Shown here: positions 1 through 64,000 of the stretch, piece after piece
How the letters are laid out: each line of letters opens with the position of its first letter
Numbering within the stretch: position 1 is the first letter of the stretch
Source: Ignavibacteriota bacterium
Lineage (GTDB): Bacteria > Bacteroidota > Ignavibacteria > Ignavibacteriales > Melioribacteraceae
DNA: 64,000 bases
Direction: 5' to 3'
Assembly (NCBI GenBank): GCA_013112585.1
Contig: JABFGH010000017.1
Location: 1 to 64,000 of the forward strand
Translations under genes and position numbers: made by a program
The notes under the pieces: model-generated
What the model was told of the DNA's origin: nothing
The model's input: only the letters and a program-made list of their open reading frames with translations
The model's database searches: none

Positions 1-121
1 ATATCAACACTATCTCTTTGGTTACTCGTTTATCTAAATCCGTGGTCAACCAGTATCTTGATTTATTGCCGGCTGACCAATAAATTTGTTCTTACACTCT
101 TTCCTTTGGTATCATTTGATA
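1..121. other. Window edge, no gene seen
   Basis: No coding region is supported here. The only structure is a small palindrome, GTATCA-TT-TGATAC, at about 110-123. It overlaps the stop codon of the minus-strand gene that follows and has no T-run, so I do not call it a terminator. Confidence 0.4.
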
Positions 122-1462
122 CTATTTCAACAATATCATTTTCCTGCTCTGCGTAAAATTTCCCGCTTCTAGTCTGTAAAAGTAAATTCCATTTGATATC
201 CGTCGGTTGACGGACTTACTATCAAACTCCACTTCATAAGTGCCCGGGGATTTTTGTTCGTCAACCAGCACGGAAATTTCATTTCCGAGAATATCGTAAA
301 CCTTTAATAATACATTTGTAGTTGACGCATTCAGTGCCTCAGCTACTGTAAATTTAATTATCGTACTCGGATTAAATGGGTTTGGGTAGTTTTGCAATAA
401 AATAAAATCTAATGGATTTTTCTTTGTTTCATCAACTGAAACTAATATTTCCTTAATGCTTGTTTTTATACCATTCTCAATTTCATAGATATTGTAATAT
501 GTAGCAGCATAAAGCAAATCTGAATTAGGTTTTTTATAAAGTCCAACACAATTTTCATCAAGCTTTATGTAGAATTCATAATTTTGAAAATGATCGTATG
601 ATCTATAAATTGTATCATTTATTGCCAGATAGGCTTCGCCTGTGTTAGCGGCATTATTCGAAAATTCAATATTAACAGGCGCAGCAAATTTTTCATCCCA
701 AGAGTAACCACCGTTTGACGATACCATCAAGTTTTTTTGAGAATACCTGTTATTGAGTAAGTATATGTAAGAGGTATCGGGATCAAAGAAAAATTCAACA
801 TCGAAATCAGAATAGAAAATAGTAGAGTCTATAACAGTTTTTGTATAACCGCTGTCGTTTGATAGAACAAGTTTATTATCGAAATGACCAAATAATTTTT
901 TGTCGTTCCATTTATCAACTGCATAAATACCAAATTCAATAAATACGGGATCAGGTTCCCATGGAGTAAACCACACCTTTCCTTGATTGGTCGAGTAAAT
1001 TAAATTTCCGTGATTATCAATATAAACTAGATTTGAATTCTGCGATGATATGGCAATACCCGAAAGCGTATTATGAAAAGAGAACCCAAAATCATTATTT
1101 GTGATAGCACCGGTTATTAAAGGAAGAGGTTCTAATACATCCGTTGAATATCCAACTCCAACGATCGAGTCCGGATCATTACTTAAAAATTCATAATCAA
1201 GTATTGTTTGTCCCGCCATGAAGTAACTTGAAAAATCATCGACCATTTTTATAGAATCACTATTAGACGTTAAATCCCAATGACGAATATTTCTTGTATA
1301 CCAGTCATACCCCATGCCGCTGCCGTTCTTGTAAATTCTATAAAACAAGTGAGTATTTTCATCCTCATCATCTAAACCTTTCAATTCTGTAAAAACTTGT
1401 CCATATAGATAAGATTGTAATACTAGAAGAATTTTAATAATATGAAAAATATTTCCTTTCAT
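122..1462 (-). CDS. Secreted BNR-repeat protein with T9SS C-terminal sorting domain
   Basis: An exported protein of about 446 residues whose substrate is unknown. The start is ATG 1462: it is preceded by GAGG six bases upstream and opens a signal peptide (MKGNIFHIIKILL...LYGQ); the longer reading frame upstream lacks these. The middle holds Asp-box-like motifs (STNQGKVW, SNDSGYT, SSNGGYSW), typical of BNR/sortilin-like beta-propellers. Residues about 356-446 form a type A sorting domain opening with LLQNYPNPFNPS and ending SRKMILLK. This domain directs export by the type IX system and cleavage or anchoring at the cell surface. It is the first gene of the window on this strand, with no operon partner visible. 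The propeller reading is inference; the sorting domain is clear. Confidence 0.85.
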   Translation of the reverse strand: MKGNIFHIIKILLVLQSYLYGQVFTELKGLDDEDENTHLFYRIYKNGSGMGYDWYTRNIRHWDLTSNSDSIKMVDDFSSYFMAGQTILDYEFLSNDPDSIVGVGYSTDVLEPLPLITGAITNNDFGFSFHNTLSGIAISSQNSNLVYIDNHGNLIYSTNQGKVWFTPWEPDPVFIEFGIYAVDKWNDKKLFGHFDNKLVLSNDSGYTKTVIDSTIFYSDFDVEFFFDPDTSYIYLLNNRYSQKNLMVSSNGGYSWDEKFAAPVNIEFSNNAANTGEAYLAINDTIYRSYDHFQNYEFYIKLDENCVGLYKKPNSDLLYAATYYNIYEIENGIKTSIKEILVSVDETKKNPLDFILLQNYPNPFNPSTIIKFTVAEALNASTTNVLLKVYDILGNEISVLVDEQKSPGTYEVEFDSKSVNRRISNGIYFYRLEAGNFTQSRKMILLK

Positions 1463-2026
1463 ATTTAACCTCATTTTTATAGCGCTACCCTTTTTTATAA
1501 CTCCTTTAATTAAATAGGTTTTGAAAATATCTAGAACTCCCAAGTAGAAATAACAGAGTAATGAATTTCTTAGGCATATTTAGCTTGGTTGTTTGTGGAT
1601 ATGTAAAATTAACAAATACAAAGGACAAACTAAACCTAATAATATATTTTTATTCTAAGTTTATTTGTGCACAAATTCTAATTTCAAATTACAAGTACCA
1701 TGCACGGATCATTTTAATAAATAGGTAGAAATACTAATTCCAGTAGCTTAAAAAATTATTTAGTTAATGTTATATTTAATTTAATGTTTTTAATACCAGC
1801 TTTACCAAATGGGAATAAACATGGATTTTTTAACTGGATAAGATGGGTTATAATGATCCTGGTCTTTACGTACGAAAAATTTGCAGAAATATTTATAATA
1901 AATATTTGGCAATGAGTTCGGATCAAGTTTTTGAGACAACATAGATAAATTAGCAATTGATATGATGTCTGAAATTATTAGATTTGTGCAGTAAAATTCT
2001 GAATAATAACTCGCAAAGGAGGTTCG
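1463..2026. other. Intergenic region between divergent genes
   Basis: About 560 bases between two divergently transcribed genes. It must hold both promoters, but I could not pick a convincing -35/-10 pair. A 66-codon minus-strand frame inside it (1756-1956) has no ribosome site and no recognisable composition, and I do not accept it. The region is strongly AT-rich. Confidence 0.5.
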
Positions 2027-2515
2027 ATGAAAAAGTTAACATCATATTTTCTAACTGCACTATTACTAACGGTCTTTAGTTCAAAATCGTTCGGTCAAGG
2101 GGAGCCTATACAGCTTTCATTTGTAAATCCCATTCAAATAGTTCATGAATCGAAATCTATTAATGGACTTCGTTTCAATCTGCTCTATGGTAAGAACAAA
2201 AATGTAACAGGTCTTGATTTAGGATTAGTTAATCAGACAACCGGCAAACAAGCCGGAGTGCAATGGGGCGGGGTTAATTTAACTGATGGCGGATTCACCG
2301 GCTGGCAGTCTGGATTTGTAAACATATCTAAGGGAAGTTCACTGGGCTTACAAACGGGGACAGTAAATTATCACCAAGGGCATTTTAGCGGACTGCAATT
2401 CTCAATTGTAAATTATTCTGCAACATTAAACGGTCTTCAATTAGGGTTGATAAATATTATCGGCAAGGGAGGATTCTTACCGATCTTTCCACTCTTCAAT
2501 TTTGACTTTGATTAG
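2027..2515 (+). CDS. Small secreted GLxxGLVN-repeat surface protein (LA_2272-like)
   Basis: A secreted or outer-membrane protein of 162 residues with unknown role. The start is firm: AAAGGAGG lies four bases before the ATG. A signal peptide covers residues 1-23 (MKKLTSYFLT...SFG). From residue about 60 the protein is a run of short repeats of the kind GLDLGLVN, GVQWGGVN, GWQSGFVN, GLQTGTVN, GLQFSIVN and GLQLGLIN, spaced roughly every 16-19 residues. Such repeats are described for LA_2272-type surface repeat proteins and are expected to form a beta-solenoid or beta-sheet stack. The gene stands alone, and the non-coding repeat cluster begins just after its stop. Family assignment is from the repeat pattern alone. 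Confidence 0.7.
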   Translation: MKKLTSYFLTALLLTVFSSKSFGQGEPIQLSFVNPIQIVHESKSINGLRFNLLYGKNKNVTGLDLGLVNQTTGKQAGVQWGGVNLTDGGFTGWQSGFVNISKGSSLGLQTGTVNYHQGHFSGLQFSIVNYSATLNGLQLGLINIIGKGGFLPIFPLFNFDFD

Positions 2516-2616
2516 AAACATATTTTAGAAGAGCTGCCATCTTGCCTATCAAGATCATATCTTCGCTTTTGAAGATAGGATCTTTGGAAAGAATTTATGG
2601 GGACTAAAATTTTAAA

Positions 2617-2699
2617 AATTCGATATTCAAAATTCGGTGTTCGGTATTCATTATTGCTTTAAAAAGCAATATCGAATATCCAATGATGAATATCGAATT
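2617..2699 (+). repeat. MITE-like element, copy 1
   Basis: An 83-nt element with perfect 12-bp inverted ends: AATTCGATATTC at 2617-2628 and GAATATCGAATT at 2688-2699. Inside is a second hairpin, ATTGCTTT-AA-AAAGCAAT. The copies at 3090, 7292 and 7748 share this design. Confidence 0.8.
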
Positions 2700-2711
2700 A
2701 TGAAATTTTTG

Positions 2712-2900
2712 CTGCATTGTAGCGATATACTTTTTTCATTTACTTTCCTAAAAATTTTACTTCTAAAAGTAAAAGATGCCTTCTTCTTGAATAACCAAGT
2801 TTAAATATTTTATTAATTGCACCGTCATTTATGACGGTGAGAGTAATAAAAAAAACTATCGGGCTTTAGCCCAAAAACTATTTGCGTTATCCAAAGGATT
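2712..2900 (+). repeat. 190-nt palindromic repeat unit, copy 1
   Basis: Nearly identical to 7371-7560, with fewer than about a dozen differences by eye. It contains a perfect 9-bp inverted repeat, CACCGTCAT-TT-ATGACGGTG, and about 30 bases later GGGCTTTAGCCC. Both have the look of REP palindromes. No reading frame is conserved between the copies. Confidence 0.75.
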
Positions 2901-3089
2901 CCCACGGAAAAACCCAAGTAGGAATTAGCATTGCTCACACGCCGCTGAAGCACCGTGCTATTATTCTTTCATTGCTCTCCAAAGATGTCAACTCTAAAAG
3001 AAGAGTTGCCATCTTGCCCGCCAAGATCATATCTTCGCTTTTTGAAGATAGGATCTTCAGAAAGCATTTTTGGGGACTAAAATTTTAAA

Positions 3090-3172
3090 AATTCGATATT
3101 CAAAATTCGGCGTTCGGTATTCATTATTGCTTTAAAAAGCAATATCGAATATCCAATGATGAATAACGAATT
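3090..3172 (+). repeat. MITE-like element, copy 2
   Basis: Same design as 2617-2699. The left end AATTCGATATTC is intact. The right end reads GAATAACGAATT, one base off a perfect match. Confidence 0.8.
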
Positions 3173-3302
3173 GTGAAGTGAGTTTTTGATTGCCGCCGAT
3201 TAAGGGTTATCCAAAGGATTCACATGGGAAAACCCAAGTAGGAATTAGCATTGCTCACACGGCGCTGAAGCACCACGCTATTATTCTTTCATTGCTTTCC
3301 AA

Positions 3303-3552
3303 TCTTTATATCAAGTTTTTTATCTGAGAAGCGAAGCACAAAATACTTCCGTAATGCGGCGACATGTCCGCTATCAAACTAACCATGCCACTATATTTAA
3401 ATGCGGCTATTTGATAATCCTTGTAAAAAAGGATTTTAAATAATTGACAAATCAAATTTTATTTTAGTAAAATTAGTAATTAACACTATATTTATTTTAA
3501 AAGTGAATTAATTTTATTTGTCATTGGCAATCAGTAACTATAAGGAAAGATC
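3303..3552. other. Leader region of the 671-residue gene
   Basis: This stretch separates the left repeat cluster from the next gene. It holds a short hairpin (AATCCTT with AAGGATT, 3416-3435) followed by a few T, then a promoter-like pair described separately. No gene is seen. Confidence 0.5.
3444..3473 (+). promoter_or_regulatory. Sigma-70-like promoter candidate
   Basis: TTGACA (3444-3449) is followed after 18 bases by TAAAAT (3468-3473), about 80 bases before the start of the 671-residue gene. The match to consensus is good, but this phylum often uses a different promoter form and AT-rich DNA yields chance matches. Confidence 0.4.
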
Positions 3553-5568
3553 ATGAAATCGACTTATATAAAAGTTTTATGTTGTATTGTTTTCTTTTTT
3601 TCTATTAATCTTTCATTGTATTCAAAAGATAAGGTAGAAAATTTTGCGGAAGATTATGGGGAAAAGTTTGTTGAAGCAATTCGCAAAAATGATACAGCAA
3701 TATTGAAACAACTTTTCCCATCCGCCGGGCAGCTAAATCAATTTATCAATTCCTTACCTACGGATGAGCAAAATAAATATAGAAAAGATCATAAAGATTT
3801 GGCTGACGCTCTATCAACAATTGAGGAAACAGTAGTCGATGAATTTAACAATTCCCAAACCTATATGACAAATGAATTTCCTGTAATACCCTTAGGCAAT
3901 ATCAAATTAAAATCGACTGTGATTGATAATTCTGAAAAGTCACTTGTATATACTGAATTTGCTACGCACAAAATTGATATTACATTTTCAGTTGAAGACG
4001 ATGGTTTTGATAATTTATTTGATTTCCCCACTTATGCCTTGTTGACAGATGAAGGATTTTTTTTAGTAGATTTTTATGTTGAATATGAAATTCAGGAAAT
4101 AGCTACAGAAATGGCAAATGATTATGCAAAAAATATCCTGGAGATTTTTATTGAAAATAATTTTGAAAGATATCAAAAGAATCTTCGCCCAACATTAAAA
4201 GATGTTTCTTGGCATGTTCATAATCGATTAAATCCAGGAGACCGCAAAGATATATTAAGCAATCCCGCAGATTGGGGTTTTGATGAAAAAACTTTTAATA
4301 CCGATGGTCCAAAGTACTTTGATGATAATTTTAGATCTTGTGTAAATGATTTTAACGAGTACATTAATGTTGATTCAATCAAAAATTATAAATTTTTAGA
4401 TTGCAGTTTCTCCAACTCATTCATTCCGGAATTCACTGTTACCTCTATTATAAATATCACCTTTTCCATTGAGTATCTTAATGATGAAACTCGTTATTAT
4501 ATGATGGGTACCGGAATCCTACAAAGTAGTGATGAATATTATTTTGGAGCAATGGGTGAGATTGATGTTACTGAATTAGATGATCCAATTAATAAACAGC
4601 CTAAGTATAAAATTAAACTGCCTGAACCAGAACCAGCAGTATTGAATGAGTCTAAGATTTTTTGGGATATGAGCGGCAGAGCATGCCCCAAAGCTTCTTT
4701 CAATCTTACGGAAATAAAGGTAAATTATCGAGGTCACCAATATGCAAAAGTAATTGAATCTTCTGACAAACTTATAGACTGCCCCAATGGGATTACTTAT
4801 GATGATATGATTTTAGCTTATAGATACAGAGGTGATTCATACATGCAGATTTACAATGATTCCGGCACTTCCTATTTTACTAGAAAAAAAGAAAGAATTG
4901 AATCCGACCCTAAATTATTAGTTGAAGCTATTAAATCATATAACAATGCTTTTGAAGTAATTGAAAGAGGAAATATTAAATCATATGAATCAAAATATGC
5001 TGATCTATGTTCCAATCATTATAATGCTGTGGCGGTTTGTTACAATTATGCAATCGATATGCCTGATAGCTTATTTGCTGAGACTAGACCCTACTATGAA
5101 GCTGTTGCTGATGGTGCTGGCTATGCAACTGAAAATGTAGAACAAATGAAGAAGATAAAAGCTCTTGCAGGATATTATGCAGGGTTCTCTCTTGTGAACG
5201 AAAATAACAATTTAGTAAATGCTGATAGGTATTTGTCTATGGCAGTACCACTTGATGAATCTCTTTTATCAATGAACCGGGAGACCTTAATTTCAAGATT
5301 CTTACTCGATGAAAAAACATCTCAAACAGTCTACGATTATTTGGGTGTAGCTTGTTATCGTTTGTCAGCAGAATATCTTGATATTGCTAAAACCCATGAA
5401 ATTTCTAAAATGCTCCAGGAAGCACTCGAATTTAATAAAAAAGCTGAGAAATGTTTTAAGATTATTTTACTCTTAGCGCCAGAAGATCAAGAAACTTTAA
5501 CTAAATTAAATAAGACAACTGATCTTCATACTGAAATACAAAACGTATACAAAAAATTAACTCAGTAA
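3553..5568 (+). CDS. Exported protein of unknown function, duplicated module plus helical C-terminus
   Basis: I do not recognise this 671-residue protein. A signal peptide is plausible at residues 1-24 (MKSTYIKVLCCIVFFFSINL...), and AAGGAAAG precedes the ATG. The N-terminal half looks like a tandem duplication. A helical stretch at about 30-60 (DYGEKFVEAIRKNDTAILK) and another at about 190-215 (DYAKNILEIFIENNFERY) are each followed by a beta-rich part ending in ITFSVE or ITFSIE. Residues about 380-670 are mostly helical and may be TPR-like, with cysteines around 398-497. It faces two minus-strand genes and sits inside the repeat-bracketed segment, so recent acquisition is possible. Periplasmic or surface location is inferred from the signal peptide. 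Confidence 0.7.
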   Translation: MKSTYIKVLCCIVFFFSINLSLYSKDKVENFAEDYGEKFVEAIRKNDTAILKQLFPSAGQLNQFINSLPTDEQNKYRKDHKDLADALSTIEETVVDEFNNSQTYMTNEFPVIPLGNIKLKSTVIDNSEKSLVYTEFATHKIDITFSVEDDGFDNLFDFPTYALLTDEGFFLVDFYVEYEIQEIATEMANDYAKNILEIFIENNFERYQKNLRPTLKDVSWHVHNRLNPGDRKDILSNPADWGFDEKTFNTDGPKYFDDNFRSCVNDFNEYINVDSIKNYKFLDCSFSNSFIPEFTVTSIINITFSIEYLNDETRYYMMGTGILQSSDEYYFGAMGEIDVTELDDPINKQPKYKIKLPEPEPAVLNESKIFWDMSGRACPKASFNLTEIKVNYRGHQYAKVIESSDKLIDCPNGITYDDMILAYRYRGDSYMQIYNDSGTSYFTRKKERIESDPKLLVEAIKSYNNAFEVIERGNIKSYESKYADLCSNHYNAVAVCYNYAIDMPDSLFAETRPYYEAVADGAGYATENVEQMKKIKALAGYYAGFSLVNENNNLVNADRYLSMAVPLDESLLSMNRETLISRFLLDEKTSQTVYDYLGVACYRLSAEYLDIAKTHEISKMLQEALEFNKKAEKCFKIILLLAPEDQETLTKLNKTTDLHTEIQNVYKKLTQ

Positions 5569-5640
5569 TGTTTTATTTGTTTTAGGTTGAAGAATATTTT
5601 TGGTTATTGATTATATAGTTACTAGTAAGAACTGTAAACC

Positions 5641-5668
5641 GTGGGCGCCCCACCGCTTGTGGTGAGAT
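5641..5668. repeat. GC-rich double hairpin between convergent genes
   Basis: GTGGG-CGC-CCCAC is followed at once by CACC-GCTTGT-GGTG in otherwise AT-rich DNA, between the ends of two converging genes. It has no T-run, so an intrinsic terminator is not proven. It could equally be a remnant of a palindromic repeat. Confidence 0.45.
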
Positions 5669-5719
5669 TGATATTATCGCTCAATATTTATAAATGGAAA
5701 TTTTCATTTAACATATCTA

Positions 5720-6139
5720 CTATTGTTGATTCAATGTTTTAAATTCTGACTTTCGAGGGATAGTGAATAAAGACCAAGTAATTCCAATAAGGCAAAAATA
5801 ACCTAGTAAGGGATAGCTGCCGGTTAAATTAAACATAATATACCCGAAGATATAAATAAGGAAAACTATTAAAGTCCGTGTAATAAAAAATGATAAGGAA
5901 GAATTTTTATTCTTCAAAAATTTTAATTTATTTCTATTAAATAAATATGGGAGTATTAGTGAAAGTATGAACAATACTATCATAATAATCAGTTCAATAA
6001 CTTCATCTAATCGAGTAATTGAAATTGAGGTAAACTGAATTAAAGCAATGAAATATATTAAAAAAGGAAATATTGTTAAAAAAAGGATATGAAATAAAAG
6101 TGATGTAAAATAATGTTTATTCAAGTCGCTGTTTGTCAT
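5720..6139 (-). CDS. Small integral membrane protein, unknown
   Basis: 139 residues with four predicted membrane spans: about 12-34 (SLLFHILFLTIFPFLIYFIAL), 45-65 (VIELIIMIVLFILSLILPYLF), 84-104 (FFITRTLIVFLIYIFGYIMF) and 108-128 (YPLLGYFCLIGITWSLF). Short charged loops lie between them. No family is recognised. The ATG at 6139 has no clear ribosome site. It is the middle gene of the repeat-bracketed cassette and runs toward the 671-residue gene. A role with its neighbours is possible but not shown. Confidence 0.6.
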   Translation of the reverse strand: MTNSDLNKHYFTSLLFHILFLTIFPFLIYFIALIQFTSISITRLDEVIELIIMIVLFILSLILPYLFNRNKLKFLKNKNSSLSFFITRTLIVFLIYIFGYIMFNLTGSYPLLGYFCLIGITWSLFTIPRKSEFKTLNQQ

Positions 6140-6352
6140 TGTTTTTCTTGTTATTAAAAGGTTCGGTATTTATTATACAATAATCTTATCTAAAAAATTA
6201 AAAATTCAATTATAAATAATCTAAAATTGCTAATTATAAATATTTAATATTTCATTTTTGAATAATTGGCAAATAGTCCTATTTAGTAAGAAGCAGAACT
6301 ATTTATGAGTGAAATATATTTTAAATTCCAGATAGTAGAGAAATTCTTATTA

Positions 6353-6946
6353 CTATCTAAATCTCAGAGCATTTAAAATTTCTGGGTTAGCTAATTCTTT
6401 TTTTATCTCCTCAGAATATTCACTAAATAGTTGAATTACATATATCCAACCTTTATCATCATTTCGTATACTCAATAAGATACCTTCTTTATAGTTACTA
6501 AAAGCACTTTTGAATGCTTCTTTAATAGTGAAAAAACTAATTGCAGCCCAATCAGCATTTAAATTTGATTTAGCCATTTCATTTGGCATTTCATTTAAAG
6601 GAATAGTAATTGAATCTGAAATACTTGTAAGTACAGATTTATAGGCATCATCCTTTACTGTTTCAGTTGAATCTGCAAGATGAATAATATATCGAATTTC
6701 TAAATCGGCTATTTTTGACTGCATCCGAAAATCATATTCAATTGCTTTATTCTCAAGTACCTTCAAACTATTGCAACGTCTTTCAACCATATTTGCATTA
6801 TCTACATCCATAGTAGGTTCAATAAAGAAAATTGCCCCACTTTTAAGTTTCGTTTTAAATCCTTCAGGTAATTCCCAAGTGTCTTCAGCAAATACTAATT
6901 GTACAAGTAATAGAGATATAAAAATTAATAATATATTTTTCTTCAT
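6353..6946 (-). CDS. Exported protein of unknown function
   Basis: 197 residues, with a clear signal peptide at residues 1-20 (MKKNILLIFISLLLVQLVFA) and GGAG five bases before the ATG. The mature part is about 177 residues of mixed alpha/beta character, with no motif I can name. Notable stretches are SGAIFFIEPTMDVDN near the N-terminus and EILNALRFR at the end. It is followed, 213 bases on, by the small membrane protein on the same strand. A 65-codon frame on the opposite strand over its 5' part is a shadow. Confidence 0.65.
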   Translation of the reverse strand: MKKNILLIFISLLLVQLVFAEDTWELPEGFKTKLKSGAIFFIEPTMDVDNANMVERRCNSLKVLENKAIEYDFRMQSKIADLEIRYIIHLADSTETVKDDAYKSVLTSISDSITIPLNEMPNEMAKSNLNADWAAISFFTIKEAFKSAFSNYKEGILLSIRNDDKGWIYVIQLFSEYSEEIKKELANPEILNALRFR

Positions 6947-7291
6947 GTTTTCTCCGTTTTGGAATTAATTTATTTTGAGATACAGGAATATAGGTTTTCA
7001 AGACAAATTGTCCAATAATTTTTATTGAATATTGCATTATTTAAATTTTGAATATCCAATGATGAATAACGAATTATTAATTGTACGCTGCGCTGAAGCA
7101 CCTTGCTATTATCCTTTTAGTGCTTTCCAAAGATGTCAACTCTAAAAGAAGAGTTGCCATCTTGCCCGCCAAGATCATATCTTCGCTTTTTGAAGATAGG
7201 ATATTTGGAAAGCATTTTTAGAATTTTAAGTTTGAGTTGCCTCATCTGTAATGTTGTTATTAAACATAAGCAACTGATCAAAAATTTTAAA

Positions 7292-7359
7292 AATTCGATA
7301 TTCTTTATTCGTCATTGACTTAAAAGCAATATCGAATATCCAATGATGAATAACGAATT
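7292..7359 (+). repeat. MITE-like element, copy 3 (shortened)
   Basis: The left end AATTCGATATTC is at 7292-7303 and the right end GAATAACGAATT at 7348-7359. At 68 nt it is shorter than the other copies because the interior lacks the stretch found at 2630-2645. Confidence 0.75.
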
Positions 7360-7370
7360 ATGAAGTTTTT

Positions 7371-7560
7371 GTTGCATTGCAGCGATACACTTTTTTCATT
7401 TGCTTTCCCAAAAATTTCACTTCTAAAAGTAAAAGATGCCTTCTTCTTGAATAACCAAGTTTAAATATTTTATTAATTGCACCGTCATTTATGACGGTGA
7501 GAGTAATAAAAAAACTAGTGGGCTTTAGCCCAAAAACTATTTGAGTTATCCAAAGGATTC
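7371..7560 (+). repeat. 190-nt palindromic repeat unit, copy 2
   Basis: Near-identical partner of 2712-2900, carrying the same CACCGTCAT/ATGACGGTG and GGGCTTTAGCCC palindromes. The high identity between copies 4.7 kb apart suggests recent duplication or gene conversion. Confidence 0.75.
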
Positions 7561-7747
7561 ACATGGAAAAACCCAGTCGGGTTTGCTTTGCTAACACGGC
7601 GCTGAAGCACCGTGCTATTATTCGTTTCATTGCTTTCCAAAGATGTCAACTCTAAAATGAAGAGTTGCCATCTTGCCCGCCAAGATCATATCTTCGCTTT
7701 TGAAGATAGGATCTTTGGAAAGCGTTTTTGGGGACTAAAATTTTTAA

Positions 7748-7828
7748 AATTCGATATTCAAAATTCGGTGTTCATTATTCGTCATTGATTTAAAACAATA
7801 TCGAATATCCAATGATGAATATCGAATT
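7748..7828 (+). repeat. MITE-like element, copy 4
   Basis: 81 nt with perfect 12-bp inverted ends (7748-7759 and 7817-7828), as in copy 1. Confidence 0.8.
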
Positions 7829-7933
7829 ATGAAGTGAGTTTTTGATTGCCACTAATTAAAGATTAAAACCCATTACAGGTTTGCTTTGCTCACACGCCGC
7901 TGAAGCACCGTGCTATTTAAATATTATATTCCA

Positions 7934-9844
7934 TTACTCAAACCGTAAAATCCCATACCGCTGCGGCTGATAAAGATTACCCGACCAAACCATTTCTTTA
8001 GGATCACTCTGCTGGCGGTGTCTGCCGATGTTTATTCCCCATTCATCTCCCGGTTTGGGTCCTTTTTCTAAATCTATATCACTCCACGGAATCTGCATTT
8101 CCAAATACCATGCGTCTTCACCAATTACAATTTTGCTTTTGTATTTGCTTTCAAAATATTTATTGGGCACGTAGCGCTGAAGTGAGTTAAATCTTGTTCC
8201 AGCGCTGTTCTGGAAAAGCCGGGTGTAATGTTTTTGTGTTTGTTCAGTATCAAAAAATAATTCGAGATCATCATCGTTCCAGGTAAACGGAATTGGACCT
8301 TCAGCAGTTGAAACCAAATTTTGCGGATTCGGTTCTTCCATTTTTGCGGTTACGTATAAATAATCTTTATCGTAAAGAAATTTTATTACTGTTTGCAGTT
8401 CTACTGCTTTACCGCTGCTATAATTTAAATTTGAGATTGAATCAGCATTCAGCCAATCCGGTTCATTGAAAATACCATCAATAGTTATCTTTCCATTTTT
8501 AGGTTTTGCAACAATAACCGGCGGAACAAATAGTTCATACTCCCCTTCAAACATAACGAGTTTATCAAGTTTAATACTCGGCTGCAGTTCCTTTGCAATT
8601 TTTGATTTCTTAAGCATTTTATATTTTTGTTCCAACTCTCTGGCAACAACCCCCGACCGTAAAAGTTTTTCAGATTGAATTATTAATCCGGGCATTAAAT
8701 CAGAGGATGGTGCCTTCTCAGATTTTAAGCTGAACGATTTTACAGTTTTACCTTTTGCAGGTAAATCCAGCCACATAAAAAAAGGTTCGATATTAATTTC
8801 AGAACCGTATGGAACATCCCATGTTAATTTATACGTCCGTGCTTCATCTAATAAATTTTCAATTGGTACATCAACTGTAATATCCAGCGGTTTGCCCTCT
8901 TTCCAGTCAGGTACTTGAATTGTTTTATCAGCAATGTTGTACTTTGGTACTCTTTTTCTTTCATCCGGATTGACTGTATCGAGCGGAAGAATTGACCCGG
9001 CTTTAATTGCGGCATAGCTAACATCGCCGCCTGGTAAAACACTTACATGCATAAATGCTGAAAACTTACCTTCACGCGTACTTCGCCTTTTTACTCCGGC
9101 ACTGTTAATAATAAGGTAATTTATTCCGTCTCGTTCTTCCCACACATGTTCGTGTGTGTGTCCACCGGCAACTAACTTTGTAGGATATTTTTTTAACAGT
9201 TCATGAACAAGGTCCCAATCTTTTCGTCCTTCCGTATCTTTGCTGTACTTCCAAAGCGGGCTATGAAGAAAAACAAAAATTGATTTTTGATTAAACTCAT
9301 CCGAGCCGTAACCGCCGTTTTCAGCAGCGAATTTTTCTAAATCATTTTTCAGCCAATCGCGCTGCCATTCTGCAATTCTATCATCTTCTTCACCCCACCA
9401 TGAATTTAATACAATGCAATGTACAGAGCCTTTATCAAATGAATAGAGTAATTTTTCTTTTCCCCAAACTTCTGCATAAACTTCTTCAGCTTCATCAGTA
9501 ACAACATCATGATTGCCGGGCACAGGATAGTAAGGCATGCTTAGCGGAGCAATCTGATTTTTAAATCGCATCCATTCTCTTTGCAATTGGTTTTTATCGT
9601 GTGTATAACCGTGTATTAAATCGCCGACTTGAATTACAAAATCGGGTCGGAGCATTTCCGCTTCATGAATCATTCTTTCAAATTGGGGCGGGTTTCCGAA
9701 CTGGCTATCGCCGAATATTATAAATCTTATTTCCTCTCTTGGTGACTCAAGCCTGAGATAGCCGAAAGCTGTTTGCTGAACGAATAAAATTACAAATAAC
9801 ATTGCAGCTAAATTTAGAGCGCTGAATTTTAATTTAGTTTTCAT
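7934..9844 (-). CDS. Secreted metallophosphoesterase fused to a CBM9-like domain
   Basis: A two-part exported enzyme of 636 residues. A signal peptide covers about 1-28. Residues 38-260 form a calcineurin-like metallophosphoesterase with all metal motifs visible: GDSQ (45-48), GDLIHG (74-79), GNHD (110-113), HSP (194-196) and GGHTH (227-231). A linker domain of about 300-450 may be Ig-like. Residues about 455-636 resemble a family 9 carbohydrate-binding domain (ITIDGIFNEPDW, LYVTAKMEEP, DDDLELFFDT, WGINIGRHR). The enzyme probably hydrolyses a phosphate ester or phosphodiester outside the cytoplasm while bound to glycan; the substrate is unknown. The gene is monocistronic and ends against the right repeat cluster. 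Confidence 0.85.
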   Translation of the reverse strand: MKTKLKFSALNLAAMLFVILFVQQTAFGYLRLESPREEIRFIIFGDSQFGNPPQFERMIHEAEMLRPDFVIQVGDLIHGYTHDKNQLQREWMRFKNQIAPLSMPYYPVPGNHDVVTDEAEEVYAEVWGKEKLLYSFDKGSVHCIVLNSWWGEEDDRIAEWQRDWLKNDLEKFAAENGGYGSDEFNQKSIFVFLHSPLWKYSKDTEGRKDWDLVHELLKKYPTKLVAGGHTHEHVWEERDGINYLIINSAGVKRRSTREGKFSAFMHVSVLPGGDVSYAAIKAGSILPLDTVNPDERKRVPKYNIADKTIQVPDWKEGKPLDITVDVPIENLLDEARTYKLTWDVPYGSEINIEPFFMWLDLPAKGKTVKSFSLKSEKAPSSDLMPGLIIQSEKLLRSGVVARELEQKYKMLKKSKIAKELQPSIKLDKLVMFEGEYELFVPPVIVAKPKNGKITIDGIFNEPDWLNADSISNLNYSSGKAVELQTVIKFLYDKDYLYVTAKMEEPNPQNLVSTAEGPIPFTWNDDDLELFFDTEQTQKHYTRLFQNSAGTRFNSLQRYVPNKYFESKYKSKIVIGEDAWYLEMQIPWSDIDLEKGPKPGDEWGINIGRHRQQSDPKEMVWSGNLYQPQRYGILRFE

Positions 9845-10163
9845 TGTAAATACTTTTTTAGGTTTGTAAAAATTGTAACTAATATTTTTATTAACTCAAT
9901 TGAAAAATAACAAATAAATTACAATTGAATAAATTAGTTAGAATTAAAGAAAATTGATAGAGATGAACATGCAAAGAGGGGGTTTTTGTTGAATAAAATT
10001 AGAAAGAACGAAAATGAAAATTTATATTATCAGCCGGCTGCAACAGTCTTCAAGTCCTATTTTTACCTGTAATAATTGCCGATATTGTGATTTTGAGCAC
10101 ACTGGGATTATGCTTGTTTGAGAGGGGAAATAATAATATTTAATACTGCCGGAACTTACAAAA
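9845..10163. other. Intergenic region, nothing identified
   Basis: About 320 bases upstream of the metallophosphoesterase gene. It contains only short frames of under 30 codons and no strong palindrome. Confidence 0.5.
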
Positions 10164-10358
10164 CTAATTTATATTTTGAATTTCGTAGAGTTTACTCAAA
10201 TTCTGACTGTTTGTAAATTTTATATAATAACTTGTGTCGGAGTTTTGGGTTTGTTCAACAACCTCCACTTTATAACCAAGTGCCCGGTGTTTTTCAATAA
10301 GTAAAGTAAAATATTGGTTTGCAATCGATTTAGCTTTCTGTAGGTTTAAATTACTCAA
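10164..10358 (-). CDS. Small hypothetical protein, probable TTG start
   Basis: A 64-residue helical-then-strand protein with no recognised family and no signal peptide or membrane span. An ATG exists at 10373 but has no ribosome site. A good GGAG lies just inside that longer frame, six bases before a TTG at 10358, so I choose the TTG. Sequence features: LQKAKSIANQYFTLLIEK then YKVEVVEQ and SYYIKFTNS. It lies 94 bases after the lipoprotein gene on the same strand, so the two may be co-transcribed. The size and lack of family make it tentative. Confidence 0.45.
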   Translation of the reverse strand: MSNLNLQKAKSIANQYFTLLIEKHRALGYKVEVVEQTQNSDTSYYIKFTNSQNLSKLYEIQNIN

Positions 10359-10452
10359 GTGTTTCTCCTGCATTCATTCTACAGCTCAGTTAGTTAATTT
10401 TAATTTAGAATAATTTTTAAATAAAGTTTTGATTCAGATCAATTCTTAAAAA

Positions 10453-10827
10453 TTATTCTTTTGTGTAGGTAACGCTGCCCAGCTTAAATGAAGGGCGTGC
10501 GCTGTGTGCCTTATACCGTGTTGTTGCAAATTTGCGTGTCTGACCCGGTTTTAAAAATTTAATTTTTGCAGTAACTTTATCACGTGGAAACTTATAAGTA
10601 ATCACAATATCCCTCATAGTTTTTTCTGAGATATTTGTAATTTCACCGTGAACGCTTGCCTCAGTTATTTTTCCGCCCATTTGCGCCTTGTTTACATCAA
10701 AACTGGTACTTTTTGTTAAACTTAAACTTTCCTTCTTCACTTCGTAATCAACTTTTTTGAAGTAACCGCATGAAGCCGTTAATAGAAGAAAGGTTAATAG
10801 TAAAATCAATTGCTTTGCTTTCGTCAT
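10453..10827 (-). CDS. Small lipoprotein, FxLYD-like
   Basis: About 124 residues with a lipoprotein signal and lipobox LTASC (Cys 20 counted from ATG 10827). After lipidation it would sit in the inner or outer membrane facing the periplasm. The mature part has a single beta-sandwich look (VHGEITNISEKTMRDIVITYKF, then LKPGQTRKFATT), similar to FxLYD-type domains in secreted proteins. An upstream TTG at 10854 would add nine residues but has no ribosome site. The function is unknown. Confidence 0.65.
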   Translation of the reverse strand: MTKAKQLILLLTFLLLTASCGYFKKVDYEVKKESLSLTKSTSFDVNKAQMGGKITEASVHGEITNISEKTMRDIVITYKFPRDKVTAKIKFLKPGQTRKFATTRYKAHSARPSFKLGSVTYTKE

Positions 10828-11045
10828 CTCTTTTAGTCCGTATAATATTTTCAAAGGGTAAAATTTCGGCTATCATCAAAATGTTGCAAATTTAGTACCA
10901 TATCTGCATTAACAATTTTTAACAGAAATTTCTGTAACATTTAATCGGATATTTCGTCTATAATTTTAGAAGCACAAAAAAAGGTTACAACTTTTTAATA
11001 AATGACGAGTCTAATTAATTAAAATCATAAAATCCGGGGGGATGT

Positions 11046-11477
11046 ATGAAAACCAAATCATATTTAATATTTGCATTTCTATTTTCACTTTCAATTTTAT
11101 CAGCCAAAACACCTTTAACCGATGAAGCAAAATCTATAGCTGAATTAAATTATTTAGCCGGGTTGGAATCGGATAATGAAGGATTACGCGGAAGTTCGGC
11201 TTATTTTTTAGGTGAGATTAATTCTTCTAAAGCAGTAATTCCTTTAATGCGGCTTTTAAGAAATGACGAGAGCGAGTGTGTACGAACAGTGGCGGCTCTT
11301 TCGTTAATAAAATTAAAAGATGCACGCGGCGTATATTTAGTAAAAAAGGCTATTGAGTTTAATGACTCAGAAAAAGTGCGTGATAGATGCGAAAGGTTTT
11401 ATGCCGCTTTTTTACTGGATGAAAGAGCTAAAAAAATTGAATCGGACATCGAACAATTTGCCGGAGTTTTCAAATAA
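11046..11477 (+). CDS. Exported HEAT-repeat protein
   Basis: 143 residues with a signal peptide at 1-20 (MKTKSYLIFAFLFSLSILSA). HEAT-like helical pairs occupy about 30-130, seen in NEGLRGSSAYFLGEINSSKA, VIPLMRLLRNDESECVRTVA and SLIKLKDARGVYLVKKAI. A purine-rich GGGGGGATGT stands before the ATG. HEAT repeats usually bind other proteins, and no enzymatic motif is present. It is a single plus-strand gene between two minus-strand runs, so it has its own promoter. The partner is unknown. Confidence 0.75.
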   Translation: MKTKSYLIFAFLFSLSILSAKTPLTDEAKSIAELNYLAGLESDNEGLRGSSAYFLGEINSSKAVIPLMRLLRNDESECVRTVAALSLIKLKDARGVYLVKKAIEFNDSEKVRDRCERFYAAFLLDERAKKIESDIEQFAGVFK

Positions 11478-11541
11478 TCAAACTCTTAGAATGTTTACTA
11501 AGCGGAGTAAATTATCAAAAAGGTGAAATATCTTTAGAAAT

Positions 11542-11907
11542 TTAGTTTGCTTCGCTTCCGAATGGTTGAATTAACAGTTCAAAGTGTTCGAGCAGTTTTT
11601 TTATATCGCTATCAATCCATGCTTCATCTTTTTCAGTTAAATCAATATCTACAACTTTTAGTATTTCGTAACGAATTTGAATTGTAATTACATTTCCCTT
11701 TGTAAACAATTTAGATTTGCGGGTGACCGTAGTTTTTGAGACAGTTCCTAAAACATTCGTATAGAAATTTTTATCCTCAAATATTGGACTATCGGCAATA
11801 ATTGATTGAAGATGTTCTGCGTTCACTTCCTCTTCCATATCATAAATAGCAGTGCAGTATTTTACCATATCCTGCAAACTTCCGCTTACAACAACTTTCT
11901 TTTTCAT
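11542..11907 (-). CDS. Hypothetical cytoplasmic protein
   Basis: 121 residues with no signal peptide and no recognised family. It begins MKKKVVVSGSLQDMVKYC and has a beta stretch (VTRKSKLFTKGNVITIQIRYEI) followed by an acidic helix (DEAWIDSDIKKLLEHFELL). It starts only 12 bases after the RDD gene on the same strand, so the two are almost certainly co-transcribed and may work together at the membrane. This is the last gene of the run. Confidence 0.6.
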   Translation of the reverse strand: MKKKVVVSGSLQDMVKYCTAIYDMEEEVNAEHLQSIIADSPIFEDKNFYTNVLGTVSKTTVTRKSKLFTKGNVITIQIRYEILKVVDIDLTEKDEAWIDSDIKKLLEHFELLIQPFGSEAN

Positions 11908-11919
11908 TTATTTTCATCC

Positions 11920-12498
11920 TTAAAATGGTTCATCATAGTTTTTGTTTTTTACATTTTCTGAATGTAAAAATAATTCCGATTTGTTTACTACTAAACAGCC
12001 GGCAATCATATCATGCAGAGCCTGTTTCTTTTCAGTAAATGCTGCAATTATATAGCCTATATTAAGTATAAATCCTGAAATAAATTTACTAAAAAATCTT
12101 CCCGATGCTTTTGCAAAAGTAATTCTTTTACCGTAAAGGTCTGTTACCATAATTCCAATTATCATTTTGCCAAGCGTGGCTTGCTTTTTAGAGGATTCCA
12201 TTAATGCAAAATAGAGCCACTTAATAATTATTGTGAGCAGAAAAATAACACCGATAAAAAATAAGAACATAAAAGCAGCAGCAGCCTCTAATCCCCCTTC
12301 AACTGATTGAAAGCTTGAGAGTGTATAATCGTACTCATTAAAGTTCTTAAATAAATCTTTAGGAATTGTTCCGGCAGCAAACATTATAAAGAATGGGAAG
12401 AAGAGAATAGATATGATTCCGCTTATAATAATTTGGTCGAGAAGGTAAGCTAACAGCCGCTTCCAAAACCCTGCGTAGATATTTTTATAATACTCCAT
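11920..12498 (-). CDS. RDD family membrane protein
   Basis: 192 residues from ATG 12498, chosen because AAGG lies six bases upstream; a GTG one codon earlier is less likely. The family hallmarks are GFWKRLLAYLLDQIII near the N-terminus, then spans at about 23-50 and 75-100, then the conserved KQATLGKMIIGIMVTD and a final HDMIAG. RDD proteins are small integral membrane proteins, some linked to ion or cation transport, though the role of this one is not known. It lies 62 bases after the metallo-hydrolase gene and 12 before the next hypothetical gene, in one direction. Confidence 0.85.
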   Translation of the reverse strand: MEYYKNIYAGFWKRLLAYLLDQIIISGIISILFFPFFIMFAAGTIPKDLFKNFNEYDYTLSSFQSVEGGLEAAAAFMFLFFIGVIFLLTIIIKWLYFALMESSKKQATLGKMIIGIMVTDLYGKRITFAKASGRFFSKFISGFILNIGYIIAAFTEKKQALHDMIAGCLVVNKSELFLHSENVKNKNYDEPF

Positions 12499-12563
12499 CA
12501 CTTGCCTTTAATTTATTCAAATTAAAAATAGCTCTTTCTATATCTAAAGTCATACTGCTTATT

Positions 12564-13934
12564 TTATTCTGAAATAATTATTGTCTTTTCTGTTTCACAT
12601 GAATGAAGTTTAACGCCATCAAATAGTTTTAAAATTTTATAACCTAAACTGCTGATTGCCTGCTCATCTCCATGTACAAGAATCACTCTTGCAGGATTTA
12701 ATTTATAAACCATTTCTAAAAGTTCTTCTTTTGTAGAATGAGACGGGAAGTTGAATTTTTCAATAGTGCATTTGATTTCAAATGGTTTTTCATGTTCAGC
12801 AAGTTTTATTTTATCTCCCTTTTTCGCCTTTAGCAAAACTGCACCGGGGGAATCGGGATCGATATAACCAACAATAAAAATTGAACTTTTATCGTTCTTC
12901 AAAAAATCTCTTACCATTTTATATGAAAAAGTTCGTTCATCAAGCATTCCGCCCGGAGCTAAAACAATTCCGTTATTTTTAAAAAAATCATTTTTATTTG
13001 TTATGCCATAAATATTTACTTGTTCAATTTTCCTTAAGTCTAAATTTTTCAAGTTCCTTTCAACCAGATATTTGTTATCATCATACACATTTGCAATTCT
13101 ATTTGCTATTCCACCGGAATAAATAATTGGATTAAGCAGTTTACCCTTTTCAATAAAATGGTTAATACCTGCAAGCATTTCCTGAGTTTTACCCAAAGCA
13201 AAAATTGGAATTAATATTGAGCCTCCCCCTTCCAATATTCTATTTGCTTTTTTAGAAAACTTTTCAAATTCATCAAACCATGTCTTCGAGTTTTTTTGAT
13301 CGGCAGCACCGTAAGTTGATTCCATAATTAATGCAGTTACCCGCTGCTTTGGATAGTTAGCACCGTTCAATATTATCTGCTTACTTTTTCTCGTATCGCC
13401 GGTGTAAAATATTCTTTCATGTTCATATTCAAAAAGTATCCCCGCTGAGCCAAGTATATGCCCGGCATCATAAAATGTAGTGTGGATAGCAGAGTTCCCT
13501 CGATGAAGTATACCGGATATTTCAAAAGTTTCATTATAAGAATAATTAAAAATTGTTTTGGTTAGCAGATCAATTTCTTCATGTGTATATGGTTCAATAC
13601 CCGGTTCATCATTTAGGGTCTCACGTAAAATGTTTGCGCTATTGTGTAATGTTATTCCGGCTATCTGTTTAGTTTGTGTTGTCATTAAAATTTTAACATG
13701 CGGAAATAATTTTATCAAATAAGGTAGTGAGCCGATGTGATCGGAGTGTGCATGAGAGATGATAACATAATCAAGTGGTTTATCATTTAAGTAATCAAAA
13801 TTCGGCAATGCTTTAAGACCTTTATTTCTAGGGTGCATGCCGCAATCGATCAATATTCCTGTTTCATCAATATTTAAGTAATAAGCATTTGCCCCAATTT
13901 CGTTGGCTCCGCCGAGCGGTGTAAAAGTGATCAT
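12564..13934 (-). CDS. MBL-fold beta-CASP metallo-hydrolase (RNA-processing type)
   Basis: 456 residues. The zinc motif HAHSDH is at 61-66, with further metal ligands in DAGHILGSAG and FYTGDTR. The beta-CASP insertion follows (EFEKFSKKANRILEGGGSILIPIFALGKTQEML), and the end carries FPSHSTKEELLE and VILVHGD. Family members act as RNA exo- or endonucleases, like CPSF73 and RNase J relatives, so an RNA-processing role is likely; a DNA target is less so. No C-terminal KH domain is seen. It sits 49 bases after yihY in a minus-strand run, and no clear ribosome site is visible at its ATG. Confidence 0.88.
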   Translation of the reverse strand: MITFTPLGGANEIGANAYYLNIDETGILIDCGMHPRNKGLKALPNFDYLNDKPLDYVIISHAHSDHIGSLPYLIKLFPHVKILMTTQTKQIAGITLHNSANILRETLNDEPGIEPYTHEEIDLLTKTIFNYSYNETFEISGILHRGNSAIHTTFYDAGHILGSAGILFEYEHERIFYTGDTRKSKQIILNGANYPKQRVTALIMESTYGAADQKNSKTWFDEFEKFSKKANRILEGGGSILIPIFALGKTQEMLAGINHFIEKGKLLNPIIYSGGIANRIANVYDDNKYLVERNLKNLDLRKIEQVNIYGITNKNDFFKNNGIVLAPGGMLDERTFSYKMVRDFLKNDKSSIFIVGYIDPDSPGAVLLKAKKGDKIKLAEHEKPFEIKCTIEKFNFPSHSTKEELLEMVYKLNPARVILVHGDEQAISSLGYKILKLFDGVKLHSCETEKTIIISE

Positions 13935-13983
13935 AAATTATTTGAAGTGAATTAAAAAATTGAATGAATAGAAAATAAATATA

Positions 13984-14919
13984 TTATCTTGATTTTTCTG
14001 CGGCTCTAAGCATTCGTCTTTCACGAAAAAGCTGACCGATTTCCGCTCCGATAATAAATAGTATTGAAGAATAAAAAATCCAGAACATTACAACAATTAT
14101 TAAAACAAATGCGCCGTAAACTTTGTTGAGTACTAAAAAATTTCTTACGTAATATCCAAAAATACTTCTCGCTGCTTCCCATAATACCGTTGCCCAAAAC
14201 GCACTTACTATCGGAACTTTTCTGCCTAATTTTTCGTACGGAATTAAATAATAAAAAACTAGGAAGAGTAAAAAAATAATAATTGGCGATAAAATTGAAA
14301 ACAGAGTATCTGCCAATCCGCTTATTTGAAAAACTTTAAGTACCTCAATTTCATCGGCAGCGCTTATAATTATATTGGAAATAGGTAATATAAATGTTGA
14401 AAGAAGAATAAATATTATGAGCAGCAATACCATTCCGAAATCTCTTAACAGACCAATCCAAGCACTTTTTTCTTCACTTACTCCAAATGTTTTATTAAGC
14501 ACTGTCCGCATTGTACTAAACAGCCATGTAGATGTGAATAACAAACCAAATGCTCCCAAATAACCTGCAAGCGTTTTAAATTCAATTACCTCCGGGATGC
14601 GGGAAAGGATAAACTTTTTAGTATAGGCGGCAAATTGGGGATAAGGAATTAGTGTGTCGATTAATTTATTGACCTGATCTTCAACATTCCCCGGTTCAAT
14701 AATATTACCAAGAACGGCAAACATCATAAGCACCATGGGAATCATGCTAAGTACAAGCGAAAAGGCAATAGCAGCAGCGCTTAAAAACACATGGTTTTTA
14801 TCTATTCTCTGCGCCATTCCAATAAAGTAATGATCAAAAAAACCAAATACTCTTTTCAGAACTGATACAGGAAAAAATTTAGTCACCCATCTAAAAAACT
14901 TAAATTTATATTTCGACAT
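13984..14919 (-). CDS. YihY/BrkB family integral membrane protein
   Basis: 311 residues with six membrane segments and the family signatures [20 protein letters not shown] (about 46-65), [20 protein letters not shown] and [21 protein letters not shown], ending in [15 protein letters not shown]. The family was once called RNase BN by mistake. Its members are inner-membrane proteins proposed as transporters or envelope factors. The start ATG lies inside the end of purL (14-base overlap, GAGAAG before the ATG), so translation is coupled to purL. Confidence 0.88.
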
Positions 14920-17134
14920 TCATCTTCTCTGCAATTGAATTATAGTAAAGCGCTGCTAACTTATTCAAAGCAAACTCAAATTTTTCATTAACCTTCAAAC
15001 TGCTACCGCCGGTTTTACCTATAAAATAGAATGGTGTTGAACTTTCTCCGGCAGCCTTTTCAAACTTTTCTTTATCCTCTTTAGCAACACTTACCACAAC
15101 ACGCGATTGTGATTCAGAAAAAAGTGAAAAGTCTTCCCTGCTTTTGATTGGAATATTTACATCGGCACCGATAGGATTATTTTCATTGATAATGCAGCAT
15201 TCAGCTAACGCAGTTAAAATACCCCCTTCCGAAATATCATGAGCAGACTTAATCATACCCTTTTGAATTGAGCTTAGCAGAAATGATTGAAGTTCTTTTT
15301 CAGTTTGTAAATTAATTTTAGGGGCATCTCCGCTAACGATATTATTACACACGTTTAAATATTCACTGCCGCCAAGTTCTTCAAAATCATCGCCCAGCAC
15401 ATAAATTAAATCATCTTCATTTTTGAAGTATGAAGTAGTAACATGATCAATATTTTCTATAAGACCCACCATGCCTATAACAGGCGTCGGATAAACAGCT
15501 GCATCCGGACTTTCGTTGTAAAAGCTGACATTTCCGCCCGTGACGGGAGTATCAAAAAAGCGGCATGCTTCACCCATTCCCTCAATCGCTTCCTTGAATA
15601 CCCAATAAACTTCGGGCTTGTAGGGGTTACCGAAATTCAGACAATTGGTAATTGCAAGCGGTTCACCTCCGGAGCAGACGATATTTCTTGCGGATTCTGC
15701 AACCGCAATTTTTGTTCCTTCCTTTGGATTTAAGTAAACATAACGTGCATTGCAGTCTGTATTTGCGGCAAGAGCTTTGTTGGTTCCCTTCAAGTATATT
15801 ACTGATGAATCACAACCGGGACCGACAATTGTATTTGTTCTGACCATTGAATCGTACTGCTCGTAAACCCATTTTTTTGAAACTATATTCGGCGATGAAA
15901 AAACTTTCTCAAATGCATCTTCAATCGAAATGGGCTCTTTGATGGAATTAAAATTAAAATCTCTCAATTCATTTATGTAATCGGGGAATTTAGTTTCTCT
16001 GTAATAAACAGGTGCGCCACCGCCGAGTACTAAATCATCAGCCGGCAGTTCTGCTTTAACTTCACCATCATATTTTAATTTGATAATGCCATCACTTGTA
16101 ACTTTACCAATTGTTTCACAATGTAGATCCCACTTATCAAAAGTCTCAATAATTTTTTCTTCACATCCCGGTTTTGCAACAACAAGCATACGTTCTTGAC
16201 TCTCGGACAACATTATTTCGTAAGCCGTCATTCCCTTTTCTCTAAGCGGCACTTTATTTAAGTTAATGTCCATACCGGATTTACCCTTAGCACTCATTTC
16301 GGAAGTTGAACAAGAGATACCTGCAGCTCCCATATCTTGTATTCCAATAATCCAATCATTTTTAATAATTTCAAGCGAGGCTTCCAATAGTAGTTTTTCA
16401 GTAAACGGATCACCAACTTGAACAGAGGGGCGCTTTGCTTCAGACTTTTCAGAGATTTCTTCCGATGCAAATGTAGCTCCGTGAATGCCGTCGCGCCCGG
16501 TAGAAGAACCCACAATCATTACAGGGCTGCCTACTCCTTCAGCGGTTGCAGTGGCTGTTTCGCCAACCTTAACTATACCAACTGCCATTGCGTTTACAAG
16601 CGGATTCCCTTTATATGATTTATCGAAATATATTTCGCCGCCCACAGTAGGAACCCCAAAACAATTTCCATAATCACCAATACCTTTAACAACTCCTTCA
16701 AATAAAAATCTTGTTCTAGGGTCATCAAGTGAACCAAAACGCAAAGAGTTTAATGCGGCAATCGGGCGGGCTCCCATTGTAAAAATATCTCTTAAAATTC
16801 CTCCAACTCCCGTTGCAGCTCCTTGGTAAGGTTCCACTGCAGAAGGATGATTATGACTTTCAATTTTAAATGCCACGGCTAATCCATCACCAATATCAAC
16901 AAGTCCTGCATTTTCTTCCCCGGCACCGACTAATAATTTTTTACCTTCACGGGGTAAAGTTTTTAATAATGCAATTGAGTTTTTATAACTGCAGTGCTCA
17001 CTCCACATTACACTAAATACTCCCAATTCAGTGTAGTTAGGCACTCTTCCTAATATCTCATTTATTCTACTGAATTCATCTTCAGTCAGCCCATGCTCAA
17101 GTGCTAATTCTAAATTCACTACAGGTTCGTTCAT
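14906..17134 (-). CDS. purL: Phosphoribosylformylglycinamidine synthase, PurL subunit
   Basis: The ATP-dependent step of purine synthesis that turns FGAR into FGAM, using ammonia supplied by PurQ with PurS. I start at ATG 17134 (742 residues); the longer frame begins with a TTG and adds 18 residues that match nothing. Recognisable blocks: [31 protein letters not shown] with the catalytic histidine, [32 protein letters not shown], and the second half-domain with [14 protein letters not shown] and [14 protein letters not shown]. The length fits the small three-subunit type. purS and purQ are not in the window. It is followed with overlap by yihY. Confidence 0.96.
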
Positions 17135-17250
17135 ATTTTCGCTTCTAATTAAATTTGTTAAATCTATTATTTTTTCATTAAGTAACAACTAAATGTCTTA
17201 GCTGATAAATATATTTTGAAAATGTATATACTTCCTATCGGGATTGCAGA

Positions 17251-17832
17251 TCAGCCGTAAAGATTTTGTTCAACCAGCTCGCAGATAATGTGGGCAACGG
17301 TTATATGTCCCTCTTGAATTCGCTGAACATTATTGCTTGGCATAATTAAGGGTAAGTCTGCTAAGTTCTTTAGTTTTCCTCCGCTGCCGCCTAAAAACCC
17401 AATTACTTTCATATTTTTTGATTTAGCTTTTTCTACTGCTTTTACAACATTTGGTGAATTTCCGCTGGTTGATATTGCAATTAAAATATCACCTTCATTG
17501 CCCAGTCCTTCTACATTACGGGCAAAAACATTATCAAATCCAATATCATTTCCGCCTGCTGTTAAGTTCGATGAATCTGTTGTTAAGGCTATAGCCGGTA
17601 TTGCAGGTCTTTGCACATCATGGCTTAATCTAATCATAAATTCAGCCGCAATATGCTGGCAGTCAGCCGCGCTGCCGCCGTTACCGCACAGTAAAAGTTT
17701 TTTCCCGCCGCTAAAAGCTTCTGAAAGTAATTTAACAGCTTCAATAATTCCAGCCGAGCACTCTGTTTCTATTTTAATTTTGGTTTCTGAGCTTTCTATC
17801 AAAGATTCATGAATAAATTTCTGTTGATCCAA
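17251..17832 (-). CDS. gmhA: Phosphoheptose isomerase
   Basis: Converts sedoheptulose 7-phosphate to heptose 7-phosphate, the first step of ADP-heptose synthesis for the LPS core. 193 residues with a SIS fold: CGNGGSAADCQH (49-60) and AISTSGNSPNVV (119-130). Zinc ligands match the known enzyme: His60, Glu64, Gln173 and His181. The start is TTG at 17832, because GGAG lies exactly six bases before it and no better start exists. It is 116 bases upstream of purL on the same strand. Presence implies an LPS-type outer membrane with heptose. Confidence 0.94.
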   Translation of the reverse strand: MDQQKFIHESLIESSETKIKIETECSAGIIEAVKLLSEAFSGGKKLLLCGNGGSAADCQHIAAEFMIRLSHDVQRPAIPAIALTTDSSNLTAGGNDIGFDNVFARNVEGLGNEGDILIAISTSGNSPNVVKAVEKAKSKNMKVIGFLGGSGGKLKNLADLPLIMPSNNVQRIQEGHITVAHIICELVEQNLYG

Positions 17833-17907
17833 ATTTTACTCCAAAAAAATTTTTACTTCATTAAAGTTCAAAAATAACAAAGTAAAATTAACTTTCATAA
17901 GTTTAAA

Positions 17908-17935
17908 ATAAAAAAGCCGGACGGGGAGTCCGGCT
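17908..17935 (-). terminator. Intrinsic terminator after the Ig-like lipoprotein gene
   Basis: AGCCGGAC and GTCCGGCT form a perfect 8-bp GC-rich stem with a 5-base loop (17915-17935). On the minus strand it is followed by a T-run. It lies 28 bases past the stop of the gene at 17963 and before gmhA, so gmhA needs its own promoter in the remaining 75 bases. Confidence 0.9.
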
Positions 17936-17962
17936 ATAACCAGCAAGGGTAGCACTATTATA

Positions 17963-19384
17963 TTATCGGGAGGTTCCCGTTATGGAGAAGCTTGCGTCAC
18001 CGTTTGGACCTGCAGAAGAAATTGTAACAGATGCTGTCTGCGGTTTATCTTCATCGGACTTGCTATCCGAAACGGTAAAATAAAATGTTGTCATTCCGGC
18101 TAAAACATCAGGCATTCTAATGCTTATATCCCCGGATACTTCAATATCACCTGAAGCAACTGAAACTGAAATTGTATTGCCTGAGGCAATTGGGTTGTTA
18201 TTTAAATCTGCAACATTGAATGAAAACGATTGAGACCCGCCGTTTGCTAAATTAAATGTTGAAGGACTAACTTGAGATATAAATGGCTGTCCTGACTGCA
18301 GTCTAACTGTTTTAGTTAATATTTGATCATAATTTTCATTTGCAGTTTTAGCTGTAACCTTAAAAAATCCTTTTCCAAGATTTGGATAGTCAGGATCATT
18401 CATTGGTAATTCCGGCCACGGTTGAGTTAAGAGAGTGACATTTGCCGTTCCTAAATCTGAAGTCAGGTTTGAGCCTTCAATAATCCCTGAAGTCGTTTCA
18501 AAGTAAACTGCTGTTCCCGGGCGTACAGGGTTACTGAATTTATCGCCGACATAAGCAGTAAAACCAATGTCGTAGCCAATAATTCCAAGTGCAGGGTAGT
18601 TTAATTTCTCTGAAGCAACATGAAAGTGACCGTCATCGGGTAATCCGCCGTGGATTGCAATAAGCACAGGTTTTGAACGAATTGTTTCATTACCTTTTGT
18701 AATTTCTGCAATTACCTGAACAACGCCGGCAGTAAATCCTGTATTAAGCGTTACAGATGCTCTGCCAAGTGCATTTGTTTTTACTGATGAAGGATGAAGA
18801 TATTCACCGCCACCGGGAGAATTACCAAGAGTAAATTGCACGGTTTCCTGGTTATCTAAATCTATATGCACACCGTTCGAATCTTGAACTTCAAATATTA
18901 TTTGAGCTGTTTGTATTGATCCGCTTTCTTTAACTCCAATACTTTCCGAAGACTGCTCGTACAAATAAACTGATGCCGCACCGCCCGAAGGAGTTTGTCC
19001 TGTTCCCGATTCCTGTTTCAGCTGAACCAATGGAGCTTGAACTGAGGCATCGATAGTGGCAAATACAGAAGTTGTATCGGCACTATAGCCGGTTAAAGAA
19101 ACAACAATAAAAACTTCTTTATTTTTATCAATATCTAAAGTAACAGAATACATTCCCGAAGAATTAGTAGCCCCGCCGTTTTCATTTACAAAATCGGTTA
19201 CTTTAACTAAAGCGTTATTTATGGGATTACCGGAAGATGATTCAACTACTTGTCCGGTAATTGTAACTGTTCCGCCTTCAGTTTCTTCTCCGTCAGTCGG
19301 ACCGGATTCTTTAACCTCGCAGCCGCTTAACAGCAGAAGAGCAGCGAAAATAATCGATAAAATAACCTTTAACGAGTTGTTCAT
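17963..19384 (-). CDS. Ig-like repeat lipoprotein
   Basis: 473 residues, lipidated at Cys22 (LLLLSGC). An acidic, threonine-rich linker is followed by a carboxypeptidase-regulatory-like domain at about 42-122 (VTITGQVVESSSGNPINNAL, SGMYSVTLDI). Then come two or three invasin/intimin-like Ig domains (about 135-245, 250-365 and 370-473), shown by LGRASVTLNTGF, LGTANVTLLTQ and the linker QPFISQVSPSTFNLANGG. Such proteins are surface adhesins or structural envelope parts. AAAAGG precedes the ATG. A strong terminator follows, so the transcript ends here. Confidence 0.8.
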   Translation of the reverse strand: MNNSLKVILSIIFAALLLLSGCEVKESGPTDGEETEGGTVTITGQVVESSSGNPINNALVKVTDFVNENGGATNSSGMYSVTLDIDKNKEVFIVVSLTGYSADTTSVFATIDASVQAPLVQLKQESGTGQTPSGGAASVYLYEQSSESIGVKESGSIQTAQIIFEVQDSNGVHIDLDNQETVQFTLGNSPGGGEYLHPSSVKTNALGRASVTLNTGFTAGVVQVIAEITKGNETIRSKPVLIAIHGGLPDDGHFHVASEKLNYPALGIIGYDIGFTAYVGDKFSNPVRPGTAVYFETTSGIIEGSNLTSDLGTANVTLLTQPWPELPMNDPDYPNLGKGFFKVTAKTANENYDQILTKTVRLQSGQPFISQVSPSTFNLANGGSQSFSFNVADLNNNPIASGNTISVSVASGDIEVSGDISIRMPDVLAGMTTFYFTVSDSKSDEDKPQTASVTISSAGPNGDASFSITGTSR

Positions 19385-19385
19385 G

Positions 19386-19586
19386 TTAAAACCTTTTAGC
19401 TTTATTTTTTATTTTATTGTTCATGTGTACTGGTATAAATGCCGGTTGATAACTTAGTTTTTGATAATCAGCTATTATTTCTAATATATTTTTTTCAAAT
19501 ATTTTAACAGCCGTTTTAATATTGCCCAGCATTTTATATGAATTTTTTAGTTTAATTCTACTTCTCCAGTTAACTTTTTGACTCAT
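19386..19586 (-). CDS. Doubtful small basic frame upstream of the lipoprotein gene
   Basis: A 66-codon frame that ends one base before the ATG of the Ig-like lipoprotein and contains that gene's ribosome site. It is rich in Lys, Asn and Ile (KLKNSYKMLGNIKTAVKIFE), with no ribosome site of its own. It could be a translated leader or chance in AT-rich DNA. I list it because of its exact junction with the next gene, but with low confidence. Confidence 0.2.
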   Translation of the reverse strand: MSQKVNWRSRIKLKNSYKMLGNIKTAVKIFEKNILEIIADYQKLSYQPAFIPVHMNNKIKNKAKRF

Positions 19587-20019
19587 TTAAGCAAATATCA
19601 AACCAAATTATGATTTAAATCAAAATGGTGTTTTTTTTATGTTTTAAGCCTATAAATGAAGGGTTTCGTAAAATCACTTGTTAATATATGCTCAATTGAA
19701 GCAATTCAAGTAATTATTGGAAGGTAAAAAAGTAATTATTACTTATAAAATTGTACTTCTCAACAAAAATGTGATAGATAAGAACTTAACCAATGATAAA
19801 TTTGGGACTAATTAGAATGGATAATCTTTTATGTCATTTGATTTACTCTTATTCAATAGCATTATCCTAAAATATTTTTCATTCAAGATTCAAATTAATT
19901 TTATCCTGAAATTACAAATCATTCTGCTTACTATTACATTTATACAAATATTTATCAATCTACTTTGACTTTGTTACAAATATTTGTTTAATTTACCCTT
20001 ACAATATTACAAATGTAAA
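19587..20019. other. Divergent intergenic region
   Basis: About 430 bases, very AT-rich, between a minus-strand gene and the DUF4143 ATPase gene. It contains a run of eight T near 19630 and the palindrome at 19976-19987 listed separately. No gene is seen. Confidence 0.5.
19976..19987 (+). promoter_or_regulatory. Perfect 12-bp palindrome before the DUF4143 gene
   Basis: ACAAATATTTGT lies 32 bases before the ATG at 20020. A related half (ACAAATATTTAT) occurs about 33 bases earlier. Placement suggests an operator, possibly for self-regulation, but AT-rich palindromes also arise by chance. Confidence 0.35.
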
Positions 20020-21369
20020 ATGTTTAACCGAAAACTGCTAAAAGAATTAAATGAATGGAAAGATAGGCGTAACAGAAAGCCACTTATTATTAGGGGTGTA
20101 CGTCAGGTTGGGAAAACAACTTTAGTAGATTTGTTTGCCAAAAACTTCAAACAATATATCTATTTAAATTTAGAACAATTTTCAGATAAAAAAATTTTTG
20201 AGGATTCAGTAAATTTTGAGGAAACGCTAGATGCCATTTTTTTTCTCAAAAATGCATCAAAAAATATTGAAGATACCTTAATTTTTATCGATGAAATTCA
20301 AAATTCTCCCCAAGCAATTTCTTCACTTAGATATTTTTATGAAAACAGTAATAACGCCTTTGTAATAGCAGCCGGGTCTCTTCTTGACGCTCTAATAAAT
20401 GATTCTTCTAGTTTTCCGGTTGGACGTGTGGAGTTTTTAGCTTTACACCCTGTTTCATTTCAGGAGTTTATTTTTGCTTCCGGTCAAAAAAACATTACCG
20501 ACGCATATAATATTACTCCCTTGCCACGGTATGCATTTGATAAGCTAAATGAATTTTATAAAATTTATTCCTTAATTGGCGGAATGCCCGAAGTGATAAA
20601 TAATTATTTGACTGAAAAAGATTTAAGTAAAATAAAAGCGATAATTAGTAATCTTGTAATTTCCTTTAAGGATGATATTGAGAAATATGCTAAAAATATT
20701 TCCAGCCAAAATATTCTTCGTCACATAATTGAACATTCATTTTTTAACGCAGGCAGCAGAATTAAATTTCAGGGCTTCGGAAATTCTAATTATCGCTCAC
20801 GCGAAGTGGGTGAGGCATTTAGATTGCTTGAAAAAACAATGATAATAAAATTAATATACCCGGTTACACAAGGTATATTGCCCTTGATAGCTGATAAAAA
20901 AAAATCTCCCAAATTACAAATTGTAGATACCGGACTGATAAATTTTTCTATTGGAATTGAAAAGGAAATTTTTAGTACCTCAGATCTCTCGGATGTTTAT
21001 AGAGGAAGAATTGCAGAACATATTGTGGGGCAGGAATTACAAACATTAAGTTCAATACCCTCGGTAAAAATTAATTTTTGGGTAAGGGATAAAAGACAGT
21101 CCGAAGCAGAAATTGATTTTCTATATGTTAAAAATGGAAAGATTTATCCAGTTGAGGTAAAAGCCGGTGCCACTGGTAAATTAAAATCTCTGCATCAATT
21201 TATAGATACTTATAAAAATAAATTAGCAATTCGATTTTATAGTGGTCCTATAAAAATCGATACTCTGAAAACAAAAAATAATTACAAGTTTACTTTACTG
21301 AATTTGCCCTATTTTCTATGCGGAAAAATTGATGAATACATCGAATGGACAGAAGCCCAAATTCATTAA
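20020..21369 (+). CDS. AAA+ ATPase with DUF4143 and nuclease-like C-terminus
   Basis: 449 residues from ATG 20020; the longer frame begins with TTG. Walker A is GVRQVGKTT (26-34), Walker B LIFIDEIQ, and sensor-like AAGSLLDA follows. DUF4143 covers about 190-330. The C-terminus has an EIDFLYVKNGKIYPVEVKAG block, which has the spacing of a PD-(D/E)XK nuclease core. These ATPases occur in many scattered copies in bacteria and archaea and are suspected mobile or defence-linked genes; no biochemical role is settled. It stands alone, with a palindrome before it and no ribosome site. Confidence 0.88.
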   Translation: MFNRKLLKELNEWKDRRNRKPLIIRGVRQVGKTTLVDLFAKNFKQYIYLNLEQFSDKKIFEDSVNFEETLDAIFFLKNASKNIEDTLIFIDEIQNSPQAISSLRYFYENSNNAFVIAAGSLLDALINDSSSFPVGRVEFLALHPVSFQEFIFASGQKNITDAYNITPLPRYAFDKLNEFYKIYSLIGGMPEVINNYLTEKDLSKIKAIISNLVISFKDDIEKYAKNISSQNILRHIIEHSFFNAGSRIKFQGFGNSNYRSREVGEAFRLLEKTMIIKLIYPVTQGILPLIADKKKSPKLQIVDTGLINFSIGIEKEIFSTSDLSDVYRGRIAEHIVGQELQTLSSIPSVKINFWVRDKRQSEAEIDFLYVKNGKIYPVEVKAGATGKLKSLHQFIDTYKNKLAIRFYSGPIKIDTLKTKNNYKFTLLNLPYFLCGKIDEYIEWTEAQIH

Positions 21370-21431
21370 CTTTATGATAAACTCTATTCAATAGTACCAA
21401 AATTCTGAGATGGAAATAATTAGATAATTAT

Positions 21432-21455
21432 CGATTTTCGATTATTCGATTTTCG
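21432..21455. repeat. Short direct repeat
   Basis: CGATTTTCG occurs twice, at 21432-21440 and 21447-21455, between the ends of the DUF4143 and tex genes. It resembles a slippage product, with no clear terminator. Confidence 0.5.
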
Positions 21456-21457
21456 CG

Positions 21458-23635
21458 CTACAAATCACCGCCTTTCATCGTAATAGAAATTCTCCCTTTA
21501 TTTTCATCTATTTCAAGAATTGTGACATCAATTATATCGGCTACGTTTAAAACTTCAATCGGGTGCTTAATATATTTATTTGCAATTTGAGAAATATGAA
21601 GAAGTGCATCATGCTTTACTCCAATATCTACAAACGCACCGAAATCAACAATATTTCGAACAGTTCCTTTTAACTTCATTCCTTTCTGCAGATCACTAAT
21701 TTTTAGTACATCACTTCTTAATATTGGTGCAGGCATTTCTTCACGGGGGTCTCTGCCGGGTTTTTTAAGATTCAGCAAAATATCATCTAAGGTTGGTTCA
21801 CCAACCCCAATTTGATTTGCGATATTTCCTGCACCTTTCTGCTTAACAAAAAGATCAATTAAATTACCTTTTGTTTTTATTTCCGAAATTGAAACTGAGC
21901 AAATTTTCAGTAGTTCCTCAGTCGCGCTGTAGGATTCGGGATGAATAAAAGTATTATCAAGCGGATTTTCACCATTCGGAATTTTCAAAAATCCGGCAGC
22001 CTGTTCAAATAGTTTTTCGCCTACTCCGGCTACTTTCATTAGTTCTTCTCTAATTTTAAATCGTCCTTCTTTTTCCCTATGCCTAACAATTGAATTTGCA
22101 ATCCGTTTATTTAATCCGGAAACGTAAGTGAGCAATGAACCCGATGCAGTATTTAAGTCAACCCCTACATAGTTTACGCAGCTAATTACCACATCATCTA
22201 ATTTCTTATTCAATAGTTTCTGATCAACATCATGCTGATACAACCCGACACCGATTGACTTAGGGTCTATCTTAACAAGTTCTGCCAGCGGATCCAGCAC
22301 CCTGCGAGCAATTGAAATATTACCGCGCTGACTTGCTTCCAGGTCCGGGAATTCTAATTTTGCAACCGGTGAAGCTGAATAAACCGATGCACCGGCTTCA
22401 CTTACAATCAAATAATGGCAACCTAAATTTTCTTCTTTAATTAATTCAGCAATCATTATTTCAGTTTCTCTACTTGCTGTACCGTTGCCAATCGCAATTA
22501 AATCAACATTATGTTTCCTTACCAATTGGGCAACAATCTTCTTTCCTTCAGCCATTCTTTTCTGCGGGGGATGAGGATACATTGTTGTGCCTTCAATATA
22601 TTTTCCTGTTGAATCAATAACAGCAACCTTTGACCCTGAAACAAACCCGGGATCGATACCCATAATTATTTTATTGCTGATTGGCGAAACCAATAACAGT
22701 TGCCTCATGTTCGATGCAAAAATTTCGACGGCGTGTAAATCAGCATCCTCGGTTAGCTGGTTTCTAACTTCTCTTTCTATTGATGGAAAAATTAATCTCA
22801 TAAAAGAATCATCAACAATTTCATCTAATATTTCCTGAAAGTTTGATTCTTCATACTCAAAGAATTTTTCAAAAATAATTAAAAGCACTTCAGGTTTATC
22901 GAAACTCAAAACCACCTTCAAATATTTTTCCCTCTCTCCCCTATTGACGGCAAGGGTTTGGTAAGGTTTAATTTTTGCAAGAGCGACTGAAAAGTCATGA
23001 TAAACCTCGTAAACATCTTTAGTGTTAGGAGCAATATTTTCTTTTTTTGTATCAGATTTTTGAGAGACAATTGAGGCAGTTTCCAATAAAAATTCTCTAA
23101 CTGCCTGTCTTACTTCCGCGGTCTCATTTATCATTTCGGCAATTATATCTTTAGCACCTAAAAGCGCTGCCGCTCCGCTCTCAACTCCCTTTTCGGCATC
23201 CATATAACTTTCTAAAATCTCATTAAAGTCACCGTCAAATTTAGGATTTTCAAGAATAAACAGTGCCAGCGGTTCCAAGCCTTTTGCCTTGGCAATTGTG
23301 CCGCGCGTTTTTCTCTTGGGTTTGTAAGGAAGGTATAAATCTTCAACCTCTCTCAATATAGCTGCGTTTATAATTTTCTCTTTCAATTCATCGGTAAGTT
23401 TGCCCTGCTCATCAATGCTTTTCAGAACAGTTTCTTTTCTCTCCTCAAGAATTGTTAAATAATTAAATCTATCTTCAATTTCTCTAAGCTGTTCTTCATC
23501 AAGTTCGCCGGTTTTTTCCTTTCTGTACCTCGCAATAAACGGCACAGTAGCGCCTTCACTAAATAAGTTTAAAACTACATCAACTTGTTCCGGCTTTATC
23601 GAAAGCTCGGCTGCTATTACATTTTTTACGTTCAT
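21458..23635 (-). CDS. tex: Tex family RNA-binding transcription accessory protein
   Basis: 725 residues. Tex-N helical domain at about 1-190 (FSEGATVPFIARYRKEKTGELDE), a YqgF/RuvC-like domain near 320-450 (GIDPGFVSGSKVAVID), helix-hairpin-helix repeats (NTASGSLLTYVSGLNKRIA), and an S1 RNA-binding domain at about 650-724 (GTVRNIVDFGAFVDIGVKHD). Tex binds nucleic acid and affects transcription or RNA turnover. I pick the second of two adjacent ATG codons because AGGA then stands five bases upstream. It is monocistronic, converging on the DUF4143 gene. Confidence 0.95.
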   Translation of the reverse strand: MNVKNVIAAELSIKPEQVDVVLNLFSEGATVPFIARYRKEKTGELDEEQLREIEDRFNYLTILEERKETVLKSIDEQGKLTDELKEKIINAAILREVEDLYLPYKPKRKTRGTIAKAKGLEPLALFILENPKFDGDFNEILESYMDAEKGVESGAAALLGAKDIIAEMINETAEVRQAVREFLLETASIVSQKSDTKKENIAPNTKDVYEVYHDFSVALAKIKPYQTLAVNRGEREKYLKVVLSFDKPEVLLIIFEKFFEYEESNFQEILDEIVDDSFMRLIFPSIEREVRNQLTEDADLHAVEIFASNMRQLLLVSPISNKIIMGIDPGFVSGSKVAVIDSTGKYIEGTTMYPHPPQKRMAEGKKIVAQLVRKHNVDLIAIGNGTASRETEIMIAELIKEENLGCHYLIVSEAGASVYSASPVAKLEFPDLEASQRGNISIARRVLDPLAELVKIDPKSIGVGLYQHDVDQKLLNKKLDDVVISCVNYVGVDLNTASGSLLTYVSGLNKRIANSIVRHREKEGRFKIREELMKVAGVGEKLFEQAAGFLKIPNGENPLDNTFIHPESYSATEELLKICSVSISEIKTKGNLIDLFVKQKGAGNIANQIGVGEPTLDDILLNLKKPGRDPREEMPAPILRSDVLKISDLQKGMKLKGTVRNIVDFGAFVDIGVKHDALLHISQIANKYIKHPIEVLNVADIIDVTILEIDENKGRISITMKGGDL

Positions 23636-23768
23636 CATATTCCTATTTTTTACGAGAACAAATCAACGGTAATAATATTTACTTTTCAAGTTGATTTTTA
23701 ATTAGGTTCTTTAATTAGCCAATTATTATTGAATAATTTGATATTTTAATTTTTGATTTTTTCAATTT

Positions 23769-25025
23769 ATGGACAAGAAAATGGAAACCGGCTTTCAATA
23801 TATTGCAGTTTCATCCGAAATTGCTGACACAAAAATAATTAATAAATTGTTAAACAATTATTCCGAAATTCTTTCAACTGCGGGCGGGTGTAAAACAGAT
23901 GATGCCCAAATCGATTCACGATTACCTCTGTTCTATTTTGTATTAACCGGCGGCACAGAAAATTTTGTAATGTATATTGTTGAAAGAAGAAAAAAACAAA
24001 AAGGAAATGAACCTGTTTATATTATTGCGCATTCTTCTAATAACTCTCTTCCGGCTTCATTAGAAATTTTAGCGCGGATAAAACAAATTGGCGGTAAGGG
24101 AAAAATATTTTACCTGGAAAATCCGATTGATGAAAACGGGATAAGAAAAATTAAAGAATCTGTGAAATTTATTTCTGTAAAAAGAGAACTTGAAAATTCC
24201 AGAATCGGCTTAATTGGGGAAGCTTCGGATTGGCTTGTAGCAAGTTCACCCAAAAGTGATGTTATAAAAAAAAGCTGGGGACCTGAAATTATTGAGATTG
24301 ATCTGGCGGAAGTGACCAAGCAGTTAGGAAGTGCCGCTATGCAATCTGCCGGTATAACAAATTTCAAAGAAGGTGCAGCTCAAATTTTTGAACCGGAAGA
24401 ATCCGAAATAGCCGAAAATGAAAGTGTTTATTTTGCTATTAAAAACATCGCAGATAAATATCAACTCAATTCATTAAGTATAAGATGTTTTGATTTGGTG
24501 GTTGATCAAAAAACAACCGGCTGTTTTGCTATTTCACAACTGAATGATGAGGGAATAATTGCCGGATGCGAAGGCGATTTAGTAAGCACAGTTGGAATGC
24601 TATTGGGTTATAAATTAATTGATGAACTTATTTGGATGGCGAATCCATCAAAAATAAGTCTGCAAAATTCAACATTAACTTTAGCGCATTGTACAGTGCC
24701 CCGCAAAATGATCAGCAATTATAATCTCCGCTCCCATTTTGAATCGGGATTAGGAGTTGGGATTGAAGGAAAATTACCGGAAGGCAGGGTCACGCTTTTC
24801 AGACTGGGCGGAAAGAATATGGAAAAATTATGGACTGCGGAAGGTGAATTAATTGGCAATAGTACCAACAGCAATTTATGCAGAACACAAGCTGAAATAA
24901 AAATTGATGATAGAAACAAACTTGAAGAACTCTTAGCCAATCCGTTAGGGAATCATCTGCTTATGATTTATGGGAATCATTCAAAGCTATTAGAGGAATA
25001 CAAATCTTTTATTGAAAACAATTGA
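23769..25025 (+). CDS. L-fucose/L-arabinose isomerase-fold protein
   Basis: 418 residues, probably cytoplasmic. The layout matches the COG2407 fucose-isomerase-like family: N-terminal Rossmann-like part (LPLFYFVLTGGTENFV), middle part with RIGLIGEASDWLV, and C-terminal part with the conserved CEGDLVSTVGMLL, LTLAHCTVPRKM and FESGLGVGIEGKLP. The glutamate, aspartate and histidine in those blocks are the usual metal-site positions. The substrate is unknown; an aldose-ketose isomerase is the simplest guess. The ArsC-like gene starts seven bases after its stop, so they share a transcript. Confidence 0.8.
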   Translation: MDKKMETGFQYIAVSSEIADTKIINKLLNNYSEILSTAGGCKTDDAQIDSRLPLFYFVLTGGTENFVMYIVERRKKQKGNEPVYIIAHSSNNSLPASLEILARIKQIGGKGKIFYLENPIDENGIRKIKESVKFISVKRELENSRIGLIGEASDWLVASSPKSDVIKKSWGPEIIEIDLAEVTKQLGSAAMQSAGITNFKEGAAQIFEPEESEIAENESVYFAIKNIADKYQLNSLSIRCFDLVVDQKTTGCFAISQLNDEGIIAGCEGDLVSTVGMLLGYKLIDELIWMANPSKISLQNSTLTLAHCTVPRKMISNYNLRSHFESGLGVGIEGKLPEGRVTLFRLGGKNMEKLWTAEGELIGNSTNSNLCRTQAEIKIDDRNKLEELLANPLGNHLLMIYGNHSKLLEEYKSFIENN

Positions 25026-25032
25026 GGTAGAA

Positions 25033-25383
25033 ATGAATAAAGTAACAGTTTACGAAAAACCAACTTGCACAACTTGCAGAAAAACAGTTAAGCTCCTTAA
25101 TGAAAAAGGAATTGAATTTGAAAAAATTAACTACTACGTAAAACCATTTACAAAAAATAAACTTAAAACACTTTTAAAGAAAATGGATATGAAGCCGAGC
25201 GAGCTTCTTAGAAAAAATGATAAAGCGTACAAAGAATTAGATTTGAAAAATAAAAATCTTACAGAAACTCAACTTCTCGATTTAATGATTGAGAATCATG
25301 ATCTTGTGCAGCGCCCGATTGTTGAGGTTGGAGATAAAGCGGTTTTAGCACGCCCGGTTGAGAGAATTGAGGAATTATTTTAA
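25033..25383 (+). CDS. ArsC/Spx-family thioredoxin-fold protein
   Basis: 116 residues from ATG 25033 (GAGG five bases upstream; the longer frame starts with TTG inside the previous gene). It begins VTVYEKPTCTTCRKT, giving a CxxC at Cys12 and Cys15, then LLNEKGIEFEKINYY and LVQRPIVEVGDKAVL. This is the ArsC/Spx/YffB fold. The CxxC is more typical of Spx/MgsR-like or YffB-like members than of a proven arsenate reductase, and no ars genes lie nearby. It is co-transcribed with the isomerase-fold gene. Confidence 0.82.
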   Translation: MNKVTVYEKPTCTTCRKTVKLLNEKGIEFEKINYYVKPFTKNKLKTLLKKMDMKPSELLRKNDKAYKELDLKNKNLTETQLLDLMIENHDLVQRPIVEVGDKAVLARPVERIEELF

Positions 25384-25455
25384 TTAAATAATATTGAATT
25401 GTTTCCAGTCTTCTTTAACCCGTCAATGAAATTAAAATTTACTACCCCACCCCAG

Positions 25456-25478
25456 CCCTCCCCTTAGAAAGGGGAGGG
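25456..25478. repeat. GC-rich 10-bp perfect hairpin
   Basis: CCCTCCCCTT and AAGGGGAGGG with a three-base loop, in a C-rich patch (about 25443-25480) that stands out in AT-rich DNA. No T-run follows, so it is better seen as a palindromic repeat than as a terminator. It could still end or pause the arsC-like transcript. Confidence 0.6.
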
Positions 25479-25668
25479 AGTAAAATGGAGTTTGAAATAT
25501 CTTTACCAGTTAAAAACATTAGGCAACATTCAAATTTAAAAGTTTACGCTTTCAAAATAGTTTATCAATTGTAAATATTATTTCATGTCGACCGCCGTAA
25601 TTTATTCGGCAGAATATTATCTTAATCATTAAGAAAATATTTTTATAAAAATTTTTGCGGTTCTAAAA

Positions 25669-26082
25669 TTGAAAACTTACAAAAAAGAATTATTCAGAGT
25701 TGAAAAAGATATTAATATTAAAACTTACGATATTGATTTTGCCGGGCATGTAAATAATGTAGTTTATATTAGATGGCTTGAGGATATGCGGCTACTTTGG
25801 CTTGAAAAATTTTTACCTTTGGAAGAATTAACAGAGAACAAACTATTCCCTGTAATTCGATCAACGCACATTGAATATAAAAGACAATTAAAAATGTTCG
25901 ATAAAGTTAAAGCGGTAACCTATTTAAGTAAAATGGAGCGTGAATTAATTTGGACGCTGAGAACAGAGTTTTTAGTCGATAATAAATTTTCGGCAATTGC
26001 TGAACAAAAAGGAGTAGCGTTTAATTTAGAAACAAATAAAATGGTTGGTCTGCCCGCCGCAATGATTAACTTAGATAAATGA
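25669..26082 (+). CDS. Acyl-CoA/acyl-ACP thioesterase, hot-dog fold
   Basis: 137 residues beginning with TTG at 25669, the only start that keeps the whole fold. The 4HBT signature is TYDIDFAGHVNNVVYIRWLED (residues 19-39), with the catalytic Asp and the Asn-Asn pair, followed by RSTHIEYKRQLKMFDKV. It is likely to release a fatty or other acyl group from CoA or ACP. It precedes the dipeptidase gene, which either overlaps it by four bases (ATG 26079) or starts 27 bases later. Confidence 0.85.
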   Translation: MKTYKKELFRVEKDINIKTYDIDFAGHVNNVVYIRWLEDMRLLWLEKFLPLEELTENKLFPVIRSTHIEYKRQLKMFDKVKAVTYLSKMERELIWTLRTEFLVDNKFSAIAEQKGVAFNLETNKMVGLPAAMINLDK

Positions 26083-26108
26083 ATAACCACAAAAATTTTA
26101 AGGTATTT

Positions 26109-27722
26109 ATGAAAAATCGTATTGGAATTTTTGCAGCAGCAATGTTTATAATAATTAACCTCAATTCAAGTGTAACTGCACAATCTAATAATGAACGGGC
26201 AGATTGGATTGAAGGAAGACCGGAAGCCTGCACCACAATAATGGTAGGCAAAAAAGCATCGTTCGATGGCTCGGTTATGACTTCACACACTGATGACAGT
26301 CACCGTGACAGGGCTTGGATGGATATTGCACCCGCAAAAAGACATGCGGCAAACAGCTATGCGGTTATGACAAAAAGATTTAAGAACGATGAAACGGCAA
26401 TGCCCTCGTACAAATTTGAACCTGTCGGTAAAATTCCTCAAGTGCTTGAAACTTTTGGATATATAAATACTGCATACCCATGCATGAATGAAAAACAACT
26501 TGCCGCAGGTGAAACAACTTTTGGGGGACGAGAAGAGCTTCAATCGGATGAAGGATTAATTGATTGTTACCAGCTTGTACATTTGATAATGCAGCGATGC
26601 ACTACAGTTAAAGAAGCATTGAAATTAACAAGAGAGCTTCTTGCAAAATACGGCTGGAACGATTTTGGGGAAACCCTTACACTTACTGATAAAAATGAAG
26701 CCTGGATGCTTGAAATTGTTGGTCCCGGCAAAGGTAATGTAGGTGCAGTTTGGGCAGCCCAGCGTGTACCTGATGACCATATTACAGTTGCAGCAAATGC
26801 AAGTAGAATTAGAAAAATTGATCTTGATAAACCCGATTATTTCCAAGCTTCCGAGAATGTATTTGAGGTGGCTGAAGAGAACGGCTGGTGGGATCCCGAA
26901 AACGGCGATTTTGAATTTTGCTATGCTTACGATCCCGATGGACGAAAATCCATTTCATCAAGAAGAAGGGAGTGGCGAGCTTTAAGTTTAGCGGCTCCCT
27001 CACTAAATCTCCATCCATATTCTGAAAATTATCCATTTTCTGTAAAGCCAGATACCTTAGTCACCCTCCAAAAAATGATAAGTATTTTTCAGGATTACTA
27101 CGAAGGTACTGATTACGATATGCTGAAAAATTTAACAGTTGTAAATGAAAAAGGTGAAACTATAATCTCACCTTTGGCAAATCCTTTTATGCCTTATGAT
27201 ATGATGAAAATGCTGAAAATTAATGGCGGCTGGGGCGAACTTGGTGAAAGAACAATTGCAAGATGGTACAGTATGTACTGCACAATTACACAATCGCGCG
27301 ATTGGCTGCCCGATGAAATTGGCGGCTTGGTTTGGTTTGCATGGGATAACGCAGCTACTTCCATCTACGTTCCAATTTATTGTTCAGTTACCAATGCTCC
27401 GAAATCCTATAAAGTAAGGGGGAGAGAAACAGGCTACACTCGTGAATCGGCATGGTGGGCATTCAATAGATTGAGTGTACTTACTGCACAGCGCTGGGGA
27501 GATATGAGGCATGATGTTACCGGAGCATGGCAGCCGATGCAGCAGCAGATGTTTGATGATCAATCCAATATTGAAAAAATTGCGAATGAATTATTGAATA
27601 AAAATCGTGATGAAGTGAGAAAGTATTTGACCAATTATTTTATTACCTGGGGTGAAAAAGTAGTTGCCGAAGCCTGGAAACTTGGTGATATGCTTTGGAC
27701 AAAATATGATGAGAAGTTTTGA
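26109..27722 (+). CDS. Secreted C69-family dipeptidase
   Basis: 537 residues from ATG 26109, chosen because AAGG stands five bases upstream and a signal peptide follows at once (MKNRIGIFAAAMFIII...SVTAQ). The Ntn-hydrolase nucleophile is Cys41 in EACTTIMVGKKASFDGSVM, which would be exposed by propeptide removal. Other family blocks: TFGGREELQSDEGLIDCYQL, EAWMLEIVGPGKG and GGLVWFAWDNAATSIYVPIY. Relatives of PepD cleave dipeptides; this one acts outside the cytoplasm. It is the last gene of a plus-strand run. Confidence 0.9.
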   Translation: MKNRIGIFAAAMFIIINLNSSVTAQSNNERADWIEGRPEACTTIMVGKKASFDGSVMTSHTDDSHRDRAWMDIAPAKRHAANSYAVMTKRFKNDETAMPSYKFEPVGKIPQVLETFGYINTAYPCMNEKQLAAGETTFGGREELQSDEGLIDCYQLVHLIMQRCTTVKEALKLTRELLAKYGWNDFGETLTLTDKNEAWMLEIVGPGKGNVGAVWAAQRVPDDHITVAANASRIRKIDLDKPDYFQASENVFEVAEENGWWDPENGDFEFCYAYDPDGRKSISSRRREWRALSLAAPSLNLHPYSENYPFSVKPDTLVTLQKMISIFQDYYEGTDYDMLKNLTVVNEKGETIISPLANPFMPYDMMKMLKINGGWGELGERTIARWYSMYCTITQSRDWLPDEIGGLVWFAWDNAATSIYVPIYCSVTNAPKSYKVRGRETGYTRESAWWAFNRLSVLTAQRWGDMRHDVTGAWQPMQQQMFDDQSNIEKIANELLNKNRDEVRKYLTNYFITWGEKVVAEAWKLGDMLWTKYDEKF

Positions 27723-27729
27723 AAAAAAA

Positions 27730-27761
27730 GTTTGCAGGTTGAAGGTTTGCAGGTTACAGGT
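27730..27761. repeat. Short direct repeat between convergent genes
   Basis: GTTTGCAGGTT occurs at 27730-27740 and 27744-27754, with a third partial copy (ACAGGTTT). It looks like slippage in non-coding DNA. Confidence 0.5.
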
Positions 27762-27812
27762 TTAAACGCTGAATAGTTTAGGTTGTTTTTGAATCTGCTT
27801 TAATCTATTAAC

Positions 27813-28571
27813 TTATTTTGCTTTGAAAGACTGAATATATTTCTTTGTAAAATCTGAGAGTACTAATCTTCCGCTTATTTCTGCTCGTTGTTCTAAAAGC
27901 TCATCCCAATTTTCTGTGCCTTCCCATAATACTTTCTTCAACTCTGCCATTGCCTCAGAACTGCCGCTGTTCAATTTATTTGCAAGTTCATCAACGGCAA
28001 TTTTTAAATACGCGTTGTTGCTGAAAATTTTTGCATATAATCCTTTTTCCTTACACCACAGAGCAGTTCGCCAATCGTAATCTATCGACATTTCACTAAA
28101 TGCTGCTTTGCCTATTTTTCTTTCTACAGCGGGACCAACTACAAAAGGACCAATCCCCAAAGCTAATTCACTTAATTTTGCCGAAGCGGATTCTACAGCA
28201 AAAGTATAATCTGCTGCGCTTACTAAACCTACTCCCCCGCCAACTACCTTGCCTTGTACCGCTGCAATTATAATTTGCGGGCATTTTCTCATCGCATTTA
28301 TCACTCTGGCAAAACCCATAAAAAATTCTTTTCCGGAATCAAAATTATCAATGGCTATTAATTCATCGAAGGAAGCACCGGCACAGAATGCCTTTTCACC
28401 TTCACTTTTTAGTATGATAACTTTTGCCTCGCTGTTTTCGGCAAGCTCTGTAAAGGTTTCAGCAATTTCTCTTAAAAGTTTTCCCGGCAGTGAATTACTC
28501 TTTGGATGAAAGAATGATACTGCCGCAATGCCATTCTCAATTGTTAAAGAAACTTTCCCTGTCTGATCCAT
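27813..28571 (-). CDS. Enoyl-CoA hydratase/isomerase family protein
   Basis: 252 residues with a crotonase fold. Oxyanion-hole segments are visible: EKAFCAGASFDEL (CoA loop, about 60-72) and AAVQGKVVGGGVGLVSAADY (about 103-122). The substrate region LSELALGIGPFVVGPAVERK keeps one of the two usual glutamates. The exact reaction cannot be told; hydration or isomerisation of an acyl-CoA is likely. GGAG lies five bases before the ATG. It follows the HAD gene by 11 bases, so the two are an operon. Confidence 0.88.
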   Translation of the reverse strand: MDQTGKVSLTIENGIAAVSFFHPKSNSLPGKLLREIAETFTELAENSEAKVIILKSEGEKAFCAGASFDELIAIDNFDSGKEFFMGFARVINAMRKCPQIIIAAVQGKVVGGGVGLVSAADYTFAVESASAKLSELALGIGPFVVGPAVERKIGKAAFSEMSIDYDWRTALWCKEKGLYAKIFSNNAYLKIAVDELANKLNSGSSEAMAELKKVLWEGTENWDELLEQRAEISGRLVLSDFTKKYIQSFKAK

Positions 28572-28582
28572 TCATTCTCCAA

Positions 28583-29224
28583 TTAAAGTTTTGTTATTTC
28601 TGATAAGTCACTAATCAAAAAATCCGGATTTTCATTCCTCAAAATTTCTTTTGAACGATATCCAAAAGTTACAGCACAAGTTTGTGCCCCGGCATTTTTT
28701 CCGCATTGAATATCCATTTCTGTATCGCCGACCATTAAAATATTTTTACATGGAATATCGATTTTGTTAGATATGAAATTCAATGGCTGCGGTGAAGGCT
28801 TTATCTCAATTCCATCTCTTCGTCCGACTATAATATCAAAATAATTTTGAAGATTAAAATGCTCAACTATTAAGTCGGCTTGCTCCTGCATTTTGGTAGT
28901 CAATAAACCTATTTTAATTTTTTCAATTTTCAAATACTCTAATAATTTAACAACTCCGGGATATAATTTCGAGTAATCTATATAATTGAAATAATTTGAT
29001 TTATAAATTCTTATAAATTGATCAAGATCAGAAATTTCAATTTTTAAATCAAAAAAAATTTCTTGAAAATGTTTTCCTATTGTACTGTAAAACTTTGCCG
29101 GATCGATTGGGTGATTATAACCGCACTCCGCCAACGCCATTTTTACAGTCTTTAAAATTGTCTCATGCGAACTTACAAGCGTTCCGTCTAAATCAAATAC
29201 TACTGCTTCAATTTTATTTTTAAT
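28583..29224 (-). CDS. HAD-family phosphatase, phosphoglycolate-phosphatase-like, non-canonical start
   Basis: About 213 residues. The first ATG in the frame (29138-29140) lies downstream of the catalytic motif. Reading further upstream in the same frame gives KIEAVVFDLDGTLVSSHE, the DxDGT nucleophile motif, before a stop about 20 bases above. No ATG, GTG or TTG exists in that extension. An AGGA at 29233-29236 stands eight bases before an ATT (29222-29224) and five before an ATA. I take ATT as the start. Other motifs: LTTKM (motif II), KPSPQPL (motif III) and MVGDTEMDIQCGKNAG (motif IV). Pgp-like enzymes remove phosphate from 2-phosphoglycolate or related small molecules. The crotonase gene follows closely. 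Confidence 0.8.
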   Translation of the reverse strand: MKNKIEAVVFDLDGTLVSSHETILKTVKMALAECGYNHPIDPAKFYSTIGKHFQEIFFDLKIEISDLDQFIRIYKSNYFNYIDYSKLYPGVVKLLEYLKIEKIKIGLLTTKMQEQADLIVEHFNLQNYFDIIVGRRDGIEIKPSPQPLNFISNKIDIPCKNILMVGDTEMDIQCGKNAGAQTCAVTFGYRSKEILRNENPDFLISDLSEITKL

Positions 29225-29272
29225 TATATATTTCCTAAAAATTTATATTATACTCTCTAATTTGCATTCAGT

Positions 29273-29386
29273 GTAAAGTAGATTGCTTGCGATCTGCTTT
29301 TTAACTAACCGAATTGCCGCAATCTGATTCCGCTGGGACAGGCAATCTGCTTTTTGAATAAACAGATTGCAAGCAATCCGTTTTAC
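29273..29386. repeat. 114-nt imperfect palindromic element
   Basis: The ends are 24-base inverted repeats with four mismatches: 29273-29296 (core GATTGCTTGC) and 29363-29386 (core GCAAGCAATC). The interior repeats the word AATCTG and a CTGCTTTTT piece twice. It sits between two same-direction genes and has no frame. It resembles a small non-autonomous or REP-type element and is unrelated in sequence to the clusters at 2.5 and 7 kb. Confidence 0.65.
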
Positions 29387-29401
29387 TTTTATGCTCCAAT
29401 T

Positions 29402-29977
29402 TTATTTAGTTCTTCGCCACACTATTTTATCACCTACATTAATTCCAAATTTGCTAGTGTAGCCGCCAACAACTTCAACAACATAAATAGCCGGTTTTGT
29501 TGAAGGATATGAATTATCAGAAAATGTTTCAGTGTTTTTATGAATTGTTACAATCTCTTCATTTGAGTTAACAAAAATAATATCCAGTGAAATTTCAGTA
29601 TTGCGCATCCAGAATGATTGGTACTCTTCGCGAGTAAAAATAAAAAGCATGCCCTGGTTTTCCTTCATTTCCTTCCTGAACATTAAACCTTGTGTGCGTC
29701 CCCTATCATCTTCTGCAATTTCTATATCAATTGATGATATATATTCTGATCGCTTGGTATTAAAAGTCAGCTCCCCTTCTTTAGTAAAATAATCCTCTGC
29801 ATTTTTTTCATTATTTTGTATCGGCTTTTCGGCTGAAACATTATTGTTACTGCAAGTAGAAATTATATTACTAGCGAATACAAACACCACAATTACGGCG
29901 ATTACTATGGTTATCAGTTTAAGATTAAGATTAGATTTTTTTTTGCGTGTTGGATTAACATTTTTTTTGTTTGACAT
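29402..29977 (-). CDS. DUF192 membrane-anchored protein
   Basis: 191 residues: a basic N-terminus, one membrane span at about 20-40 (LKLITIVIAVIVVFVFAS), a short linker, then a DUF192 domain at about 75-190. The family signature is FWMRNTEISLDIIFVNS, preceded by GRTQGLMFRKEM and followed by VVEVVGGYTSKFGINVGDKI. The span may be a signal anchor, leaving the domain in the periplasm. DUF192 proteins are found in bacteria and archaea and have no firm function. Confidence 0.88.
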   Translation of the reverse strand: MSNKKNVNPTRKKKSNLNLKLITIVIAVIVVFVFASNIISTCSNNNVSAEKPIQNNEKNAEDYFTKEGELTFNTKRSEYISSIDIEIAEDDRGRTQGLMFRKEMKENQGMLFIFTREEYQSFWMRNTEISLDIIFVNSNEEIVTIHKNTETFSDNSYPSTKPAIYVVEVVGGYTSKFGINVGDKIVWRRTK

Positions 29978-30095
29978 AATTTAAGATTGATAATTTATTT
30001 TTAAAAATGATAGTTTGTTTTAAAAATTGATTTAGATTATTTTTTAACATAAATAAATTCAATAAAAATATTATTAAAGTAAATTTAAATTTTAA

Positions 30096-30956
30096 ATGAA
30101 TAAATTAATATTAAGTAGAGAAGAAGTCAGTTTAAACCCAACCCAGTTAAAAATGGCAGAAAGCGGATGGGGAAATGATGCAATTGAAAACACAGTTGTT
30201 GAAAAAATAACTTATAATTCTGATGGATTAAAAGTAAAAGGATTTATTGCTTACCCTAAAAACAGCAGCGAAAAACATCCTTGTATTATATGGTGCCGGG
30301 GAGGTATTGGTAATTCCGGTGCAATCGACAGTTTTAATGCACGAGGAATATTTGGTCAATTGGCAAGTTGGGGCTATGTAGTTTTTGCCAGCCAATACCG
30401 CGGAAATGTTGGCGGCGAGGGCAAAGATGAATTTGGGGGAAGCGATGTAAATGACGTACTAAATTTAATTCCGCTTGCAAATGAAATTCCGCAAGCTGAT
30501 AAAAACCTTTGGGGCATTGAGGGATGGAGCAGAGGCGGTATGATGACTTATCTTGCACTGACGAAAACTTCAAAATTTAAGGCTGCAGTTGTAACCGGAG
30601 GTATTGCCGATTTAAGATGCAACTCTGCCGAAAGCAGATTTATGCGTAAATTGTACGAAACATCAATTGGAACTTTCGGTACAGATAATTTTAACAGTAA
30701 ATGTCACTCACGTTCAATTGTAAACTTTCCGGAAAAATTATCAAAAGAAACTCCTCTGCTTTTAATTCATGGTAATGCCGATACCCGTGTTCTGCCGCGT
30801 GATTCATTGGATTTATCCGTCAAACTTCTTCAGCAAAATATCCCTTTCAGATTATTGATGCTTGAAAATGGTGATCATTTTTTAAAGAATCATAGAAAGG
30901 AAGTTGACACAAATAGAAAAATGTGGTTTGAAAAATATTTGAAAAATAATAATTAA
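30096..30956 (+). CDS. Alpha/beta hydrolase, prolyl-oligopeptidase-like
   Basis: 286 residues with no signal peptide. Nucleophile elbow GWSRGGM with Ser145, oxyanion region IIWCRGGIGNSG, a late Asp in LLIHGNADTRV and His in ENGDHFLKNH, giving a full triad. The N-terminal YNSDGLKVKGFIAYPK block is typical of the S9-like and dienelactone-hydrolase-like group. It could be a peptidase or an esterase. It is followed after nine bases by the EVE gene, so they are probably co-transcribed. Confidence 0.82.
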   Translation: MNKLILSREEVSLNPTQLKMAESGWGNDAIENTVVEKITYNSDGLKVKGFIAYPKNSSEKHPCIIWCRGGIGNSGAIDSFNARGIFGQLASWGYVVFASQYRGNVGGEGKDEFGGSDVNDVLNLIPLANEIPQADKNLWGIEGWSRGGMMTYLALTKTSKFKAAVVTGGIADLRCNSAESRFMRKLYETSIGTFGTDNFNSKCHSRSIVNFPEKLSKETPLLLIHGNADTRVLPRDSLDLSVKLLQQNIPFRLLMLENGDHFLKNHRKEVDTNRKMWFEKYLKNNN

Positions 30957-30965
30957 GGAAAAATT

Positions 30966-31427
30966 ATGGCGAAGAAATATTGGCTGTTTAAAAGTGAGCC
31001 AAATGCATACTCAATTTATGATATGGAAAAAGATAAAACAACGTTCTGGGATGGCGTAAGAAATTACCAGGCAAGAAATTTTATCAGAGATGATATGAAA
31101 AAAGGAGACCAAGTTCTGTTCTATCACAGCAATGCTAAGCCGAATGCCGTTGCTGGTATTTGCGAAATTATAAAAGAAGGATACCCCGATTTTACAGCTT
31201 TTGATCCGGATAACAAACATTTTGATCCCAAAAGTAAAACCGATGAACCAGCCTGGTTTATGGTTGATATAAAATTTATTAAAAAGTTTAAGAATGCAGT
31301 AACCTTAGAGGAGATAAAAAACAACACAAAACTAAAAAACACGAGGCTCGTCCAAAGGGGTAACAGGTTATCAGTTTTTCCCATTAAAAAAGCGGAGTTT
31401 GATGAAATAGTAAAAATGAGTAAGTAA
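30966..31427 (+). CDS. EVE domain protein
   Basis: 153 residues, a single EVE domain of the PUA-like fold: KKYWLFKSEPNAYSI at the start, WDGVRNYQARNFIRDDMKKG, VLFYHSN and DEPAWFMVDIKF. AAGGAAAAATT precedes the ATG. EVE proteins bind modified bases in RNA or DNA; the human relative THYN1 is one example, and some bacterial EVE domains are parts of modification-dependent restriction enzymes. Here the domain stands alone beside a hydrolase, so a defence role is not supported by context. Its tryptophan and tyrosine cage residues appear intact. Confidence 0.92.
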   Translation: MAKKYWLFKSEPNAYSIYDMEKDKTTFWDGVRNYQARNFIRDDMKKGDQVLFYHSNAKPNAVAGICEIIKEGYPDFTAFDPDNKHFDPKSKTDEPAWFMVDIKFIKKFKNAVTLEEIKNNTKLKNTRLVQRGNRLSVFPIKKAEFDEIVKMSK

Positions 31428-31523
31428 ACATTTTGAACCGAAATTTGATGAACAAAGTAGTTTATTTGTACGTCTAACATTTGTTTACTCTGCTCTTTTT
31501 CATCAAAAATTGTGTTGTTATAT

Positions 31524-33446
31524 ATGAACATTATTAGAATTAAATTTGTCCAATTATCACTTATCCTCTCTTTAATAGGGGGTTTAGGTTGTACCTCTCA
31601 AAACCCAAAAGTTCCGCTCATTCCAATCGAAGATTTTTTTAAAAATCCTGTAAAAGATAAATTCAGAATTTCTCCCTCCGGTGAAAAACTTGCGTTTTTG
31701 AAATCGTGGGAAAACCGTATGAATATTTTTGTTCAAAACATAGGTGGTGAAAAAACAGCACGAATTACAAATTCTGCCGAACGCGATATCAAATACTTTT
31801 TCTGGGCAAATGATAATAGAATAGTTTATTTACAAGACTCCAACGGTGATGAGAATTACCATCTTTTTGCTGTTGATCCCGACGGTTCCCACCATAAAGA
31901 TTTAACCCCTTTTAAAAATACAACCGTTAAAGTTATAGATGAATTAAGAGATAGCGAAAATGAAATGATTATTTCGCTGAACAAAAGAAAGAAAACAATT
32001 TTTGATGCATACAGATTAAATATTAAAACCGGAGAACTTAAGTTAACTGCTAAAAATCCCGGTAAGGTTACACGTTGGATGACAGACAACAAGGGCATTA
32101 TTAGAATTGCCGTTATTACTGATGGAGTTAACATGGGAATTCTATACCGCGATAATGAAAATGAAGAATTCAAACCCACAATAGTAACCGACTTTAAGAA
32201 TGAACTAACTCCCCTATTCTTTACTCCAGATAACAAGAACATTTATGCGTGTTCAAATATAGGTAGAGACAAATGTGCAATTATAAAATATGATGTAACA
32301 AAAGGCAGAGAAGTAGAGGAAGTTTATTCTCATCCTGATGTTGATGTTTGGAATTTAATTCGCTCGAATAGGAATGAACTTGTTGGAGTAGTTTACACAA
32401 CGTGGAAAAAGCAAATTCATTTTTTTGATGAAGATAGAAAAATACTTCAGAAAAAGTTGGAAAGACAGCTTGCAAATTTAGAGGTAGTAATTGTTAATGC
32501 CGATGATAAAGAGAAGAAATTTATTGTTAGAACATTTAGTGATAAAAATTTAGGTGCATTTTATTACTATGATGAAGAAAAAAAATATTTAGAAAAACTA
32601 TCGGATGTTAGTCCCTGGTTAAAAGCCGAAAATATGGCTCACATGAAACCGATAACATATAAATCGAGAGACGGAAAAACGATAAATGGCTATCTAACAT
32701 TACCGCGTAACGTTAAAGCGGAAAACTTGCCGGTAGTTATAAATCCCCACGGCGGACCTTGGACAAGAGATTATTGGGGATTCAATAAAGAAGTACAATT
32801 TTTAGCAAACAGAGGTTATGCCGTACTGCAGATGAATTATCGCGGTTCAACCGGCTATGGAAAGGATTTTTGGCAAGCCGGTTTTAAAGAATGGGGCGGC
32901 ACTATACAAAATGATATTGCCGACGGTGTAAACTGGCTAATTAAACAATCAATTGCTGATCCAAAAAGAATTGCTATTTATGGTTCATCATTCGGGGGTT
33001 ACGCTGCATTAGCCGGGTTAGTAAACTATCCTGAGTTGTACGCATGCGGAGTAAGTAAATCGGGTATACATAATATTTTTGCTTTTTTAAATTCTATTCC
33101 GCCCTACTGGCAGCCGCTTAAAGAAATGATTTATGAAATGGTTGGTGACCCGGTAAAAGATTCTTCTTCACTAAAATTAATGTCGCCTTTTTTTAATATC
33201 GATAAAATAAAGGACCCCGTACTTATTGCTCAAGGAGGTAATGATCCTAAAGTGCCCGTTGATACTACAATTCAATTTATTAAAAAGCTTGAAGAAAACG
33301 GAATAAGTGTGGACTATTTTTATAAAGAAAAAGAAGGACATGGATTTAAGAATGAAGAAAATAAAATTGAATTTTATGGAGTGCTTGAAAGCTTTCTTGC
33401 AAAACATCTTTTAGGAAGAAAATCAAATTTGACACATAAAAATTAA
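31524..33446 (+). CDS. S9-family peptidase (lipoprotein)
   Basis: 640 residues from ATG 31524; a GTG four codons earlier gives a less natural N-terminus. The lipobox is GGLGC. An N-terminal beta-propeller (about 40-360) shows TolB-like strands such as FRISPSGEKLAFLKSW. The catalytic domain has INPHGGPWTRDYWGF, the elbow YGSSFGGYAAL with Ser489, Asp in AQGGNDPKVPVD and His in KEGHGF. This is the acylaminoacyl-peptidase/DPP group, which trims peptides. As a lipoprotein it acts in the periplasm or on the surface. Confidence 0.92.
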   Translation: MNIIRIKFVQLSLILSLIGGLGCTSQNPKVPLIPIEDFFKNPVKDKFRISPSGEKLAFLKSWENRMNIFVQNIGGEKTARITNSAERDIKYFFWANDNRIVYLQDSNGDENYHLFAVDPDGSHHKDLTPFKNTTVKVIDELRDSENEMIISLNKRKKTIFDAYRLNIKTGELKLTAKNPGKVTRWMTDNKGIIRIAVITDGVNMGILYRDNENEEFKPTIVTDFKNELTPLFFTPDNKNIYACSNIGRDKCAIIKYDVTKGREVEEVYSHPDVDVWNLIRSNRNELVGVVYTTWKKQIHFFDEDRKILQKKLERQLANLEVVIVNADDKEKKFIVRTFSDKNLGAFYYYDEEKKYLEKLSDVSPWLKAENMAHMKPITYKSRDGKTINGYLTLPRNVKAENLPVVINPHGGPWTRDYWGFNKEVQFLANRGYAVLQMNYRGSTGYGKDFWQAGFKEWGGTIQNDIADGVNWLIKQSIADPKRIAIYGSSFGGYAALAGLVNYPELYACGVSKSGIHNIFAFLNSIPPYWQPLKEMIYEMVGDPVKDSSSLKLMSPFFNIDKIKDPVLIAQGGNDPKVPVDTTIQFIKKLEENGISVDYFYKEKEGHGFKNEENKIEFYGVLESFLAKHLLGRKSNLTHKN

Positions 33447-33522
33447 TTTAAGTTCAACCCAGCCAAAGTATTTTTTGACTTGTGAAACTTTTTAATATAA
33501 AAAGTGTAAAATTCGTCTAGTA

Positions 33523-33546
33523 ATTCTTATTATTGCATATAAGAAT
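33523..33546 (+). promoter_or_regulatory. Palindrome before the Sel1 gene
   Basis: ATTCTTAT and ATAAGAAT form a perfect 8-bp inverted repeat with an 8-base spacer, 25 bases before the TTG start. It could be an operator or an mRNA leader hairpin. Confidence 0.35.
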
Positions 33547-33571
33547 GATTGATTAACGAAACGAATACCCT

Positions 33572-35113
33572 TTGAAAATTATTATAACCTTCATTTTCCT
33601 ATTACTTTCCTACAGCATTTTTGCTCAGGATTCTACAGTTAGTTCTGCATTCAAGGATAATTTACCAAATAAAAAGTACCCTTTAATAAAACCTAAATAC
33701 CCTTCCTACCCATTGATGACAGGATTTTTATTAACACAAGAAGCAAAAAAAGGTGATCCTTTTGCTCAGCACGAATTAGGATTGCGTTACTTATTAGGCA
33801 GAGGATTTGCTCCCGATACAGTTGCGGCTGTTCAATGGATTAAAAAAGCGGCAAATCAAAAATTAGCTGCTGCACAGTTCAATTATGCCATTATGCTTAT
33901 TAATGGCTTGGGCACTAATTGGAATCCCTTTGAAGCATTTGAAAGATTTAAATATGCTGCCGAAAGTAAAATGCCCGAAGCACAGTATATGTACGGCAGT
34001 TTACTTACTGACAACTTAATTGTAAATAAAGATATGACTGAAGCATATAAGTGGATTAAAAAAGCATCGGATGCAGGCTATGAACCTGCGGCTGAAGCGC
34101 TTAAATCTATGATGGAATCGGGCATGGTTCTTCCTGCTGACCCTAATTACAATAATAATATTAACGCGCAATTAGATTCATCTGCATTATCAAATTTTAG
34201 CGGAGCCTTAACCAGCAGCCCCATTGAGTTAGATTTTTATGATTTCAGTTCCGATTCTGTTACCCACGATGAGAAATTAATTAGAGAAATTTTTGATAAA
34301 AATTATGAAGAAGTAAAAAATATTTTGGGTATTCGAAACTCAAATACTGATAGTTCAACAGTTGATTCAACAATTTCGGGTTTAATTAAATTTGCCTCTG
34401 AATCTGGCAGCCCCGAAGCTCTAATTTTAGAAGCCAAGAGTTATGAAAACGGTTACAAAGTTAAAAAGGATTTAATATTAGCAGCTGAAAAATATATTCG
34501 TTCCCTTCGCTTGGGCTCGCAACGCTCGGCTGCATTTTTATTAAAACTTATTAAAGAAAATAAATTTATGCAAAAACTGGAAAAGGGTGTGAATAATGGG
34601 GAACCCGATGCCAAATATGTTTGGGCGGGACTTGTTGCTTTAGGATTTAATTATAGTATAACAGGAAAGCAGGCATTAGAGTTATTGGAATCGGCTGCGG
34701 ATGAAGGACATATTTATTCAATTATTGAATTAGGCTTGTGCTACTACAACGGGAACTTAGTTGATAAGGATAGAAACCGCGCAGTAGAATATTGGCAAAA
34801 AGCTCATAATCTTGGCAGCGAAGAAGGCAGAATAAGAATTATTCTTGATAGAGTTAGAAGAGCGAACAAGAGTGATAATTTTTCTCAAGAAATTAAAATA
34901 TTAAAAAGAAATGCAGCCGAAGGTTCGGTCTTAGCAGAAATGGCTTTAGCATATTGTTATGAATTTGGGATAGGTTTGCCGGTAGATAAAGCCGAAGCAG
35001 TAAAGTATTATAGAAGAGCAGCACAAAGAGGAAATGAAGCGGCTTATAATTCATTATTAAAAATTTATGATAGTGTAAGACCGAATGATGATAAATATAA
35101 TATTGTGGAGTAA
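33572..35113 (+). CDS. Exported Sel1-repeat protein
   Basis: 513 residues with a TTG start at 33572; the signal peptide that follows directly (MKIIITFIFLLLSYSIFAQ when read from TTG) supports it. Sel1/TPR-like units appear at about 58-170 (AQHELGLRYLLGRGFAPDTVAAVQW, AQYMYGSLLTDN) and again at about 340-500 (AKYVWAGLVAL, SIIELGLCYYNG, AEMALAYCYEFGIGLPVD). A less regular acidic middle lies between. Sel1 repeats mediate protein contacts, often in envelope or signalling processes. The gene converges with the phosphatase gene, with seven bases between stops. Confidence 0.88.
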   Translation: MKIIITFIFLLLSYSIFAQDSTVSSAFKDNLPNKKYPLIKPKYPSYPLMTGFLLTQEAKKGDPFAQHELGLRYLLGRGFAPDTVAAVQWIKKAANQKLAAAQFNYAIMLINGLGTNWNPFEAFERFKYAAESKMPEAQYMYGSLLTDNLIVNKDMTEAYKWIKKASDAGYEPAAEALKSMMESGMVLPADPNYNNNINAQLDSSALSNFSGALTSSPIELDFYDFSSDSVTHDEKLIREIFDKNYEEVKNILGIRNSNTDSSTVDSTISGLIKFASESGSPEALILEAKSYENGYKVKKDLILAAEKYIRSLRLGSQRSAAFLLKLIKENKFMQKLEKGVNNGEPDAKYVWAGLVALGFNYSITGKQALELLESAADEGHIYSIIELGLCYYNGNLVDKDRNRAVEYWQKAHNLGSEEGRIRIILDRVRRANKSDNFSQEIKILKRNAAEGSVLAEMALAYCYEFGIGLPVDKAEAVKYYRRAAQRGNEAAYNSLLKIYDSVRPNDDKYNIVE

Positions 35114-35120
35114 TGAATAA

Positions 35121-36209
35121 TTAAATTGGTAAATACTTAATTATTACCATCGTCAAATCATCTTGCTGCACTGCATCTCCGCAAAAAAAATCAACTTCTC
35201 TAATAATTATTTTCTTTAATTCCTCAATAGGTTTATCCGCATTTCCCTCAATAATTTTTTTTATTCTATCAAAACCAAATTGTGATTTTCTTGAATTCAT
35301 TGCTTCAGGTAAGCCATCGGTAAAAAAGAAAAGAATGTCATCTTCATTCATCCTAATCTTTTTTTCTTCTAAAGTATTCTCAAAAATACCTCTATCATTT
35401 AATCCAATACCAATCCCTCTTGGATTTATTTCTTCAAGCTGTTCTTCATTTTTCTTATACCAAAATATCGGGGTATGACCTGCACTGCAAGCTTTTACTC
35501 TCCCATTTTCTTCAATACCCGCAGCAATTATTGTTAAAAAGTATCCTTTCCGCAATTTTTTTGAAAACACCTTATTCAACTTTAACAAAACTTCTTTAGC
35601 AGTGTTTAAGTCAGAAACTAACGTATGGAGTATTGCCTGCACCCTTACCATATACAATGCTGCAGCTAATCCCTTACCCGATATATCACCTATTACTAAA
35701 TATGATTTTGAATTGGATTCAATTATATCGTAATAATCTCCGCCGACTTCCTTAGCGGATTTATAAAAGCTGGTATATTCAAAATTCTTTAAACTTTGAT
35801 TGTTTGTCGGCATTAAATCTTCTTGAATTTTTCTTGCGAGGATCAAATCATCTTTTACAATAAGTTTATCAGCCAGTTCAAAAGCCAGCAAAATATTAAT
35901 AACTAAGAATGCCGCAATTGCATAACCCCAAGCTGCCTGCACAACGCCCACAAAAAATACTAACAAAGTTATAATATACACGATTCTTCTTGCAGGGGAG
36001 ATTCGTAATAGAAATGCATTAAAAAGCGATCGGGCAAAAATTAATGCCCGCACAAATCTATTTTTGGATGTATCGGGCTTAGGGATATTAGTTGTGTAGA
36101 ATTCGTAAATGTCTGAAGCATCTCGTCTAATCAATCTTTCAATTTCACTAAAACTTAAATCGCTTGTATAAAGTTCAAAAATTCTTTTGATAGGATTTTG
36201 TTTTGGCAT
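35121..36209 (-). CDS. Membrane-bound SpoIIE/RsbU-type serine phosphatase
   Basis: 362 residues. Two membrane spans at about 78-112 (IVYIITLLVFFVGVVQAAWG, then AIAAFLVINILLAFEL) anchor a cytoplasmic PP2C-like domain at about 125-360. Metal-binding segments are visible: EVGGDYYDII, GDISGKGLAAALYM and DDILFFFTDGLPEAM. The PIRKIQED-like lead (LARKIQEDLMP) is typical of RsbU-type phosphatases that act on anti-sigma antagonist proteins. It is divergent from the histidine kinase gene with 103 bases between, so the two may respond together. No partner anti-sigma factor is in the window. Confidence 0.9.
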   Translation of the reverse strand: MPKQNPIKRIFELYTSDLSFSEIERLIRRDASDIYEFYTTNIPKPDTSKNRFVRALIFARSLFNAFLLRISPARRIVYIITLLVFFVGVVQAAWGYAIAAFLVINILLAFELADKLIVKDDLILARKIQEDLMPTNNQSLKNFEYTSFYKSAKEVGGDYYDIIESNSKSYLVIGDISGKGLAAALYMVRVQAILHTLVSDLNTAKEVLLKLNKVFSKKLRKGYFLTIIAAGIEENGRVKACSAGHTPIFWYKKNEEQLEEINPRGIGIGLNDRGIFENTLEEKKIRMNEDDILFFFTDGLPEAMNSRKSQFGFDRIKKIIEGNADKPIEELKKIIIREVDFFCGDAVQQDDLTMVIIKYLPI

Positions 36210-36312
36210 AGCAAAAATTATTAATTTGAAAATGATTTTAAGTTAAGTCAAAATAAGAAATTGAATTTTACTATTTTAATAATATCTATTTAAAAATTAC
36301 AACTTCAGTTTT

Positions 36313-39303
36313 ATGAATCTATTTTTTAGACGGTTAATAATACAGATAAGTTTGATTTTGTTTATTACAAATTCAGATGTATATACCCAAAACCTAAATA
36401 TCAAAACCTACACATATAAAGATGGTTTACCGACTCATTCATTTTTTGATGCTGTACAAGATACAACCGGACGAATGTGGTTTGCCTGCAGTAAGGGATT
36501 AACAGTTTATGACGGCTTTGAGTGGAAATTTCTCTCGGTAGATGAGGGAGTACCGATGGCAAATTATATTAAGATTGAACTTGATGATGAAGGCAGAATT
36601 TGGGCATTGCCGAAAACCCCAACAAATTCTATTATTTTTCGAGATAAGAATGAATGGAGGAAAATTCCCCCAATTCTAAATTCATCAGTTACCTTAGATA
36701 TGAAAATGTGGGGTAGTAGTTCTAATCCCAAAATCTCTGTAATAAGCAGAGACAGTATATTTGTATTTAATGGAATAAAGTGGGACAGTTATACAAACAG
36801 TTTTCCTGAATCGACTCTTTTCTTTTCGATTGATTTCTCAAACGATCAACTATATGTATCTACATCCACTGGATTGTATATCATGTTAAAAGAAAATTTT
36901 AAAATCAATAAAGTAAGTTTAAAATTTCAAGCGGATGAATCAATTTTATCAATTTATACAAGACCAAATGCTAACAATACTGATATTTACATATTAACAA
37001 ATTACGCTATATATGAATACACAAATAATGAAATTAATTTAATTTTAGAAAACTTTAATATTTCGACAAGTTTAGAATACCAACATTTTTTTTTGGCAGT
37101 AGACCAATTTGATAATTTCTATTTCGGAAATGATATAATTACATTTCATTATAATAATAGAAATAAAATGTTTCAGTTACTCGGGAAATCCCTTAATGAT
37201 AAATCATTTGGTGCTTCTGGTGTCTATTTAGATCGGGAAAATAATAAATGGATAACTACTTTCAGAGGTATAGTCAAATTAAGTAATTCTCCATTTTTTT
37301 CATTCTATAAATCCGATGGATTGCTTTCAAACGAGGTGAGTTCAATTGAACAGTTCGATGATGGAAGATTAATAATCGGGCATAATGAAGGATTTTCGAT
37401 ACTAACCAATTACTCCTTCAATAAATATATGTTTGATAACTACAATGAATTTTTTAATCAAGATTCGCGTGTTTTAGATATGGTTAACTTCAATTCTGAA
37501 ATTTATTTTACTGCTGCGAAATTGGGCTTTGGAAAGTGGAGTAATAACAATATAATAAAGTGGGAAATCAAAAATTCTAATTACCAATTTTTAACGCTAA
37601 AGAATTTTAAAGATGAATTATTAGTTTATAAAATTGATACTCTTTTCAAATTTAAAGATAATAACCTTTCTGTTTATAGCACATTCAATCATAAAAGTAG
37701 AATTGGGGCTAGAGAGATTACTGTTGTAAAAAATGATATAATTTTAATTGCCACGAATGGTATTGGGTTGATTAAAATTAATAATAGGTATAATAATTCA
37801 GTAATAAAATCATATTATAACGATTACAACAACGCCTACGCAATTTTCGAACAAAATGATTCAACAATCCTTGTAGGAACCAAAGGCGGACTATGTAAAA
37901 TTCAAGATTCCATTCTCGTGCCCTACTCAATTAAAAATTTAGCGATTAACGAGCCAATTTATTTCATCGAAGCAGGGAATAAACCTGGCAGTATTTGGTT
38001 TGGATTAGATAAAGGAGCAATTTATTGCGAAGATGGAAAAGCGAGACGCTACGACCCTAACTCAGGATTGGCAGGATATGAAACGAACAGACATGCCGGA
38101 TTTCTTGATTCAAAAGGAAATTTTTGGATTGGTACTGATAACGGACTTTCAATGTTTGCTGCAGGTAATGAGGATATTATTCCGCCAAAGCCGCTTATTG
38201 ACATTTTATATCTCGAGGATAGAGAGTTTAATAAGTTCGATCTTCGAAATAAAATTCAACTTGATTACAATCATAACAGCTTTGCAATTCACTTTAGATG
38301 TTTATCATTCATTGATGAATCAAATATAAAATTTTTCCCTAAGTTATTAGATTCAGATGGAGAGGTTATCGAGGAGTTTGAAACTAAGGAAAAATCAGCT
38401 AGATTTTCTAATCTTCTGCCGGGAAGTTATAGAATTGAACTTTCGGCAATTAATTCAAACTCAATTAATAGCAATGTAATTTCTTCAAATATTATCACTG
38501 TCGATTCGCCATTTTATTATTCAATATGGTTTTTCATTCTAATAATCGGAGGATTAGTTTTTATCGGATTTTCTGTTCAGAAAAGTATCTCACAAAAAAA
38601 ATATGCGAAACTATTAGAGAAGGAAGTAAAAGAACGCACATCTGAATTAGAAAAAGTAGAAGAGTTAAAATCAAAAGCTATTTATGAAAATATTGAAAAT
38701 GATAGAAAAAGAATATCAAGAGATTTGCATGATGGATTAGGACAAATTTTAACAAGTGCAAAACTTAAACTGGAAACATTTCAATTATCAAAATCAATTG
38801 ATGACAAACAGTTTTCAGGCTCACTTGATTTGATTAAAAATACCGGACAAACACTCCGCAAGATTGTTCATAATCTTCATCCATTAGAAATTGAAAAATA
38901 TGGTCTTGCAGTTTCTATAGAAATGATGTGCAATGAAATGAATAATGACTCCCCAATAAAAATTGTAAGTCAAATAGGCAATTATAGCCGCAGACTAAGT
39001 AAAAAAAATGAAGTAATGGTTTTTAGAATAGTTCAAGAAGCACTAAATAATGCTATTAGACATTCAAATGCGAAAGAGATAAATCTTATATTTTGGGAAA
39101 GTATAGGCAATCTGCACATTACAATTATTGACGATGGCTGCGGTTTTGATTTGGCAGATAAGCTAGATGCAAAAATTAAAGGAAGGCATTTTGGTTTGGT
39201 AAATATTAATCAGCGAGCTAATTTTATTGGTGCGGATTTAGTAATCAGCTCGAAAATTAATTTAGGTACTACAATTAAACTTGAGGTTCCATTTAATGAA
39301 TGA
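36313..39303 (+). CDS. Propeller-sensing histidine kinase, HisKA_3 type
   Basis: 996 residues. Signal peptide about 1-24; a two-component regulator propeller at about 25-620 (DGLPTHSFFDAVQDTTGRMWFA, DSKGNFWIGTDNGLSMF); a Y_Y_Y domain at about 630-735; one membrane span near 737-758; then a coiled coil and HisKA_3 with phospho-acceptor His806 in RISRDLHDGLGQ; and HATPase with EALNNAIRHSNA and DDGCGFDL. The periplasmic propeller probably binds a ligand such as a glycan, as in hybrid systems of Bacteroides, but no polysaccharide locus is here. The response regulator overlaps its end by eight bases. Confidence 0.93.
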   Translation: MNLFFRRLIIQISLILFITNSDVYTQNLNIKTYTYKDGLPTHSFFDAVQDTTGRMWFACSKGLTVYDGFEWKFLSVDEGVPMANYIKIELDDEGRIWALPKTPTNSIIFRDKNEWRKIPPILNSSVTLDMKMWGSSSNPKISVISRDSIFVFNGIKWDSYTNSFPESTLFFSIDFSNDQLYVSTSTGLYIMLKENFKINKVSLKFQADESILSIYTRPNANNTDIYILTNYAIYEYTNNEINLILENFNISTSLEYQHFFLAVDQFDNFYFGNDIITFHYNNRNKMFQLLGKSLNDKSFGASGVYLDRENNKWITTFRGIVKLSNSPFFSFYKSDGLLSNEVSSIEQFDDGRLIIGHNEGFSILTNYSFNKYMFDNYNEFFNQDSRVLDMVNFNSEIYFTAAKLGFGKWSNNNIIKWEIKNSNYQFLTLKNFKDELLVYKIDTLFKFKDNNLSVYSTFNHKSRIGAREITVVKNDIILIATNGIGLIKINNRYNNSVIKSYYNDYNNAYAIFEQNDSTILVGTKGGLCKIQDSILVPYSIKNLAINEPIYFIEAGNKPGSIWFGLDKGAIYCEDGKARRYDPNSGLAGYETNRHAGFLDSKGNFWIGTDNGLSMFAAGNEDIIPPKPLIDILYLEDREFNKFDLRNKIQLDYNHNSFAIHFRCLSFIDESNIKFFPKLLDSDGEVIEEFETKEKSARFSNLLPGSYRIELSAINSNSINSNVISSNIITVDSPFYYSIWFFILIIGGLVFIGFSVQKSISQKKYAKLLEKEVKERTSELEKVEELKSKAIYENIENDRKRISRDLHDGLGQILTSAKLKLETFQLSKSIDDKQFSGSLDLIKNTGQTLRKIVHNLHPLEIEKYGLAVSIEMMCNEMNNDSPIKIVSQIGNYSRRLSKKNEVMVFRIVQEALNNAIRHSNAKEINLIFWESIGNLHITIIDDGCGFDLADKLDAKIKGRHFGLVNINQRANFIGADLVISSKINLGTTIKLEVPFNE

Positions 39304-39934
39304 TAAAATTAATATTCTCATAGCTGATGATCATGCAATTCTAAGAGATGGTTTGAAATCTGCTTTATCCATTGATGAATCGTTAAATATTATTGGCGAG
39401 GCAGAAAATGGAGTAGAAGTTATTGAGCTCTGCAAAAAACTAAATCCCGATATTATTTTGATGGATATAAACATGCCGGAGATGGACGGAATTAGAGCTT
39501 CGAAACACATAAAAAAGGAATGCCATCATATAAAAATTATTATTTTAACAATGTTTGATAACCGACAGTATATTTCTGATGCATTATCTGCCGGAATTGA
39601 CGGCTTTGTTTTTAAAATGGCGCATATAGAAGAATTATTAAAAGCAATAAAAACCGTTTATGATGGCGATGAGTACTTTGATCCGGAAGTTCTTAAAATA
39701 ATGAAGCAAAATTATTTGCGGTCAGATTCTGCTAAAAATTTTGACTTAACACCGCGTGAGTATGAGATTATAACCTATATTGCAAAAGGATTAACCGTTT
39801 CAGAAATTGCAGATACGCTTTCTATAAGCTACAGTACAGTAAAAAACCACCGGCACAACATTCTATCCAAATTAAATTTGAAAAATTCTGCTGAACTTGT
39901 AAGGTATGCAATTACGGAAGGATTGATTAAATAA
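39296..39934 (+). CDS. NarL/LuxR-type response regulator
   Basis: 212 residues from ATG 39296, with GAGG nine bases upstream inside the kinase gene; the longer frame starts with TTG. Receiver domain with DD at 11-12, phospho-acceptor Asp57 in LMDINMP and Lys107 in FVFKM. The output domain is a LuxR-type helix-turn-helix at about 151-212 (LTPREYEIITYIAKGLTVSE, YSTVKNHRHNILSKL). It would be phosphorylated by the kinase encoded just before and bind DNA as a dimer. Targets are unknown; the divergent promoter at 36210-36312 is one candidate. Confidence 0.94.
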   Translation: MNDKINILIADDHAILRDGLKSALSIDESLNIIGEAENGVEVIELCKKLNPDIILMDINMPEMDGIRASKHIKKECHHIKIIILTMFDNRQYISDALSAGIDGFVFKMAHIEELLKAIKTVYDGDEYFDPEVLKIMKQNYLRSDSAKNFDLTPREYEIITYIAKGLTVSEIADTLSISYSTVKNHRHNILSKLNLKNSAELVRYAITEGLIK

Positions 39935-40161
39935 CGGCTTTATAAGAAGACCTAATCACTCTTTAAAAATAGACCTTTCTACCTATTTACAAAATTGTTG
40001 ATATTCACCAAATTAGTCCCAGTTAATTGAAATTATGTTCAGGGGGCGAAATAAGGATTGCGGTGTATGCCGCGGATTATAATCTTAGCGGTTAAACTGC
40101 AAAATTAGTTACCCTAATATGTTATAAACCCCTGTATGATTATAATCCCCTTATTTCTCTT

Positions 40162-40941
40162 TTAAATTTCAATCTCACCTTTCATATACAATTTACCTTC
40201 ACCTTTAATTATTACCCTGTCATCAATTATTTCACAAAATAATTCACCGCCTCTTTTTGATACTTGAAGCGCTGTCAATTTTGTTTTGTTCAATTCCTCT
40301 GCCCAAAATGGAGCCAGCAAGGTATGTGCATAACCTGTAACAGGGTCTTCATCAATACCTACATCAGGTGCAAAAAATCTCGAAACAAAATCAACTCTGT
40401 TGCCTGGTGCAGTAATAATCACACCATGTGTTTCTAATTCTAAAAACTTTCTAATGTCCGGCTTCATTTGTCTAACAATATTTTCATTACTATATACAGC
40501 AACTAAAGTTTTATTGAAAAGAATTTTGTCCGGCTCCACCCCAAGTGCTTCAATCAGTATTTTATCCTTATCGACTTCTTTTGGAACTCTTGCCGGGAAA
40601 TTTAAGCTGATAAGAGAATTGTCTTTCTCAACTATCAGTTTTCCGCTGCGTGAATTAAACTCTAGAATGTCTTTATTAAAATTCAAGTGATTAAAAAGAA
40701 CATATGCTGAAGCCAGCGTAGCATGACCGCATAAATCTACTTCTGCTGTCGGAGTAAACCATCTAATTTTGTAACCTGAATTTTCTTCAACAAAAAAAGC
40801 AGTTTCCGATAAATTATTTTCGAGTGCTATATTTTGCAAGATTTTTTCATCTATCCATTCTTCTAATGGAATTACTGCAGCAGGGTTGCCGCCGAAAACC
40901 TTAGATGTAAACGCATCAACTTGATATATAGGAAGTTTCAT
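40162..40941 (-). CDS. PhzF family isomerase-like protein
   Basis: 259 residues with the diaminopimelate-epimerase-like PhzF fold: YQVDAFTSKVFGGNPAAVIP at the start, NNLSETAFFV with the catalytic glutamate, FTPTAEVDLCGHATLASAYV, and GIDEDPVTGYAHTLLAPFW. These enzymes isomerise or epimerise small molecules. Phenazine production is not implied, since no other phz gene is present. It is last in a tight four-gene operon. Its ATG touches the stop of the GNAT gene, and AAGGAA sits just before. Confidence 0.92.
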   Translation of the reverse strand: MKLPIYQVDAFTSKVFGGNPAAVIPLEEWIDEKILQNIALENNLSETAFFVEENSGYKIRWFTPTAEVDLCGHATLASAYVLFNHLNFNKDILEFNSRSGKLIVEKDNSLISLNFPARVPKEVDKDKILIEALGVEPDKILFNKTLVAVYSNENIVRQMKPDIRKFLELETHGVIITAPGNRVDFVSRFFAPDVGIDEDPVTGYAHTLLAPFWAEELNKTKLTALQVSKRGGELFCEIIDDRVIIKGEGKLYMKGEIEI

Positions 40942-41430
40942 TTATTCCTTCGCTAAAAATTCACTTTTCAAAAAACCGTATCTAATTATATCATAATATT
41001 TACCTGAACTATATTTTGCCTCTCGTAACCTTCCTTCCTCTTTAAAGCCTAACTCTTCAATCAGCTTCTTCGCTCTATCATTAAAACTAATAACCTCAGC
41101 CTCTAACCTGTGTAAATTCAATCTATTGAACGCAAAGTTAATTGCAAGCTTCAAAGTTTTTTTGGCAAATCCTTTTTCACGGTATTCCTTAATAATAAAA
41201 ATACTTAACTCTGCTTTTCTGTTAAACCAGCGGATTGATTTAAACTGAAATTCACCAATCAATTTTTCTTCCGACTTTATTTCAAATAAAATTTCTGTAG
41301 GGAGATTTGGAGGGTACAGCTTTGTTTCTGTCATGTTAATAACAGCATTATCGGCTAACATTTTATTCTTTAATATTTCCGAAGTCGCATTAACGCTGAC
41401 TAATTTAATTCCTTCATCCTTAATAATCAT
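40942..41430 (-). CDS. GNAT N-acetyltransferase, RimJ/RimL-like
   Basis: 162 residues: strand IGEFQFKSIRWFNRKAELSIFI, the acetyl-CoA loop EYREKGFAKKTLKLAINFAF (R/Q-x-x-G-x-G/A form), and NLHRLEAEVISFNDRAKKLIEELGFKEEGRLREA, the usual RimJ/RimL ending. It transfers an acetyl group to a protein N-terminus or small amine; the target is unknown. Gaps to neighbours are 10 and 0 bases, so it is part of the esterase-yjjX-GNAT-phzF operon. Confidence 0.9.
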   Translation of the reverse strand: MIIKDEGIKLVSVNATSEILKNKMLADNAVINMTETKLYPPNLPTEILFEIKSEEKLIGEFQFKSIRWFNRKAELSIFIIKEYREKGFAKKTLKLAINFAFNRLNLHRLEAEVISFNDRAKKLIEELGFKEEGRLREAKYSSGKYYDIIRYGFLKSEFLAKE

Positions 41431-41440
41431 TTTGATTAGC

Positions 41441-41977
41441 CTAATCGAAATATAATTTTTCGTTAATAAAAGGTATTAGTGCAACTATTAATCCATGCAC
41501 ATAAAGATCTTTTCTATCCATTTTTCCTTTTGTAAAATATCCAATTGCCCCGGCTTTTTGTTTTGTGTTATGCGAATCAGTATGCTTGTCAATCAATATC
41601 CCAAGCTCTGTTCCGCTCATAATTTTCTGCGAAAATAAATTCGGCAGCTCAAAATGCGGACTTGTGCCAAAGGATTTTTGCTTTTTTTTGTTGAGAATAC
41701 ACATGCACCCGAATGCAAAAAGTTTATTATTGACCTTACTTACTCCGCCTTCGATACCAACAAAATAATCTGCATTTAATTTCTCTTTATCATTTATTTC
41801 TAATAACTGCAATGCTCTATTTTCAGCACCGGCATAGGTTTCATCTCCAATTGGCTGGTCAGGCACATTTGAATCAACATTAATTCCAACAGCCTCAACA
41901 TCTTCATAGTATGCGGCAAAAGCTTCTTTAGCAGCTTCCAACTTTACCGGGTTGTTTGATCCTACTAATACTTTCAT
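41441..41977 (-). CDS. yjjX: Inosine/xanthosine triphosphatase (DUF84)
   Basis: 178 residues starting MKVLVGSNNPVKLEAAKEAF, followed by SNVPDQPIGDETYAGAENRA and DYFVGIEGGVS, the defining blocks of the YjjX family. The enzyme hydrolyses ITP and XTP, keeping deaminated purines out of nucleic acids. It starts three bases after the esterase gene on the minus strand. The usual E. coli protein is similar in length. Confidence 0.93.
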   Translation of the reverse strand: MKVLVGSNNPVKLEAAKEAFAAYYEDVEAVGINVDSNVPDQPIGDETYAGAENRALQLLEINDKEKLNADYFVGIEGGVSKVNNKLFAFGCMCILNKKKQKSFGTSPHFELPNLFSQKIMSGTELGILIDKHTDSHNTKQKAGAIGYFTKGKMDRKDLYVHGLIVALIPFINEKLYFD

Positions 41978-41980
41978 CTT

Positions 41981-43123
41981 TTATTTACCTAAAAATATTT
42001 TTAATGGTTTCCAAAATCTTTCCGCCCAATATTTTTCAGAATGTTTTGCAGTTTTATAATAGTACACGAATAAATCTTCCTCCAGAATAAAGCCTTTGTT
42101 CATTAAGGTAATAGCCATTTCATCAATACCGGGTTGAAGTTTTTCTTCTAAGCCTACTCCCCCGTTATCAATATAAATCCTTATCGGTTTTTTATCTCCG
42201 CTAAATTCTTCAACATTATTTACATAATCAATTTCATTAATTTTAAATGCAGGCGAAATACAAATTGCACCCGAAAAAACATCCGGATTTTCCCATAGAA
42301 GTATAAAAGATATTAAACCGCCGGCACTGGAACCCCCTGTAAAAGTATTATCTCTACCCGGCTTGGTTTTATAATTTTTATCAATGAAAGGTTTAAGCTG
42401 ATTTGTAATAAACTCACAATAAATTTTTCCAAGATCACTTTCATTATACTCGCTGCTTCTATTTATTGTGTTATAAATCCCAACTATAATCAATGGTTCA
42501 ATTTGGTCTTCTAAAATAAATTCAGTAGCGGTTTCATCAACCTGCCAATCAATTCCGAATGCCGAGGTTTTTGGATCAAAAATGTTTTGTCCATCGTGCA
42601 TGTAAAGAACCGGGTATCGTTCGGAATTTAATTCATTATAACCGGGCGGTACCCAAACAATTATATCTCTGGGTTCAATTCCTTCAAATACAAAATTTTT
42701 ATGATAAAAAACCTGACCCGTTATTTGTCCCTCAAATATTGGCTTATCACCTACTTCAAGCTGGTCCTGCCACTGATAAACATCAAAAATTAGAGTGGTA
42801 TCGGTACTAACTTTTAATGTGTGATTGTCAGGTACCATATTATTTTCATTCAGTGCTTCAGTTTGCCAACTGCCCCTTGTGAATTTAAATTCTAAAAGTT
42901 CTCCTTTCTTAAAGTCAAATGATTTAGTCCAAACTGTATCTGAAACTTTAGTGAGCGGTACTGCTGCCGGATTCCAAATACCGAATTCACTAACATTTCC
43001 TGTTATAAAGATTGAATCAATAGTTACAGCACTATTAGATTTTACAACTATTGTTACTGTGCTAACTTTTTGACCAATAAGTGTACACGAGTTAAACAGT
43101 ATTAGAATTACTAAATATTTCAT
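41981..43123 (-). CDS. Esterase (Fes/IroE-like) with N-terminal starch-binding-like domain
   Basis: 380 residues. A short signal with a possible lipobox (FNSC, Cys13) is followed at about 20-115 by a CBM20-like beta domain (FITGNVSEFGIWNPAAVPLT, VWTKSFDFKKGELLEFKF). The hydrolase part begins near 135 with RDIIVWVPPGYNE and YPVLYMHDGQNIFD. The elbow FTGGSSAGG has Ser266, and the late KTAKHSEKYW supplies a histidine. This is the putative-esterase group that includes ferric enterochelin esterases. The CBM20-like part suggests glucan or metabolite binding, but neither substrate is known. It is the first gene of the four-gene operon. Confidence 0.85.
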   Translation of the reverse strand: MKYLVILILFNSCTLIGQKVSTVTIVVKSNSAVTIDSIFITGNVSEFGIWNPAAVPLTKVSDTVWTKSFDFKKGELLEFKFTRGSWQTEALNENNMVPDNHTLKVSTDTTLIFDVYQWQDQLEVGDKPIFEGQITGQVFYHKNFVFEGIEPRDIIVWVPPGYNELNSERYPVLYMHDGQNIFDPKTSAFGIDWQVDETATEFILEDQIEPLIIVGIYNTINRSSEYNESDLGKIYCEFITNQLKPFIDKNYKTKPGRDNTFTGGSSAGGLISFILLWENPDVFSGAICISPAFKINEIDYVNNVEEFSGDKKPIRIYIDNGGVGLEEKLQPGIDEMAITLMNKGFILEEDLFVYYYKTAKHSEKYWAERFWKPLKIFLGK

Positions 43124-43178
43124 TTAATAAAATGTTAATAAGTTTTGAAAATATTAATTAATATAACTTATTTAGAGA

Positions 43179-43209
43179 AAAGCCCAGCCTGCATTACAGA
43201 TTGGGCTTT
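43179..43209 (-). terminator. Intrinsic terminator of the tricorn protease gene
   Basis: AAAGCCCA and TGGGCTTT form a perfect 8-bp stem around a 15-base loop, 25 bases past the stop. On the minus strand the stem runs into TTTTCTCT. It separates the protease gene from the esterase operon. Confidence 0.8.
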
Positions 43210-43233
43210 GACTTTAACTAAACATGTTTTCAA

Positions 43234-46200
43234 CTAATTGTCAATTTGCTTTAACAACTCTTTAACTGCGCGTTCAAGCTGCTCATCAATTCCTTTTGCT
43301 TTTGCATTGGGGGAATTATAAACAACAATATCAGGAACCGCAGGAATCAATTCCATATTTTCATCTGTTGCTTTAACATACCATCCTCTGCGTGGAAGTC
43401 TAACATAAGAACCGTCAATTAAATTTCTGCCCCAAGTGGAAATTACTGCACCAAAGGTAGGCACACCTACCAGCGTTCCAATTCCTAATGTTTTATAGGT
43501 GTGAGAAAATATTTCAGCATTTGAATAACTGTTTTGGTTACAAAGTGCAATCGATGGTTTTGTCCAAGCTGCATAAGGCAGTCTTTCACCTATCGGGTAG
43601 TATTCGCTAAACTTTTTATGTTCTTTTTCCAAATTAACTGCAGCGCCTCTCGGTATGGTGTAGGCATGCTGTTGATAGTTAAGCACTGTCATCAGGTAAT
43701 CAGTTGTCCAGCCGCCGCCGTTAAACCGAACATCAATTACAATACCTTCTTTGCCGTGCCCTGCGGCAGTCAGTTCTCTTTCAAATCTTTCAAAACTATT
43801 CCAGCCCATTGCTCTTATATGCAGGTAGCCTAATCTTCCGTTTGAATATTTATCGACAAGCTTTCGATTGTTCTCTACCCATTCGTTATAAAGTTGTGAA
43901 GACAAACTTGAAGCCGGTCTTATCACAACTTCTTTTTCATTTCCATTTTTATCTTTTACTTCAAGTAGTGTTTGTTTATTTCCGGTGTTTATCAATAACG
44001 AATAGAAGTTGGTACCTTCGTCAATTAATTCTCCGTTAACTGATAATATCACATCACCAACATTCAGTTTGCTTTTTTCTTTATTAGCGGGTGATTCAGG
44101 AACTACTCTTGTTATTTTAACTCCTGCCGATTGCGGTTCAACTTCAACCCCAAGTAAACCGGTTTTTTGAGATTGAGTTTCGGCTCTATCTGGCGTACGG
44201 TAAAGTCCCATGTGGCTGGCATTTATTTGACCCAGCATGTAATTGAAAACCTCTCTAAAATCCTGCGAGGTTGATGCATTTAATGCCCATGGCTTGTACT
44301 TCTTTTTCAATTCATCCCAATCTTGCCCATGAAAATTTGGATCATAAAAATAGACGTCTAATGCTCTCCAGGCTTCTTCAAAAATTTGATCGTATTCTTT
44401 TACGTAATCAATTTTAAGCTCTGCCTTAAATGGTAAACTTTCAGTCTTATCTGTTTTGGTATTTAACCTGGCAAGTTTACCTTTTTTAATCATATGCAAA
44501 AATTTACCATTACTGCTTAAACCAATAGCCGCGGGACTTTGTCCGCCTTTAATAATTTGTTCAGTATCGGTTCCATCCCATTTAATTTTATACAGGTCTC
44601 TGCCCTTTTTAGTTTTACTGTTAGAAGTAAAGTAAAAAGTTTCACCATCGGCAGAAATTGCTAAACCGGCTTCATCACCCGGCATGGAAGTAACTTGTTC
44701 TAATCGCTTATGTATATTTTCAAAATCGATTACAATTGGTTTAACATCATCTTTCTTTTCATCGTCGTCGTCATCTTTTTCCTTTTTGGTCTCTTTTTTT
44801 GAAACCTCAATATCATCTTCCTCCCAATCCTGCTTAGTTTTTTCCCAGTCTTCTTTTTTAAGCCAAACAAACCAAACATCGGAATCATTATTATTTCTTG
44901 CAGAGAGGAAACCAAGTTTTGAACCGTCCTTACTCCAAACTGGACTCATATCGGCACGTGGGTGCATTGAAATATTTACCGGCTCTTTGCTGTTATCGGC
45001 AGCATGAATATAAATTTCTTCATTAAACATTAAATCATTCAATGAGTAAGCAAGCCATTTATCATCGGGGCTCCAGCTTACATTGCCTGGCTCGTCCCAT
45101 CCGTCAAGCAGTACTATTTCGCTGCTTAACTTTCCTTCTTCAGAAATTTCTGAAACCACTAATTTACCTACGCCAACTTCGTACGCTACTTTTTTCTTAT
45201 CATTCGAAACCACCGGATAAGTCTCATCCATTTTAGTTTCAGTTAATCTTACTATCTCATGCTTTAACGATTTAAATAAATTCGGCTTCTTTTCATCGGC
45301 TGATTTTGCCATGAATAAATCAAACTGACCGAATCTATCGGAAACAAAAATTAGTGTGGTATCACTCAACCACTCAACATGCTGGTCGCGATAAGGACTT
45401 TTTGAAATGTTTACTGTTTTACTTTTTTCTTTATCATTTTCCGTAACAAATATTTCTCCGTGTACGGCAAATGCAGTGTACTTTCCATTTGGTGAAACGG
45501 AATATTCACTTGCTTTGCTTGAATAACTTTTAAATTCGTATGGATCAAATCGATAATCTGAAGTGATGTTTATCTTCACTTTTTCTGTGTTGTTTTTTCC
45601 GACACTCATTAAATAAATATCGGTTTTTCTTTCAAACACTATTTTGCTGCCATCGCGGCTAACACTAAAATATCTTATTCCTTCATCATTAAAATTTGTA
45701 ACTTTTTGAACATTACTTTTTTTGTTCACGTCGTTTAAAGTCAGCTTATGAATATTATATTTACCTAATCTTGAACTTAAAAAGTAGAGAGTGTTGGAAT
45801 CACCCCACCGGGGCATAAAATCATTTCCTACATAATCGGTAAGTTTAGTGTAAGTTTTTTTCTCAACATCATACAACCATAAATCGGGGCTTGCAGGACC
45901 TTTGTAGGCTTCACGAGTTCTTCTTGCTGAACCTCTTACGAATGCAATGTACTTGCCGTCAGGAGACATAACCGGCTCCGAGCCGACCGCATCTAAAACT
46001 CTTTCCGGTGTTCCTCCGTCGCTGCTTACTTCAAAAATTTCAGATTCTCTTTCTACTTGTCTAAATACTCTGGAAGTAGTAAATAGTAATTTACCGCTGC
46101 TGCTCCAATCAGCAATATTATCACCGGCTGAATGATAGGTAAGTCTGTTCGGCATTCCTCCATTTACAGAAATTGTAAAAATATCATTGCTGCCGAATCG

Positions 46201-46449
46201 GCTGCCGGAAAATGCAATGAAATTATCATCGGGGCTCCATTTCGATACACCTTCGTATCCTTCATGAATAGTTAATCTTTTTGCATCTCCGCCGCCGGCA
46301 GGCACTGTCCAAATATCACCCTGGAATGAAAATGAAATCTGACTTCCGGTTGAATTTAATGCCGGGTATCGTACAAATGGCGAATCATCTGCAAAAACCA
46401 TTGATGTAATCAATAAAATTAAAAGTGAATGAAAAATTGTTCGCTTCAT
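43234..46449 (-). CDS. Tricorn-type S41 protease
   Basis: 1071 residues with a signal peptide at 1-20. A first TolB/PD40 propeller at about 25-310 (SPDDNFIAFSGSRFGSNDIF) and a second at about 315-690 are followed by the core. A strongly charged linker in the second propeller, near residues 550-575, carries a run of five Asp. The PDZ domain is at about 790-860 (LLGVEVEPQSAGVKITRVVP). The S41 catalytic part has IVIDVRFNGGGWTTDYL and Ser976 in NSYSNAEIFSH. Tricorn is a giant-complex peptidase that degrades proteasome products in archaea. Bacterial versions with signal peptides act in the periplasm. AAGG precedes the ATG. Confidence 0.94.
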   Translation of the reverse strand: MKRTIFHSLLILLITSMVFADDSPFVRYPALNSTGSQISFSFQGDIWTVPAGGGDAKRLTIHEGYEGVSKWSPDDNFIAFSGSRFGSNDIFTISVNGGMPNRLTYHSAGDNIADWSSSGKLLFTTSRVFRQVERESEIFEVSSDGGTPERVLDAVGSEPVMSPDGKYIAFVRGSARRTREAYKGPASPDLWLYDVEKKTYTKLTDYVGNDFMPRWGDSNTLYFLSSRLGKYNIHKLTLNDVNKKSNVQKVTNFNDEGIRYFSVSRDGSKIVFERKTDIYLMSVGKNNTEKVKINITSDYRFDPYEFKSYSSKASEYSVSPNGKYTAFAVHGEIFVTENDKEKSKTVNISKSPYRDQHVEWLSDTTLIFVSDRFGQFDLFMAKSADEKKPNLFKSLKHEIVRLTETKMDETYPVVSNDKKKVAYEVGVGKLVVSEISEEGKLSSEIVLLDGWDEPGNVSWSPDDKWLAYSLNDLMFNEEIYIHAADNSKEPVNISMHPRADMSPVWSKDGSKLGFLSARNNNDSDVWFVWLKKEDWEKTKQDWEEDDIEVSKKETKKEKDDDDDEKKDDVKPIVIDFENIHKRLEQVTSMPGDEAGLAISADGETFYFTSNSKTKKGRDLYKIKWDGTDTEQIIKGGQSPAAIGLSSNGKFLHMIKKGKLARLNTKTDKTESLPFKAELKIDYVKEYDQIFEEAWRALDVYFYDPNFHGQDWDELKKKYKPWALNASTSQDFREVFNYMLGQINASHMGLYRTPDRAETQSQKTGLLGVEVEPQSAGVKITRVVPESPANKEKSKLNVGDVILSVNGELIDEGTNFYSLLINTGNKQTLLEVKDKNGNEKEVVIRPASSLSSQLYNEWVENNRKLVDKYSNGRLGYLHIRAMGWNSFERFERELTAAGHGKEGIVIDVRFNGGGWTTDYLMTVLNYQQHAYTIPRGAAVNLEKEHKKFSEYYPIGERLPYAAWTKPSIALCNQNSYSNAEIFSHTYKTLGIGTLVGVPTFGAVISTWGRNLIDGSYVRLPRRGWYVKATDENMELIPAVPDIVVYNSPNAKAKGIDEQLERAVKELLKQIDN

Positions 46450-46498
46450 AATAAAACCTTTTTTTTGTTTTAGGACTAATTGTTAGACGAAATACTTT

Positions 46499-47212
46499 TT
46501 AGTTAGATTCAAAGCTATTGAATAAATCATTAATCGGCGGATTAAAATTTTCACCGAATATTTCAAAACATGATTCTTCAAGGATAAAATTTTTAATTCC
46601 AGATTTTTCAATCGTCTCTTGAAATGTTTTATAGCAGTCAAGAGCCTTATGAGCTGCTTCAATATCTTCAGCTTCAACTTTGATAATGCAATCAATTTCA
46701 TCTTCCGTTGAACCGCTTAAAGTAAAGTGTTTACCTTTTTCTGCTTCTTCTTTTTTAAGAGTAATGAAAGCTAATCGTTTTAAGTAAGAAAGTTTTTCTT
46801 TTAGTTCAACATAAACTCTTTTAACAATTGCATGCGTAATTAAGTGATCATGAAAACCGCTGATTCCGTGAACCGGATAGGTGACAATAACATTCGGCTC
46901 AACACGTATAATTTCTTTTTCAATTACATTTTCAATATCTCTCGGGTCCATTTCCTTTAAACCGCTGTCCGGCAAATCGAGTACGTTCATATCTGTCAGG
47001 TTCAGCGTCTTTTTTACATCGAGCATTTCTTTGTAACGCACTTCACCCATTTCATCAATTGAAAGATTGTACTTAAAACGCTGCTTTGTTGCTCCGCCCT
47101 TAGTTAATGTAAGAAGGTAAACTTCATGCCCATCGCGTATTTGCTTGTGCATTACATGTGCCGGACCAAATGACTCATCATCGGGGTGAGGATATATATA
47201 AAGTATTTTCAT
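46499..47212 (-). CDS. PIG-L/LmbE-family deacetylase
   Basis: 237 residues. The zinc motif HPDDE is at 9-13 and GFHDHLITH gives the other ligand. It removes an N-acetyl group from sugars or related conjugates in known members (mycothiol, bacillithiol, GlcNAc-PI); the substrate here cannot be told. It lies 49 bases upstream of, and in the same direction as, nothing with an obvious link: the protease gene starts 46449. Bacillithiol synthesis is possible in this phylum, but bshA and bshC are not in the window. Confidence 0.9.
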   Translation of the reverse strand: MKILYIYPHPDDESFGPAHVMHKQIRDGHEVYLLTLTKGGATKQRFKYNLSIDEMGEVRYKEMLDVKKTLNLTDMNVLDLPDSGLKEMDPRDIENVIEKEIIRVEPNVIVTYPVHGISGFHDHLITHAIVKRVYVELKEKLSYLKRLAFITLKKEEAEKGKHFTLSGSTEDEIDCIIKVEAEDIEAAHKALDCYKTFQETIEKSGIKNFILEESCFEIFGENFNPPINDLFNSFESN

Positions 47213-47333
47213 TTTTGTTTTTCTAATTTTTTCGTTTGTAATAGCTTTTTTTCTTGATATAAAAATTCAATTTATACCGGCAAACAGCAGTCGGTTTTCA
47301 TAAATACCATTAAGTTGAATAAGAAGTAATTAC

Positions 47334-48281
47334 TTAAAATGGAAGATTATTCAAATCGACATTACCGCCGGATAAGATTAAACCAACTTTTTTATTTGCA
47401 AATTTACTTTTGTTTTGAATAACTGCAGCAAGAACAATCGCCGATGACGGTTCAACAATAATTTTCATTCGCTCCCAAATCAGCCGCATTGCATTAATTG
47501 TTGCTTTATCAGGCACAGTAATAATTTCGTAAACATATTTATTAAGAATTGAAAATGTTTTTACTCCAAGTGAGGTTCTCAATCCGTCACAAATTGTTTT
47601 AGGTTCAACTGAAGGATAAATTTTTCCGTCCCTAATTGATCTGTAAGCATCATCGGCTCCTTCGGGTTCTGCGCCAATAACCTTAGTTGAAGGAGAAATA
47701 TATTTTGCTGATAAACATGTTCCGCTTAATAATCCGCCGCCGCCAACCGGAGCAATTAAATAATCGAGATTACTGATATCGTTAAAAATTTCCATAGCAC
47801 AAGTAGCTTGCCCGGCAATAACAATATGGTTGTTATAAGGATGTATAAATACGGCACCGGTTTCTTCAACAACTTTTTCTAAAGTCGATTCTCTTGCTTC
47901 AAGTGTTGGCTTGCAGTAGATAATTTTTGCGCCGTATTCCTGCACGGCATTTTTTTTCTGAATCGGCGCATTGCTGGGCATTACAATAAAAGATTTAATT
48001 CCATTGTTCTTTGCAGATAAAGCTAACGCCGCAGCATGATTACCCGATGAATGAGTGGCAACACCGTTAGCTCTGTAATTTTTATCTAAAGTAAGAACAG
48101 CATTGGATGCACCTCTAAATTTAAATGCACCAACCTTCTGTAAGTTTTCGCACTTAAAGAATAAATTAGCACCGCAAATTTTATTTATCAGTCGAGATGT
48201 AAGAATAGGAGTTTTATGAATATGATTAAAAATTCTGGAAGCTGATTGTAGAATATCTTTATGTGTAGGCTCGTGGATCAA
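47334..48281 (-). CDS. PLP-dependent threonine/serine dehydratase or serine racemase
   Basis: 315 residues of fold type II. The Schiff-base lysine is Lys54 in GAFKFRGASN; the carboxylate loop is SSGNHAAALA (78-87); the phosphate loop is GGGGLLSG (180-187); and SGGNVDLNNL ends the protein. It lacks the C-terminal ACT domain of biosynthetic threonine deaminase, so it fits a catabolic dehydratase or a serine racemase. The start is TTG at 48281; no ATG precedes the conserved part. Confidence 0.9.
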   Translation of the reverse strand: MIHEPTHKDILQSASRIFNHIHKTPILTSRLINKICGANLFFKCENLQKVGAFKFRGASNAVLTLDKNYRANGVATHSSGNHAAALALSAKNNGIKSFIVMPSNAPIQKKNAVQEYGAKIIYCKPTLEARESTLEKVVEETGAVFIHPYNNHIVIAGQATCAMEIFNDISNLDYLIAPVGGGGLLSGTCLSAKYISPSTKVIGAEPEGADDAYRSIRDGKIYPSVEPKTICDGLRTSLGVKTFSILNKYVYEIITVPDKATINAMRLIWERMKIIVEPSSAIVLAAVIQNKSKFANKKVGLILSGGNVDLNNLPF

Positions 48282-48577
48282 GTTAAAAGCCGAAATCCTT
48301 TTAAGTATTAATTACAAATAAAAATAATTTTTGTTTATCAAAAGTAAGCAAAATTTTATGATAATTTATAATGATAATAATTTGATATTGAAAGTTATAT
48401 TTTCGTATTAGAGAATTAAAGTTGAAACATATAATTATTATTAACTATTTAAGTATTAGTCATATTTATTATTTAAATTTAATATAACGATGTTTTTTAT
48501 TATTCTAATATCATAATGATGTTTTAGGGCTAGATACCCTTATTTATTAAAACCACTAACAAATTACAGGAGTTACA
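48282..48577. other. Divergent intergenic region
   Basis: 296 very AT-rich bases upstream of two divergent genes. No further frame or palindrome was found that I would defend. Confidence 0.5.
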
Positions 48578-50419
48578 ATGACAAAAAGATTTCTAATACT
48601 TTTGATGGTTCTATGTGCGTTTTCATTTTTGTATGCACAAAACCAGCGTGAATATGTGAAGGATCCTATTTCAGTTGAAAGAGCGATTACAAACAGCGAA
48701 GATGCTACGGTTTATTTTTATGGAGATACACCTTCTCTTTATACTGTTACCGGCGACGGCGGATATGTAATTGGTACTAATACTTACGGCGACATTGGAA
48801 AATACCAAAGATTTGATGCTGACGGACCCGGAACGTTGAACAGTGTTGATTTATATTTTGGAGCTAAAACCGTTAATGGCGATGCTGATACCGTATGGCT
48901 GGTTATCTATACCGCTCCAGGATCCGGTGCAACGGATGCACCCGGCGATCTTATTTACCAAATGCCTTTCACAACAGATGTTATCGACACAACAGCAGCT
49001 AATACCTTTTCTTTGCCGTATCTACATGTTCCACAAAACTTTTTTGTCGGCATAGAGTGGGATGGAGCTATTGACGATGAATTCGGTATGATAACGGATG
49101 CTGATTTAGAAGGTGATGCTGCATACCGCGCTTGGGAAAAATGGAGTGATGGTACACTGACTTCAGTTTTAAGTGCTTGGAATCTTGATGCTGATATTTG
49201 GATTGCAGCAGAAGTTGATGTGTATAACTTGCTTACAGTTGCTCAGGCAAGAGAAGACCTCGATATGGATTTAGTTCCTGACAGATTAGGCGACACAGTA
49301 ACGGTTCAAGCAATGGTTATTTCACCAAACTATCAAACAACAAATCACTCATATTACCTGCATGACGGAACTGCCGGCATTACTACTTTTATGGCAGGAA
49401 CAACAAATCCAGAATTACAATTAGGTGATATCGGATATGTAACAGGCGTAATTGGACATTTTAACGGATTAACTCAGCTTCAGCCGCTTGCCGAATACAG
49501 CTTTGTTTTTATCAGTTCAGGTAATCCTGTTCCGGATCCTCCCGTTATAACAATAGCACAATATTTAGCTAATCCCGAAATGTATGAAAGCTCATTAGTT
49601 GGTTTTATGAATCTAAGTAAAGTTAGCGGAACATGGCCAGCAAGCGGTAGCAGTGCAACAATTCAAGTAAGTGATGGAATTGATACTGTTGATTTACGAA
49701 TTGATAGCGATACAGATATTGACGGAAGCCCTGAACCGGCTTGGCCTGTTGATATTATAGGTCTTGGAAGTCAATATGACAGTTCGCCACCTTACGACGG
49801 CGGATATCAAATTCTTCCCCGCTATTACGCAGATGATTTTCTTCCCGCAGGCTCACTCCCTGTTGAATTAACAAGTTTTTCAGCCAATATCGTCGGCAGT
49901 TCTATCGTTCTTGAATGGAAAACTGCTACTGAAATTAACAACATGGGCTTTGAAATTGAGAGAGCAACAAATAATAAAGTTTGGCAAGCTATCGGGTTTG
50001 TTGATGGATACGGAACTTCAGCCGAAGCAAAATCTTACTCATATACAGATAATGAAATTGCTGAATTAGTAAATTATTTTTATAGACTGAAGCAAATAGA
50101 CTTTGACGGAAGTTACAGCTACTCAGCTGAAATTGAAATTACGGCTGAAATGCCTACAAGTTTTGAATTATCACAAAACTTCCCTAATCCTTTTAACCCA
50201 ACAACCAATATTAGATTTACTTTACCTGAAGCTTCTAATGTTCAGTTGAAAGTATTTAATACTTTGGGTGAAGAAGTTGCCAGCTTAACTAACAATTTAT
50301 TTGAAGCCGGTGTTCATAACATTACTTTTGATGCCAGCAATTTTATTAGCGGTGTCTATTTCTATAAACTTGAAGCCGATAATTTTGTTCAAGTTAAAAA
50401 AATGATGCTCCTGAAATAA
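48578..50419 (+). CDS. T9SS-exported protein with OB-fold-like domains
   Basis: 613 residues. Signal peptide 1-20 (MTKRFLILLMVLCAFSFLYA), with AGGAG six bases before the ATG. After a galactose-binding-like N-terminal part (about 50-215), two OB-fold-like domains appear near 220-315 (GDTVTVQAMVISPNY, LGDIGYVTGVI) and 320-425. They resemble the OB domains tied to secreted nucleases, though no nuclease is fused here. A fibronectin-like domain follows (LPVELTSFSANIVGSSIVLE), then the type A sorting domain from about 528 (FELSQNFPNPFNPTT to VKKMMLLK). It should be exported by type IX secretion. A terminator follows. Confidence 0.9.
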   Translation: MTKRFLILLMVLCAFSFLYAQNQREYVKDPISVERAITNSEDATVYFYGDTPSLYTVTGDGGYVIGTNTYGDIGKYQRFDADGPGTLNSVDLYFGAKTVNGDADTVWLVIYTAPGSGATDAPGDLIYQMPFTTDVIDTTAANTFSLPYLHVPQNFFVGIEWDGAIDDEFGMITDADLEGDAAYRAWEKWSDGTLTSVLSAWNLDADIWIAAEVDVYNLLTVAQAREDLDMDLVPDRLGDTVTVQAMVISPNYQTTNHSYYLHDGTAGITTFMAGTTNPELQLGDIGYVTGVIGHFNGLTQLQPLAEYSFVFISSGNPVPDPPVITIAQYLANPEMYESSLVGFMNLSKVSGTWPASGSSATIQVSDGIDTVDLRIDSDTDIDGSPEPAWPVDIIGLGSQYDSSPPYDGGYQILPRYYADDFLPAGSLPVELTSFSANIVGSSIVLEWKTATEINNMGFEIERATNNKVWQAIGFVDGYGTSAEAKSYSYTDNEIAELVNYFYRLKQIDFDGSYSYSAEIEITAEMPTSFELSQNFPNPFNPTTNIRFTLPEASNVQLKVFNTLGEEVASLTNNLFEAGVHNITFDASNFISGVYFYKLEADNFVQVKKMMLLK

Positions 50420-50450
50420 TTTAGGACTATCTATTCGTATTTCATTAAAG

Positions 50451-50479
50451 CCCTCATCTTTTTTGGTGAGGGTTTTTTT
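50451..50479 (+). terminator. Intrinsic terminator of the T9SS gene
   Basis: CCCTCATC and GGTGAGGG pair over eight positions with one G-U, followed by seven T (50473-50479), 31 bases past the stop codon. Confidence 0.85.
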
Positions 50480-50565
50480 ATGTAATACTAAATTGTGTGT
50501 ATATTTTTAATTAAATTTTCAAAATAAAAGTTGAAGTAGATTGAAAATTCTAAGGGAGGCAGACT

Positions 50566-51573
50566 ATGAAGAAATTACTATACCCAGTTTTAGCAGCAGC
50601 TTTGTTTATAATTTTTTCATGCAGCAATAAAGAAAACAGAACCCAATACGGATTAGTAATTCACGGCGGCTCTGGTAATATTTATAAGGGTAAATATACT
50701 TCTGAAGAGGAAAATGCCTATAAAGTAAAATTAATGGAAGCACTAACACTGGGCGATTCAATTTTAAACAGCGGCGGCAGCAGTTTGGAATGCGTTGAAA
50801 AAGTTATAAATCTTTTGGAAGACTCTCCCCTATTTAACGCAGGCAAAGGTGCCGTTTTAACTAACGTAGGTACATGCGAATTAGATGCTTCAATTATGGA
50901 TGGCAGAACACTTAACGCCGGTGCCGTTGCCGGAGTACAAAGAATTAAGAATCCAATTAGTCTCGCAAAAACAGTAATGACAAACTCAAGACACTTACTG
51001 CTTACCGGTGATGGTGCGGAAAAATTTGCACTCGAAAATGAATTCAACTTAATTGATAATGAATATTTCAGAACTAAAAAACGATACGACCAATGGCAAA
51101 ATTCAATTGAGAAAAAATTAAAACAGAAAGAGCATAGAACTGAAAAAGATGAAAAGCTCGGCACTGTAGGGTGTGCTGCGCTTGACTTAAATGGAAATTT
51201 AGCCGCAGGTACTTCAACAGGCGGAATAAGCAGTAAACGTTTTGGTCGTGTTGGCGATTCCCCTATAATTGGCGCCGGCACTTATGCCAACAACAAAACA
51301 TGTGCAGTTTCTGCAACCGGTACCGGCGAATACTTTATTAGAAATGTGGCAGCATATGATATTTCTGCAAAAATGGAGTATCAAGGGAAAAGTCTTAATG
51401 AAGCCGCCGAAGAAGTTATTATTTCAAAGCTTACGGAATTGGGCGGCAGCGGAGGAATTATTGCGATAGATAATAAAGCAAATATTGTAACAAAGTTTAA
51501 CACCAAAGGAATGTTTAGAGGTTCAGTAAAAAATGGAGAAATGCCTATTGTAAAATTATATATCGATGAGTAA
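50566..51573 (+). CDS. Isoaspartyl peptidase / plant-type L-asparaginase (lipoprotein)
   Basis: 335 residues with lipobox IIFSC (Cys19) and GGGAGG six bases before the ATG. Ntn-hydrolase: the proenzyme is cut before Thr200 in GTVGCAALD, which becomes the nucleophile. Other family blocks: GLVIHGGSGNIY, NAGKGAVLTN, LDASIMDGRTL and GRVGDSPIIGAGTY. It removes isoaspartyl residues from peptides or hydrolyses asparagine. Lipidation puts it outside the cytoplasm. Its stop abuts the end of the MmcQ gene on the other strand. Confidence 0.93.
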   Translation: MKKLLYPVLAAALFIIFSCSNKENRTQYGLVIHGGSGNIYKGKYTSEEENAYKVKLMEALTLGDSILNSGGSSLECVEKVINLLEDSPLFNAGKGAVLTNVGTCELDASIMDGRTLNAGAVAGVQRIKNPISLAKTVMTNSRHLLLTGDGAEKFALENEFNLIDNEYFRTKKRYDQWQNSIEKKLKQKEHRTEKDEKLGTVGCAALDLNGNLAAGTSTGGISSKRFGRVGDSPIIGAGTYANNKTCAVSATGTGEYFIRNVAAYDISAKMEYQGKSLNEAAEEVIISKLTELGGSGGIIAIDNKANIVTKFNTKGMFRGSVKNGEMPIVKLYIDE

Positions 51574-51927
51574 TTATAAGCTGTCCAATTCCTTTTTATC
51601 TTTTTGAGTAAGTTTATCTACAACCAAATTATAAGAATCATCAATCCAGCTTAAAATTTCTTTTTCCGGAATACCTGAATTAATTTCGATTGTATTCCAA
51701 TGCTTTTTATTCATGTGGTAGCCGGGAATTACGCCTTCATACTTTTCTCTTAATTCTAAAACCCTCTCCGGTTTACATTTAAGATTTATAGAAATCGGCG
51801 GTTCCAAGTTACTTAGGCAAAATAATTTATTCATAACTTTGAAGACTAAAGTACCCTCGCCAAAAGGAAATCCCTCCGTTACTCCCTTTTTCTTTAAACA
51901 GTAATCCCTTATTATTTCAATGTCCAT
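51574..51927 (-). CDS. MmcQ/YjbR family protein
   Basis: 117 residues of the CyaY-like MmcQ/YjbR fold: IIRDYCLKKKGVTEGFPFGE, LVFKVMNKLFCLSNLE, ISINLKCKPER, VIPGYHMNKKHWNTIEI. Members bind DNA in some reports but have no settled role. AAGGAATAAAAC stands before the ATG. The stop is directly next to that of the asparaginase gene. Confidence 0.92.
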   Translation of the reverse strand: MDIEIIRDYCLKKKGVTEGFPFGEGTLVFKVMNKLFCLSNLEPPISINLKCKPERVLELREKYEGVIPGYHMNKKHWNTIEINSGIPEKEILSWIDDSYNLVVDKLTQKDKKELDSL

Positions 51928-52043
51928 GTTTTATTCCTTTGCGTATTTTAACTATTTTCTTATTATCGTTAATTTTTTATTGAAACTATTTTATTCAACA
52001 AGTGTATTATAGAAAGATTTTTTATCAGAGAACAGGATTTATA

Positions 52044-54110
52044 ATGAGACAGCTGCTAATATTGTTTTTAACCTTAACAAGTATTCTATTTCCGCAATCA
52101 ATAGAAAAATTGATTAGTGAAAATAGTGAAATCGATTCCAATAAAGTTTTGATGCCGACCGAATATCATTCAAGAGTAAATATGAAAATTACTCCATTAT
52201 TAACCAGGCATCACTACAGCAGAGTAAAATTAAACGATTCACTATCATCAACAATTTTTGATACTTACATTGAATCGCTAGATAATAATAAGCTCTATTT
52301 TTTGAAGTCGGATATCGAGTCATTTGAAAAATATAGATACCAAATTGATAATTTCTTACGTGCCGGCAATCTTGATGCAGCATATAAAATTTTTAATGTT
52401 TATAAAAATAGATTAACCGAAAGAATAGAATACACTATAGAAAGACTTAAAACCGAATTTGATTTTAGCAAAGATGAATATCTTGAAATAGACGAAGACA
52501 ATGCACAGTGGGCAGGCAGCAAGGAAGAGCTGGATGAATTATGGCGGAAGCGAATAAAAAATGAAGCTCTCAATTCTATTCTTGATGATAAAACATGGGA
52601 AGAGACAGCAGATAATTTAACAAAGCGATATCAACGATTTCATAAAGTGCTGCTGCAATATAAAACTGAAGATGTATTTCAAATATACATGAATGCATTT
52701 GCGCAATCAGTTGACCCGCATACAACATATTTCTCTCCTAAAACCTCCGATGCTTTCAAGATTAATATGAGTCAATCGCTCGAAGGAATCGGAGCACAAT
52801 TAAGAAGTGAAAATGATTATACAAAAGTTGTTAGAATTATTCCCGGCGGACCCGCAGCAAAAAGCGGACTGCTTCATAAAGATGATAGAATAAAAGCTGT
52901 GGGGCAGGGAAAAGACGGAGAGTTAATTGATATTGTCGGCTGGAGAATTGATGATGTAGTTGAATTAATACGTGGTGATAAAGGTACTACGGTTAAATTA
53001 GAAATTCTAAAAGCCGATGCAACCCCCGACATGCCGAGTGAAACTATTACAATCGTTCGTGATAAAGTTAAGCTCGAAGAACAATCCGCAAAAAAAGAAA
53101 TTATTGAAATTAAGGAAGATGGTATTATTTATAAATTAGGCGTAATAGACTTACCAACTTTTTATATCGATTTTGAAGCGAGAAGAAAAGGCGATAGAGA
53201 CTATAAAAGTACAACCCGTGATGTAAAAAGAATAATTGGAGAATTGAAAGAAGAAAAGGTTGACGGCATTATAATTGACCTAAGAAATAACGGCGGCGGG
53301 GCATTAGATGAAGCAATTGAATTAACGGGATTGTTCATTGAAGATGGACCGGTTGTACAAGTAAAAAACATAGGTAGTAGTATTGACGTTGGAACCGACC
53401 CCGATAAAAGTATTGTTTATGACGGACCTCTTGCTGTACTTATTAATCGTTTCAGCGCTTCAGCCTCCGAAATTTTTTCAGGTGCAATTCAGGATTACGG
53501 CAGAGGCGTTGTAATTGGCGAGCAAACTTACGGTAAAGGTACTGTTCAAAATTTGTGGGACCTTAAAAGATTTTTACCGGGAGTTAAAGATAAATTGGGT
53601 CAAGTTAAATTAACAATGGCAAAATATTATAGAATAACAGGCAGCAGTACACAGCACCTCGGCGTTGTTCCCGATATCGAATTCCCATCCCCAGTTGACC
53701 CATTGAAATTTGGTGAAAGTGCTAAAAAAAGCGCACTGCCGTGGGACCAGATTAAACCGACAACGTTTAAAAAGTACGGCGACCTAAGTTCGTTTTTACC
53801 TGTGCTTAAAGAAAAGCATGAAGAGAGAATGAATACAAATCCTGAACTGCAATATTTACTTGAAGATATTGAGGAAATAAAATTAAAGCGTCAGAAAACT
53901 TCTTTTACTTTGAACCAGGAGAAACGGGCTGCCGAAAGAGCCGAGGCTAAGAAGAAACGTGAATTGAGAGATGAACAACGTCAGGAAAATTCTGATATTG
54001 AAATTGTTGATAAGGAAGAAGTAGAAGTACGCAATATAAAAGTTGATGATCCCCTGCTTGAAGAAGCCGGGCACATACTGGCAAATTTAATATTAATGAC
54101 TATAGGATAA
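52044..54110 (+). CDS. prc: Prc-type C-terminal processing protease (S41A)
   Basis: 688 residues from ATG 52044 (AGGA six bases upstream, then a signal peptide, MRQLLILFLTLTSILFPQ; the longer frame starts with GTG and spoils it). N-terminal helical domain about 25-215, a PDZ domain at about 225-320 (LEGIGAQLRSENDYTKVVRI), and the S41 core with FSASASEIFSGA. The dyad is Ser473 and Lys498 (TYGKGTVQ), in the same spacing as E. coli Prc. A charged C-terminal tail follows (RAEAKKKRELRDEQRQEN). It degrades or trims periplasmic proteins from their C-terminus, and a similar protease often controls cell-wall enzymes. Confidence 0.95.
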   Translation: MRQLLILFLTLTSILFPQSIEKLISENSEIDSNKVLMPTEYHSRVNMKITPLLTRHHYSRVKLNDSLSSTIFDTYIESLDNNKLYFLKSDIESFEKYRYQIDNFLRAGNLDAAYKIFNVYKNRLTERIEYTIERLKTEFDFSKDEYLEIDEDNAQWAGSKEELDELWRKRIKNEALNSILDDKTWEETADNLTKRYQRFHKVLLQYKTEDVFQIYMNAFAQSVDPHTTYFSPKTSDAFKINMSQSLEGIGAQLRSENDYTKVVRIIPGGPAAKSGLLHKDDRIKAVGQGKDGELIDIVGWRIDDVVELIRGDKGTTVKLEILKADATPDMPSETITIVRDKVKLEEQSAKKEIIEIKEDGIIYKLGVIDLPTFYIDFEARRKGDRDYKSTTRDVKRIIGELKEEKVDGIIIDLRNNGGGALDEAIELTGLFIEDGPVVQVKNIGSSIDVGTDPDKSIVYDGPLAVLINRFSASASEIFSGAIQDYGRGVVIGEQTYGKGTVQNLWDLKRFLPGVKDKLGQVKLTMAKYYRITGSSTQHLGVVPDIEFPSPVDPLKFGESAKKSALPWDQIKPTTFKKYGDLSSFLPVLKEKHEERMNTNPELQYLLEDIEEIKLKRQKTSFTLNQEKRAAERAEAKKKRELRDEQRQENSDIEIVDKEEVEVRNIKVDDPLLEEAGHILANLILMTIG

Positions 54111-54130
54111 TCGAATTAGAAATATGCAAT

Positions 54131-54163
54131 AAAAAACCCGCTGATTTTAAGCGGGTTTTTTTT
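54131..54163. terminator. Bidirectional intrinsic terminator
   Basis: AAAAAACCCGCT and AGCGGGTTTTTT with a 7-base loop, 20 bases past the prc stop and 31 before the end of the converging lipoprotein gene. A and T runs on both sides allow it to serve both. Confidence 0.92.
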
Positions 54164-54193
54164 ACACCTTTTCGCCAAATACAAAAACATTTA

Positions 54194-54973
54194 CTACCTC
54201 AAACTTTTGACCACTATGTTTTCAATAATTATTTCCGAGACTTTTTCAAGTTTGCCTTCTTTGAAAACTGAGCTGTAATTTTCAATATCGGTGTCAATTT
54301 TATCGGACGAATAATTTATTTGATCAAAAAATAAAATTCCCCCAACCCTTCTCGAATTTACCATTTTCCTAAATCTAGATCCTCCCCCGTTCACATGAAA
54401 ATAATAAGCAAAATATTCCATTTGGTTTGAATTTTTATTTATCCAATAAACATATCTATCCTCATAATCCCTTCCGCCGCCTTCCTGCTTAAATGTAACT
54501 TCAAGCAAATAGAATTCTTCACCTTCAATGCTATCCTCACTAATCACTTTTTTTATTGCAGCTTTATCAGCTAACGGAAACGGCAGCAGTGTAAAATAAA
54601 TAACAGAGTTAACTGCTCCATCAATTTTATTTTCCCCTTTTTTGTCCAATTCAATTTCAACACCATCAGTAAATTTTTGCTTGCCTTTGTTAGCTATCAA
54701 TTCACGAACATTTTGACCAGCAGTATCAGTATAAACTCGCTCATACTTAAATTCATTGCCGTTCCGATATATATTAAATTGTTTACCTCTAAACTCAAAA
54801 CTAATTTCTGAGTGTTTATAATTTTCACCGCCATGTTCTTCAATCAATAATGATGTAATTTCTTCAACACTTTTTTCAGATTGGCAGTTTTGAAAAAGTA
54901 CAAGAATCAAACTCATTAAAAATAGTTTTCCAATTAATATCATTTTCGATTTTATATATAAATTTGTTTTCAT
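54194..54973 (-). CDS. DUF6503-like lipoprotein
   Basis: 259 residues; the lipobox is LFQNC near residue 30, and GAGAG precedes the ATG. The mature part is a LolA/outer-membrane-lipoprotein-like beta fold with ISFEFRGKQFNIYRNG, YFTLLPFPLADKAA, YLLEVTFKQEGGGRDYEDRY and YVYWINKNSNQMEYFAYYFH. This matches the Bacteroidota DUF6503 family, which has no assigned function; LolA-like proteins bind acyl chains, so lipid binding is one idea. The family call is from memory of the pattern and should be checked. Confidence 0.7.
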   Translation of the reverse strand: MKTNLYIKSKMILIGKLFLMSLILVLFQNCQSEKSVEEITSLLIEEHGGENYKHSEISFEFRGKQFNIYRNGNEFKYERVYTDTAGQNVRELIANKGKQKFTDGVEIELDKKGENKIDGAVNSVIYFTLLPFPLADKAAIKKVISEDSIEGEEFYLLEVTFKQEGGGRDYEDRYVYWINKNSNQMEYFAYYFHVNGGGSRFRKMVNSRRVGGILFFDQINYSSDKIDTDIENYSSVFKEGKLEKVSEIIIENIVVKSLR

Positions 54974-55060
54974 ATTACTCTCGTCGTTTTTTAGCTCAAA
55001 ATATTTATAACAATATCAAAAAATATCTTCCAAGTTACGATGCAGAAAAATGAGCCATGA

Positions 55061-55099
55061 TCCTGGATTCTGGATTCTGGATCCTTGTTTCTGGATGCT
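55061..55099. repeat. Degenerate short tandem repeat
   Basis: The heptamer TTCTGGA (with TCCTGGA) occurs four times within about 40 bases, between two same-direction genes. It is AT/GC mixed, unlike its surroundings, and looks like replication slippage. Confidence 0.6.
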
Positions 55100-55125
55100 T
55101 GAATTTGATTATTGCCGATACTGAT

Positions 55126-56559
55126 TTAATTTGAATGCCAGAAATTGGAAGCGTTTTCTATCTCCGGCAAATTATACGCCTCTATTATATCCTTTACATA
55201 GCTTACTCTTCTCATCCCTACTAATACAGTGCTTACTTCGGGCAGGGCTGTAACCATTTTAATTGCCTTTTGAGAAAGAGGTATTTTAAATTCAGGATCA
55301 TTAAAATATTTGCTAAGAGAAGAATGCAGTTTCTTATTGTCCTCATTCTTTTTTGCTGCATACAAACTTGCAATGGAATTAAGCAGAATATTAGACGCAA
55401 CAGCAAAATGATTCAGCTTTGAAATTGTTTTTTGATTATCCGGATCCATTGTATAAATCTCATTTATGGCATAATTAATTTGCGGAATCAGATGATGAGA
55501 TTTTACATCGTTGAAATGTGTTACTCCCGTAAACTTTTTAATATTTGCTTTTAAAAATTTTGATAGTGAAATAAATTCAATAAGATCATTTTTTTGATGT
55601 TCAGGAAAAAGCTGCGAATAATCATTAATAATTTCCAGTTCCAACTTTTGCTGCTGTTTTAATAAATCCTTAATCTCCTCATCGGTTCTATCTTCTTCAA
55701 TTTCATAATCAGTTAATCTAATAAGTTTTCCATCTTCAATTGCGTTAAGCGGTCTGTTGCCTAAAACGCCAATATTATTTTCCGAAGCAATTTGTAAAAA
55801 TGTTTTAGTATTATTCTTCTGATTAAAATTGTTTGCGGCATCTTTCTCTATTAGATTAATTGGGGTTTGTACAACCGAAAAATGATTATTCGGACTAATT
55901 GAATTTGCTAATTCTATAAGTTTTTCAAGCGAAGTAAATTTTCTTTTATCACTGTCATCTATAAAAGTATTTGATGAAATCCCATAATGTCTAATCTTTC
56001 CAATTTCAACTAGGTGTTCCAAAACGGCAAAAGCTGATTTAATTCTTCTATAATATTCATCGCGTAAAGCATCAGCATCACGCTCTTTTGTGTAAAGCAA
56101 AAAATACTCAGGGTTATGAAGTAAAAAGAGATCAATATAATCCAGTTTCAATCTCCGCAGCGAAAGCTCAACTTGATCGCTAATAAAACGGGGATTGATT
56201 GAATGATACAATTCAGGAGTACATCTTACAACCTCCTCGTACGCCTCCCCTTCATTTATCTTCTGCTCAAGCAATTTAATGTTGTCACCTTGTATGTAGC
56301 CTGCTTTTGATACAATAACTAAATCATCCCTTGCTATTAAACTGTCAGATATTAACTTCTTTACTACATTTCCAATCAAAACCTCACTACCGCCGTTAGA
56401 ATAATTAGAAGATGTATCAATTAAATTTATCCCGTTTTCAATTGCAAATTTTAAAGCGTTTGCATGCATTTCAATTTCATTATCAATTCTATAACCGCCA
56501 AAACCAATTGGTGATACCCGGAGATTTGTTTTACCAAGAATATTGTCTTTTTGAATCAT
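55126..56559 (-). CDS. Aldo/keto reductase with a large insertion
   Basis: 477 residues from ATG 56559, which has AAAGG eight bases upstream; a GTG two codons earlier is less likely. AKR barrel blocks: NLRVSPIGFGGYRID, NLIDTSSNYSNGGSE (catalytic Asp and Tyr), VIVSKAGYI (Lys), YIDLFLLHNPEYF (His), IRHYGISSNTF and NIGVLGNRPLNAI. The usual family length is about 300-340. About 110-130 extra residues, mostly helical and highly charged, lie between the NRPLNA block (near 273) and SQKAIKMVTALPEVSTVLVG (near 430). It reduces aldehydes or ketones with NADPH in general; the substrate is unknown. Confidence 0.88.
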   Translation of the reverse strand: MIQKDNILGKTNLRVSPIGFGGYRIDNEIEMHANALKFAIENGINLIDTSSNYSNGGSEVLIGNVVKKLISDSLIARDDLVIVSKAGYIQGDNIKLLEQKINEGEAYEEVVRCTPELYHSINPRFISDQVELSLRRLKLDYIDLFLLHNPEYFLLYTKERDADALRDEYYRRIKSAFAVLEHLVEIGKIRHYGISSNTFIDDSDKRKFTSLEKLIELANSISPNNHFSVVQTPINLIEKDAANNFNQKNNTKTFLQIASENNIGVLGNRPLNAIEDGKLIRLTDYEIEEDRTDEEIKDLLKQQQKLELEIINDYSQLFPEHQKNDLIEFISLSKFLKANIKKFTGVTHFNDVKSHHLIPQINYAINEIYTMDPDNQKTISKLNHFAVASNILLNSIASLYAAKKNEDNKKLHSSLSKYFNDPEFKIPLSQKAIKMVTALPEVSTVLVGMRRVSYVKDIIEAYNLPEIENASNFWHSN

Positions 56560-56698
56560 TTTCACAACCTTTAAAATTTGATTTTCAAAATAGTTAAATT
56601 TTTAAGAATAATTTTGAGTGATTTTATATCAATACTAGTTTCATCTAATATTATAAATTTGTAATTTGTGTAGCTAAAAATAAAGGAGACCTATAAAA

Positions 56699-56863
56699 AT
56701 GGCTAAAACCCAAACATTTGCTGATAAAGCAAAAGGCAAAAAAAAAGTTGCCAGTGTTAATGTTAAATATGTAAAAGCAGTTAAAAGCGTTAACGGAAAT
56801 TATAAATTTCAAGAAAGAATTGTACAACTTGACGACGTAAATAAAGTTTCAAACTTAAAGTAA
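56699..56863 (+). CDS. 54-residue basic protein, unassigned
   Basis: A small gene with good support. AAGGAG stands 10 bases before the ATG, and an intrinsic terminator overlaps its stop. The product starts MAKTQTFADKAKGKKKVASV, continues with NVKYVKAVKSVNGNYKFQER and ends in IVQLDDVNKVSNLK. It is lysine-rich with a strand-turn-strand look. Short, basic, and with its own promoter and terminator, it resembles small ribosome-associated proteins such as the DUF4295 group of Bacteroidota, but the match is one of style only. It lies between the aldo/keto reductase gene (divergent) and the KamA-like gene. Confidence 0.75.
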   Translation: MAKTQTFADKAKGKKKVASVNVKYVKAVKSVNGNYKFQERIVQLDDVNKVSNLK

Positions 56864-56887
56864 AAGCAGTTTTTAAAACTGCTTTTT
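56862..56887 (+). terminator. Intrinsic terminator of the 54-residue gene
   Basis: AAAAGCAGTTTT and AAAACTGCTTTT pair perfectly around a very small loop, and a six-base T-run ends at 56887. The stem begins within the stop codon. Confidence 0.85.
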
Positions 56888-57088
56888 TGCTTAAAAACAA
56901 ACTATTAGTTAATCTTCTATAATTTATCCTTGACTAGTGGTTTTTTTTTTATATTTTATTCAACAGATACTTATTAGCACCTTCGTTTTACACAAAAAAA
57001 TCATCTGAACATTTAATATAGTTCGCATAAATTCATAAATGTAGTAAGATAGTTGTCTCAAAAATTTAATAAGAAAGGGATACAGATT

Positions 57089-58486
57089 ATGATTAAACCC
57101 AGGCAAATGAAATTTTACGGTCTGCGGGATATTGACAAAATCCCTCAATTACAATGTCTCACAGACGAAGAAAGATTTGAAATTAAAGTAGTTTCGAATG
57201 TTTTACCTTTTAGAACAAATAATTATGTTGTTGAAGAACTTATCGATTGGGAAAATATTCCCGAAGACCCTATTTTTCAGTTAACATTTATGCAAAAGGG
57301 AATGCTATTACCCGAAAGCTATGAAAAAATGGCAAATACCTTAAAAAACACCAACTCTCCCGAAGAAATTAGAAAAACTGCAGAAAGTATTAGATATGAA
57401 CTGAATCCTCATCCGGCGGGGCAGTTAACGGCAAATGTACCTTTTTTAGAAGAGGACGATGATATTGTGCCCGGTGTTCAGCATAAGTATAATGAAACAT
57501 GTTTAGTTTTTCCTTCAGCCGGGCAAACATGCCATGCGTATTGTACTTTCTGTTTTAGATGGGCTCAGTTTATTGGGGATAACGACTTAAAATTTGCAAC
57601 CGATGAATCCAACCGCTTCCAAAAATATCTGCATCAGCACAAAGAAGTAACCGATGTTCTATTTACGGGCGGCGATCCGATGATTATGTCCTTAAAAAAA
57701 TTAAAGACTTATATTGAACCGCTCCTCTCACCCGAATTTGATCATATCAGAAATATTAGGATAGGAACAAAATCAATCTCCTATTGGCCATACCGATTTG
57801 TAACCGATAGAGATGCAGATGAAATTCTTAACTTATTTGAAAAAATTGTAAAAGCGGGTAAGCATCTTGCAATTATGGCGCATGTAAATCATTGGGTTGA
57901 ACTGAAAACAAATATTGCTAAAGAAGCAGTTAGCAGAATTAGAAATACCGGTGCAGAGATCAGGTCTCAATCGCCATTAATAAAACACATTAATGATGAC
58001 CCAAAAATTTGGGCGCGAATGTGGAAAGACCAGGTAAAACTAGGTATAATTCCTTACTACTTTTTTGTAGAAAGAGATACAGGTTCAAAAAATTATTTTG
58101 CCGTGCCGCTTGCCCGTGCTTTTGAGATTTATCGTGATGCTTATACAAGAGTTTCGGGTTTAAGCAGAACTGTACGTGGTCCATCAATGTCAGCAAATCC
58201 CGGTAAGGTTGTAGTTGAAGGCATAGCTAAAATAAACGGTGAAAAAGTTTTTGTATTAAACTTCCTTCAGGGTAGAAATTCTGAATGGGTTAAGCGACCA
58301 TTTTTTGCAAAGTATGATAGAAAAGCAAAATGGCTTAATGATTTAGTTCCCGCATTTAATGAACAAAAGTTTTTCTTTGAAGATGAACTAAAAAGTATTC
58401 TTGAAGAAAATTCCAATCGCCATAATTTGAAAAAACAAAATCAAAATATGTTAGAAGATGGAATTACTTCATCTGGTGCAGCTTAA
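57089..58486 (+). CDS. KamA-family radical SAM enzyme
   Basis: 465 residues from ATG 57089; an upstream frame adds 12 residues beginning with TTG or similar and no ribosome site. The iron-sulfur motif is CHAYCTFC (Cys148, Cys152, Cys155), fitting CxxxCxxC, followed by FTGGDPM. The radical SAM barrel continues to about 330. In lysine 2,3-aminomutase the PLP lysine lies in PGGGGK; here the aligned stretch reads MSANPGKVVVEG with Lys373, so the lysine is kept but the glycine run is not. The reaction may be an amino-group shift on an unknown amino acid. It sits alone between two terminators. Confidence 0.85.
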   Translation: MIKPRQMKFYGLRDIDKIPQLQCLTDEERFEIKVVSNVLPFRTNNYVVEELIDWENIPEDPIFQLTFMQKGMLLPESYEKMANTLKNTNSPEEIRKTAESIRYELNPHPAGQLTANVPFLEEDDDIVPGVQHKYNETCLVFPSAGQTCHAYCTFCFRWAQFIGDNDLKFATDESNRFQKYLHQHKEVTDVLFTGGDPMIMSLKKLKTYIEPLLSPEFDHIRNIRIGTKSISYWPYRFVTDRDADEILNLFEKIVKAGKHLAIMAHVNHWVELKTNIAKEAVSRIRNTGAEIRSQSPLIKHINDDPKIWARMWKDQVKLGIIPYYFFVERDTGSKNYFAVPLARAFEIYRDAYTRVSGLSRTVRGPSMSANPGKVVVEGIAKINGEKVFVLNFLQGRNSEWVKRPFFAKYDRKAKWLNDLVPAFNEQKFFFEDELKSILEENSNRHNLKKQNQNMLEDGITSSGAA

Positions 58487-58508
58487 ATGTCCCCTCTTCA
58501 AATGTAAA

Positions 58509-58541
58509 AAAAGCCTTGAGATTACGGCTCTCAAGGCTTTT
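58509..58541. terminator. Bidirectional intrinsic terminator
   Basis: AAAAGCCTTGAG and CTCAAGGCTTTT are a perfect 12-bp inverted repeat with a 9-base loop, between the ends of the KamA-like and nfu genes. T-runs occur on both strands. Confidence 0.93.
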
Positions 58542-58568
58542 CTATTTTTAAACTTCAATCATACAATT

Positions 58569-59111
58569 TTATGCGGGAATCACTTCAAGGTTAGGGTTTA
58601 CTTCCCTTCGAAGCAGATTTTCAATTGCTACCAATGTACCTCTAAGTGCACTTGGACAACTGCCGCAAGCACCCTGGTAATGAATTTTAAGAGTCAAACC
58701 TTCTAAACCAAGTACTTCCAATCCTCCACCGTCACCTGCAAGAGCCGGTCTAACTCGCTGATCTAAAATTGAATTTATCTGTTTTAATAATGCTGTTTCT
58801 TCTTCAGAAGAAACTTCAATTTCTTTCTCCACGGGAATTTGTGATAAATCGAAATTGCGGATAAAGTTTACAAATGACTTTTGAATTTCGCCCCAGCTAA
58901 CTTTCGGGTCTTTTTCAATTGTAATAAACTTGTCCATATAAAAAACGGAAACAACTCCGTCTATTTCGAAAATTCCTTTTGCAAGCGGATCTTCGACAGC
59001 CTCCTCTTTCGATTGAAAGCTTCTTGATTCACGTTTTAATAACGGCTCGCTTATTATAAATTTTAACGCCTGGGGATTAGGAGTTAAATCAACATCTTGT
59101 ACAACTAACAT
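58569..59111 (-). CDS. Nfu-type iron-sulfur carrier
   Basis: 180 residues. The N-terminal Nfu_N domain (about 10-85: TPNPQALKFIISEPL, GIFEIDGVVSVFYMDKFITI) is joined to a NifU C-terminal domain (about 105-178) with the cluster-binding pair Cys149 and Cys152 in GACGSCPSALRG and the typical RPALAGDGGGLEVL. It receives and delivers 4Fe-4S clusters to target enzymes; the neighbouring radical SAM enzyme is one possible client, though the two are convergent. GGAGG precedes the ATG by six bases. Confidence 0.95.
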   Translation of the reverse strand: MLVVQDVDLTPNPQALKFIISEPLLKRESRSFQSKEEAVEDPLAKGIFEIDGVVSVFYMDKFITIEKDPKVSWGEIQKSFVNFIRNFDLSQIPVEKEIEVSSEEETALLKQINSILDQRVRPALAGDGGGLEVLGLEGLTLKIHYQGACGSCPSALRGTLVAIENLLRREVNPNLEVIPA

Positions 59112-59178
59112 TTATGCCTCCGAAATAAAAATATCTATTCGTTAAATATTCATCATTTAAAATTACTTAATTCTAACC

Positions 59179-59223
59179 AAAAAAAAGAATGGAATCAAGA
59201 GTCAAAATTAAAACTTGATTTCC
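59179..59223 (-). terminator. Probable terminator of rsmI
   Basis: GGAATCAAG (59191-59199) pairs with CTTGATTTCC (59214-59223) with one bulged base. On the minus strand an eight-base T-run follows. It lies right after the rsmI stop. Confidence 0.5.
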
Positions 59224-59233
59224 ATATTCAAAC

Positions 59234-59911
59234 TTATCTGTTATCTATCATTAAAACAAATTCGCCTTTAAGCTTTTTAAGCTCTGCGATATTTTTTACT
59301 TCCTTAATTGTTCCTCTAAAAAACTCTTCCTCTTCCATTGTAATTTTATAAGCCAGCACAACTTTTTGATTGCTGCCGAAAACAGTGTTCACTTCACTTA
59401 GAATTTTTCTTAGTCTATAGGGTGTATCAAGCAAAACAATTAAGTGCTTTACAGCTTTTAGTTTTTTTAATTCCTGCTTTCTTATTTCTGTTTTAGGTGA
59501 AAGCCATCCGTAATAAAAAAACTTTTCAATATCCAGCCCCGATGCAGTTAACGCCGGCAATAGAGAACTTGCGCCGGGAACAGGAATGACGGTAATATTA
59601 TTGCTTATACACAATTCAACTAAATAATTACCGGGGTCTGAAAATAAGGGAGTTCCGCAATCGGATATTAAAGCGGTTTTTTTGCCTGCTAAAATTTCTT
59701 TAATTATATCCGGAGCATTTGCTTTTTCATTGTGCTCGTTCAATGCAATCAAATCTTTATCAATATTATATTGTGAGAGTAATCTTCGGGCTGCTTTGTA
59801 TTCCTCACAAATAATAAAATCGGAACCTCGTATAACCTCCAATGCTCTTAATGTAATATCCTTGTAATTACCAATTGGGGTCGAAACAATATAGAGTTTG
59901 CAGTTTTTCAA
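59234..59911 (-). CDS. rsmI: 16S rRNA 2'-O-methyltransferase RsmI
   Basis: Methylates the 2'-OH of C1402 in 16S rRNA with SAM. 225 residues of the tetrapyrrole-methylase fold: YIVSTPIGNYKDITLRALEV, LISDCGTPLFSDPGNYLV and VIPVPGASSLLPALTASG. The start is TTG at 59911, six bases after a GAG that overlaps the proS stop region, so it is translated by coupling to proS. A shorter C-terminus than in E. coli (about 286 residues) means the usual last 60 residues are absent. Confidence 0.94.
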   Translation of the reverse strand: MKNCKLYIVSTPIGNYKDITLRALEVIRGSDFIICEEYKAARRLLSQYNIDKDLIALNEHNEKANAPDIIKEILAGKKTALISDCGTPLFSDPGNYLVELCISNNITVIPVPGASSLLPALTASGLDIEKFFYYGWLSPKTEIRKQELKKLKAVKHLIVLLDTPYRLRKILSEVNTVFGSNQKVVLAYKITMEEEEFFRGTIKEVKNIAELKKLKGEFVLMIDNR

Positions 59912-59914
59912 TCA

Positions 59915-61612
59915 TTACTCAATTGACTCAAAAATTTCATCAATCTTGGAATAAAGTTCATCCAGCTTTACCTGAAATCTTTCTCCATCTCGTCTAACTT
60001 TTACTTCCACTGTATTCTCTTTAATATTACGTTCACCTACAATTATTTGAACAGGCATGCCCATAAGATCGGCATCGTTAAATTTAAATCCGGCTGATGC
60101 ATCAATTCTATCATCAAATAAAACATCAAAACCTTTTGCAGTTAGATCAAGATAAATTTTTTCCGAAGCATCAACAACAACATCTTTCTTCATGTTCAGA
60201 CCAAGAAGCTGAATTTGAAACGGCGCTAATTTTTTACCCCAGATAATCCCCCGTTCATCAAAGTTCTGCTCAACATAGCAGGCAAAAACTCTTTCAACGC
60301 CGATACCGTAGCTTCCCATTATTATAGGGTGATCTTTTCCATTTTCATCTAAAAAGTTTGCGCCTAATGCCTCTGAGTATTTTGTGCCGAGTTTAAATAT
60401 GTGCCCCAGTTCAATAGCTTTAAATACTTCTAAAGCCTCGCCGCAATTTGTACAGCCTTCGCCGGTTTCAACAAATCTTAAATCAAAAAATTCCGCATTG
60501 GCAACATCTCTGGTAAAATCAATTCCGCCAATGTGGTAATCATTTTTATTAGCGCCGCTGTACATATTGTTAGCGTCTTTTAAATTCATGTCGGCAATTA
60601 TTCTTCCTTTAAAACCAATTGGACCAATAGAACCTGCATCCGCACCTGTAATATCTAAAAGTTCTTCAGGATGAGCCGGGCGTACTTGGCTGCCCAAAAT
60701 ATTTTCAAGTTTGGATTCGTTTACTTCATCGTTTCCAACCATTAAAACCAAGATAGGCTTGCCATCACTTATATAAACTCTCGACTTCGCACATTCCGTT
60801 TCATCAATACTTAAAAATTCACAAAGTTCATCAATAGATTTTACGTTAGGAGTGCTTATTTCAAAAACTTCTTTTTGTTCATCTTTTCTATCAAGCGGTT
60901 TATTAACCGAAGCGGCAACTTCCGAGTTAGCTGCATAACCGCATTTCTCACAGTATGCAATGTTGTCTTCGCCTGCATCAGATTTAACCATAAACTCTTC
61001 AGATTTACTTCCGCCCATAGCACCGCTGTGTGCACCTACAATAAAATATTTTAATCCGCATCTATCAAAAATTGCTTTGTAGGCGTCGTAATGTTTTTGA
61101 TATCCAATATCTAAATCTTCCCAAGTGGCATCAAGTGTATAGGAATCTTTCATTAAAAATTGTCTTCCTCTTATTACACCGCTTCTCGGTCTCGCTTCGT
61201 TCCTAAATTTTGTTTGAATTTGATACCATATTTGCGGAAGATCTTTATAAGATTTTACACTTCCCTTTGCGTGGAATGCAATAATTTCTTCATGAGTAGG
61301 AGCCAAAACATAATCTCTATTCTTAACGTGAAATAGAGTATCGCCGAATGCTTCAACTCTACCGGTATCATCCCAAATTTCTCTGGGGTTTAATGCAGGT
61401 AAATGAAATTCTTGACCGCCGATCGCATTCATCTCTTCACGAATAATTTCACTTATCTTTCTAATAACTTTATAGCCTGCAGGCAGCATTGAATATATTC
61501 CCGCCGAAAGCTGTCTTATCAATCCCGCGCGTATCATTAAAATATGGCTTGGAATAACCGCATCTGTCGGTACTTCTTTTAATGTTGGTATGAATGAAGA
61601 ACTTAGTCGCAT
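59915..61612 (-). CDS. proS: Proline--tRNA ligase, bacterial type
   Basis: Charges tRNA-Pro. 565 residues from ATG 61612; a 34-codon upstream extension is hydrophobic and cysteine-rich, lacks family similarity and is rejected. Class II motifs: LIRQLSAGIYSMLPAGYKVI (motif 1), PTHEEIIAFHAKG and FRNEARPRSGVIRGRQFLMK (motif 2), GSYGIGVERVFA (motif 3). The inserted editing domain lies between motifs 2 and 3 (about 225-400), and the anticodon-binding domain ends the protein. It is first in an operon with rsmI, three bases apart. Confidence 0.96.
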   Translation of the reverse strand: MRLSSSFIPTLKEVPTDAVIPSHILMIRAGLIRQLSAGIYSMLPAGYKVIRKISEIIREEMNAIGGQEFHLPALNPREIWDDTGRVEAFGDTLFHVKNRDYVLAPTHEEIIAFHAKGSVKSYKDLPQIWYQIQTKFRNEARPRSGVIRGRQFLMKDSYTLDATWEDLDIGYQKHYDAYKAIFDRCGLKYFIVGAHSGAMGGSKSEEFMVKSDAGEDNIAYCEKCGYAANSEVAASVNKPLDRKDEQKEVFEISTPNVKSIDELCEFLSIDETECAKSRVYISDGKPILVLMVGNDEVNESKLENILGSQVRPAHPEELLDITGADAGSIGPIGFKGRIIADMNLKDANNMYSGANKNDYHIGGIDFTRDVANAEFFDLRFVETGEGCTNCGEALEVFKAIELGHIFKLGTKYSEALGANFLDENGKDHPIIMGSYGIGVERVFACYVEQNFDERGIIWGKKLAPFQIQLLGLNMKKDVVVDASEKIYLDLTAKGFDVLFDDRIDASAGFKFNDADLMGMPVQIIVGERNIKENTVEVKVRRDGERFQVKLDELYSKIDEIFESIE

Positions 61613-62241
61613 ATAATCACTTTTTGTTTGAATAAATAAACAGCAAAGATAATAAATGATGCGGCAAAATAAAATTGTGAAACAAGAAGCTGAACAATAA
61701 AGTTCAAATGACAAATTCTAAAAAGCAAATTCCAAAAAGGCAAACACCAAATTACAAATCACGGAAATCAGGTATACCTGCCTTTTTTCGGCAGAGGCTA
61801 ACATCTACCTCATGCATCCAGTAAAACCTTTGAGTCTTCGTGACTTCGTGGCAAAACAAAATAGCCGCGAAGACACCAAGTCACCAAGTCACAAAAAAAT
61901 AGTAGAGCCTTTAGCTAAATAAAACTGAGTGGCAAGCTGGCAGCTATTCCAGCGGTATGTACATTTACCAATTGCAGATTGAAGGTGAAAATATTGAAAC
62001 GAAATTCTTCAGGAAGAAAATGTTATTAGTAAAGTGATAAAAACAGGTTTACGAACTAACCATAATATTTTACCGATTTTTATTTTTATTACACTATTCA
62101 TGTTAGGGCTTAGTGTTTCTCTTCAAAAGTAAGCCGGCAACAATTTCCTTTGTATATTACAATGCATGTTAATAATTTTCATCTATAATTATTGAGGTGC
62201 TGTAAATAACAATTTAAACAAATTTAGTTGTGGAAACTTAC
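61613..62241. other. Long intergenic region with palindromic debris
   Basis: About 630 bases without a gene. A CTGCC/GGCAG hairpin occurs near 61780-61797. At 61840-61875 GACTTCGTGGC pairs imperfectly with GCCGCGAAGAC around an A-rich loop, followed by a direct repeat of CACCAAGT (61874-61889). These look like remnants of dispersed repeats. The proS and ridA-like promoters must lie here as well. Confidence 0.5.
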
Positions 62242-62631
62242 ATGGAAAGAATCAACGTAACAACCGGAACAGTTTGGGAAAATAAAGTAGGTTATTCCCG
62301 CGCAGTAAAAGTTGGTAATCAAGTTTTTGTTTCGGGCACGGTTGCCGTAAATGATAATAATGAAATTGTTGGGATTGATAATCCCTACGAGCAAGCCAAA
62401 TTTATTTTCAAAAAGATTGAAAAAGCTTTAATACAGGCTGGCAGCAAATTAAGTGATGTAGTTAGAACCAAAATGTATGTAACCGACATTAACGATGCCG
62501 AACAAATTGGTAAAGCACATGCGGAGTTTTTTAATGATATTAAACCTGCATCAACTATGATTGAAATAAGCAAATTAGTTGACCCAAAAATGTTAGTTGA
62601 AATTGAAGTAGATGCAGTTATTCAAAAATAA
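62242..62631 (+). CDS. RidA-family enamine/imine deaminase
   Basis: 129 residues from ATG 62242 (GGA seven bases upstream; a GTG four codons earlier is possible). Family blocks: GYSRAVKVGNQVFVSGTVA, the catalytic Arg in SDVVRTKMYVTDI, and KPASTMIEISKLVDPKMLVEIEVDA. RidA hydrolyses reactive enamines made by PLP enzymes such as threonine dehydratase, one of which is encoded at 47334-48281. It is followed seven bases later by the alpha/beta hydrolase gene. Confidence 0.93.
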   Translation: MERINVTTGTVWENKVGYSRAVKVGNQVFVSGTVAVNDNNEIVGIDNPYEQAKFIFKKIEKALIQAGSKLSDVVRTKMYVTDINDAEQIGKAHAEFFNDIKPASTMIEISKLVDPKMLVEIEVDAVIQK

Positions 62632-62638
62632 ATGATTA

Positions 62639-63496
62639 GTGAAAATTATTATGCCGATTGACCCAGCAATAGAAGACAATATTAATAGTTCAGGTGATTA
62701 TCCGCCTACAATGATGCCCTTAAAATTTTTTAGTGCGGGATATAAATTGCTCGGCACATTTTTAAATGCCGCTGGTGAAGGACCGCATAAAACAGTAATA
62801 CTGCTTCATGGTTTTCCCGGTAATGAAACAAATCTAGATATTGCCCATGCACTGCGCAGAGCAGGCTGGAATGTACTTGTTTTTCACTACCGCGGTTTGT
62901 GGGGCAGCGAAGGAAATTTTTCATGGAGTAATTGCCTTGACGATGTTCATGCTGCAATTGATTTTATTGTTAGTAAAGAAAGTGCGGAACGATTTAGAGT
63001 GGCTCCAAATAAAATAGTGCTGGCAGGGCACAGTATGGGCGGGTTTGCAGCACTTCGCACTTCTGCAGATTATTCTGAATTAGAGCATGCCGCATCTTTT
63101 GCGGGCTTCAATTTCGGCTACTTTGCAAAATTAATTTCTGTTAATTCTGAATTTTATGATTTATCGCTTGAACGAATGCAGGCTAATGCAGAAATCTTCT
63201 CGAATATAAATCCCGCTAAACTTTTAGATGAAATGATTACATGTTCAGCTAATTTTGATCTAATAAACTTTGCCGGTGAATTGGCTGATAAAAATATTTT
63301 ATTTATAAGCGCGAAGTACGATACACTTGCCCCGCCCGAAATACACTCCTTACCTTTGATAAACGCTATGAAAAAAAACGGTGCCGATAGATTGATTGAC
63401 CTTGAAATAGATTCCGGACATTCATTCAGCAATTCAAGAATTAAGCTGACAAAAATGCTTATTAATTGGCTGGATAAAATTAAATTTAAAGAATGA
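62639..63496 (+). CDS. Cytoplasmic alpha/beta hydrolase
   Basis: 285 residues if the GTG at 62639 is used; ATG at 62651 is the alternative. The lid-less hydrolase motifs are ILLHGFPGNET (oxyanion), AGHSMGGFAAL with Ser132, an Asp in AKYDTLAPPEIH and a His in DSGHSFSNSR, so the triad is complete. It could be an esterase or lipase of short substrates. It is co-transcribed with the ridA-like gene, and the substrate is unknown. Confidence 0.82.
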   Translation: MKIIMPIDPAIEDNINSSGDYPPTMMPLKFFSAGYKLLGTFLNAAGEGPHKTVILLHGFPGNETNLDIAHALRRAGWNVLVFHYRGLWGSEGNFSWSNCLDDVHAAIDFIVSKESAERFRVAPNKIVLAGHSMGGFAALRTSADYSELEHAASFAGFNFGYFAKLISVNSEFYDLSLERMQANAEIFSNINPAKLLDEMITCSANFDLINFAGELADKNILFISAKYDTLAPPEIHSLPLINAMKKNGADRLIDLEIDSGHSFSNSRIKLTKMLINWLDKIKFKE

Positions 63497-63648
63497 TAAA
63501 ATAATTTTTCATTCCTTCATCTTATTGCTTTAACGGAACTACAGTAACAAACATATTCTATCCTCAATATTATTTTTGAAAACGATATCAATATTATTAT
63601 TATTAGTTCATCCATTAAAAAACAAAAGTATTAAATCATGAGGAAAAA

Positions 63649-64000
63649 ATGAGAAAAATATTCTATGCTTTTTTCGGCTTTCTGTTTTTGATTAATTACA
63701 GTAATGCCAATGGCAGCGAAATTGAATTTGAGGAATACAAATTGGATAACGGGCTTCACGTTATTCTGCATGAAGACGATTCTACTCCTCTTGTTGCCGT
63801 AACAATATTATACCATGTCGGATCAAAGAACGAAGATCCAGAACGCACCGGCTTTGCACATTTTTTTGAGCATTTAATGTTTGAAGGCTCTGAAAATATT
63901 AAGCGGGGAGAATTCGATAAAATAGTTGAAACTGCCGGCGGCGCATTAAACGCAAATACAAATTTCGATAGAACTTTCTATTATGAAATTTTACCATCCA
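63649..64000 (+). CDS. M16-family zinc peptidase, partial
   Basis: Only the first 117 codons are in the window; the gene runs past the end. AGGA lies four bases before the ATG, and a signal peptide covers about 1-21 (MRKIFYAFFGFLFLINYSNA). The inverted zinc motif is visible in FAHFFEHLMFEGS (HxxEH), preceded by DNGLHVILHEDDSTPLVAV and followed by ETAGGALNANTNFDRTFYYE. It is a pitrilysin-type peptidase acting in the periplasm on peptides. Many M16 proteins have two halves, which cannot be judged here. Confidence 0.93.
   Translation, partial: MRKIFYAFFGFLFLINYSNANGSEIEFEEYKLDNGLHVILHEDDSTPLVAVTILYHVGSKNEDPERTGFAHFFEHLMFEGSENIKRGEFDKIVETAGGALNANTNFDRTFYYEILPS

Follow-up and report, generated by a model that had tools for sequence, protein, structure and literature searches.

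Paired arrays of REP-like, hairpin-forming elements around three little-known genes in an Ignavibacteriota genome

The window analysed here is a 64,000-nucleotide stretch of an Ignavibacteriota genome (assembly GCA_013112585.1, contig JABFGH010000017.1, positions 1 to 64,000). Near its left end, three genes lie between two repeat clusters of ~770 bp, at 2527-3302 and 7044-7917, which are composed of common parts arranged in the same order and direction (Table 1). An earlier note on this DNA had placed three genes between the clusters, and their open reading frames, encoding proteins of 671, 139 and 197 aa, were all found at those positions. It had also treated the genes as a single unit, a view that their arrangement contradicts: the 671-aa gene runs towards the other two, which are co-directional and separated by a gap of 213 bp.

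Table 1. Repeat elements and genes of the two-cluster segment, in window coordinates.
Feature	Position	Strand
Repeat A, left-truncated copy	2527..2592	+
Repeat B, imperfect palindrome of TTCG/ATTC words	2604..2712	+
Spacer m, within this genome matched in these two clusters only	2712..2806	+
Repeat C1, a pair of hairpins of the kind found on both sides of the contig C25 Y1 transposase gene	2806..2880	+
Repeat CD, further hairpins usually after C1	2880..2985	+
Repeat A, full copy	2966..3064	+
Repeat B	3077..3177	+
Repeat CD, right end of cluster 1	3206..3302	+
671-aa protein, signal-like N-terminus, no relative detected	3553..5568	+
139-aa protein with four hydrophobic stretches and no accepted relative	5720..6139	-
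197-aa exported protein, Bacteroidota/Ignavibacteria family, predicted PsbP/Mog1-like fold	6353..6946	-
Repeat B', right arm only	7023..7080	+
Repeat CD', truncated	7085..7133	+
Repeat A	7113..7212	+
Repeat B, divergent copy	7284..7371	+
Spacer m	7373..7466	+
Repeat C1	7466..7539	+
Repeat CD	7539..7643	+
Repeat A	7623..7722	+
Repeat B	7735..7833	+
Repeat CD, incomplete copy closing cluster 2 on the right	7865..7917	+

Cluster 1 reads A B m C1 CD A B CD and cluster 2 reads B' CD' A B m C1 CD A B CD, with every part on the + strand. The two are ~88% identical in a dedicated alignment (82% in the alignment produced by the genome search), and a search with cluster 1 as query matched cluster 2 at E = 7e-230, which excludes chance. 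Repeat finding returned direct repeats of 193 nt (96% identity; 2662-2854 and 7322-7514) and 129 nt (94%; 2943-3071 and 7091-7219), besides shorter families, and the longest exact runs common to both clusters measure 96 and 77 bp. The most uniform portion is spacer m together with repeat C1, 95% identical between the clusters over ~180 bp. The paired, same-direction clusters with common parts that the earlier note had described are therefore real, and the borders that it had given to the right-hand cluster required correction: the onset lies at ~7023-7044, with the truncated B', and the end at 7917.

The DNA between the clusters has a GC content of 29.3%, against 32-35% around it. Ranked among 297 genes of the same genome, the 671-aa, 139-aa and 197-aa genes fall at the 16th, 1st and 7th GC percentiles, respectively. 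Codon use, considered for length, is ordinary for the 671-aa and 197-aa genes (37th and 50th percentiles), and the 139-aa gene is an outlier (100th percentile), a status that may fit a short and very hydrophobic protein. By eye, the 139-aa protein contains four hydrophobic stretches. It matched 12 of 394 other genomes of the phylum at E <= 0.01, the best match (9e-5) carrying three internal stops; those between E 1e-4 and 1e-2 were mostly interrupted by stops or short, and none was accepted. A longer open match was obtained in one genome (G168; E 8e-4, 25% identity). Pfam DUF2157 fell below the cut-off for this protein (E 0.02), and PADLOC matches for the 139-aa (E 0.03) and 197-aa (E 0.001) proteins were weak and partial and were rejected.

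The 671-aa protein had no match in Pfam or PADLOC at E <= 1 and none in PHROG below 0.1, and an NCBIfam match at E 0.83 was at chance level. Searches of the 394 other phylum genomes (the best three candidates or fewer in each), of genome-contig and viral-contig collections and of plasmids returned no match, and comparison with PDB sequences gave none below E 0.7. Its predicted structure reached a pLDDT of 33 and was set aside, and an internal duplication of the N-terminal half was considered and found unsupported. Judged from its sequence, with a signal-like N-terminus, this is an exported, lineage-specific protein.

More can be said of the 197-aa protein. None of 78 other genomes of the family contained a match, and five of the 394 other phylum genomes did at E <= 0.01. 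Two of these were accepted as relatives (G186, 4e-8; G290, 1.6e-3), one contained an internal stop (G185), and two were judged unrelated on inspection (G315 and G331). An alignment search of genome contigs found five loci of the same family, in Flavobacterium, Mucilaginibacter (two), a member of the Saprospiraceae and an Ignavibacteria bacterium, the last being the G290 gene itself (same sequence). A six-row alignment of the family has a common core of the type NADWGA...HRDDVADAY. Neither the 671-aa nor the 139-aa protein has a relative within the 19.5 kb examined around each of the G186 and G290 genes. Pfam gave no match at E <= 1 for the 197-aa protein or for two of its relatives, and we could find no Pfam or NCBIfam entry for this exported family with its NADWGA...HRDD core. 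The earlier note had recommended profile searches with all three proteins; these yielded no accepted profile family, and the relatives of the 197-aa protein were recovered by sequence instead.

Structure prediction for the 197-aa protein gave a model with pLDDT 69.8 and pTM 0.67, whose best structural match is the cyanobacterial PsbP 2xb3 (Z 10.2, rmsd 3.3, 134 residues aligned, 10% identity). Among 998 chains compared, 37 reached Z >= 8, and those listed are mainly of the PsbP, Mog1, LpqN/MTC28 and EagR types; Foldseek alone returned none at E <= 0.001, its best being 1.7e-3. The predicted fold thus resembles that of PsbP, Mog1, LpqN and DcrB proteins, and the protein differs from them in lacking a Pfam match and in having a family core of its own. 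Proteins that share the PsbP/Mog1 fold often act as accessories that are exported or belong to a complex. Judged by its predicted fold, this exported, PsbP/Mog1-like protein of 197 aa most likely serves as an accessory or binding factor of the envelope.

Understanding the arrangement of the clusters requires a description of their parts. Repeats C1 and CD behave as one element, since 12 of 18 C1 copies in a 476 kb sample of the genome have a co-oriented CD after them. In an alignment of 11 C1-CD copies the hairpins are conserved and no pair is changed on both sides. Repeat A forms two hairpins in series, with 24 consensus pairs in 14 copies; two of the 24 pairs show double-sided changes, in six and five sequences. 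The RNAalifold covariation term is unfavourable for both elements (+0.99 for A, +0.31 for C1-CD), so covariation lends the hairpins weak support. An Rfam search of 2400-8000 gave snoRNA- and miRNA-like matches below threshold only, which we take to be chance.

The elements share several features with REP sequences and REPtrons (TnpAREP, RAYT) as described in PMC6006769 and PMC3733652: they are palindromic, dispersed and intergenic, they occur in clusters and inverted pairs, and one Y1 transposase gene has C1 on either side. Unlike those systems, they form multi-hairpin units of ~160-180 bp, no transposase is known for A or B, and no GTAG or CGTC foot is visible by eye in the C1-CD and A alignments. 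Because no such foot was seen, we term them REP-like and not canonical REP elements. The Y1 (IS200-like) transposase gene in question lies on contig C25, where C1-type hairpins are found on both sides. The stems there (CCGGCA/TGCCGG and CCCGCCA/TGGCGGG) and in the window (ACCGTCA/TGACGGT) differ, by reading, in a complementary manner. Repeats A and B are absent at the gene in all eight Y1 loci of the genome, including the flanks of those on contigs C10, C37 and C9. Their closest approach to any Y1 gene is ~1.2 kb, on contig C9, and no cognate transposase for A or B was found among the eight.

How common are these elements elsewhere in the genome? Cluster 1 gave at least 62 match rows when searched against it, with the best 40 of 127 candidates scored; six lie in the window and 56 on 21 other contigs, and a few rows represent the two strands of one palindrome. 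The 476 kb sample, made up of the window and 30 stretches picked mostly for repeat matches, contains 31 copies of A, 21 of B, 18 of C1 and 17 of CD, and 85 of 87 copy midpoints fall outside open reading frames of at least 100 aa. In 398 kb chosen regardless of repeats we counted six copies of C1, three of CD and none of A or B, and one Markov-shuffled copy of the same sample contained none of the repeats. C1 and CD are widely spread, and A and B are fewer and patchier.

Arrays of these parts also recur beside other genes. On contig C32 the order B-CD-A-B is found again, with an A copy 92-98% and B copies 89-99% identical to those of the window (77-79% against the divergent B at 7284); its neighbours are a 255-aa open reading frame with a GLTP match below the cut-off and what we take to be a RecN-like protein. 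Unrelated genes also lie among same-direction copies of A, spaced 3.3 kb apart on contig C3 and 1.6 kb apart on C10, with three such copies within 1.8 kb on C21, and none of the open reading frames listed at these places resembles the three window proteins. A further family forms two tandem multi-hairpin arrays ~9 kb apart in opposite orientation on contig C4. Arrays beside or around genes are therefore part of the background in this genome, which holds several large multi-hairpin REP-like families. By the earlier note's own account, its proposal would fail if the repeats proved to be freely dispersed without any link to these genes, and with at least 56 match rows elsewhere and the arrays on contigs C32, C3, C10 and C21, this is largely what we observe.

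Related genomes were surveyed with two queries, the best ten candidates or fewer being scored in each genome. At E <= 0.001 an m-C1-CD query matched at least 17 of 75 other genomes of the family, several of these matches being short or lying outside C1, and C1-type matches are present in other genera; one genome (G046) had at least 11 matches, among them a C1 and a CD separated by 30 bp. An A-B query gave short, weak matches only, in seven of the 75.

The eight Y1 loci were also compared with a published subclass. Table 1 of PMC6006769 gives 'no' under REP for TnpAY1 subclass 1.2, which the same source characterises by the motifs DH[IV]H, WQ and YIKNQKEHH, with a Y---Q--HH tyrosine motif, and by a specific C-terminal domain. 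Four of the eight loci, on contigs C25, C24, C13 and C1, encode HuH and Y---Q--HH, the feature that likens them to this subclass; the assignment is by motif and not by tree. All three printed motifs fit only the C24 protein: DH[IV]H is present in two of the four (C24 and C13, with EHVH in C25 and DHLH in the contig C1 protein), and WQ in three (C25, C24 and contig C1, with WS in C13). Repeat brackets were scored over 360 bp per side, taking the better of the direct and inverted comparisons. The four genes scored 96 (inverted) and 292, 305 and 103 (direct, the last on contig C1), against a 99th percentile of 38 for 302 control genes, a set that includes the contig C1 gene with its score of 103 and in which another gene, bordered by a different repeat family, reached 117 (L133:7837-8535). 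At other Y1 loci, for which gene borders are rough, the scores were 104 (direct) on C9, 29 on C37 and 22 on C10; the C9 value indicates that such brackets also occur outside the Y---Q--HH group. In the unselected 398 kb, dispersed copies were found for the C25-type repeats and for those of C24 and contig C1, which match the same places and are counted as one related family; one of two contig C1 queries (R_C1a) matched its own locus only, and the C13 repeats had no copies.

With repeat arrays on both sides, the four genes depart from subclass 1.2 as entered in Table 1 of PMC6006769. Among the papers listed by literature searches, none describes a subclass 1.2 Y1 gene with REP-like brackets in its title or the opening of its abstract, and our observations suggest that, contrary to that entry, cognate repeats can exist for this subclass. 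If such an enzyme acted in trans, the three-gene block might itself be a composite, REP-bracketed segment moved as single-stranded DNA. The C1-type elements beside a Y1 gene and the same-direction arrays around three of the four genes with Y---Q--HH are compatible with this, but the 671-aa and 197-aa genes have no second copy in their own genome and target-site evidence was not found, and we regard such movement as very improbable. At the far end of speculation, and fainter still in our estimation, same-direction REP-like arrays cut by a subclass 1.2-type Y1 enzyme might release and re-admit the interval between them as a single-stranded circle, with the three genes as one such passenger; if true, this would imply REP-bracketed passenger segments made of otherwise ordinary genes.

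The clusters themselves contain information on their origin. Within this genome, matches to spacer m were confined to the two clusters, both in a search with at least 14 matches (best 10 of 120 candidates) and in one covering the best 40 of 127, and the own-genome stretches scanned for the parts contain no further copy; pieces of 28-40 bp match at least five other genomes of the family (E 4e-5 to 8e-4). A spacer private to the two clusters points to one being derived from the other, which is most likely on the sequence evidence. Independent origin, the same elements having inserted repeatedly at each of two places, could draw on the dispersal of the elements and on the contig C32 copies of A and B, whose similarity to the cluster 1 copies is no lower than that of the cluster 2 copies. 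It would have to account for eight parts in the same order and for 95% identity over the ~180 bp of m and C1; this reading appears already disfavoured by comparison of the sequences, and we hold it to be highly improbable. The ends of the clusters are also suggestive. Cluster 1 stops a few bases into a CD-A junction, where A would go on, and cluster 2 opens inside a B element, so that the whole reads as a longer single array with the gene block inside it and approximately one A and half a B missing. A circle integrating by recombination could produce ends of this kind too, and insertion, local duplication and circle integration are alike compatible with the data.

We propose, as the probable account, that the clusters are paralogous arrays of dispersed, hairpin-forming, REP-like intergenic elements, between which three genes came to lie by insertion or duplication, and that they have no gene-specific role. 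The elements would have spread as passive repeats, the C1 type via a Y1 (IS200-like) enzyme. A composite array would then have been assembled and duplicated locally, and the three genes placed between array halves by insertion into the array or by its duplication; for these genes the array would do nothing specific. Several observations count against this account. Repeats A and B have no cognate transposase that we could find and both are missing from the 398 kb unselected sample; the common spacer and order imply more than two random landings; the covariation term is unfavourable for the hairpins of both aligned elements; and the AT-rich DNA between the clusters would fit a foreign insert.

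This last point bears on whether the block was gained as a cassette, as the earlier note had proposed. A circle carrying the genes and one array could have integrated by homologous recombination into a resident array, and could leave again by the same route. Exact runs of 96 and 77 bp are, in principle, long enough for homologous recombination, and the direct repeats that contain them, the low GC content and the presence of the 671-aa gene in one of 395 phylum genomes, its own, would all fit such an event. So would the contrast with the right neighbour, a phosphoesterase with CBM9, which has relatives at E <= 1e-100 in four of 75 other family genomes, whereas the 671-aa gene occurs in no other phylum genome searched. 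When 8-20 kb around these four relatives was compared with the open reading frames of the first 40 kb of the window, five partial matches were found besides the right neighbour: three with 92-107 residues of the protein at 122-1543, which has a C-terminal sorting domain (PF18962), and two with window proteins beyond 35 kb. Without any gene order common to the window, the four regions are not informative as empty sites, and the genus set consists of this genome alone. Other evidence weighs against a gained cassette. None of the three proteins has a recombinase match in Pfam, NCBIfam or PHROG, the genes point in different directions, and codon use is ordinary for the 671-aa and 197-aa genes, if not for the 139-aa gene. 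The arrays, moreover, differ at ~12% of positions, so that any integration would be old. On balance we consider such a gain unlikely.

The cassette hypothesis of the earlier note therefore survives in part: the direct repeats exist, appear related by descent and contain runs that are in principle of recombination length, but a special cassette is not supported. An excisable cassette is possible, with no positive evidence beyond the repeats; as a cassette the segment does not stand out, and REP-like arrays lying beside little-known genes, the ordinary account, are most likely what this locus represents.

A link between repeat B and genes for four-helix-bundle proteins was considered separately. 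On this view B would be the naked end of a mobile element with such genes aboard; the link was dropped, since B lies beside only one of the ten in this genome; at that gene, complete copies of B are present on both sides. The flank test kept 35 of 40 four-helix-bundle loci, five being dropped, including L092-L094 of this genome, whose self-match was not the best-ranked in its row, as it was in six of the ten own loci. Four-helix-bundle genes nevertheless tend to have inverted flanks that are specific to each copy: a score reached by 43% of the 35 loci was reached by 9% of 70 control genes.

Inverted arrays made up of short words, which vary between copies, tend to lie on either side of genes from the four-helix-bundle family PF05635. 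Of 40 loci, drawn from the Ignavibacteriota genome itself (L085-L094) and from other genomes of its family (L095-L124), 35 were used in a flank test, in which the median self-match was 29 versus 18 in cross pairs and self-match ranked best at 13 of the 35 (permutation p 5e-5). PF05635 genes were present in 74 of the 76 family genomes searched, with a maximum of 31 per genome. In the partial texts that it covered, our literature search found no report of copy-specific inverted flanks of these genes.

The four IS200-like (Y1) transposase genes that carry the Y---Q--HH motif, and are by this motif of subclass 1.2 type, all have similar multi-hairpin repeat arrays on both sides, in direct orientation at three of them. 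In contrast, the TnpAY1 table in PMC6006769 lists no REP for this subclass.

Alignment of C1-CD copies, the hairpin repeat parts of the window clusters, revealed within some of them a second hairpin-like insert of the GCCCGCCTTTGCCGGCAGGCAGGC type, mostly GC-rich; these copies represent nesting of one repeat inside another. Repeats in two tandem arrays of another family, separated by ~9 kb on L149, are spaced at about 241-246 bp. Finally, a lipoprotein-like gene (232 aa) lies between direct copies of a further, separate repeat made of TGTCATTACGA words.

Repeat-associated features (coordinates within each sequence stretch)
Feature	Location	Orientation
Y---Q--HH Y1 transposase locus	L020:13523-14412	
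Y---Q--HH Y1 transposase locus	L009	
Y---Q--HH Y1 transposase locus	L010	
Y---Q--HH Y1 transposase locus	L011	
C1-CD copy with insert	L024:11724-11924	
C1-CD copy with insert	L025:7048-7247	
C1-CD copy with insert	L027:14322-14540	
C1-CD copy with insert	L075:5071-5269	
C1-CD copy with insert	L074:5099-5313	
Tandem array of multi-hairpin units	L149:6660-7540	opposite to L149:16160-17420
Tandem array of multi-hairpin units	L149:16160-17420	opposite to L149:6660-7540
Lipoprotein-like gene	L133:7837-8535
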